Of a stretch of 32,850 nt of DNA, positions 1 through 32,850 are shown piece after piece; the first letter of the stretch is position 1, and each line of letters begins with the position of its first letter. A program made the translations under genes and the position numbers. This DNA is from an uncultured Blautia sp. GTDB taxonomy: Bacteria; Bacillota; Clostridia; Lachnospirales; Lachnospiraceae. The DNA lies in NCBI GenBank assembly GCA_948436455.1, contig CAOJIB010000014.1:1-32850 (forward strand). Reading direction: 5' to 3'. The notes under the pieces are model-generated. The model did not search any database and was not told the DNA's origin. It saw only the letters and a program-made list of their open reading frames with translations.

Positions 1-586
1 AGGCGGCCAGCAGATCGTCCAGCGTTTTCCAGATCTCTTCCCGGCCCTGCTTCGTAACGGAGGAATACGGGAATATCTTCGTATCCGACGAAAGCCCCAA
101 ACCTTCCCGCAGCATTTTCAAATGCTTTGGAAGCTGGCTCCTTTTAAGCTTATCCGCCTTCGTGGCTACGATCATCGGCGTATAGCCGTAATGCGTGATC
201 CAGTCGTGCATCATCTTGTCGTTGGACGACGGCTCGTGCCGGATATCTACCAGCAAAAATACCGCTCGCAGCTGCCGGGAGGCATGGAGATAACGCTCCA
301 CCAGGCGACCCCATTTTTCCTTTTCCGACGGAGAGGCTTTCGTATAGCCGTACCCTGGCAGGTCTACCAGATACATACAGTTGTTGATGTTATAAAAATT
401 TATGGTCTGTGTTTTTCCTGGCTGCGCACTGGTCCTAGCCAGCGACTTCCGGTTCATCAACCCGTTGATCAGGGAAGATTTCCCTACGTTCGACTTTCCG
501 GCAAAAGCCACTTCCGGCCAGGCGGTTTCCGGCAGACGGCTGGTCACCCCGCACACAATATCCAGCGATACGTTTTTAATGATCAT
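1..586 (-). CDS. engB: Ribosome biogenesis GTP-binding protein EngB/YsxC (3' end cut by window edge)
   Basis: This is a small GTPase needed for late assembly of the large ribosomal subunit. About 195 residues are visible, close to the whole protein, since family members are about 195-200 residues; the last few codons and the stop lie outside the window. The product starts MIIKNVSLDIV and carries the G1/P-loop FAGKSNVGKSS near residue 30, the G3 motif DLPGYG, and the G4 motif ATKADK. The ATG at 586 is preceded by GAGGAAAAG, which begins inside the end of lon; only 9 nt separate the lon stop from this start, so it is very probably the last gene of the tig-clpP-clpX-lon-engB operon. This lon-engB adjacency is widespread in Firmicutes. 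Nothing in it looks unusual. Confidence 0.95.
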   Translation of the reverse strand, partial: MIIKNVSLDIVCGVTSRLPETAWPEVAFAGKSNVGKSSLINGLMNRKSLARTSAQPGKTQTINFYNINNCMYLVDLPGYGYTKASPSEKEKWGRLVERYLHASRQLRAVFLLVDIRHEPSSNDKMMHDWITHYGYTPMIVATKADKLKRSQLPKHLKMLREGLGLSSDTKIFPYSSVTKQGREEIWKTLDDLLAA

Positions 587-595
587 CTTTTCCTC

Positions 596-2911
596 TTATT
601 CGCACAGCGCCTGACGCAGTACCTCGCCCATAGCGTCTACGTAGACAATCTGCAGGCCGCCGGTGATCTCCTCCGACATTTCCGCGACATCCTTTTTATT
701 TTCCACAGGCACCAGCACTTTTTGAATCTGCGCTTCCTTAGCCGCCAGCAGCTTTTCTTTCAGGCCGCCGATGGGCAGCACCCGGCCCCGAAGCGTAATT
801 TCGCCGGTCATGGCCACATCCGCATGCACGGGCTTCTGCGTAATGGCGGAAAGCATGGCTGTCGCCATCGTAATCCCGGCGGAAGGGCCGTCTTTGGGCA
901 CCGCCCCTTCTGGAATATGAATGTGAATATCGTTCTCCCGGAAAAATTCCGGTTCCACCTCATATTCCGGCGCTACGGAACGGATGTAGCTGATGCCTGT
1001 CTTGGCAGACTCCTGCATCACATCGCCCAACTGCCCCGTCAGAAGAAGCTCGCCCTTGCCGGGCATGACGTTGACCTCGATCTGCAAAGTATCGCCGCCA
1101 AGGCTGGTCCAAGCCAAGCCGCGGACAATCCCCACCTCGTCTTTTTTATTGGCCAACTGATGGGTATAGCGCTCTTTCCCCAGATATCCTTCCAGATTTC
1201 CGGCGGTCACCACCAGCTTTTCCTCGCCCTCTTCTAGGATCTTTCGAACGGCCTTCCGGCAGATCCGGGCAATCTCCCGCTCCAGGGAACGCACGCCGGC
1301 TTCCCGGGTATACCCGGTAATGATCTTTTTCAGCGCGCCTTTCCGGATGGACAGCTGGCCTTTTTTCAGGCCGTTGGCCTTCAGTTGCTTTTTCACCAAA
1401 TGCTCTCTGGCAATATGCTCCTTTTCGTTTTCCGTATAACCGGAAATCTCCAGAATTTCCATCCGATCCAGCAGGGGACGGGGAATCTTCTGGGCGTCGT
1501 TCGCCGTCGCTATAAATAGTACCTCGGAAAGATCCTGCGGGATTTCCACATAGTGATCGCTGAAATGCTGATTCTGCTCTGGGTCCAGCACCTCTAAGAG
1601 CGCGGATGCCACGTCGCCTTTATAGTCCGCGCCGGTCTTATCAATCTCATCCAAAAGCAGCAGCGGATTCGCCACCTGGGCCTGTGCCAGGCCGGCGGTA
1701 ATTCTTCCTGGAATCGAACCGATATACGTCCGGCGGTGGCCGCGGATCTCCGCTTCATCCCGGACGCCGCCCAGGCAGATCCGTACATATTTCTTATGCA
1801 GCGCCCGGGCGACGGATTTGGCAATGGAAGTCTTTCCGGTGCCCGGCGGGCCCACCAGGCACAAGATGGGGCTTTCCCCCTTTTTTGTCAGTGTGCGAAC
1901 CGCCAGATATTCCATGATCCGCTCCTTGACCTTCTCCAGCCCGTAATGATCCTCTTCCAAGATCTTAAACGCTTTCTTAAGATCCTTCGAATCCTCGGAT
2001 TTCTTATCCCAGGGCAGTCCCAGAAGCGTCTCAATGTAGCCGCGGGACACCGCCGCCTCAGAGGGACTGTTCCCTAGATTTTTCAGTTTTTCGATCTCTT
2101 TTGAAATTTTTTCCTTTACTTCGTCGGATGCTTCTAATTTTTCCAGCTGCTTTCGATATTTTTCCACATCGGCCTGGGAAGAATCTTCTCCCAGCTCCTC
2201 CCGGATCAATTTTAGCTGTTCCCGCAGGATGTATTCCCGCTGGTTCTTATCTACTTTATTCTTAAGCCTTTGCTGAATGTCCTGCCGGATCTGGTGGATC
2301 TCGATCTCATTGGTCATCAGAGTTCCGACCACCTCGCAGCGCTGAGGAATCGTCAAAGCCTCCAGAATCTTCTGACGGTCCGTATACGCCAAAGGAAGAT
2401 TGATACTGATCTGATCCACCAAGTGCCCTATATCCGTCAGCTTCATGATCTGGCCGATCAGCTCCCGGCTAAGCTTTCCGCTCTCCACGCAGTAGGCATG
2501 GAACAGCTCCTTTAAGCTGCGCAGCGCGGCTTCTTTGGCATTCTCATTGTCAAAATCTTCTTCCTCCTCATATACCGCCGCCTGGGCCAACAGGTACGGC
2601 TCTTCCGCCAGAAAAGCCAGCAGCCTGGCCCGCTGACGTCCCTCCGCAATCACCCGCAGCGTATCCTTGCGCAGGCGCATCACCTGTTTGACGCTGGCGA
2701 TGATTCCCACGCGGTACACATCCGACATTCCCGGATCCTTCGTCTCCGGTTCTCTCTGCGTCACCAAAAACAGCTCCTGATCCTGCAGCATCACCTTCTC
2801 TACCGCGCGGATGGACTTTTCTCTGGTAATATCAAAATGTACAATCATACCCGGCAGGATCGTCGTTCCCCGAAGGGCCGCCGCCGGCAGTACACGAATT
2901 ATTTCCTGCAT
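596..2911 (-). CDS. lon: ATP-dependent protease La (Lon)
   Basis: Lon is a homo-oligomeric cytosolic AAA+ serine protease that degrades misfolded and short-lived regulatory proteins. The 771-residue product has the usual length and order: N-terminal substrate domain (about 5-200), coiled region rich in K and E (200-280), AAA+ module with Walker A GPPGTGKT (354-361) and Walker B LLLLDEID (417-424), and the protease domain with PKDGPSAG (catalytic Ser677) and GGLKEK (catalytic Lys720). The reading frame stays open 34 codons further upstream into clpX, but AAGGAGG sits just ahead of the ATG at 2911, and the product from there starts [15 protein letters not shown] as expected. The stop of clpX lies 16 nt upstream, so the two are co-transcribed. 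Confidence 0.97.
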
Positions 2912-2927
2912 CCTACATGCCTCCTTA

Positions 2928-4241
2928 TCAGGCAGTTGTTGCTGATTTGCCCCTTTTTCGGGCGCGGGAAGCCCTTCGCGGCGCCAGCGCCGCCGGCGGC
3001 TCGCCATGCTCAAGCTGGGGACTGCCTATTCCCTTTACCATATCTTCCGTGATCGTGCATCTTCGTATCGTATAATCGGAGGGCGCCTGATACATCACAT
3101 CCATCAATATATTTTCCATAATTGCCCGAAGGCCTCTGGCGCCGGTCTTGCGCTCCATAGACTGCTTGGCGATCTGCTCCAGCGCTCCGGAATCAAAAGA
3201 CAGCTCGATTCCGTCCATCTCGAACAGCTTTCCATACTGCTTCGTCAGCGCGTTCTTCGGCTCGCAGAGAATACGAAGAAGTGCTTTTTCATCCAGCGCG
3301 TCCAACGTCACCACTACCGGCACTCTGCCCACGAATTCTGGGATCAAGCCAAATTTCACCAGATCCACCGGCATAACGTCTTTTAAAAGCTCACCCACGT
3401 TTATATTCTTCGCCTGCTGCACTTCCGCGCCAAAACCGATTGCCTTCGTATCCTTGCGGGCGGCGATGAGTTTTTCAATACCCTCGAAAGCGCCGCCGCA
3501 GATGAACAGAATATTCGTCGTATCGATCTGCAGAAATTCCTGATGAGGATGCTTACGCCCGCCCTGGGGCGGCACACTGGCAACGGTTCCCTCCAGAATC
3601 TTTAGGAGCGCCTGCTGCACGCCTTCACCAGATACGTCCCTGGTGATAGAAGCGTTTTCGGATTTCCGGGTAATCTTGTCGATCTCATCTATATAAATAA
3701 TTCCAAACTGGGCACGATCAATGTCGTAATCCGCAGCCTGGATAATCTTCAGCAAAATATTTTCTACGTCCTCGCCCACATAGCCGGCTTCCGTCAGCGT
3801 AGTCGCGTCCGCGATCGCAAAAGGCACATTCAAAAGCTTCGCCATGGTCTGCGCCAGCAAAGTCTTTCCGGAGCCGGTGGGACCCAGCATCAGGATATTG
3901 CTTTTTTGCAGCTCCACATCCAGATCCGCCGGGGCCATGACTCTTTTATAGTGATTATAGACCGCCACGGAGAGCACCTTTTTCGCCTGCTCCTGGCCTA
4001 TGACATATTCGTCAAGGATCTCGCAAATCTCCTGAGGCGTCATCAAATTAATGCCGGAGAAATTCTCATTTTCCTCTTCCCCGTACATCAGATAATCTTC
4101 TTCTATGATCTCATTGCAGACCCCGACGCATTCGTCACAAATATAAACGCCGTTGGGACCGGCGATCAGCTTCATCACCTGATCTTCCTTTTTATTACAG
4201 AAAGAACATCTGACTCTGGAGCCTTTCGTTTTATCAGCCAT
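2928..4241 (-). CDS. clpX: ATP-dependent Clp protease ATP-binding subunit ClpX
   Basis: ClpX is the AAA+ unfoldase that feeds substrates into ClpP. The 437-residue product has an N-terminal zinc-binding domain with four cysteines (Cys12, Cys15, Cys35, Cys38), Walker A GPTGSGKT (120-127), the GYVG pore loop (153-156), Walker B IIYIDEID (181-188), the RKH loop (229-231), and an IGF tripeptide (268-270) that docks onto ClpP; the last matches the presence of clpP directly upstream. The C-terminal 27 residues (about 411-437) form an unusual tail rich in Ala, Pro, Arg and Lys. The gene lies 113 nt after clpP; that gap holds a hairpin and a dispersed palindromic repeat, so clpX-lon-engB expression may be partly uncoupled from tig-clpP. 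Confidence 0.97.
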
Positions 4242-4269
4242 ATTCTTACCCTTTCAGTCATAAACAGTT

Positions 4270-4306
4270 ATACAGAAAACCTGCCGCTGGCAGCTCTTCT
4301 GCATGC
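4270..4306 (-). repeat. Dispersed palindromic element, copy A (clpP-clpX gap)
   Basis: A 37-nt imperfect palindrome, with arms CAGAAAACCTGCC and GGCAGCTCTTCTG around a short centre. It matches three other intergenic copies at 6368-6406, 26401-26439 and 32146-32184. In the orientation used here a hairpin (4316-4343) precedes it by 9 nt, the same arrangement as in the other copies. It lies 28 nt before the clpX start, inside the presumed operon. Confidence 0.75.
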
Positions 4307-4315
4307 TAGGCACAT

Positions 4316-4343
4316 AAGACCCCTGCCGCCGGGCAGGAGTCTT
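4316..4343 (-). terminator. Intercistronic hairpin between clpP and clpX (partial terminator or processing site)
   Basis: The arms AAGACTCCTGCC and GGCAGGGGTCTT (minus strand) form a 12-bp stem with one mismatch and a four-base loop, 11 nt after the clpP stop. The U-tract is poor (TCTTATG), so full termination is unlikely; attenuation, transcript processing or 3' end protection of tig-clpP mRNA fits better. It is the hairpin part of repeat copy A. Confidence 0.5.
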
Positions 4344-4354
4344 ACATCCGCACA

Positions 4355-4936
4355 TTATTTGTGTATCATCAGCTCGTCGATCAGCCCATACTCTTTTGCC
4401 TCCTGGGCGGACATATAATTATCCCGATCCGTATCTCTTTCCACAACCTCCAAAGGCTGGCCTGTATTCGCCGCCAAGATCTCATTGAGCGTTCGCTTCG
4501 TCCTGGCAATATGATCCGCCACAATCTGGATCTCCGTCGCCTGTCCCTGCGCGCCGCCGGAAGGCTGATGAATCATAATCGTCGCATTGGGAAGGGCGTA
4601 TCTCTTGCCCTTCGTGCCTCCCGCCAAAAGGAACGCGCCCATGCTAGCGGCCATGCCGATGCAAATCGTAGCCACGTCGCATTTGACATACTGCATCGTG
4701 TCATAAATGGCCATGCCCGCCGTGATTACTCCTCCCGGGCTGTTAATATATAGGTTAATGTCCTTGGTAGGATCTTCGGACTCCAGGAATAACAGCTGCG
4801 CCGTTACCAGACTGGCAGTCACGTCGTTGACCTCCTCGCCCAGGAAGATGATCCGATCCTTTAACAGTCTGGAATAAATATCGTAGCTTCTCTCTCCCCG
4901 GCTGCTCTGCTCTATGACATAAGGTACTAAACTCAT
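4355..4936 (-). CDS. clpP: ATP-dependent Clp protease proteolytic subunit ClpP
   Basis: ClpP forms the double-heptamer serine protease chamber that works with ClpX. At 193 residues it has the standard length. The catalytic triad is visible as Ser98 in GMAASMGAF, His123 in MIHQPSGG, and Asp172 in RDNYMSA. The start at 4936 is preceded by AGGAGGAAAATAT, and the N-terminus [20 protein letters not shown] matches the mature form of the family closely, so little or no propeptide is present. It lies 39 nt downstream of tig and 113 nt upstream of clpX, the classic order in Clostridia. No CtsR-type operator was recognised upstream of the operon. Confidence 0.97.
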
Positions 4937-4975
4937 ATATTTTCCTCCTGTCTGCTTTGGCTGTCCGCCCGCGTC

Positions 4976-6262
4976 TTATACTTCCTTAGCTGTCTCTGCA
5001 AGGAGCGCGGCCGCCTGACGAACTGCCAGATCCATCTCGATCTGTTCTCTTTCCGGATCCGTCATCATTTCTTTTAATTTATCTGCTTCCATCCGATACA
5101 TGCCGGCCATCTTGCCGATCTCTTCTTCCATCTGTTCCTCGGTGGGATGAATATCTTCCGCCTTTGCGATTGCCTCCAGTACCAGACGGCTCTGGATGCG
5201 CTTCATCGCCTGGGGACGCATCTGCTCCTCCAAGGTATCTTTCGTCGCGCCGGTCATCGTACAGTACTGCTCAAAGGACATGCCCTGCATCTGCAGCCTA
5301 CTGCTGAAATCATTGAGCATTTCCTGCACCTGCGTCTCCAGCATCGCGTCGGGAATCTCCATCGTTGCATTGGCAACGGCCTTTTCCAACGCCGCGTCTT
5401 CTCTTGCCTGACGGGCTTCTTCTTCCTTCTTTTCAGTAAGCTGTTTACGAAGATCCGCCTTATATTCTTCTAACGTATCAAACTCGGATACGTCCATTGC
5501 AAATTCATCGTCCAGGGCCGGAAGCTCTTTCTGCTCGATTTTATTGATCTTGCACTGGAAAACAGCCTCCTTACCAGCCAAATCTGCCGCATGGTAATCC
5601 TCTGGGAAAGTTACGTGCACTTCCTTGTCCTCGCCGATATTCGCGCCGACAAGCTGCTCTTCAAAGCCTGGAATAAAGGTATTGGAACCGATCGTCAACG
5701 GATAATTCTCACCCTTGCCATTTTGGAACGCCACACCGTCCACAAAGCCTTCAAAGTCCAACTGCACCATATCGCCGTCCTGGACGGCACGGTCTTCTAC
5801 CGGAATCGTCCGGGAATTATTTTCCTGTTCCTGTTTCAGACGGGCTTCCAGCTCTTCCTCCGTTACTTCTACGGCATTCGCCGGCACTTCCAGCCCTTTA
5901 TACTCGCCTAAGGTCACTTCGGGTTTTACCGCTACTTCCGCCGTGAAAATAAACGGCATTCCCGGCTCTAATTGTACTACGTCGATTTCCGGCCTGGAAA
6001 CAATCTCCAGCTTGCTCTCGTCCGCCGCGTCGTAATATGCGCCGGGAATCAGCGCGTTGGCGGCCTCTTCCAGGAATACGCCTTTGCCGTACATCTTTTC
6101 AATCATAAACCGCGGTGCTTTTCCCTTACGGAAGCCTGGAAGGGAAATGTTCTTTTTATTCTTCTGGTAGGCCTTTTCGATTGCCTTTTCTAATTCTTCA
6201 ACGGAAACCTCAATCGTCAGCTTCGCCATGTTTTTTTCCATTTTTTCTACCTGTAAACCCAT
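4976..6262 (-). CDS. tig: Trigger factor (ribosome-associated chaperone and prolyl isomerase)
   Basis: Trigger factor binds next to the ribosomal exit tunnel and shelters nascent chains. The 428-residue product has the ribosome-binding signature GFRKGKAPR (43-51), an FKBP-type PPIase domain beginning around QDGDMVQLDFEGFVDG (about residues 155-240), and a helical C-terminal domain. The frame also offers an ATG 21 nt upstream at 6283, but that ATG overlaps the AAGGAGG sequence, which is ideally spaced for the ATG at 6262, so the shorter form is chosen. It is the first gene of the operon that continues through clpP, clpX, lon and engB. An extended -10 element lies about 280 nt upstream, giving an unusually long leader. 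Confidence 0.96.
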   Translation of the reverse strand: MGLQVEKMEKNMAKLTIEVSVEELEKAIEKAYQKNKKNISLPGFRKGKAPRFMIEKMYGKGVFLEEAANALIPGAYYDAADESKLEIVSRPEIDVVQLEPGMPFIFTAEVAVKPEVTLGEYKGLEVPANAVEVTEEELEARLKQEQENNSRTIPVEDRAVQDGDMVQLDFEGFVDGVAFQNGKGENYPLTIGSNTFIPGFEEQLVGANIGEDKEVHVTFPEDYHAADLAGKEAVFQCKINKIEQKELPALDDEFAMDVSEFDTLEEYKADLRKQLTEKKEEEARQAREDAALEKAVANATMEIPDAMLETQVQEMLNDFSSRLQMQGMSFEQYCTMTGATKDTLEEQMRPQAMKRIQSRLVLEAIAKAEDIHPTEEQMEEEIGKMAGMYRMEADKLKEMMTDPEREQIEMDLAVRQAAALLAETAKEV

Positions 6263-6540
6263 TTCTGATAATTCCTCCTTCATTTGTCAGACGCCTGCGG
6301 GATCGACTCTCCGCCGGTCGCTCTTTATACCTCCGTATACAAAGCGACAGACGCTTCGTATGCCGTAGTATGCAGAAAAGCCGCCAAGGGGCAGGTTCTT
6401 CTGTATATTATTTCAGATGGAAAAGCCGCTCCCGTACATCCGGCAGGCATCTTCTATGCCGCGCCAAAGGCGTACCTTGCACAGCGACAGGTTTTCCGTA
6501 TTACCGTTTTATAGGGTAAAGCTCTCCATAGTCACAATCA
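6263..6540 (-). other. Long 5' leader of the tig operon
   Basis: About 280 nt lie between the likely transcription start and tig. I see no convincing open reading frame. The leader contains repeat copy B (6368-6406) in the orientation opposite to tig, and a small hairpin AAGCG/CGCTT at 6342-6356. No known riboswitch or T-box signature was recognised. The rest shows no structure I can name. Confidence 0.5.
6342..6406 (+). repeat. Dispersed palindromic element, copy B with its hairpin (tig leader)
   Basis: The palindrome is at 6368-6406, with outer parts GTATGCAGAAAAGCCGCCA and GGCAGGTTCTTCTGTAT. Eleven nt before it is a small hairpin AAGCG-acaga-CGCTT (6342-6356). Hairpin, spacer and palindrome match the arrangement in copies A, C and D, but here no gene reads toward the element in its orientation, so the hairpin is not a gene's terminator. 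Confidence 0.7.
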
Positions 6541-6547
6541 TTAAGTT

Positions 6548-6556
6548 ACTATAGCA
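6548..6556 (-). promoter_or_regulatory. Promoter of the tig operon (extended -10)
   Basis: On the minus strand the sequence TGCTATAGT gives an extended -10 element (TGn plus TATAGT). No good -35 hexamer is seen 17 bp upstream, which is tolerated for extended -10 promoters. It is the best promoter candidate ahead of tig. Confidence 0.5.
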
Positions 6557-6635
6557 TAAACTATTCAAAAACACCAGCTTTTTTTATCTGAGTTACAGAG
6601 TTTTTTCGCTGGGCTTTGGAATCAAACGACACAGA

Positions 6636-6658
6636 GCAAAAAAGCCGCGGGCTTTCCC
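6636..6658 (-). terminator. Intrinsic terminator of the peptidoglycan glycosyltransferase gene
   Basis: On the minus strand AAAGCC-cgc-GGCTTT is followed directly by more T residues (GGCTTTTTTGCTC). It lies about 40 nt after the stop codon at 6696 and separates this gene from tig. Confidence 0.75.
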
Positions 6659-6695
6659 ACAGCTTTTTCTTTTTATTCTTCGCGTATTTTCCTTC

Positions 6696-7358
6696 TCATC
6701 CTGCTTTTTTCATTAACTCGTAGACCTGCCGCTGCCGTTCTTTGGCCAGCGTCGGATGATCCGCCGGATTGTACAGGGAGGGCGCGTTGGGAATGCCGGC
6801 CAGCATCACGCATTCCTCCTCGTTCAGACCGGAGATTTCCTTTCCGAAATACCCCAGGCTAGCCTGGGCCGCACAGTCGTAGCCATTTCCGAAATAAATT
6901 GTATTGACGTACATTTCCAGGATTTCTTCCTTTGTAAAGGCCCGCTCCAGGGCAAAGGCCATAAACACCTCCGCCACCTTCCGTCCAAAGACCTTTTCCT
7001 GGGTGAAATATAAATTCTTCGCCAGCTGCTGAGTGATTGTGCTTCCCCCTTCCACCAGCGCCCGGGCACGGATGTCTGTAATCACCGCCCGGGCAATGGC
7101 GATGGGATCGATCCCCGGATGGCGATAGAACCGCCGGTCCTCCGCCGAAACCACCGCCTTTTTATAGATTTCAGGCATTTGGGCAAGGGCCGTATAGCCG
7201 TCCTTTGCCTGAATCTGCTCCTGCTTCTCTTCCAGGCTTTCTGCCTCCAGCGCCGTCCGGTACATTGCGTAACCGTTTTGAACCACCAACACGCTCCAGA
7301 GAATCCCCGCCATCAAAAGCATCGCCGCTACATTCCGTAAAAATTTTCTGATCTTCAT
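6696..7358 (-). CDS. mtgA: Monofunctional peptidoglycan glycosyltransferase (GT51 family)
   Basis: This membrane-anchored enzyme polymerises lipid II into glycan strands but lacks a transpeptidase domain: at 220 residues it is only the GT51 module. A single membrane anchor spans about residues 9-27. GT51 motif 1 reads AEDRRFYRHPGIDP with the catalytic Glu73; motif 2 is GGSTITQQLAKN (104-115); later motifs include ILEMYVNTIYFGNG. I chose the ATG at 7358 (MKIRKFLRN), preceded by GAGG, over an in-frame TTG at 7397. Its promoter closely mirrors that of the BceAB-type operon 4 kb away, which suggests induction by lipid II-targeting antibiotics or envelope stress. A terminator follows at 6636-6658, so it is monocistronic. 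The symbol is by family, not proven orthology. Confidence 0.9.
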   Translation of the reverse strand: MKIRKFLRNVAAMLLMAGILWSVLVVQNGYAMYRTALEAESLEEKQEQIQAKDGYTALAQMPEIYKKAVVSAEDRRFYRHPGIDPIAIARAVITDIRARALVEGGSTITQQLAKNLYFTQEKVFGRKVAEVFMAFALERAFTKEEILEMYVNTIYFGNGYDCAAQASLGYFGKEISGLNEEECVMLAGIPNAPSLYNPADHPTLAKERQRQVYELMKKAG

Positions 7359-7416
7359 ATTCCTCGCCCCGCCTTCCGTAAGCCGTTCTTCTATCAAATA
7401 TGTATCTATAATCTAT

Positions 7417-7489
7417 AGTATAAAAATTCCCTTTCCGAATTTCCATCGATACGTCTTACATTTTTTCCGGAAAACTTACATCTATGTAA
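7417..7489 (-). promoter_or_regulatory. Promoter with BceR-type operator upstream of the glycosyltransferase gene
   Basis: Plus-strand TTACA-TCTA-TGTAA (7476-7489) fits the TNACA-N4-TGTAA consensus remembered for BceR-like response regulators. A second CTTACA half-site lies at 7455-7460, exactly 20 bp from the CTTACA of the palindrome. The minus-strand -10 TATACT is at 7422-7417, with a weak ATGGAA -35 (7446-7441, 18 bp spacer), as expected for an activator-dependent promoter. Every spacing is identical to the site at 11595-11668. Confidence 0.7.
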
Positions 7490-7497
7490 TGATGCTG

Positions 7498-7519
7498 GGG
7501 TCAAAAAGTATTTTGACCC
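7498..7519. repeat. Perfect 9-bp inverted repeat between azlD and the glycosyltransferase gene
   Basis: The arms are GGGTCAAAA and TTTTGACCC around the four bases AGTA. It lies 75 nt after the azlD stop and 9 nt from the BceR-type palindrome. There is no U-tract on either side, so it is not a standard terminator; an mRNA 3'-end hairpin or a protein-binding site are alternatives. Confidence 0.55.
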
Positions 7520-7593
7520 TGGTATCATATAATATAACGGGGCAAAAGCAAAAAATTCTTCAGCGTTCGCGTCGGACAATGAGCGCGGGGAAA

Positions 7594-7914
7594 TTATCCA
7601 GCAAAGCGAAGCAGCGCTTCTGTCAGAAATACCGCCGCACAGGCGCAAATTGCCACAGTCAGCAAACTTTTTTCCTTATACGCCACGCAAAGGGCGATGA
7701 TAAGAGCCGCCGCGCCGGAAATCCAACTGGACGTCGCCGTCAGAATCGCCGGGAAAGTCATCGCCGCCAGACTTGCGTAGGGCACGTAATATAAAAAGGA
7801 TTTTAAAAACGGATGGGTAATCTCCTTACGAAAAAGCACCAGCGGCAGCGCCCGGATCAGATAGGTCACACCCGCCATCACCAATATGTACAGAAAAAAA
7901 CGGTCGTTGCTCAT
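7594..7914 (-). CDS. azlD: AzlD-family branched-chain amino acid exporter, small subunit
   Basis: This 106-residue hydrophobic protein has about four predicted membrane segments and the family feature ITYLIRALPL near the N-terminus (here VTYLIRALPLVLF). AzlD proteins act with AzlC in export of branched-chain amino acids or their analogues; the exact substrate cannot be read from sequence. Its ATG overlaps the azlC stop codon (ATGA, 4 nt), so translation is coupled. GGAGGAAGG just upstream serves as ribosome binding site. The pair has its own promoter upstream of azlC. A palindrome without U-tract follows 75 nt after the stop. Confidence 0.9.
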   Translation of the reverse strand: MSNDRFFLYILVMAGVTYLIRALPLVLFRKEITHPFLKSFLYYVPYASLAAMTFPAILTATSSWISGAAALIIALCVAYKEKSLLTVAICACAAVFLTEALLRFAG

Positions 7915-8618
7915 CCTTCCTCCTCCTTTATCGGGCAGAACCAGGCGGCCAGGCCGGCGATTGCTACCGTTGTAATGATAATGACAAATCCAGAAGATAT
8001 TTCCCGAAGCACTGGAAGCAGCCGAAACAACGTGCTAAGGAGCATCGCGCCGATCACCGCCAGCCGCACGGACCGCTCCTTCTTCGCCGGCGGGATAATT
8101 ACCGCCAGAAACATGCCGTAGATCGCCACGCTTAGAGCGCTCAGCCAAAATTCCGGCAAAAGATTTCCCAATACCGCGCCGCATAAGGTGCCAAACGTCC
8201 ACCCGGGAATAGCCATGCTCATGGCCCCGTAGGAATACCACGGACTTAAACGGCCCTTCTGGCTGACGCTGACGCCGAAAATCTCATCCGTTACGCCAAA
8301 AGCCACAAAAAACCGATGCACAAAGGGCACGCGTCGATCCAGCTTCTGGGACAGGGCGAAAGACATCAGGCAATAACGCATATTAATGACCAACTGGGTC
8401 AGCGCCAGCTCATACAAAGAGCCGCCTCCGACGATCAGAGGAAGCCCCGCAAACTGGCCGGCTGAGGTCAGATTCGTCAGGGAAATCACCGTCGCCTGCC
8501 AGGCGTTCAACCCTGCCAGAATCGCCATAATACCAAAGGTAAAGGACACGGCAAAATAGCCAAGGCCAATGGGAACGCCATCCTTCATTCCTTTTTGAAA
8601 ATCACTCCATCTATTCAA
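7911..8618 (-). CDS. azlC: AzlC-family branched-chain amino acid exporter, large subunit
   Basis: AzlC is the larger membrane subunit of the AzlCD exporter. The 235-residue product contains the typical N-terminal stretch GVPIGLGYFAVSFTFG and the segment NLTSAGQFAGL, followed by several membrane helices. The frame is open up to 8657, but those codons overlap the -10 element at 8648-8653. TTGGAGGTG is placed about 8 nt before a TTG at 8618, so that TTG is taken as the start. The stop overlaps the azlD start. The nearby ilvBN genes make branched-chain amino acids, but 18 kb separates them and no shared control element is visible. Confidence 0.9.
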   Translation of the reverse strand: MNRWSDFQKGMKDGVPIGLGYFAVSFTFGIMAILAGLNAWQATVISLTNLTSAGQFAGLPLIVGGGSLYELALTQLVINMRYCLMSFALSQKLDRRVPFVHRFFVAFGVTDEIFGVSVSQKGRLSPWYSYGAMSMAIPGWTFGTLCGAVLGNLLPEFWLSALSVAIYGMFLAVIIPPAKKERSVRLAVIGAMLLSTLFRLLPVLREISSGFVIIITTVAIAGLAAWFCPIKEEEG

Positions 8619-8647
8619 AAAAGCACCTCCAACCTTCTTTCCCGTCC

Positions 8648-8676
8648 ATTCTACCATTCCCGACAGATGGTTTCAA
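8648..8676 (-). promoter_or_regulatory. Promoter of azlCD
   Basis: On the minus strand TTGAAA, a 17-bp spacer and TAGAAT with an upstream TG (TGGTAGAAT) make a strong vegetative promoter. Transcription would start near 8641, only about 23 nt before the TTG start of azlC, which supports that start choice. Confidence 0.75.
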
Positions 8677-8750
8677 CGGATTTCGAATAAGTTGGAGATG
8701 CTTTTTCACAAATACCCATGCAAGGCCGCCTGTTAGCTGCCACTATTTTA

Positions 8751-10757
8751 TCAATCGACGATCTTATAATAAACCCGGGCAGTAATCCCATAGATCGCCG
8801 CATATACTAAAGCGAATATAACGGCAAACGCCGCGGTACAGCAACCGAACAGCTTGACATTATACATATTCAGCGTAGCTAAAAGCCGGCTGATCATCGG
8901 AAACGCAAAAGCGATGTGTATCCATGCCGTTAAAAGCGGCAGGAAGAATACCAGAAGCACCTGACTTTTAATCGACTGGCGCACTTCCTTTTTACTCATG
9001 CCCACCTTCTGCATAATCTCGAACCGCTCCCGATCGTCGTATCCCTCGGACACCTGTTTATAATAGATGATCAGCACCGTTCCCATCAGGAACAGGATGC
9101 CAAGGAACAGCCCCAAAAAGAACAGGCCGCCGTACAGCGTATAGCATTCCTGGTAATTCAGCTGCTTATAATCCCAGCGCATGGACAGCTCTTCGTCGCC
9201 CACCGTGCGAAGCTTTTCCTGCAGCGCATAGTCCAGCGCTTCTTTTTCCTCGCCGCTTCCCTTCACATCCATCTGCACAACCGAGCAGATTTGGCTGGCT
9301 GCCTTGCCGTAAACGTCGTTTTGCAGTTTCCACAGCTCTTCTACGACCTTCATATCCCGGACAACCATATAGTAGCTGTTGCTCCCCACGTAGATGGTCG
9401 CCGACCCGTCGTACGGGCCCTTTTCCAGCTTCTCCTGGATCTGGAATTCCTTTCCGCCCACAGAGATTTTTTCAAAAGCATACTGCGCGCCCGCCACTGG
9501 ATAAAGCAGGATTTCATCCTCCTTTAGCGTCTTTTCCTCTCCCACGATCTGGTTATAATCCTCCAGCGGGATCACCGATATCGTCACCATATCTTCTATA
9601 CGCACGTCCGCATCTGGATCGTACGCCTCTATCCGGAAGTCTGCTCCCCCGCCAAAAGCCGTAAACTCCAAACGGGTGAAGCTTTCCAAATACGTAACCT
9701 CCAGGCCTTTTTCCTGCGCCGTCTCCTGCATCATCTTGGCTAGCGCATCCTTCCATTCCCTGTGCGAGCTGTTCCACAGGGCATACTGCACCTCATGGGG
9801 ATAACGAGTGTCCATAATATCTCCCATGCCCGCGTACATGGATAAGGTGCCAGATACCATGATCAGAACACCGGTGCTTAAAATACAGATATTCGCCAGG
9901 CCCACGGCGTTTTGCTTCATCCGGTATAAAAGGCCGGAAACGCTTGTAAAATGCCGAGTCTTGTAATAAAATTTCTTATTCCAGCGCAGCATTTTAAGAA
10001 GAGCGATGCTCCCGGCGGTAAACAGACAGTACGTGCCGATCATGACCAGAATAACCGCTACGAAAAATAAAAGCAGCGCCTGCAGGGGGCTTTCCGTCGT
10101 CACCGCGATGTAATAGCCACCGCCCAGGCTTAAAAGCCCCAAAAGCACCAAAAGCGCTTTCGCCCGCGGCTCCCGCTCGCCGGCGCTTTGGCCGCGCAGC
10201 AGCTCGATGGGGTTCGCCAGCTGGATCTGCCACATATCCAGAGCCAGCGTCAGAAGAAAAACACAAAGAAACCAGGCGCAGGTGCCCGCCAGCGCCGGCA
10301 TGGAAATCATAAATCCGAAGGGCGCCGGTACACGCAGCAGCTTTAAAAGCGCCAGAAACAAAAGCTTACTTCCCAAAATCCCCAGAAACAGGCCGACAAA
10401 AAAGCTGATGCAAATCACGTAGAACGTTTCCCAGCAAAGAGTCCGGCGAATATGGCATTTCTCCATGCCCAGCACATTATACAGGCCAAATTCCTTCTTG
10501 CGGCGTTTAATCAGAAAGCTGTTGCTGTAGCAAAGAAAGATCAGGGAAAAAATACCGATCACGATGATCCCCAAAAGCAGGATAATCCCCAAAACCGCCC
10601 GTCCCGGCACCTGATCCATATCCGGATGAACAAACATGTAAAACATCATATAAAACATCGCAATATTAAAGATGCAGGTCAGGATATAGGGAATATATAT
10701 ACGTCGGTTTTTCCAGATATTTTTCCCCGCAAGCTGCGGATAAAAGAGACTACGCAT
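8751..10757 (-). CDS. BceB-type ABC transporter permease (peptide antibiotic resistance/sensing)
   Basis: The 668-residue protein has the BceB layout: an N-terminal helix after RSLFYPQLAGKNIWKNRR, several membrane helices up to about residue 310, a large extracellular domain of roughly 220-240 residues (from about MYAGMGDIMDTRYPHE to SMRWDYKQLNYQE), and a C-terminal FtsX-like block including RERFEIMQKVGMSKKEV. BceB permeases bind target-peptide complexes through the extracellular domain and signal to a histidine kinase. The ATG at 10757 overlaps the end of the ATPase gene by 8 nt and is preceded by GGTGAG; a GTG at 10766 is an alternative. No BceS/BceR pair is present in the window. The bacitracin-type role is inferred from family and promoter. 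Confidence 0.87.
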   Translation of the reverse strand: MRSLFYPQLAGKNIWKNRRIYIPYILTCIFNIAMFYMMFYMFVHPDMDQVPGRAVLGIILLLGIIVIGIFSLIFLCYSNSFLIKRRKKEFGLYNVLGMEKCHIRRTLCWETFYVICISFFVGLFLGILGSKLLFLALLKLLRVPAPFGFMISMPALAGTCAWFLCVFLLTLALDMWQIQLANPIELLRGQSAGEREPRAKALLVLLGLLSLGGGYYIAVTTESPLQALLLFFVAVILVMIGTYCLFTAGSIALLKMLRWNKKFYYKTRHFTSVSGLLYRMKQNAVGLANICILSTGVLIMVSGTLSMYAGMGDIMDTRYPHEVQYALWNSSHREWKDALAKMMQETAQEKGLEVTYLESFTRLEFTAFGGGADFRIEAYDPDADVRIEDMVTISVIPLEDYNQIVGEEKTLKEDEILLYPVAGAQYAFEKISVGGKEFQIQEKLEKGPYDGSATIYVGSNSYYMVVRDMKVVEELWKLQNDVYGKAASQICSVVQMDVKGSGEEKEALDYALQEKLRTVGDEELSMRWDYKQLNYQECYTLYGGLFFLGLFLGILFLMGTVLIIYYKQVSEGYDDRERFEIMQKVGMSKKEVRQSIKSQVLLVFFLPLLTAWIHIAFAFPMISRLLATLNMYNVKLFGCCTAAFAVIFALVYAAIYGITARVYYKIVD

Positions 10758-11517
10758 GGCTCTCACCGCCTGTCGCCAGCATGGTCAGGGTATCCGATAT
10801 CATATGATACATTTCCTGATTGCTCATATTTCCCCGATAGATCTGATGGAAAACCTCCCCGTCCTTAATAAACAGGATTCGTCCCGCCCGGCTGGCCGCC
10901 ATCGCGCTGTGGGTCACCATCAAAAGCGTCTGGCCGGCTGCGTTAATCTCGGAAAAAATGTCCAGAAGCTGCCCGGCCGCCTTGGAGTCCAGCGCCCCCG
11001 TCGGCTCGTCCGCCAAAAGCAGCCGCGGCTCCGTAATCAGCGCCCGGGCCACCGCCGTCCGCTGCTTCTGGCCGCCGGAAACCTCGTAGGGATATTTTTC
11101 CAGAATATCCCCGATGCCAAGCTTGTGCGCCAGGGGACGGATCTTCTGCTCCATTTCCCGATAATCCTTCCTAGCCAGCACCAGCGGCAGGTAAATATTG
11201 TCCCGAAGGCTGAAGGTATCCAGCAGATTAAAATCCTGGAACACGAAGCCCAGATGCTCCCGGCGGAACATGGCAATCTCCTTATTGCTGATCTTTAAAA
11301 TACTTTTTCCATCCAGCAAGACCTCGCCGTTCGTCGGCCGATCCAACGCCGCCAGTATATTCAAAAGCGTCGTCTTTCCCGAACCGGACTCTCCCATAAT
11401 CGCCACATACTCTCCCTGTTCCACGCTAAAACTCACATTCGTCAGCGCCTGCACCTTGTGGCCGCCGAACCGGGTGGTATAGATTTTCTTCACATTCGAT
11501 ACTTCCAGTAAAGCCAT
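10750..11517 (-). CDS. BceA-type ABC transporter ATP-binding protein
   Basis: This 255-residue ATPase powers the BceB-type permease encoded immediately downstream. It has Walker A GESGSGKT (42-49), Q-loop Gln94 in FVFQDFNLLD, signature VSGGQKQR (146-153) and Walker B LLLADEPT (166-173), and the family-typical FNLLDTFSLRDNIYLPL. The frame is open to 11682, but AGGAGG lies 9 nt before the ATG at 11517, and the product MALLEVSNVKKIYTTRFGG has the standard N-terminus. The upstream codons overlap the promoter and operator. Expression is probably driven by a BceR-like regulator acting at 11633-11668. Relatives include general macrolide-type exporters, but the partner permease points to the Bce class. 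Confidence 0.92.
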   Translation of the reverse strand: MALLEVSNVKKIYTTRFGGHKVQALTNVSFSVEQGEYVAIMGESGSGKTTLLNILAALDRPTNGEVLLDGKSILKISNKEIAMFRREHLGFVFQDFNLLDTFSLRDNIYLPLVLARKDYREMEQKIRPLAHKLGIGDILEKYPYEVSGGQKQRTAVARALITEPRLLLADEPTGALDSKAAGQLLDIFSEINAAGQTLLMVTHSAMAASRAGRILFIKDGEVFHQIYRGNMSNQEMYHMISDTLTMLATGGESHA

Positions 11518-11594
11518 CCTTTCTTCCCTCCTGTCTGTGCGCTCCCGAAAAATAGAAGCGCCCCGTCCTGTTGCTTTTCTTATTATCTGCCTAC

Positions 11595-11668
11595 AGTATA
11601 GAAAAAAGCACGGCTCCCTGCCATAGCTTTGACTTACATTTTTCTTCGGCGGCTTACAAAATTGTAAG
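11595..11668 (-). promoter_or_regulatory. Promoter with BceR-type operator upstream of the BceAB-type operon
   Basis: GCTTACAAAATTGTAAGC (11652-11669) is an 18-bp perfect palindrome that contains TTACA-AAAT-TGTAA. A further CTTACA half-site lies 20 bp away at 11633-11638. On the minus strand the -10 TATACT is at 11600-11595 and a weak ATGGCA -35 at 11624-11619. Half-site to -10 distance, half-site spacing and -35 position are all identical to those at 7417-7489. Confidence 0.8.
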
Positions 11669-11699
11669 CTTTGGAAAATCAATCCGTTTTTTCCGCTCC

Positions 11700-11728
11700 T
11701 TGACAGCTTTTCCCATTTGTGCTATGTT
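11700..11728 (+). promoter_or_regulatory. Promoter of the riboswitch-antiporter transcript
   Basis: TTGACA at 11700-11705, a 17-bp spacer, and TGCTATGTT giving an extended -10 at 11723-11728. Transcription would start near 11735, just ahead of the riboswitch. It diverges from the BceAB-type operon. Confidence 0.8.
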
Positions 11729-11740
11729 AGTCCCGTAATA

Positions 11741-11910
11741 GGAAATTCCTGTGAGGGAGTAGTGAGCACATCCCGGATGTGTGGCAAGTCAACAAACCCG
11801 GCCTTTTTGGTCTGGCTTGCCTTAAAAAACGAGACTCATGTATAACGAAAGCGCCGGCAAAGCGTCTCTATTGCCGGATCTTGCCAGTTATCATCGGGTC
11901 TTTTCTTTTG
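11741..11910 (+). ncRNA. yybP-ykoY (manganese) riboswitch with expression platform
   Basis: Three conserved elements of this aptamer are present in order: GAGGGAGTAG (11753-11762), GGCAAGTCAACA (11783-11794), and ACGAGAC (11829-11835). The stem GGCAAG/CTTGCC that flanks the variable arm is intact, and CACAT/ATGTG forms a side hairpin at 11767-11781. Downstream, CCGGCAA/TTGCCGG (11854-11877) and a GTCTC that can pair with the GAGAC of the aptamer suggest alternative folds, ending in a U-rich run (11899-11909). Members of this class bind Mn2+ and control Mn export or related membrane proteins. I infer transcriptional control; the exact terminator fold is not certain. Confidence 0.83.
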
Positions 11911-11938
11911 CAATTAAATAGGAAAGGAATAACGAAAA

Positions 11939-12901
11939 ATGGAACTTACGTACGTCATTGTTTTGTTTCTTGTGGGCATCGTATTGATCGTCAAAGGCGG
12001 CGACGTCTTCGTAGACGCAGCCTCTTGGTTCGCCGAGGTCAGCGGTATTCCCAAAGTCATCGTAGGAGCGACAATCGTCAGCATCGCCACGACGCTGCCG
12101 GAATTACTGGTTTCCGCCATGGCGGCCCTGGACGGAAAGGTAGATATGTCCATCGGCAACGCCATCGGCAGCGTTACCGTGAATATCGGCCTGATTATGG
12201 CGATTTCCATCTTCTGCATGCCAGGCGCAATCAAACGGGCGGACTATTTATCCAAGTCCGTCCTGATGGTAGCCGCCGCCCTGCTGATTGTAATCAGCGG
12301 CTTTATGGGACAGATGAATCTTTGGCTTTCTCTCGTACTGCTTTTGATCTTCGTCGTTTTCATCTATGAAAACGTGCGATCCGCCAAAGCCTCTATGACC
12401 GTGGAAGCTCAGGAGGCAAGAGAAGCTCCTGATCGACAGGAAATCCTTGCCAACGGCATAAAATTCGTCGTTGGCGCGGCGGCAATCGTCGTCGGCGCAG
12501 ATCTGCTGGTCGATAACGGCAGCGAACTGGCCCGATTCGTCGGAGTATCCGAACGGATCATTGGCGTAACGATCATCGCCGTAGGCACTTCCCTGCCAGA
12601 GCTGGTAACCACCATCACCGCCGTCTTAAAGAAGCAGTCCGCCCTTTCCGTCGGCAATATCCTTGGAGCAAACGTCATTGACCTGACGCTGATCCTTCCG
12701 CTGTGCTCGCTGCTCTCCGGCAAGCCGCTGCCCATCGCCCCCACCTCGGCCATGATAGATCTGCCGGCCTGTCTGCTGGTCGCCGCCATCGCCGTTATCC
12801 CCGCCATGCTCGCTTCGAAGTTCCAGCGCTGGCAGGGCGTGCTCCTTTTCGTGGTCTATGGCGCCTATCTAGCCGTCACCTGCACGCTCATAACCGCATA
12901 A
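11939..12901 (+). CDS. CaCA-family cation antiporter (YrbG-like), under Mn2+ riboswitch control
   Basis: This 320-residue membrane protein has the two inverted alpha repeats of the Ca2+/cation antiporter superfamily: GATIVSIATTLPELL with Glu55, and GVTIIAVGTSLPELV with Glu221, followed by GNILGANVIDLTL. About ten membrane segments are expected, with a charged cytosolic loop near residues 145-170. Members are usually annotated as Na+/Ca2+ exchangers; the preceding yybP-ykoY riboswitch makes Mn2+ efflux, or Mn2+-linked Ca2+ export, a plausible job here. AAAGGA precedes the ATG at 11939. It is monocistronic, with a terminator that overlaps the 3' end of the convergent glycosyltransferase gene. 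Confidence 0.9.
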   Translation: MELTYVIVLFLVGIVLIVKGGDVFVDAASWFAEVSGIPKVIVGATIVSIATTLPELLVSAMAALDGKVDMSIGNAIGSVTVNIGLIMAISIFCMPGAIKRADYLSKSVLMVAAALLIVISGFMGQMNLWLSLVLLLIFVVFIYENVRSAKASMTVEAQEAREAPDRQEILANGIKFVVGAAAIVVGADLLVDNGSELARFVGVSERIIGVTIIAVGTSLPELVTTITAVLKKQSALSVGNILGANVIDLTLILPLCSLLSGKPLPIAPTSAMIDLPACLLVAAIAVIPAMLASKFQRWQGVLLFVVYGAYLAVTCTLITA

Positions 12902-12933
12902 CTACAGAACTACCGTATGCTATGGCAAACCGA

Positions 12934-12973
12934 AAAATGCCCGGAGATGCCTCTACACATCGTCGGGCATTTT
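12934..12973. terminator. Bidirectional terminator shared by convergent genes
   Basis: AAAATGCCCG (12934-12943) and CGGGCATTTT (12964-12973) form a perfect 10-bp stem with a 20-nt loop, flanked by A/T runs that give U-tracts on both strands. The right arm and part of the loop code for the last residues (KMPDDV) of the leftward glycosyltransferase gene. Confidence 0.7.
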
Positions 12974-14014
12974 CCATGCCTGCGCCTCCTTTTCATAAGC
13001 GTTTGCTTCCTCTAGACAGGCCTGGCGAAATTCCTCGCTCTCCGTGGCCGCTTCAGCCATTTTCCGATAGCATTCGCTTAAGGCGCGAAGGGGCAGATCG
13101 CCGCTGCGGCGCACGTCGATCACTGCCTGCGTCTGGCCTGCAGCCGCCAAAAACCACTGAACAGCCTCCGGATAATCGGCTCTTTCCTGAAAATAGCAGC
13201 CGACCTCATAACATAATTCTGCGCACAGGGCATCGGGCATCAGCTTCCATGCCATCGAAAAGAAACGATCCGTATGCCCGGCGATGCGATGGGCGTGGCA
13301 GAGCACGCAAACGGCCTCCTCCGCCATTCCCTCCGGCGCGTCGGGCCGGGCAAGCGTAGCGGAAAATACCTCTACCGCATCGGCAAAATCCTGCGCCTCG
13401 CCGCTGATAAACAGTTCCTTGGCGTACATAGCGTGCAGCTTTTTAGACAGCCGCCCTTCCCGGGCGAAGGCCTGGCGGAATAGGGCGAAATCCCGTTGGT
13501 TATGCAGACTCTGAGGCAAGTGTAAAATCTCCACGTCGCTGTCGTATACCACCGGTTCTAAACGCACGGTCTCATGCACCATATCTACCCAGGTAAACGT
13601 CCGCAGGCGCTTATAGAGCTTCGGCCGGTATTCCCGGAGAAAATTGGCCGTCGTATTATATTGAGGCGGCGTTACGTAATACATCTGCACAATCTCGATC
13701 TCCGGCAGCAGCGCCTGCTTCAGCCGGGCTAGGCGCTCATGATTTTCTTCATCCAGCACCTCGTCCGCATCCGCCGAATAGATATATTCCATCCCCGCCT
13801 TGGAAAAAGCAAAATTCCTAGCGTCGGCAAAATCGTTTTTCCAGGCATAGTCATAGATCTTGTCGGTAAATTCCCCGGCGATCTCCTTCGTTTCATCTGT
13901 CGAACCGGTATCCACAATGATTATCTCGTCCATCAGATCGGCGATGGAGGACAGACACCGCCTAAGCACCGCCGCCTCATTTTTTACTATCATACAAAGG
14001 CTAAAAGTCACCAT
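12953..14014 (-). CDS. Family 2 glycosyltransferase (SunS-like layout with C-terminal helical repeats)
   Basis: The first 220 or so residues form a GT-A fold of family GT2: FSLCMIVKNEAAVLRRC, the nucleotide-binding IVDTGSTD (33-40), and the metal-binding DADE (82-85). The remaining part, about 130 residues, is helical and resembles TPR-like repeats (CYFQERADYPEAVQWFLAAA), as in SunS-like glycosyltransferases that modify proteins or peptides. The acceptor cannot be told from sequence. AAAGAGGAAG precedes the ATG at 14014. It starts 26 nt after greA and is probably read through from it. Its last codons lie in the terminator shared with the convergent antiporter gene. Confidence 0.85.
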   Translation of the reverse strand: MVTFSLCMIVKNEAAVLRRCLSSIADLMDEIIIVDTGSTDETKEIAGEFTDKIYDYAWKNDFADARNFAFSKAGMEYIYSADADEVLDEENHERLARLKQALLPEIEIVQMYYVTPPQYNTTANFLREYRPKLYKRLRTFTWVDMVHETVRLEPVVYDSDVEILHLPQSLHNQRDFALFRQAFAREGRLSKKLHAMYAKELFISGEAQDFADAVEVFSATLARPDAPEGMAEEAVCVLCHAHRIAGHTDRFFSMAWKLMPDALCAELCYEVGCYFQERADYPEAVQWFLAAAGQTQAVIDVRRSGDLPLRALSECYRKMAEAATESEEFRQACLEEANAYEKEAQAWKMPDDV

Positions 14015-14040
14015 ATTCTTCCTCTTTCATTTCTCGTTTT

Positions 14041-14544
14041 TTAGTAGCTCCGGATCTGGTCGCTACCGTCGTCGCCGGTATTTTCGATCTTCTTAATGAC
14101 TACGTAGTAGCCATCCTGGCCGCCGACTTGCACCTGGACCCGATCGCCTACCTTTTTGCCCCGAATCGCTTTACCGATGGGCGATTCGATACTAATCATA
14201 TTTTTCAGGGAATTGCCCCGGATGGAAGTGACCAGACGATATACTTCCGTTTCATCCTCATCCTCAAAATACAGCTCTACCGTATTATTTAAGCCCACCT
14301 CGTCCTCGCCGGATTCTTCTGAGATGATCTTCGCCGTCCGCAGCATCTTCTCCAGATAACGGATACGGCTTTCATTCTGATTCTTATCTTTCTTGGCCGC
14401 GTGGTATTCGAAATTCTCGCTCAAATCCCCGTGCGCCCGAGCTTCCTTAACCGCCTCTAGAGCTTCTTTACGAACCACCAGCTTCCGGTGCTCGATCTCT
14501 TTTTCTATTTTCTCTACATCCTTTTTTGTCAACTGCTCCCGCAT
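14041..14544 (-). CDS. greA: Transcription elongation factor GreA
   Basis: GreA enters the RNA polymerase secondary channel and promotes cleavage of backtracked RNA. The 167-residue product has the N-terminal coiled coil with the tip motif EARAHGDLSENFEYHAAK, including acidic residues Asp40 and Glu43 needed for cleavage, and a C-terminal FKBP-like domain with ISIESPIGKAIRGKKVGD. The family is usually about 157-160 residues; a short acidic C-terminal extension (NTGDDGSDQIRSY) accounts for the difference. TAGGAGGATC precedes the ATG at 14544. The upstream promoter is separated from the gene by a strong intrinsic terminator, so attenuation is likely. A GT2 gene follows 26 nt later. Confidence 0.95.
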   Translation of the reverse strand: MREQLTKKDVEKIEKEIEHRKLVVRKEALEAVKEARAHGDLSENFEYHAAKKDKNQNESRIRYLEKMLRTAKIISEESGEDEVGLNNTVELYFEDEDETEVYRLVTSIRGNSLKNMISIESPIGKAIRGKKVGDRVQVQVGGQDGYYVVIKKIENTGDDGSDQIRSY

Positions 14545-14616
14545 GTTTGATCCTCCTAGTCTTTGCTATGTATTTTCCGAAATTTCTCGACGCCCCGGCT
14601 ATTTTGTTCGCTTTAC

Positions 14617-14655
14617 AAAAAAGAAATGGCCGATAGGGGAGCTATCAGCCATTTC
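14617..14655 (-). terminator. Strong terminator hairpin in the greA leader
   Basis: On the minus strand GAAATGGCTGATAG, a CTCCC loop, and CTATCGGCCATTTC form a 14-bp stem with one G-U-type mismatch, followed after the stem by TTTTTT (14622-14617). It lies about 70 nt upstream of the greA start and about 70 nt downstream of the likely transcription start, so it acts either as an attenuator for greA or as the end of a small RNA. Confidence 0.85.
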
Positions 14656-14726
14656 GAGGGGAGTATAAATAATTAAATAAGGGGTTATAATGTAAAAAAA
14701 ATTTTTGAAGGGTAAATTCTTTTTAC
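14623..14726 (-). ncRNA. Possible short leader RNA upstream of greA
   Basis: A promoter at 14733-14761 and the terminator at 14617-14655 would define a transcript of about 105-110 nt without any convincing reading frame. It contains a second pairing, TGTAAAAA with TTTTTACA. The analogy is the E. coli greA leader, which releases GraL RNAs; existence of this RNA is inferred only. Confidence 0.4.
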
Positions 14727-14732
14727 AGTAAG

Positions 14733-14761
14733 ATTATAATATATTATCTGGAAAAAATCAA
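14733..14761 (-). promoter_or_regulatory. Promoter of the greA leader
   Basis: On the minus strand TTGATT (14761-14756), a 17-bp spacer and a perfect TATAAT (14738-14733). It is the strongest promoter match between parC and greA. An AT-rich 9-bp hairpin (14771-14803) lies between it and the parC stop and might be a weak parC terminator. Confidence 0.75.
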
Positions 14762-14826
14762 CAGAAATTCTTAAAAATCAAAGAAAGATTTTTCGATTTT
14801 TAAAGGTTTTTCCCCCTTTGGCATCC

Positions 14827-17067
14827 TTATTTCGCCGGCCGTGTCCCTTTCGTATCCCGCTTGGATAATTTCAGCCGATTTAAGGCCACGCTCTTTCCCT
14901 CGATTTCGACGGTATATTCCTTGTGCGCCTCCAAAAGATAGGCGTGCTCCAGGCTGTCTCCTTCTTCTAAACGCATGCCCCGAACGCCGACGGCGTTCTT
15001 CTTCTTCGTAGGAATTTCCTGCTTTAAAAAGCGCAGAAACCAGCCGTCTTTGCTCTGCAGGACAACGAATTCCATATTCTCGCACCGTTCGGCAAAAATC
15101 AGCCGGTCGCCTTCGCCAAGCTTCGTAGCCTCAATGGTCTTTCTAGTAGAAACCTCGAATTCGCCGCCCTCTACGATCTTGAGCATCCCGCCGGCCGTCG
15201 CAAAAAGGAATTGGCTCTGCAATACCTCGGCCATACTGCTCACACAGAGGATACGCTCCTCCTGGCTGTTGTAGTTGCTGACATTATCCAAGGGAACGCC
15301 CTTGTCCCGGAATTTTCCCTGGGGAATGTCCGCAACCTTTACCGTATGCATCTTCCCGCCTTCGGTGAACAGGCAGATTCTGTCCGTATTCATACAGGGG
15401 AACAGATATTTATATTCGCTGTGGGCTGCCTCCTGATTCCGCTCGTAGATTGCTTTATCCACAGTTTTTACATAACCGAACCGGTCCATTAAAAGCCAGA
15501 CCTCCTGGGCCTTCGGCTTTTCCTCCTCATAGACTGCTTCCGCGGCGTTTTCAATCGCCGTGCGGCGCGCTCTGGCGTATTCCCGCTTAACGCCGTCCAG
15601 CTCGCGGATGATCACCCCGGCCATAGAATCATAATTATTCAAGATATCCTCGTAGCGGGCGATATTTTCCAACGTTTTCTTATGCTCCCCTTGCAGGGCT
15701 TCGATCTCCAGGCCGATCAGCCGGTACAGACGCATTTCTAGAATCGCCGTCGCCTGACGCTCGGTAAAGCAGAGCTTTTTCGCCTGCCGTTCGCTGGTCT
15801 TTGTCTTAAAGCGGATACCCTCGGTGGCGCCGTGGATCAGGCAGTCCTTCGCCTGAGCCTGATTCTTGCTTCCCCGCAGGATTTCAATGATCAGATCAAT
15901 GACGTCGCAGGCCTTGATCAGTCCTTCCTGCACCTCCCGCTTTTCCTCCTCCCGGGCAAGAAGCGTCTGGTATTTCCGGGTGGCGATCTCAAATTGGAAA
16001 TCCACGTGGTGCTCGATCACCTGCTTTAAATTCAAGGTTTCCGGCCGGCCGTCTGCCACCGCCAGCATATTGACCCCGAAGGTATCCTCCAATCGAGTTT
16101 TTTTGTAGAGCATATTTATCAGATTTTCCACGTTAGCGTCCTTGCGCAGCTCCAGCACAATCCGGATGCCCTCTTTGGAGGACTGATTAGAAATGTCTGT
16201 AATATCGGTGGTCTTTCTCGCTTCCACCAGAGCGGCCACATCGTTTAAAAACTTGCCGATCCCTGCCCCCAGCATCGGATACGGGATCTCGGTGATCACC
16301 AGATGACGGCGGCCGCCTTTTCCCTTTTCTTCCATCACCTTGCCCCGGACGCGGATTTTCCCTACGCCTGTTTCATAGATTTTCAAAAGCTCGTCCCGAT
16401 TGACCACGATACCGCCCGTGGGGAAATCCGGCCCCTTAATGTAGCGGAGCAAGCCCTTTATACTGATCTGCGGATCCTTCATATACGCCTTTACCGCATC
16501 TACCACTTCTCCTAAATTGTGAGGCGGAATGCTGGTAGCCATGCCTACGGCAATCCCGTCCGCCCCGTTCAGCAGCAGATTGGGCACCCGCGCCGGCAAT
16601 ACCTCCGGCTCCCGTTCCGTCTCGTCGAAATTCGGCAAAAAATCAACGACGTTTTTGTCCAGATCGCCCAAGTAGACCTCTTGGGCCAGCTTCGTTAGAC
16701 GTGCCTCCGTATAACGCATGGCCGCCGCTCCGTCGCCTTCGATGGAACCGAAATTCCCGTGACCGTCCACCAGGATCTGTCCTTTTTTAAAATCCTGGGC
16801 CATCACTACCAAGGCCTCGTAAATGGAACTGTCTCCGTGAGGATGGTATTTGCCCATGGTGTCGCCCACAATACGGGCGCATTTGCGATAAGGCCTGTCG
16901 TAACGGATCCCCAGCTCATACATATCGTATAATGTCCGGCGCTGCACCGGTTTTAGTCCGTCCCGCACGTCGGGCAGCGCCCGGGCCACGATCACGCTCA
17001 TCGCATAATCAATATAAGATTTCTGCATCAGCTCCGCATAATCGGTGCGGATAATCCTATCGCTCAT
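14827..17067 (-). CDS. parC: DNA topoisomerase IV subunit A (ParC-type)
   Basis: This is the DNA breakage-reunion subunit of a type IIA topoisomerase that separates linked chromosomes. In the 746-residue product the active-site tyrosine is Tyr119 in [10 protein letters not shown], and the quinolone-pocket sequence [13 protein letters not shown] has Ser80 and Glu84, wild-type residues in ParC numbering. The C-terminal beta-pinwheel (from about [15 protein letters not shown]) lacks the GyrA box QRRGGKG, which argues for topoisomerase IV and against gyrase. AAAGGGGAGGAG precedes the ATG at 17067; only 12 nt separate it from parE. Clostridia typically have gyrBA near dnaA and a second pair like this one elsewhere. 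Confidence 0.9.
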
Positions 17068-17079
17068 AGCTCCTCCCCT

Positions 17080-19005
17080 TTATATATCCAGCTCGGCGTC
17101 CTGGGCATGGGCGTAGATAAACGCCTTTCTCGGCGGCACCTCCGAGCCCATCAGCACCTGCGTGACGCTGGAGGCCAGCCGGGCGTCCTCGATTTCCACC
17201 CGCTTTAATCTCCTGGTTTCCGGATCCAGCGTCGTCTCCCAGAGCTGCTCGGCGTCCATTTCCCCCAGTCCCTTATAACGCTGCAGGGTAAAGCTGCCCG
17301 CCCGGTGCTTTTTCCGGTACTTTTCCAGCGCCTTGTCGTCGTAGAGATATTCCTCCGGCCCTTTTTTGGGCATGGCCTTATAAAGGGGCGGCATCGCTAT
17401 GTAAATATGCCCTTCGTAGATCAGCTCCGGCATAAACCGGTAAAACAAAGTCAGAAGCAGCGTGGAAATATGCGCCCCGTCCACATCCGCATCCGCCATA
17501 ATAATAATCTTATCGTAACGCAGCTTTGTGATATCGAAATCATTTCCGTACCCCTCGGAAAAACCGCAGCCAAAGGAATTGATCATCGTCTTGATCTCCG
17601 CGTTGGCCAGCACCTTGTCAATCGTGGCCTTCTCCACATTGAGGATCTTACCTCGGATGGGCAGAATCGCCTGATAGCTTCGATCCCGGGCCGTCTTGGC
17701 GGAGCCTCCGGCGGAATCGCCCTCCACGATGAAGATCTCGCAGCGGGAAGGATCCCGCAGCTCGCAATTCGCCAGCTTCCCATTGGAATCGAAGGAAAAT
17801 TTCTGCTTGGAGAGCAAGTTCGTCCTGGCCCGCTCTTCCGTCTTTCGGATCTTCGACGCCCGCTCGGCGCAGGAGAGAACCGTTTTTAAAGTTTCCAGAT
17901 TCCGGTCAAAATACAAGACCAGCTGTTCGCCGGCCACCTTGCCGGTAACCCGCAGCGCGTCCTGATTATCCAGCTTCGTTTTTGTCTGGCCTTCAAATCG
18001 GGGCGCCGGATGCTTCAAAGAAATCACTGCCGTCATACCGTTGCGGATATCCGCGCCGGTAAAATTCGGCTCTTTTTCTTTTAGAATCCCCAGTTGGCGG
18101 GCATAGGTATTCATCACGCCGGTAAAGGTGGTCTTAAAGCCGGTGAGATGGGCACCGCCCTCGGCATTGTAGATATTATTGCAAAAGCCCAGCACATTTT
18201 CATGAAATTCATCGGTAAACTGGAACGCCGCTTCCACGGTAATCCCTTCCGCTTCCCCTTTAAAATACACCGGGTCGTGAAGCACTTGGGCGTTTGCATT
18301 CAGATCCCGGATATAGCCGATGATCCCATCCGGCTCCTGATAGTCCAGAATTTCCGGCTCGGCGCCCCGCAGATCTTCGAAATGGATCAGCAATTGGGGA
18401 TTCAAATACGCCGTTTCATGCAGACGGCTCTTCACCTCCGTAGCGGAAAAACGGGTTTTTTCAAAGATTTCCCCGTCCGGCAGAAAATTAATACAGGTAC
18501 CCGTCTTTCTCGTCTTTTTTAGCCTAGGCAAAAGGCCGCTCTCCAGCTTTACCACAGGAACGCCCCGCTCGTAACGATCGTGATGCACATACCCGTCCCG
18601 GCTGACCTGGATATCCAGATATTCAGATAGCGCGTTCACCACGGAGGAACCGACGCCGTGCAGGCCGCCGCTGGTCTTATAGACGCCTTCGTCGAATTTG
18701 CCCCCGGCGTGCAGCGTGGTGAATACCAGCCGCTCCGCCGCCATCCCCTTTTCATGCATATCCACCGGGATCCCCCGGCCGTCGTCGGCCACCGTGCAGG
18801 AGCCATCGCGCTCCAGCACCACCGAAATCCGGCTGCAAAAGCCGGCCAGATGCTCGTCCACCGCATTGTCTACGATCTCATAAATCAAGTGGTTCAGCCC
18901 CTTGCGGGACACGCTGCCTATGTACATGCCCGGACGCTTTCGTACCGCTTCCAACCCTTCCAGCACTGAGATGCTTTCCGCCGTATAATTCGTATTCTTT
19001 CCCAT
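17080..19005 (-). CDS. parE: DNA topoisomerase IV subunit B (ParE-type)
   Basis: This is the ATPase/TOPRIM subunit that partners ParC. The 641-residue product has the GHKL ATPase features: RKRPGMYIG, Glu43 and Asn47 in EIVDNAVDE, DDGRGIP (75-80 region), GGLHGVG (114-120 region), and the QTKTKL loop near residue 340. The TOPRIM domain has EGDSAGG (428-434) and DADVDGAH starting at 505, and QRYKGLGEM marks the C-terminal part. Length and pairing with a GyrA-box-less A subunit favour ParE over GyrB, although sequence alone separates them poorly. GAGG precedes the ATG at 19005. It lies 14 nt after the HAD gene and 12 nt before parC, so the three form one operon. Confidence 0.9.
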   Translation of the reverse strand: MGKNTNYTAESISVLEGLEAVRKRPGMYIGSVSRKGLNHLIYEIVDNAVDEHLAGFCSRISVVLERDGSCTVADDGRGIPVDMHEKGMAAERLVFTTLHAGGKFDEGVYKTSGGLHGVGSSVVNALSEYLDIQVSRDGYVHHDRYERGVPVVKLESGLLPRLKKTRKTGTCINFLPDGEIFEKTRFSATEVKSRLHETAYLNPQLLIHFEDLRGAEPEILDYQEPDGIIGYIRDLNANAQVLHDPVYFKGEAEGITVEAAFQFTDEFHENVLGFCNNIYNAEGGAHLTGFKTTFTGVMNTYARQLGILKEKEPNFTGADIRNGMTAVISLKHPAPRFEGQTKTKLDNQDALRVTGKVAGEQLVLYFDRNLETLKTVLSCAERASKIRKTEERARTNLLSKQKFSFDSNGKLANCELRDPSRCEIFIVEGDSAGGSAKTARDRSYQAILPIRGKILNVEKATIDKVLANAEIKTMINSFGCGFSEGYGNDFDITKLRYDKIIIMADADVDGAHISTLLLTLFYRFMPELIYEGHIYIAMPPLYKAMPKKGPEEYLYDDKALEKYRKKHRAGSFTLQRYKGLGEMDAEQLWETTLDPETRRLKRVEIEDARLASSVTQVLMGSEVPPRKAFIYAHAQDAELDI

Positions 19006-19019
19006 GCTATTTCCTCACT

Positions 19020-19841
19020 TTACAGCCCCAGACATTCTTCCAGCGCCTTCGCCAGACCATCCTCGTCGTTCGACGTGCTTACATAGTCCGCCGCCGCCTT
19101 TACCCGGTCGCCGGCATTTCCCATAGCCACGGAAACTCCCGCCCAGGAAAGCATTTCATAGTCGTTGTCGCTGTCCCCTACGGCCAACAGCTCTTCTCTG
19201 GAAAATCCCAGCGCCTCCGCCGCTTTTTGCAGGCCCTTGGCTTTGCTCCAGTCCTGATAGACCACTTCGATATTTTTGGGGAAGGAAGCGGCCACAGAAA
19301 TATCCGAAATCTGCCCCAACTGATGCATTAGCCGTTCCTTTTCCTCCAACGTCCGGCACATGATATGAAACTTACAGATTTCTTCGTCCAACAGGACGTC
19401 CAGATCTTCTACCACCTGATTGGTACACAAAAGCTGATCGCAGTAAGAAGCGGGCACGCCACTCTCGTACAGATAATGCATCCGCGCCCGGTCCACGTAG
19501 GCGTCCATTCCTATATAAAGCTCCACAAAACAGGTATACTCCCCCGCCAGCTCGTAAACCCTGCGAGCGATCTGGCGCGGCATCGGATGTGAAAAGAGCA
19601 GCCGGCCCGCCCGAGCGTCCGTCACCGTCGTCCCATTGGCATTGACAAAATACGCCAACCCCTGATAGGCCTCTAGTACCTTCGCCGTATTGCGATAACT
19701 CCTCCCGGTGGTGGGAATCACGCAATAGCCGTTGTCTACGACCTTTTGCACCGTTTGCAGCGTCCTTTGGGAAATACGGCTTTGACCATCCAGCCACGTC
19801 CCGTCCAGATCAATGGCGACCGCCTTTATCTTCCTGTTCAT
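19020..19841 (-). CDS. Cof-type HAD-superfamily phosphatase
   Basis: Cof-type HAD enzymes dephosphorylate small sugar phosphates, nucleotides or flavin; the substrate here is unknown. The 273-residue product has HAD motif I DLDGTW (Asp11 nucleophile, Asp13 acid/base), motif II IPTTGR (42-47), motif III lysine in DWSKAKG (about 198-203), and motif IV GDSDND (222-227), with a type IIB cap between motifs II and III. The frame is open to 19895, but GGGAGG lies before the ATG at 19841 and the product then starts MNRKIKAVAIDLDG. It is the first gene of the HAD-parE-parC operon, beginning just beyond the tRNA-Glu terminator. Confidence 0.92.
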   Translation of the reverse strand: MNRKIKAVAIDLDGTWLDGQSRISQRTLQTVQKVVDNGYCVIPTTGRSYRNTAKVLEAYQGLAYFVNANGTTVTDARAGRLLFSHPMPRQIARRVYELAGEYTCFVELYIGMDAYVDRARMHYLYESGVPASYCDQLLCTNQVVEDLDVLLDEEICKFHIMCRTLEEKERLMHQLGQISDISVAASFPKNIEVVYQDWSKAKGLQKAAEALGFSREELLAVGDSDNDYEMLSWAGVSVAMGNAGDRVKAAADYVSTSNDEDGLAKALEECLGL

Positions 19842-19863
19842 AAATACCTCCCGTTTTTTGTTC

Positions 19864-19895
19864 AATTCTATTATCATCACGGAAAGAAATGCCAA
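19864..19895 (-). promoter_or_regulatory. Candidate promoter of the HAD-parE-parC operon
   Basis: On the minus strand TTGGCA (19895-19890) is followed by TAATAG at 16 bp or TAGAAT at 19 bp (TGATGATAATAGAAT). Neither spacing with hexamer is ideal, so this is tentative, but position between the tRNA terminator and the HAD start is right. Confidence 0.4.
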
Positions 19896-19910
19896 AGCCT
19901 CCGCGAAAGC

Positions 19911-19940
19911 GAAAAAAAAGAGTGTAGAACTTGTCTACAC
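19911..19940 (-). terminator. Terminator of the tRNA-Glu gene
   Basis: On the minus strand GTGTAGA-caagt-TCTACAC is followed by TCTTTTTTTT. It begins 8 nt after the mature tRNA 3' end. Confidence 0.88.
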
Positions 19941-19947
19941 CCTACAA

Positions 19948-20019
19948 CAGCCAGTAGGGGAGTCGAACCCCTGATTCCGCCGTGAGAGGGCGGCGTCTTG
20001 ACCACTTGACCAACTGGCC
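19948..20019 (-). tRNA. tRNA-Glu (anticodon CUC)
   Basis: The 72-nt sequence folds as a cloverleaf: acceptor GGCCAGT/ACTGGCT with a G-U first pair, anticodon stem CCGCC/GGCGG enclosing CTCTCAC with anticodon CTC, and T arm AGGGG-TTCGACT-CCCCT. The discriminator base is G, as expected for tRNA-Glu. CCA is not encoded. It stands alone with its own promoter and terminator and reads GAG codons. Confidence 0.93.
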
Positions 20020-20063
20020 TTAGTATATGGCTTTCTCCGTGTCTTCTTAAACAGTACTTGGAT

Positions 20064-20092
20064 ATCATATACTATTTTCCCGGATTTTGCAA
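20064..20092 (-). promoter_or_regulatory. Promoter of the tRNA-Glu gene
   Basis: On the minus strand TTGCAA (20092-20087), a 17-bp spacer and TATGAT (20069-20064). It lies about 45 nt upstream of the mature tRNA 5' end. Confidence 0.7.
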
Positions 20093-20236
20093 GTACTTTT
20101 TTTAAATTTTTATAATTTCTCAGGATTTTTTGCCGCATCCTTGTTATAAAACGCCCGCACCAAAGCTTTCCTTTCCATAAAAGGCAAGAGACGATCCCGA
20201 CGGCCAATGCGCCAAGATCGCCTCATTATCTTCAAA

Positions 20237-21442
20237 TCAGGAGTCTTCTCCTAGCAGAATGTCCGAATAATCCAATAAGGTCACTCCCGTCATTTCATCC
20301 TGAATCACTTCCGGTTCTTCTCCCGCTTCCCGGGATTTCTGCAAAAGCTGCTGAGCAGTGTACAGAGGAATCGCAATTTTTTTGATTTCCTTCGGCGGCA
20401 CGGGTTGGGGCTCTTCTTCCACTTCCGCTTTCTCAATTTCTTCGTCCTCGATCAATTCCGGCGTCTCCGGCTTCGCCGTTTCCTCCAAAACAGGTTCTTC
20501 CAAAGCCAGGGGTTCTTCTTCTGCCGGCTCTTCTAAGGATGGCTCCGCTACGGCTTCCTGGGGCGCTTCGCCCTCCGCCTTCACGCTCTCGGCCGTCTTC
20601 TCAGACAGAGGCGGCATGACAATCGTATCCTGGGACACTTTGGGCGCTTCGCTCTCTTCAGCGGCGGTCTCTTCTGCAACAGGCGCCGGCGTTTCCTCCG
20701 CTAAGTCGACAGGCTCCTCCGCTTCCAGAGAAGGTATCTCTTCCAAAGGAAGCTCTTCTTCCACGTCGTCGATAAAGCCGCCGGAACGGATCAATTGCTT
20801 CCGGGCCTTTCTGCGAGCTTTTTCCTCGGCGCGGATCCGCTTATCTTCTTCTTTTAAGCGGCGGACGCGCTCCTTCTCTTCCATTTTCAGCTCTTTTTTC
20901 GTCTTTACATGATCCGGATCAGGCACGGCGACGAGCTCTTCGAGCGGACTTTCGTCTTCGTTTTTTTTTGGCTCCTTCTTCCAAAGCTCGGCAAGGATGT
21001 ATAAAATGATCAGAAAAATAACCGCCAGCACGATAATGATCAGGCCTTCCACCCTTTGCACCGCCACTAAAAGAAAGCCCAGCGCCGGCACGGTAAAGAA
21101 CGTCTTGGGAATGGAATCCTTTAAAGCGATGGACTTCTCCTCCGCCGCCGAATCTCCCACGGTTTTTACTTTACAAATATTCTCTTCCGTATCAATTTCG
21201 GTAATCTGATAGAGATACACGCCCTGGCTGTCCTTGATGATGACGGAATCACCCACCGAAGCCTGGCCGCCGTCCACCTCTCTGGCATAGGTTACAGAAC
21301 CGAAAGCCAGATTGGACTTCGTACCCGGCTTGTCTATGACCGTCGTACTGATCCCGGCAAAGGGCGGCACCACCAGAGCCAGCACGCATAAAATCGTACA
21401 GATCACCGCAAAATGCACGATAAATTTTAAGAACTTAGACAT
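20237..21442 (-). CDS. Membrane protein with signal-peptidase-like fold lacking the catalytic Ser, and a long acidic tail
   Basis: I do not recognise a named family with certainty. The 401-residue product has a membrane segment at about 7-29, an outside domain of about 100 residues, a second membrane segment at about 131-152, and a long cytosolic part. The outside domain (VGDSVIIKDSQGVYLYQI, KTVGD, then FFTVPALGFLL) resembles the beta-fold and exit helix of SipW/ER-type signal peptidases, but where the catalytic Ser-Met would be the sequence reads FGSVTYAREV, so it is probably inactive. The cytosolic part has a charged coiled coil (about 180-215), a Glu/Pro/Ala-rich acidic region (226-345), and a short conserved-looking end. 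AAGGAGAAG precedes the ATG. It is monocistronic behind its own promoter; an envelope role is only a guess. Confidence 0.7.
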   Translation of the reverse strand: MSKFLKFIVHFAVICTILCVLALVVPPFAGISTTVIDKPGTKSNLAFGSVTYAREVDGGQASVGDSVIIKDSQGVYLYQITEIDTEENICKVKTVGDSAAEEKSIALKDSIPKTFFTVPALGFLLVAVQRVEGLIIIVLAVIFLIILYILAELWKKEPKKNEDESPLEELVAVPDPDHVKTKKELKMEEKERVRRLKEEDKRIRAEEKARRKARKQLIRSGGFIDDVEEELPLEEIPSLEAEEPVDLAEETPAPVAEETAAEESEAPKVSQDTIVMPPLSEKTAESVKAEGEAPQEAVAEPSLEEPAEEEPLALEEPVLEETAKPETPELIEDEEIEKAEVEEEPQPVPPKEIKKIAIPLYTAQQLLQKSREAGEEPEVIQDEMTGVTLLDYSDILLGEDS

Positions 21443-21587
21443 CTTTTCTTCTCCTTGTCAGATTCGTTTCCTGCACCGCCGATCTTAGACCGCCGGTTCT
21501 ATATACGTATACTATTCCTGATTTCCTCTCGAAATATCCCGCATGGCCTGCGGTATTTATCCATGATTTTTCATCGCCATACGGTAT

Positions 21588-21616
21588 ATTTTACCATTTT
21601 TTGTCCGTTCTGTACA
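21588..21616 (-). promoter_or_regulatory. Promoter of the signal-peptidase-like membrane protein gene
   Basis: On the minus strand TGTACA (21616-21611), a 17-bp spacer and TGGTAAAAT, an extended -10 (TAAAAT at 21593-21588). The leader would be about 140 nt long and holds a small CCGCA/TGCGG hairpin; I see nothing else in it. Confidence 0.65.
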
Positions 21617-21679
21617 CTCTAAATTCACTGTCTTAGCAAAATATCTTCCGGCCACAGCGGCAGTTTTTTCGTAAAAGTA

Positions 21680-21709
21680 CAGGGCAATACGATTACTCAT
21701 ATTACCCTG
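21680..21709 (-). terminator. Likely terminator of the tcdA-murB-rapZ-whiA-crh operon
   Basis: On the minus strand CAGGGTAATA and TATTGCCCTG form a 10-bp stem with one wobble pair and a 10-nt loop, 10 nt after the crh stop. The U-tract is weak (TACTTTTAC). Confidence 0.6.
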
Positions 21710-21719
21710 CTATCTATCT

Positions 21720-21974
21720 TTACTGTTGATTCAGATATTTTTCGATACTTGCCATAGCCTCTTCTTCGTCTTCTCCCTTTGCGGAGAGAATGATCTGCTC
21801 CCCCATATCCAGCCCCAGAGTCATCATACCCATAATGCTCTTCGCATTTACTTTTTTCACGCCTGATTCCACATAAATCTCGCTCTCGAACTGGCTCGCC
21901 ACCTGTACCAGCTGGGCTACCGGACGGGCCTCCAAACCCGTAGATAACTGAATGGTGATTGGTTTCTTAATCAT
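21720..21974 (-). CDS. crh: Crh-like HPr paralogue (no His15, Ser46 kept)
   Basis: This 84-residue protein has the HPr fold but carries Glu15 (TGLEARPV) where HPr has the phosphoryl-accepting His15, so it cannot work in sugar phosphotransfer. The regulatory Ser46 (NAKSIMGMM) and its surroundings are intact, so HPr kinase could phosphorylate it. In B. subtilis, Crh has Gln15, is the partner of CcpA, and is encoded in the same rapZ/yvcJ-whiA neighbourhood, which supports the assignment. The ATG overlaps the whiA stop (ATGA, 4 nt) and AGGAGG lies inside the end of whiA. It is the last gene of the operon. An acidic residue at position 15 is notable as a possible mimic of the phosphorylated state. 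Confidence 0.88.
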   Translation of the reverse strand: MIKKPITIQLSTGLEARPVAQLVQVASQFESEIYVESGVKKVNAKSIMGMMTLGLDMGEQIILSAKGEDEEEAMASIEKYLNQQ

Positions 21975-22915
21975 AATAAGCTCCTCCTTGATTCCCGCAA
22001 TTCCTCCGCTAAGACGCCCAATTTTCTCAGCCGATGATTCACACCGGACTTTCCGACCTTCTGGGTAAGCATTTCGCCCAATTCCTGCAAAGTAGCCTCG
22101 GGATATTTCAACCGAAGCCGTGCGGTTTCCTCCAATTCCTGACTCAGCCCGCCGAATCCTACCGTACTCTCAATATAACGTATATCCTCGATCTGTTTCA
22201 CCGCCGCGCTGACTGTTTTGTTCAGATTGGCTGTTTCACAGTTTACCTTTCGGTTTACCTGATTGCGCATTTCTTTCAGGATGCGGATATTTTCCAGATT
22301 CATCAGCGCTACGTTGGCTCCCATCAGAGCCAGCGCGTCCACGATCTGTTCTCCTTCTTTTAGATATACCACATAAGACCTTTTTCGCATAACAATCTTT
22401 CCATCTAACGAAAATCCCCGGATAATCTGCTGCAATTGTTCCGCCTTTTGTTCACTGGAACAGACAATTTCCAGATGATATCCCTTTTGAGGATCACTGA
22501 TGGAACCGGCAGCTAAAAACGCCCCCCGCAAAAAAGCCCGCCTACAGCAATCTCTTTGCACCACCACAGCGTTCGTCAAAAAAAGCTGTCCATTTCTGGC
22601 CGACATTTTTGCCGTTTCTAGTATCTGCGTTACATATTTCGGGTTCTCTATCGCAATGGAATATACATTTCCGCGCTTCAGATTCGACTTGCGCACAGCA
22701 ACTTCTGTGCTTATATTAAATGTTTTTTTTAATAAAGTAAAGCACTTTCTCGAAACGGTTTCATTTTCCGTCCTTATATACAGGAAACCTCCATCTTCTA
22801 CCGGTAAAATTCGTCCATTTGCACTCAAAATCGCCGCCAGCTCCGCAATCTTGCAGTGCCTGGCAGCTTCTGTCTGTTTTGAAAGTTCTTCTTTTACCTT
22901 GGATGAAAAAGACAT
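21971..22915 (-). CDS. whiA: Sporulation/cell division regulator-like protein WhiA
   Basis: WhiA is a DNA-binding protein with a homing-endonuclease-like (LAGLIDADG) N-terminal fold and a C-terminal helix-turn-helix; it affects cell division and chromosome segregation in Gram-positive bacteria. The 314-residue product starts MSFSSKVKEELSKQ as expected, contains FLRGAFLAAGSISDP of the LAGLIDADG part (about 128-142), and ends with the helix-turn-helix region (TLQELGEMLTQKVGKSGVNH). GGTGGGAGAGAG precedes the ATG at 22915. It lies 11 nt after rapZ and overlaps crh. In many Firmicutes a yvcK-type gene sits between rapZ and whiA; it is absent here. Confidence 0.95.
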   Translation of the reverse strand: MSFSSKVKEELSKQTEAARHCKIAELAAILSANGRILPVEDGGFLYIRTENETVSRKCFTLLKKTFNISTEVAVRKSNLKRGNVYSIAIENPKYVTQILETAKMSARNGQLFLTNAVVVQRDCCRRAFLRGAFLAAGSISDPQKGYHLEIVCSSEQKAEQLQQIIRGFSLDGKIVMRKRSYVVYLKEGEQIVDALALMGANVALMNLENIRILKEMRNQVNRKVNCETANLNKTVSAAVKQIEDIRYIESTVGFGGLSQELEETARLRLKYPEATLQELGEMLTQKVGKSGVNHRLRKLGVLAEELRESRRSLL

Positions 22916-22926
22916 CTCTCTCCCAC

Positions 22927-23811
22927 CTATCCGTTCTTCCTGCGAAGGGCGTCCTTCTCTATATCTCTGTGTTCCAGCCGCAGGCCGTATCCAGGATGCG
23001 CCGCCAGCCTGCCATAAAGCTCCCGCGCCAGCGTCACGGAACGATGCTTACCGCCGGTGCAGCCGATGCCGATCACCAGGCTCGTCTTCCCCTCCTGCAT
23101 ATACTTGGGAATCAAAAAGGAAACCAGATCTTCCAGCTTATTGGCAAATTCCCTGGAAGCGTCACAGGCCATCACATACTCAAAAACCTTTTCGTCCTCT
23201 CCTGTCAGCGGACGCAGCTCGTCAACGTAATAGGGATTGGGCAAAAAACGCACGTCAAACACCAGATCGGAATCGCTTGGAATCCCGTATTTAAAGCCAA
23301 AAGATAAGACAGAAATGACCAGATTGCCAAATTTCTGATCATCTACAAAAATCTTGCGCATCTCCTCCCGCAGCTCCCGAGTAAGAAGATTACTGGTGTC
23401 GATCAGATAATCCGCCCGCTGCCGTAAAAGCCGCAATCGGTTCCTTTCCTGGTGGATCCCCACGTCCACCCGGCCTGCCGCCGCCAGCGGATGGCTCCTG
23501 CGCGTCTCCTTATACCGTTTGATCAATACGGCGTCTCTGGCGTCCAGAAAGAGAATCTCATAGAGGCATCCTTGCTTTTTCAGATTGTCCAGCACCTGCT
23601 CCAGATCATCCAGCGCCTGGCCACTGCGGACATCCACGCCAAGCGCAACATTTTGAAACTCCTCCTGCTGCGTTTCCAGGATCAGGGAAGTAAACTTCTC
23701 GATAAGAGGAACGGGCAGATTATCCACACAGTAATAATGGGCGTCCTCCAGCACCTTCAACGCCGTACTTTTTCCCGCGCCGGATACGCCTGTCACGATT
23801 ACAAAACGCAT
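22927..23811 (-). CDS. rapZ: RapZ/YvcJ-family nucleotide-binding protein
   Basis: The 294-residue protein has an N-terminal P-loop GVSGAGKS (8-15), the motif LDARDAVLIKRYKETRRSHPL of the family, and a C-terminal domain with GIGCTGGKHRSVTLA near residue 248. In E. coli RapZ is an RNA adaptor that controls glucosamine-6-phosphate synthase; in Firmicutes YvcJ hydrolyses nucleotides and its role is less clear. CAGGAGGAGCT precedes the ATG at 23811. It lies 30 nt after murB and 11 nt before whiA. The link to murB (cell-wall precursor synthesis) in one operon fits a role around amino sugar metabolism, but that is inference. Confidence 0.94.
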   Translation of the reverse strand: MRFVIVTGVSGAGKSTALKVLEDAHYYCVDNLPVPLIEKFTSLILETQQEEFQNVALGVDVRSGQALDDLEQVLDNLKKQGCLYEILFLDARDAVLIKRYKETRRSHPLAAAGRVDVGIHQERNRLRLLRQRADYLIDTSNLLTRELREEMRKIFVDDQKFGNLVISVLSFGFKYGIPSDSDLVFDVRFLPNPYYVDELRPLTGEDEKVFEYVMACDASREFANKLEDLVSFLIPKYMQEGKTSLVIGIGCTGGKHRSVTLARELYGRLAAHPGYGLRLEHRDIEKDALRRKNG

Positions 23812-23841
23812 AGCTCCTCCTGTCGTATGAAAAAACGCCCC

Positions 23842-24753
23842 CTAAAAGTCGCCCAAAAACTTTACCTCCGGTTCCAAAAGAACGCCGAACTGCTCCCGCA
23901 CCTTTTCCTGTACGTCCCGCATTAACTGCCGCACATCCGCCGCGGTAGCGCCGCCGGTGTTTATCACAAAGCCGCAGTGCTTTTCGGAAACCCTGGCGCC
24001 GCCCACCTGATACCCTGCAAGCCCCGCGTCCATAATCAGCTTTCCGGCAAAATGCCCCTTAGGCCGCTTGAAGGTACTTCCGGCGCTGGGATATTCCAGC
24101 GGCTGCTTACTCGTCCGCTTTTCTAAAAGCTCACGGGTAATTTCCTTGATTTCTTCCAGATCCCCGGGCCGCAGGGAAATCACCGCCTCCAGCACCAGAT
24201 ACCCCGCCGTCTTTACCAGGCTGGTCCGATAGCCCATGGCCAGATCCTTTGCAGGAATCGTCCGCATCTCCCCGTCTTTCGTCAAAACCTGCACTTCCTG
24301 TAATACGTCTTTGAGCTCCCCGCCGTAAGCGCCGGCGTTCATTACCACAGCGCCGCCCAACGTTCCCGGAATCCCGCCGGCGAATTCAAAGCCCGCAAGG
24401 CTCCCTTCCAACGCTTCCCGGGCGATCCCGGACAACAGTGCGCCGGCCTGCGCCCGAATCTCTCCCGACTTTCTGCAAATCTGATTCCAGTTTTTGAAAA
24501 GCTGGATCACCACGCCTTTATATCCCTTGTCGCCCACCAGCAGATTGCTGCCGTTTCCCAAAATAAAATAAGGAAGCTGCTCGGCCCGGCAAAAGCGAAG
24601 AACCTCCTGTATCTCCTGTACGGAATGGGGCGTCAGAAAATAGTCGGCGTCACCGCCGATACGGAAGGTCGTATGCCTGCTCATCGGCTCCTTCGTCTTT
24701 ACATTCCCCTCTCCTAATAATCTCATGAATTCTTCTTTTTTATTCCTACCCAC
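23842..24753 (-). CDS. murB: UDP-N-acetylenolpyruvoylglucosamine reductase MurB (type II)
   Basis: MurB is the FAD-dependent enzyme that reduces UDP-GlcNAc-enolpyruvate to UDP-MurNAc in the cytosol. The 303-residue product has FAD-binding parts HTTFRIGG, LGNGSNLLV (65-73) and GFEFAGGIPGTLGGA (121-135), and catalytic residues Arg176 (GYRTS), Ser226 (AGSTFKRP) and Glu296 (EPEVKFLG). The length is that of the shorter type II enzymes typical of Firmicutes. The start is GTG at 24753 (product MGRNKKEEF), preceded by GAGGAATGCGAA. It lies 10 nt after tcdA and 30 nt before rapZ, inside the five-gene operon. Confidence 0.95.
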   Translation of the reverse strand: MGRNKKEEFMRLLGEGNVKTKEPMSRHTTFRIGGDADYFLTPHSVQEIQEVLRFCRAEQLPYFILGNGSNLLVGDKGYKGVVIQLFKNWNQICRKSGEIRAQAGALLSGIAREALEGSLAGFEFAGGIPGTLGGAVVMNAGAYGGELKDVLQEVQVLTKDGEMRTIPAKDLAMGYRTSLVKTAGYLVLEAVISLRPGDLEEIKEITRELLEKRTSKQPLEYPSAGSTFKRPKGHFAGKLIMDAGLAGYQVGGARVSEKHCGFVINTGGATAADVRQLMRDVQEKVREQFGVLLEPEVKFLGDF

Positions 24754-24763
24754 TTCGCATTCC

Positions 24764-25498
24764 TCAATTCCTTTGATGCCTTTTTTGCTCGTTCAATAAA
24801 TCTTTTACAACTTCTGCGGCAAGGAGAAGCCCCGCAACACTGGGAACAAAGGAAATGCTGCCCGGCGTCGGATGATCTGTCCCGCCCCGTCTCTCCTGCC
24901 CGTGGCCAACCTTTATGGGCTTTTCCTTGGAGTATAGCACTTTGACCTTTTTAATACCTCTTTTGCGCAGCTCCGTACGGATCACCTTCGCCAGCTGGCA
25001 AACGCTCGTCTTGGAAATATCGGTAATCTCAAATTTCGTCGGATCCAGCTTATTTCCCGTACCCATACAGGAAATAAGCGGCGTCCCGGCCGCCTTCGCC
25101 TGCTGGATCAAAAGCAATTTGCTTGTGACCATATCGATGGCGTCCACCACGTAATCAAACGCCGAAAAGTCAAACATAGCGGCTGTTTCTTCATTATAAT
25201 ATGTCTCGTAGGTATGCACGAGAATATCTTCGTTGATATCTCGAATCCGTTCCTTCGCCACCTGTGTCTTGGCCCTGCCAATGGTGGAATGCAGGGCATA
25301 GAGCTGCCGGTTAATATTGGTCATCTCTATCGTATCATAATCCACCAGCGTCAGACTCCCTACCCCGCATCTTGCCAGGGCTTCCGCCGTATAGGAGCCA
25401 ACGCCCCCCAGGCCGAATACGGCGATTTTCATGGCTGCCAGCCTGTCTGCGGCTTCCTCCCCCAATAGAAGCTCTGTCCTGGAAAATTCATTCAGCAT
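24764..25498 (-). CDS. tcdA: tRNA threonylcarbamoyladenosine dehydratase (TcdA/CsdL, ThiF-E1 family)
   Basis: TcdA cyclises the t6A modification at position 37 of ANN-decoding tRNAs to ct6A using ATP. The 244-residue product has the E1-like nucleotide-binding motif GLGGVGS (29-35), the DYDTIEMTNINRQLYA segment, and the subfamily-typical MGTGNKLDPTKFEITDISKT and GSISFVPSVAGLLLAAEVV. The frame is open to 25525, but AGGAGGA lies about 10 nt ahead of the ATG at 25498, so MLNEFSRTELLLG is taken as the start. It is the first gene of an operon with murB, rapZ, whiA and crh, behind a promoter at 25682-25710. The start codon overlaps the end of a small upstream reading frame. Confidence 0.93.
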   Translation of the reverse strand: MLNEFSRTELLLGEEAADRLAAMKIAVFGLGGVGSYTAEALARCGVGSLTLVDYDTIEMTNINRQLYALHSTIGRAKTQVAKERIRDINEDILVHTYETYYNEETAAMFDFSAFDYVVDAIDMVTSKLLLIQQAKAAGTPLISCMGTGNKLDPTKFEITDISKTSVCQLAKVIRTELRKRGIKKVKVLYSKEKPIKVGHGQERRGGTDHPTPGSISFVPSVAGLLLAAEVVKDLLNEQKRHQRN

Positions 25499-25681
25499 CC
25501 AGAAATCTCCTCCTGTTTTCTCCATGTATTCTTAAGAAGCCTTCGACTTCCGCAGAATAAATATAGTCGATACCATCTCGTCTCAGGTGAATTCTGCCCT
25601 TGTCGCCCGTCGTCTGCCGTCTGAGAGAAAAAGCTCGTCTTTTTGTAACTGCTTTGCATCGTTTCCAATTATATTTTTTAT

Positions 25682-25710
25682 ATTATACTCTGTACTTTCC
25701 GAAATGTACA
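25682..25710 (-). promoter_or_regulatory. Promoter of the tcdA-murB-rapZ-whiA-crh operon
   Basis: On the minus strand TGTACA (25710-25705), a 17-bp spacer and a perfect TATAAT (25687-25682). An inverted pair CTGTAC/GTACAG spans the -35 and spacer. The leader of about 175 nt contains a weak 55-codon frame (25492-25659). Confidence 0.7.
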
Positions 25711-25756
25711 GGATTTCTTGCATTCTTTCCTTTTCCCAAAGCGGTTTTTCCGTAAC

Positions 25757-25795
25757 TTCTGTAACTATTCAGCCTCCGGCCTCATAGTTACAGAA
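25757..25795. repeat. Perfect 12-bp inverted repeat between divergent promoters
   Basis: TTCTGTAACTAT and ATAGTTACAGAA flank a 15-nt loop rich in G and C. It lies about 45 bp upstream of the -35 of the tcdA operon and about 140 bp upstream of the cupin promoter. No transcript from either side needs a terminator here and there is no U-tract, so an operator or structured DNA site is possible. The rest of 25796-25933 shows nothing I recognise. Confidence 0.6.
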
Positions 25796-25933
25796 TCTGT
25801 CCATTCCAAGCCACCTGCGGCGAAGGACAGATTCCCTCCTGTCTGTCTATAGATATTCTTACGGACTTTGCAGCAGGCGCAAAGTCCTGGACTGACTAGT
25901 TGCCAACTTCTCCCATTTTCTTCCCGCCGGGAC

Positions 25934-25962
25934 TTGTCCCAAAAATGCCCAGATGCTATAAT
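25934..25962 (+). promoter_or_regulatory. Promoter of the cupin gene
   Basis: TTGTCC (25934-25939), a 17-bp spacer and TGCTATAAT, a perfect -10 with extended TG (25957-25962). Transcription would start about 30 nt before the cupin ATG. Confidence 0.75.
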
Positions 25963-25998
25963 AATTTCAAAAATCTCAAAGAAGGGCAGGAAACTATT

Positions 25999-26343
25999 AT
26001 GACACGCAAAGGCGAACGCGAAATACTGAAAAAGGAAAAAATGGCCGGCGGAGACGGCCATGTCCTGATCGAACATTTACTCAACGAAGAACAGCGGGGC
26101 CGTGCCAGCGGCATGTTTTCAGAAGTGACCCTGGAGCCGGGATGCACGCTGGGCTTCCACGACCATCACGGCGAGTCGGAAACCTACTACATTCTCACCG
26201 GCGAAGGCATTTACCAGGACAATGATATAGAATATCCGGTAAAGCCTGGAGACGTTACCTTCTGTGACGACGGCAACGCCCACGGCCTGAAAAACACCGG
26301 CAGCGACGATCTAAAATTCATCGCCCTGATCCTGAAAAAGTAA
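25999..26343 (+). CDS. Small single-domain cupin protein
   Basis: The 114-residue product has both cupin motifs: motif 1 GFHDHHGESETYYILTGEG (about 53-71), with two histidines and a glutamate for metal binding, and motif 2 PGDVTFCDDGNAHGLKN, with the third histidine. Such proteins bind a metal and may be isomerases, dioxygenases or sensors; the substrate cannot be told. The frame runs upstream to 25900, but GGCAGGAAA precedes the ATG at 25999, and the upstream part overlaps the promoter. It is monocistronic, with a strong terminator directly after it and divergent from the tcdA operon. Confidence 0.88.
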   Translation: MTRKGEREILKKEKMAGGDGHVLIEHLLNEEQRGRASGMFSEVTLEPGCTLGFHDHHGESETYYILTGEGIYQDNDIEYPVKPGDVTFCDDGNAHGLKNTGSDDLKFIALILKK

Positions 26344-26345
26344 AA

Positions 26346-26391
26346 GAGAAGGCCCTCTTTCATCCGCATCTCGGGAAAGGAGGGCCTTTTT
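26346..26391 (+). terminator. Terminator of the cupin gene
   Basis: AAGGCCCTC (26349-26357) and GAGGGCCTT (26380-26388) pair, extended by TTTC/GAAA with a bulge, and are followed by TTTTTC. It is also the hairpin part of repeat copy C, whose palindrome begins 12 nt further on. Confidence 0.9.
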
Positions 26392-26400
26392 CATGCCTTC

Positions 26401-26439
26401 GTATGCAAAAAAGCTGCCAGTAGTAGGTTCTCTGTATGC
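26401..26439 (+). repeat. Dispersed palindromic element, copy C (after the cupin gene)
   Basis: Outer parts GTATGCAAAAAAGCTGCCA and GTAGGTTCTCTGTATGC. It follows the cupin terminator hairpin by 12 nt, with the linker containing ATGCC as in copies A and B. It ends 6 nt before the stop codon of the convergent monooxygenase-like gene. Confidence 0.75.
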
Positions 26440-26444
26440 AAACA

Positions 26445-26777
26445 TTATTCTCTTATAAACGCCTGATCGCCGGCAGGAATTCCGGCTTCATCTAAAATAT
26501 ACCGTTCTACTTTCATGTGAAGATTGTATTTTTCCCGGAGAGCGGCTATCTGCGCCATCATAGGCGAAGCATGATGGGCGTCCAGGGACTGCTGGTCTTT
26601 CCAGCTGTCAATCAGAAGAACGGTTTCTCTATCCTTCATTGGAAAAAAGTATTCGTATCCAAGATTCCCTCTTTCTGCGCAGATCTTTTCAACAACGCCC
26701 TTTTCCATCATTTCCTCCGCAAATTTTCTGGCGTTTTCATTGATGCCCGTATAATATATATGGATCGTAATTGCCAT
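26445..26777 (-). CDS. Antibiotic biosynthesis monooxygenase (ABM)-domain protein
   Basis: The 110-residue product matches the small dimeric alpha-beta barrel ABM fold: a first strand MAITIHIYYTG, an amphipathic helix, and the segments YEYFFPMKDRETVLLIDSWKDQQSLDAHHAS and a C-terminal strand VERYILDE. Members include YgiN-like quinol monooxygenases and heme-degrading enzymes; no heme-binding motif can be assigned, so the reaction is unknown. AGAGGGGAAG precedes the ATG at 26777. It is a single-gene unit, convergent with the cupin gene and divergent from ilvB. A promoter lies at 26811-26839. Confidence 0.82.
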   Translation of the reverse strand: MAITIHIYYTGINENARKFAEEMMEKGVVEKICAERGNLGYEYFFPMKDRETVLLIDSWKDQQSLDAHHASPMMAQIAALREKYNLHMKVERYILDEAGIPAGDQAFIRE

Positions 26778-26810
26778 ATTCTTCCCCTCTTTTCGTATAA
26801 TCGCGCCTCT

Positions 26811-26839
26811 ATCTTATCATACCGGACCGACTGTGACAA
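26811..26839 (-). promoter_or_regulatory. Promoter of the ABM-domain gene
   Basis: On the minus strand TTGTCA (26839-26834), a 17-bp spacer and TGATAAGAT, an extended -10 (TAAGAT at 26816-26811). Confidence 0.65.
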
Positions 26840-26927
26840 GGCAATCTGAAAGCGTTACAATTCCCACCCGCTATTACAAAAAATGGAATTCCCCTCAAAC
26901 GCCAAAATACAAATAAAGCAAAAGTAA

Positions 26928-26956
26928 TTGACAGGCCTTCTGATTTCAAGTAGAAT
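26928..26956 (+). promoter_or_regulatory. Promoter of ilvBN
   Basis: A perfect TTGACA (26928-26933), a 17-bp spacer and TAGAAT (26951-26956). The leader to the ilvB start is about 118 nt. Confidence 0.8.
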
Positions 26957-27023
26957 AGGAGCCATCTTATCTGAAATTTCTTTGAAAACAAGGCGTGTCT
27001 GGAAATCTCTTCCTACCGTCTGT

Positions 27024-27055
27024 ACGCCCCGCCTTGGGGCGTTCATTATTTTAAG
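27024..27055 (+). promoter_or_regulatory. Hairpin in the ilvB leader (possible attenuator)
   Basis: ACGCCCC-gcctt-GGGGCGT (27024-27042) is followed by TCATTATTTT, a broken U-tract. AAGGCGT at about 26991-26997 could pair with ACGCC and compete. No T-box consensus and no convincing branched-chain leader peptide is present, so an attenuator role is tentative. Confidence 0.4.
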
Positions 27056-27080
27056 AAAGGGAGAAAAGGAGGATGATCCC

Positions 27081-28781
27081 ATGAGAAAGATCACAGGCAA
27101 TAAATTGCTTGTAAAAGCATTAAAGGAAGAAGGCGTGGAGATCCTATTCGGCTATCCCGGCGCCTGTACCATTGATATCAGCGACGAGCTGTATAAACAG
27201 GACTATACCCGCGTAATCCTTCCCCGCCACGAGCAGGCCCTGGTCCATGAAGCTGACGCCTACGCCCGTTCCACCGGAAAGGTCGGCGTCTGTCTGGCCA
27301 CCAGCGGCCCGGGGGCTACAAACCTGGTCACCGGCATCGCCACCGCCAACATGGACAGCGTCCCCCTGGTATGCTTCACCGGCCAGGTGGCGCGAAACCT
27401 GATCGGCAACGACGCCTTCCAGGAAGTGGATATCATCGGCATTACCCGCAGTATCTGCAAATACGGCGTAACCGTACGCCGACGGGAGGATCTGGGCCGG
27501 ATCTTAAAGGACGCCTTCTACATCGCCCGCACCGGCCGGCCGGGCCCCGTAGTCATCGACCTTCCCAAAGACGTAATGGCGGAGCTGGGCAGCGCGGATT
27601 ATCCGGAAACCGTCAATATCCGAGGCTACCGACCGAACAGCAGCGTGCACATCGGCCAACTCAAAAAGGCCGTCAAGATGCTACAAAAGGCAAAACGTCC
27701 GTTGTTTCTGGCCGGCGGCGGCGTGAATATCGCCCGGGCCAACGAGCTTTTTGAAAAGCTGGTGGATATTACCCAGGTGCCCGTCATCACCACCATTATG
27801 GGCCGGGGGGCTATTCCCACCAATCATCCGCTGTTCATCGGAAATATCGGCATGCACGGCTCCTACGCCTCTAATATGGCCGTAAGCAACTGCGATGTTC
27901 TGTTTTCCATCGGCACCCGCTTTAACGACCGGATCACGGGAAAGATCCATGAATTTGCCCCGAACGCCCAGATCATTCATATTGATATCGACACCGCTTC
28001 GATCTCCCGGAATATCCAGGTGGACGTGCCCATCGTCGCCGACGCCGCCGAAGCCATCGAAAAGATGCTGGAATACGTGGAGAAATGCGGCTCCCGGGAC
28101 TGGCTTAAGCAAATCCGGCGCTGGAATGAAGAGCATCCTTTGATGATGCGGGAAAAGCCCGGCGTCACTCCAAAAAAGATTCTCGACGTCATCAACCGGG
28201 ACTTTTCCGAAGCGATCGTCGTGACCGACGTAGGACAGCACCAGATGTGGACAACCCAGTTTTTGGAGCTGGATCATCACAAGAAGCTTCTGACCTCCGG
28301 CGGCTTAGGAACCATGGGCTACGGCTTTCCGGGAGCCATCGGGGCCAAGATCGGCAATCCCGACGCTACGGTAATTTCCATCAACGGCGACGGCGGCTTC
28401 CAGATGAATATCCAGGAATTCGCCACGGCCGTCCTGGAAAAGCTGCCTTTGATCCTGTGCGTATTTAATAACAGTTACTTAGGAATGGTCCGGCAATGGC
28501 AGCGCTTGTTCTACGGCAAGCGATACGCCATGACTGAATTAAATCCCGCAAAGGAAGGGGAGGAGGCTTCTCCCTACCGGCCGGACTTCGTCGCCCTGGC
28601 AAAAAGCTACGGCGCCTATGGCATCCGTGTGGAACGGGAGGAGGATATCGCCGACGCCTTTGCCCAAGCGCGCAGCCATACCGACGCGCCGACGCTGATT
28701 GAATTCATCATCGACGCGGAAGAGCTGGTGTATCCGATGATCAAACCCGGCGGGACCCTGGAAGAAATGCTGATGGGCTAA
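27081..28781 (+). CDS. ilvB: Acetolactate (acetohydroxyacid) synthase large subunit
   Basis: This ThDP-dependent enzyme catalyses the first common step of valine, leucine and isoleucine synthesis. The 566-residue product has the ThDP-activating Glu51 (LPRHEQALVHEADAYAR), the LATSGPGATN loop, the FAD-binding central domain, and the ThDP motif from GDG (436-438) to NN (463-464). The frame is open upstream through the promoter, but AAAGGAGG lies 8 nt before the ATG at 27081, and the product MRKITGNKLLVKALKEEGV is the standard N-terminus. The adjacent ilvN regulatory subunit confirms the biosynthetic form rather than a catabolic acetolactate synthase. Confidence 0.96.
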   Translation: MRKITGNKLLVKALKEEGVEILFGYPGACTIDISDELYKQDYTRVILPRHEQALVHEADAYARSTGKVGVCLATSGPGATNLVTGIATANMDSVPLVCFTGQVARNLIGNDAFQEVDIIGITRSICKYGVTVRRREDLGRILKDAFYIARTGRPGPVVIDLPKDVMAELGSADYPETVNIRGYRPNSSVHIGQLKKAVKMLQKAKRPLFLAGGGVNIARANELFEKLVDITQVPVITTIMGRGAIPTNHPLFIGNIGMHGSYASNMAVSNCDVLFSIGTRFNDRITGKIHEFAPNAQIIHIDIDTASISRNIQVDVPIVADAAEAIEKMLEYVEKCGSRDWLKQIRRWNEEHPLMMREKPGVTPKKILDVINRDFSEAIVVTDVGQHQMWTTQFLELDHHKKLLTSGGLGTMGYGFPGAIGAKIGNPDATVISINGDGGFQMNIQEFATAVLEKLPLILCVFNNSYLGMVRQWQRLFYGKRYAMTELNPAKEGEEASPYRPDFVALAKSYGAYGIRVEREEDIADAFAQARSHTDAPTLIEFIIDAEELVYPMIKPGGTLEEMLMG

Positions 28782-28794
28782 AGGAGGAAATGCT

Positions 28795-29310
28795 ATGAAC
28801 ACAAAAAATATCATGAGGAATCGTTGGATTTCTCTGTACGTGGAAAATCAGGTGGGCGTCTTATCCAAAATTTCCGGGCTTTTTTCCGCCAAATCCTATA
28901 ACCTGGAAAGCCTTACGGTGGGAACGACGGAGGATCCCACCGTATCCCGGATGACCATCGCCACCTGCTGCGACGAAGAAACCTTTGAACAAATCAAAAA
29001 ACAGCTCAACCGTATGGTGGAAGTAATTAAGGTCATTGATTTCACCGATATGTCCGTCTATATGCAGGAGATCCTCTATGTAAAAGTCTTAAACTGCGAC
29101 CAAACGGACAAAGACAAGCTGTTCCAGATCGCCCAGGCTTTCCGCGCCCAGGTGGTGGATTACGGCCATTACAGCCTGCTGCTGTCCTTCTTGCAGACCG
29201 CCTCAAAAAACGACGCCGTTATTCGGCTTTTAAAGGATGAATTCAAAACGATTGAAGTCGTGCGGGGCGGCAGCGTAGGCATCGAGGCCATCAGCATGGC
29301 GGACCGGTAA
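28795..29310 (+). CDS. ilvN: Acetolactate synthase small (regulatory) subunit
   Basis: The small subunit binds valine and stimulates and feedback-regulates the large subunit. The 171-residue product opens with an ACT domain (WISLYVENQVGVLSKISG, then NLESLTVG at about 36-43) and has the C-terminal domain typical of the family (VEVIKVIDFTDMSVYMQ onward). AAGGAGG precedes the ATG at 28795, 13 nt after the ilvB stop. A long hairpin terminator follows at 29344-29395, so ilvBN is a two-gene operon in this window, without ilvC or leucine genes next to it. Confidence 0.95.
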   Translation: MNTKNIMRNRWISLYVENQVGVLSKISGLFSAKSYNLESLTVGTTEDPTVSRMTIATCCDEETFEQIKKQLNRMVEVIKVIDFTDMSVYMQEILYVKVLNCDQTDKDKLFQIAQAFRAQVVDYGHYSLLLSFLQTASKNDAVIRLLKDEFKTIEVVRGGSVGIEAISMADR

Positions 29311-29343
29311 AAGCAGACCGGCGCTAAAAATCACAACGCAAAA

Positions 29344-29395
29344 AACCGGCCAATACCACGGAAATATTGCTTCCGTACTATCGGCCGGTTCTTTT
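29344..29395 (+). terminator. Terminator of ilvBN
   Basis: AACCGGCC (29344-29351) and GGCCGGTT (29383-29390) pair perfectly and enclose a second stem ACGGAA/TTCCGT. TTCTTTTC follows on the plus strand. Confidence 0.85.
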
Positions 29396-29518
29396 CGTAC
29401 TTTTTTCACCGGCGGAAAAATCCCCCTTCTGTCCGTCCTAGGCTGCCAAATAAATCCCGAACCATTTCCCATACCGGCTTCTTAAACCGCCTCCCCTCTT
29501 TTTTATCTTTACCCAAAA

Positions 29519-29570
29519 ATGAAAGTTCACTTTCATCTTATATCCTACCCTATTTTAATCATTTTGTAAA
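29519..29570 (-). promoter_or_regulatory. Orphan promoter with an 18-bp palindromic operator
   Basis: On the minus strand TTTACA (29570-29565), a 17-bp spacer and TAGGAT (29547-29542) are followed, around the expected start point, by the palindrome ATGAAAGT-GA-ACTTTCAT (29536-29519). Palindromes of this form are typical operators of TetR-type repressors. No convincing gene lies downstream before ilvN ends on the other strand; only short frames of about 30-80 codons are seen. It may be a remnant or serve a small transcript. Confidence 0.5.
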
Positions 29571-29657
29571 GTATTTTCCGATGAATGTTAAAAATTGCCG
29601 GTGCTATCTATCCGCTTTTCCATCCTTAGAAGCCTGGAAAAATCACCGCCGTCGTCG

Positions 29658-31928
29658 TCAGTGACACTTGCTCCAGCCACAGCTTTTACATACGCTGCAG
29701 CCGCCCTCAAAGATCAGGTTTTCCCCGCATTCTGGACAATACAGCCGGTCGGAAGGCGTCGGCGTCGTCACCGCCCGGGGCTTTGGCGCTTTTTTCGCCA
29801 ACTCCTGGCCAGAACGTCTTTTTTCCTTTAATTCCTTTTGCATTTCATTGTACATATCCATCAGCGCGTTTCCTACGGCCATGGGACAGCAAGCCCCCTT
29901 GCTGGTATCCTTGCGGCTTACCCGCCGGGAGGTATAGGAAGGACAGGCGCCGGTGGAATTTAACTGATCCACAATCGTGTGGATGTCGATCCCCGCTCGG
30001 GCGCTAATCGAAATCATCCGGGAAAGGCCGATCATGAAATTATTACAGCCGCCGGTGGAGCCCTTGCTTAAATACGTTTCCAGCAAAACGCCCGTATACG
30101 GATCAAAAAGCGCGATACAGTGCAGACTTCCGCAGCCGGTGAGGAGCTTGCGTTTTTTCCCTACCACGTCGTCCGTCACCAAAATGATTTCGCCCCGCTT
30201 TAAGCCTTCGCCAGCCGCGTGGGTTTTCGGCTCGTTGGTATTTAAAATGCCGACGCGCTTACAGCCGTCCCGGAAAATAGTAATTCCCTTTAAGCCGCTT
30301 TCGTACGCATAAAGATATAGGCTCTCCGTTTCCTCCACGGTAAAGCTATTGGGAACGTTCACCGTAGAGCTGATCGACGCGTCGATGTGCTTCTGCCAGC
30401 TGGCCTGCATATCGATCCGCTGCCGGTAGTCCAACATCATTGCCGTCACAAAATATTCCGGTAGCTCTGTATCCTTGGAGAGCTGGTGTTCCTTCATATA
30501 CTGCTCGACGATCTTGGTATATACCTTGTAATACACATCCGTCCCGTGCAGGGATTCAGTCTTGCGCTCATAGTAATTGGCGTACACCGGCTCGATGCCG
30601 CCGGAAATCCCCAGCATTGTGGAAAGGGTGCCTGTAGGCGCAATGGTTAGAAGCTGGGAATTGCGCAGGCCATACTTACGCACCAGTTCTACCGTCTTCT
30701 CCGTCGTATTTGCTAGGAAGAACGGCGATTCCAGAATATCCTCGATCCGGCAGCCGCCGTACATCCCCAGCTCCTTGGCTAGATGGGCGGAAGCTGCAAT
30801 TGCGGAATCCGCCATCGCAAAGCCGATCCGGTCGCAAAGCTCAATGGCTTCCTTTTCCCCATAGATAATGCCCAGCTTGATCAAAGCGTCCGCCAGGCCC
30901 ATGATCCCGAGGCCGATCTGCCGCCATTTCGCCACGCTCTCCCGCTGCTCGGGCAGCGGATGCAGGGGCAGCCCCTCGTCCAGCACCTCGTTCAGCGCCC
31001 GCACCGAAGCCTGCACGCATTTCTTAAAGCTATCAAAATCAAAATACGCTGTCGTCGTAAAGGGATGCACGACAAATTCAGAAAGGTTAATGCTTCCCAG
31101 AAGGCAGCTTCCGCCGGCAGGCAGCGGCTCTTCGGCACAGGGATTCACACCTGCATACACAAATTCCTCGGTATTGCTAAGAAGACTCCAGCTGGTGATC
31201 TGATCCCAAAAAAGCGCGCCCGGCTCCGCATAATCCCAGTTTGTTTCCGCGATCCGCCGAAACAGCTCCCGAGCGTTGACCCAGCGCTGGATCACTTCGC
31301 CGGTAGTTTCCCGCTTATAATGAAGGAGATATTTCTCGTTCTTTTTCACCGCTTCCATGAAATCCTTGCGGATCCGCACGGAAATATTGGCCTTCGTAAC
31401 CTTTTCCAGATCGGTCTTGAGATCGATAAATTCTTCCACATCCGGATGCGCGCAGTCGATGGAGATCATCAGCGCTCCTCGCCGGCCATTCTGTCCGATC
31501 AGCGCTGTGACCAGAGAATACAACTCCATAAAAGATACCGCGCCGCTGGTCTCCTTGGCGGCGTTATTAATCTTCGCGCCTCGGGGACTTAAGCCGGAAA
31601 TATCGATGCCGCAACCTCCTCCGTAGCTGTACGTCCGGGCCAGCTTTTTGGCGCACTCGAAAATGCTCTCGATCTCGTCCTCCGGCGGCGCGATCACATA
31701 GCAATTGGAATAGGTCACCTTCCGGCCCTGGCCGTGCAGGCCCCGGTTCGATAAGATCCGGCCGCCGAACAAAAATTTCTTTTCCCGCATATATTCCGCA
31801 ATCTCCGTATTACCGGCGCTGATCCGCGTAAGCCACCCCTCGAAGTCCTCTCCTTCGCAGCAATACTTGTTCGTCCAGATATCGACCCCTAATTGATTCT
31901 CCGATCCCAGCCATTCCTCGATTTTCAT
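29658..31928 (-). CDS. nrdJ: Adenosylcobalamin-dependent (class II) ribonucleotide reductase
   Basis: This enzyme reduces ribonucleotides with a B12-derived radical and is oxygen-independent. The 756-residue product shows the radical-site motif NPCAEEPL (Asn262, Cys264, Glu266), the redox pair Cys76 (YSNCYV) and Cys275 (GGSCLLGSINLS), spaced as in the T. maritima enzyme, and APTGTLS in the barrel. The C-terminus has a TSCPD-type domain (GSTGGCNNFMIGLSRM) and zinc-ribbon-like cysteines (CPECGENLIFEGGCSVCKSC). The frame is open to 31973, but GGAGGAATTT precedes the ATG at 31928. It is monocistronic behind a promoter with NrdR-box-like sites. No NrdR gene and no cobalamin riboswitch are seen. 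Confidence 0.96.
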   Translation of the reverse strand: MKIEEWLGSENQLGVDIWTNKYCCEGEDFEGWLTRISAGNTEIAEYMREKKFLFGGRILSNRGLHGQGRKVTYSNCYVIAPPEDEIESIFECAKKLARTYSYGGGCGIDISGLSPRGAKINNAAKETSGAVSFMELYSLVTALIGQNGRRGALMISIDCAHPDVEEFIDLKTDLEKVTKANISVRIRKDFMEAVKKNEKYLLHYKRETTGEVIQRWVNARELFRRIAETNWDYAEPGALFWDQITSWSLLSNTEEFVYAGVNPCAEEPLPAGGSCLLGSINLSEFVVHPFTTTAYFDFDSFKKCVQASVRALNEVLDEGLPLHPLPEQRESVAKWRQIGLGIMGLADALIKLGIIYGEKEAIELCDRIGFAMADSAIAASAHLAKELGMYGGCRIEDILESPFFLANTTEKTVELVRKYGLRNSQLLTIAPTGTLSTMLGISGGIEPVYANYYERKTESLHGTDVYYKVYTKIVEQYMKEHQLSKDTELPEYFVTAMMLDYRQRIDMQASWQKHIDASISSTVNVPNSFTVEETESLYLYAYESGLKGITIFRDGCKRVGILNTNEPKTHAAGEGLKRGEIILVTDDVVGKKRKLLTGCGSLHCIALFDPYTGVLLETYLSKGSTGGCNNFMIGLSRMISISARAGIDIHTIVDQLNSTGACPSYTSRRVSRKDTSKGACCPMAVGNALMDMYNEMQKELKEKRRSGQELAKKAPKPRAVTTPTPSDRLYCPECGENLIFEGGCSVCKSCGWSKCH

Positions 31929-32018
31929 AAATTCCTCCGATCTTTTGTAAACGTAAAACACCCGCTGCGGCATTGCCAGCGAAGCTTGCCCAAAAAGCCG
32001 CCACTGTAAAGCAAATGT

Positions 32019-32072
32019 TTTCCATATTTCGTCTGATTTTTATATTCTATCACAATATATGGTATGATTCAA
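32019..32072 (-). promoter_or_regulatory. Promoter of nrdJ with two NrdR-box-like sites
   Basis: On the minus strand TTGAAT (32072-32067), a 17-bp spacer and TGATAGAAT, an extended -10 (TAGAAT at 32049-32044). ATACCATATATTGTGA (32065-32050) fills the spacer and matches the remembered NrdR box ACACWATATATWGTGT at 13 of 16 positions. A weaker second site AGACGAAATATGGAAA (32034-32019, 9 of 16) starts exactly 31 bp further on, the spacing usual for tandem NrdR boxes. The leader is about 110 nt. Confidence 0.7.
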
Positions 32073-32145
32073 GGGAATTTCCATCCTCTTGCCAACATAA
32101 GCCAAAAGCCTGGCAGCCATGGGGATTTTCCCATTCTCCGCACGC

Positions 32146-32184
32146 GCATACAGAAAGCTTGCCACTGGCAACCTTTCTGCATAC
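32146..32184 (-). repeat. Dispersed palindromic element, copy D (after the ABC exporter gene)
   Basis: The best-conserved copy: arms CAGAAAGCTTGCC and GGCAACCTTTCTG around a centre ACT, with outer GCATA/ATAC. In its orientation it follows the exporter terminator hairpin by 10 nt. It lies upstream of the nrdJ promoter, in the same strand order. Confidence 0.78.
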
Positions 32185-32190
32185 TAAGAT

Positions 32191-32231
32191 ATAAAAGGCT
32201 TCGGCGTCCATTTTCAGACAGCCGAAGCCTT
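32191..32231 (-). terminator. Terminator of the ABC exporter gene
   Basis: On the minus strand AAGGCTTCGGC and GCCGAAGCCTT form a perfect 11-bp stem with a 15-nt loop, followed by TTATATC. It is 40 nt after the stop codon and is also the hairpin part of repeat copy D. Confidence 0.87.
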
Positions 32232-32271
32232 CCGCACATAGAGTAAAGAAACGCCTCTAGCGCTTTTTCAT

Positions 32272-32850
32272 TTACGCCAGCCCCGTATAAAGCTGGTAAT
32301 ATTTTCCTTGCTCCTCCATAAGCTGCTCGTGGGTGCCCAGCTCGATGATCCGGCCCTTTTCCAGCACCATAATGCAGTCGCTATTTCGGACGGTGGAAAG
32401 TCGATGGGCGATGACGAAGGTCGTCCTGCCGTGCATCAGCTTATCCATACCGTCCTGCACCAGACGTTCCGTCCGGGTGTCGATGGAGCTGGTGGCCTCG
32501 TCCAGGATCAGTACCGGAGGATCAGCCACCGCCGCCCGGGCGATGGAGAGAAGCTGCCGCTGGCCCTGGCTTAGGTTCGCGCCGTTGCCGGTAAGCATCG
32601 TGTCGTAGCCCTCCGGCAGCCGGCGGATAAAGCTGTCTGCGTTGGCCAGCTTCGCCGCCGCTATCACTTCCTCGTCGGAAGCGTTCAACTTTCCATAGCG
32701 GATATTTTCCATGACCGTACCGGTAAAGAGCTGGGTATCCTGCAAAACGATCCCCAAAGACCGGCGCAGATCGGCCTTTTTGATTTTATTAATGTTGATG
32801 CCGTCGTAGCGGATCTTCCCATCCTGAATATCATAAAAACGATTGATCAG
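32272..32850 (-). CDS. ABC exporter (MsbA/MdlB type), C-terminal part of the nucleotide-binding domain, cut by window edge
   Basis: Only the last 192 residues are visible; the membrane domain and Walker A lie beyond the right edge. The frame is open to the edge (first visible residues LINRFYDIQDGKIRYDG), so the TTG at 32757 is not the start. Present are the Q-loop GIVLQDTQLF, the signature LSQGQRQ, Walker B VLILDEATSSID, and the switch histidine in FVIAHRLSTVR. This is the usual end of type I exporters fused to their ATPase, often encoded as heterodimer pairs in Firmicutes; the substrate is unknown. It is the last gene of its unit, with a strong terminator 40 nt downstream. Confidence 0.92.
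   Translation of the reverse strand: MINRFYDIQDGKIRYDGININKIKKADLRRSLGIVLQDTQLFTGTVMENIRYGKLNASDEEVIAAAKLANADSFIRRLPEGYDTMLTGNGANLSQGQRQLLSIARAAVADPPVLILDEATSSIDTRTERLVQDGMDKLMHGRTTFVIAHRLSTVRNSDCIMVLEKGRIIELGTHEQLMEEQGKYYQLYTGLA

Follow-up and report, generated by a model that had tools for sequence, protein, structure and literature searches.

The window, the whole analyzed stretch of 32,850 nucleotides, encodes on its minus strand a BceAB-type ABC transporter, an AzlCD pair and a GT51 peptidoglycan glycosyltransferase (Table 1). For bceA, the TTG at 11682 given in the list of open reading frames was rejected and the ATG at 11517 was taken as the start. The azlCD genes (7594-8657) follow bceAB on the same strand, which places a branched-chain amino-acid exporter beside a Bce transporter. 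The order bceAB-azlC is found in five members of the genus (the window genome, G066, G077, G083 and G023), and the bceAB transcript may run through to azlC and stop there.

Table 1. Genes and promoter elements of the mtgA and bceAB region, in window coordinates
Feature	Position	Strand	Description and evidence
mtgA-like gene	6696..7358	minus	monofunctional peptidoglycan glycosyltransferase of family GT51; 220 aa from the ATG at 7358; Pfam Transgly 1e-60 (on the longer ORF)
azlD	7594..7914	minus	Pfam AzlD
azlC	7911..8657	minus	Pfam AzlC
bceB	8751..10766	minus	FtsX-type permease of the BceB/PsdB family; Pfam FtsX; PDB PsdB 9ugg 3e-55, BceB 7tcg 3e-31
bceA	10750..11517	minus	ABC ATPase, ATG at 11517; Pfam ABC_tran 6e-37 (on the longer in-frame ORF, 10750-11682)
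mtgA -10 element	7417..7422	minus	TATACT
mtgA ATGG	7443..7446	minus	conserved, inside TCGATGG, just upstream of the -35 position; matrix consensus nTCGATGG
mtgA secondary half-site	7455..7460	minus	TGTAAG; 14 bp separate it from the palindrome upstream
mtgA primary operator palindrome	7475..7490	minus	ATTACA-N4-TGTAAG, ATTACATAGATGTAAG; also before 15 other mtgA genes
bceA -10 element	11595..11600	minus	TATACT
bceA secondary half-site	11633..11638	minus	TGTAAG
bceA primary operator palindrome	11653..11668	minus	CTTACA-N4-TGTAAG, CTTACAATTTTGTAAG

The MtgA protein contains the Transgly domain of Pfam alone, without a transpeptidase domain, and its relatives in PDB include PBP1A (the best match) and a monofunctional glycosyltransferase. 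GT51 enzymes are characterized by the motifs ED..F..H.G, GGSTITQQ, RK..E and K..ILE.Y.N, and in a 10-row alignment their key residues are invariant or nearly so. The score against the NCBIfam model TIGR02070 (mono_pep_trsgly) is 129.1 bits, below the curated cut-off of 182.65, and thus the name mtgA is used loosely here. No two-component genes were observed among the window proteins that were run against domain and family profiles, and a search of the whole window with Rfam at the gathering threshold returned only a tRNA. At 14827-19005 the window also encodes a type II topoisomerase pair, possibly not the housekeeping gyrase, since the A subunit does not reach the equivalog cut-offs for GyrA, and the B subunit passes subfamily cut-offs only.

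Comparison of the mtgA (7417-7490) and bceA (11595-11668) promoters revealed a common layout: NTTACA-N4-TGTAAG, N14, TGTAAG, N8, ATGG, N20 and TATACT. In both promoters 32 bases separate the second half-site from the -10 element, and the ATGG follows the first eight of them. The identical distances proposed by the first-pass annotation were therefore found for every element (half-sites, palindrome, ATGG and -10), and the bases between them differ as it had described: the two spacers are identical at 6/14 and 13/32 positions, and the 40-base flanks at 16/40 and 11/40. Two details had to be amended. The outer half-site CTTACA, ascribed to both promoters, is present before bceA, whereas mtgA has ATTACA, one base off; and the ATGG, ascribed to the -35 element, is conserved at the same distance but lies just upstream of the -35 position and is not itself a consensus -35. 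Such a two-site architecture, a palindrome with an additional half-site, was reportedly described for BceR-like promoters of B. subtilis by Fang and colleagues in about 2017. Judged by its letters, the palindrome fits the consensus TNACA-N4-TGTAA, which was published with EMSA support for regulators of bceAB-type genes (PMC9020739), and AnnTTACnAnnnnGTnAG, a consensus from L. paracasei for which binding was measured (PMC10858260), is of the same kind.

In the window genome (2.51 Mb, 87% complete), the mismatch-free pattern TTACA-N4-TGTAAG-N14-TGTAAG occurs only at the mtgA and bceA sites. The palindrome CTTACA-N4-TGTAAG alone is perfect at two places, before bceA and at the end of a bceS gene on contig 87, and is one base off at five more, mtgA among them. 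As the training set for a positional weight matrix, 24 bceAB promoters were taken, including that of the window and no mtgA promoter; L071, which lies inside an open reading frame and was treated as a chance occurrence, and L070, which is off the matrix expression, were not used. By this matrix the mtgA upstream region reaches 50.4 bits, against a maximum of 9.8 among 5000 sequences simulated from it with a first-order Markov model, and only the mtgA and bceA promoters reach at least 15 bits within the window. Between azlD and the mtgA operator, at 7498-7519, lies a nine-base inverted repeat (GGGTCAAAA/TTTTGACCC) without a clear T-run, which may be the bceAB-azlCD terminator or another operator.

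A census of the full operator pattern in 397 genomes of the family yielded 87 distinct sites, spread over 77 of them; the reversed pattern was absent from all 397. The sites precede 68 bceA genes, one bceB, seven mtgA and 11 other genes: seven VanZ-like genes recognized by Pfam (four of them VanZ-RDD), an eighth assigned by its likeness to another member of this set (L298 and L297, respectively), and one gene each for a member of the beta-lactamase family, an alpha/beta hydrolase and a GT2 enzyme. Within the genus, 24 distinct sites were found in 21 of 64 genomes, with no occurrence of the reversed pattern in these 64; they precede 16 bceA genes (one of them, L093, assigned by its position before bceB), one bceB, five mtgA, one TraX-like gene and one further open reading frame. 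Pooled, with the two window sites that occur in both counts entered once, these are 109 sites: 85 before bceA or bceB, 11 before mtgA, eight before VanZ-like genes and five before others. The spacing is selected in both the census and the training set, because the two window sites were the source of the search pattern; the identity of the downstream gene is not selected by this pattern, and bceA genes were assigned with the BceA of contig 87 as the BLAST reference. That the palindrome belongs to an unrelated regulator, its likeness to the bceA promoter being a coincidence or a general promoter feature, is highly improbable in view of 87 true against zero reversed occurrences, 69 of them before bceA or bceB, and of the control upstream regions, none of which exceeds 12.0 bits (449 other open reading frames in 54 loci). 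The census defines the operator precisely enough to predict Bce regulons throughout the family to which the window genome belongs.

Some sites of the census precede genes of other kinds. VanZ-like genes stand behind the Bce-type operator at eight of the 87 family sites (L297, L298, L320, L322, L331, L329, L335 and L343), which suggests that VanZ-like proteins are further Bce targets. In one genus member the full operator precedes a gene for a TraX-like membrane protein (L099, G064:C1:3407301-3407373; PF05857). In another (L100, G023:C145:29044-29116) it has the half-site TGTCAC and precedes an open reading frame, behind which a second one resembles by eye the metallophosphoesterase beside the L057 module.

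The same matrix was applied to mtgA genes of related genomes. The family sample comprised 60 places in 59 of the 397 genomes; 11 with frames of at least 700 aa were dropped as bifunctional, leaving the window and 48 loci. The upstream regions of 11 of these 48 exceed 30 bits (34.8-56.7), and 37 are without the site; two of the latter, L260 (13.5) and L261 (12.3), score just above the control maximum and were not counted. A close mtgA is present in seven of the 64 genus genomes, and five of the seven carry the full site (the window and four others with 40.1-57.3 bits). The two without it are G027 and G029; a palindrome in G029, GTCACAAATATGTAAG, was not counted, being degenerate and lacking the rest of the site. 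In all, 16 mtgA genes of nine genera bear the site, at about 35-57 bits. Among more distant GT51 loci, 29 of 80 were examined, 11 of these closely, and no palindrome was found within 500 bp upstream of GT51 in the 29 (about 15 of them monofunctional; some contigs begin closer). The site is thus not a general feature of mtgA regulation, since it is absent at 37/48 family, 2/7 genus and 29/29 distant loci: the operator is kept before mtgA in some lineages and missing in most. The first-pass annotation had named absence of the site from mtgA orthologues of close relatives as evidence against its reading; the orthologues keep it in 5/7 cases in the genus, window included, and in 11/48 in the family.

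The operator also precedes the canonical bceAB in all ten site-bearing mtgA genomes tested (of 16), with scores of 33-59; 14 of 15 places were scored, the second piece of a gene in G476 (L391) being left out. A second, divergent bceAB in G077 (L392) is without the operator and scores -8.3.

A tree of 67 MtgA proteins places that of the window in a clade of eight from five genera that all have the site (support 93/80), with G077 and G066 in a starred inner clade (98/83). The distribution of the site on this tree requires six changes, at least three of them forced by starred branches; both one gain with losses and several gains are possible. By the labels used, 36 of the 67 proteins have neither the site nor a linked module, where modules with other permeases share the label "bce" with the strict cases, L106 was labeled bce by eye, and the label none was given to L238, which has a DUF1093-like gene upstream, and to L239, which has an ABC ATPase there. 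In the window genome, 1.4 kb separate the end of bceB from the mtgA start, and the mtgA site might accordingly be viewed as a functionless relic of a recent duplication or rearrangement beside bceAB on this contig; this is hardly credible, however, given the diverged spacers, the all-site clade of eight and the same architecture before mtgA in G077, G066, G083 and G023, where the mtgA flanks examined gave no match to BceB or BceS, and matches to an ABC ATPase or a receiver domain only at a low identity of 24-29%. Chance and recent duplication, both doubted by the first-pass annotation, thus appear unlikely.

Physical linkage provides a second connection between mtgA and bce genes. At L244 (G482) mtgA lies inside the operon, which runs bceR-bceS-[operator]-mtgA-bceA-bceB; bceRSAB lies directly before mtgA at L234; and at L222, 1.8 kb separate mtgA from an upstream bceAB of the same strand. 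The order is bceA-bceB-DUF1093-mtgA at L105 and bceA-bceB, a regulator-like open reading frame and mtgA at L115, and at L058 bceRSAB is near mtgA with opposite-strand genes between. Neither the site nor bce genes were found directly upstream of mtgA at L107, L108, L110, L112, L113 and L118, and L254 has only a regulator and a kinase. Modules with other permeases, resembling L057 or L109, precede mtgA at L057, L109, L111, L240, L242, L245, L250 and L253, some of them cut by contig ends. They were not accepted as strict BceAB modules, the permease not being BceB-like (MacB_PCD by Pfam at L057); as regulator-kinase-ABC modules, they form a separate link of mtgA with two-component and ABC genes. 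The DUF1093 gene beside mtgA, a kind of gene also called YxeA-like, was observed at L105 (5610-5960, by Pfam), as a BLAST match at L238 and as look-alikes by eye at L106 and L115.

The bceRS genes adjoin bceAB in many of the site-bearing operons, in contrast to the window genome. With the BceR of L244 as the query, the best match in the window genome is on contig 28 (54%), where a BceR of 222 aa (Response_reg and Trans_reg_C) is paired with a BceS-like HATPase_c kinase of 333 aa that has, by eye, two hydrophobic stretches and a short loop near the N-terminus. No bceAB match was found within the 11.4 kb examined around this pair; bceAB sits on contig 14. Over 152-167 residues, the contig-28 BceR shares 73-76% identity with those encoded beside the operator at L080 and L087. 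Relatives of the pair with the same neighbors (amidohydrolase-like and ACT-like genes, by eye) occur in G066, G077, G083 and G023. In G066, bceRS (BceR 72% identical to that of contig 28) directly precedes [operator]-bceAB-azlC, and since these genes are contiguous there, the window genome looks like a split form of the G066-type operon. A canonical BceR (at least 260 bits) is present in 16/16 genomes with a site-bearing mtgA versus 26/37 other mtgA genomes, a weak association (Fisher p 0.011) that ignores kinship and uses a threshold placed where the listed scores leave a gap. From these comparisons, the regulator of the mtgA and bceA sites is likely the lone BceRS pair of contig 28.

The window genome contains a second bceRS, on contig 87 (L064, G000:C87:774-789), where bceA is cut by the contig end and a perfect CTTACA-N4-TGTAAG palindrome overlaps the end of bceS. 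The acting regulator might be this second Bce-like pair, or both pairs might cross-regulate through the same operator, as was reported from L. paracasei, where PsdR binds ApsR promoters (PMC10858260). We regard this as unlikely, though less so than coincidence or a relic: the contig-87 palindrome has neither a half-site at N14 nor the matching -10 spacing (matrix score -4.3), and the contig-28 BceR is the closer relative of the BceR proteins of the other operator-bearing loci compared, with 54-76% identity to these and 40% to the contig-87 BceR.

It is therefore very probable, as far as genome comparison can tell, that the site before mtgA serves as an operator for a BceR-type response regulator, just like that of bceAB, and that the Bce regulon of the window organism and several of its relatives includes mtgA. 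The first-pass idea of one response regulator for a peptide transporter and a lipid II polymerase is well supported, for the lineages that bear the site, by the comparative evidence: the site before five of seven genus mtgA genes, its presence before bceAB in ten of ten genomes, and mtgA genes inside or behind bce operons. Since the same DNA switch precedes both, the bceAB pump and mtgA are probably turned on together in the window bacterium and some relatives.

The predicted pathway would proceed as follows: (i) BceAB would encounter a peptide antibiotic in complex with an intermediate of the lipid II cycle, (ii) the resulting cycling of BceAB would activate the intramembrane kinase BceS, (iii) phosphorylated BceR would occupy the palindrome, bind cooperatively to the half-site next to the -35 position and recruit RNA polymerase, (iv) bceAB, possibly with azlCD, and mtgA would rise together, (v) the transporter would free the lipid target, and (vi) the extra polymerase MtgA would use up surface-exposed lipid II and keep glycan synthesis going. 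A lipid II-consuming polymerase under a Bce switch suggests either lowered exposed target or sustained wall synthesis during attack. The benefit of MtgA may also be another one: mtgA could be co-regulated as predicted and yet serve wall repair or remodeling, or compensate for a lost polymerase, rather than lower the exposed lipid II. This is quite possible, if somewhat short of probable; the cell-wall stress regulator VraR of S. aureus upregulates mgt and pbpB (PMC9380581), and we found nothing decisive against it.

One operator recurs before bceAB, monofunctional GT51 and VanZ-like genes, and hence it seems reasonably likely that the Bce regulon of the family is more than a transporter switch that induces itself and forms a broader envelope-stress regulon, in which target protection, lipid II polymerization and a VanZ function are deployed together, and that the link of mtgA with Bce was gained or lost several times by promoter capture and operon insertion. 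The extension to peptidoglycan polymerization in some lineages reads as a new form of the Bce-type regulon. The first-pass annotation knew of no described Bce-type regulon with a GT51 enzyme, and in the open-access papers searched we found none either, PMC8913810 and PMC10399904 included; a monofunctional glycosyltransferase is upregulated in S. aureus, but by VraR. In S. agalactiae, a nine-gene BceRS regulon was described with the proposal that BceRS adjusts surface-exposed lipid II (PMC11502775); the words glycosyltransferase and penicillin-binding do not occur in the main text of that paper. A co-regulated lipid II polymerase would make this idea testable by gene removal. Published Bce systems comprise transporters that protect lipid targets and, in some species, surface-charge genes (PMC7864038, PMC10858260); dlt and mprF were reported to be BceR-dependent and pbp2 LiaR-dependent (PMC7864038). 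Further accounts concern VirR of Listeria (PMC7828314), the structure of Bce modules and flux sensing (PMC10314905), Bce subfamilies (PMC3023708) and bceAB counts in gut commensals (PMC10877564).

The BceRS-BceAB system of B. subtilis resembles the one described here in its BceB/PsdB-family permease, BceA ATPase, short BceS-like kinase, OmpR-type BceR and operator before bceA. As to the systems of S. aureus, VraR is a regulator of the LiaR/NarL type with an operator other than the Bce-type one, and the transglycosylases SceD and IsaA are not known to be GT51 synthases. VraTSR is similar in being a cell-wall stress regulator that upregulates the monofunctional glycosyltransferase mgt together with pbpB (PMC9380581), whereas it belongs to a different regulator family and is not known to have a BceAB sensor. 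GraXRS-VraFG is Bce-like, with a palindromic operator and a wide regulon that includes wall-acting genes, but its transglycosylases SceD and IsaA are listed as autolysins (PMC3128592). The ApsRS and PsdRS systems of Lacticaseibacillus paracasei likewise form a multi-target BceR-like regulon, and their consensus fits the core of the window sites; the targets reported there, derAB, psdA, dlt and mprF, are transporters and surface-charge genes and include no peptidoglycan polymerase (PMC10858260). In B. subtilis, BceR was reported to regulate only bceAB (PMC7864038), whereas in the window genome mtgA has the same promoter-operator and bceRS lies apart from bceAB.
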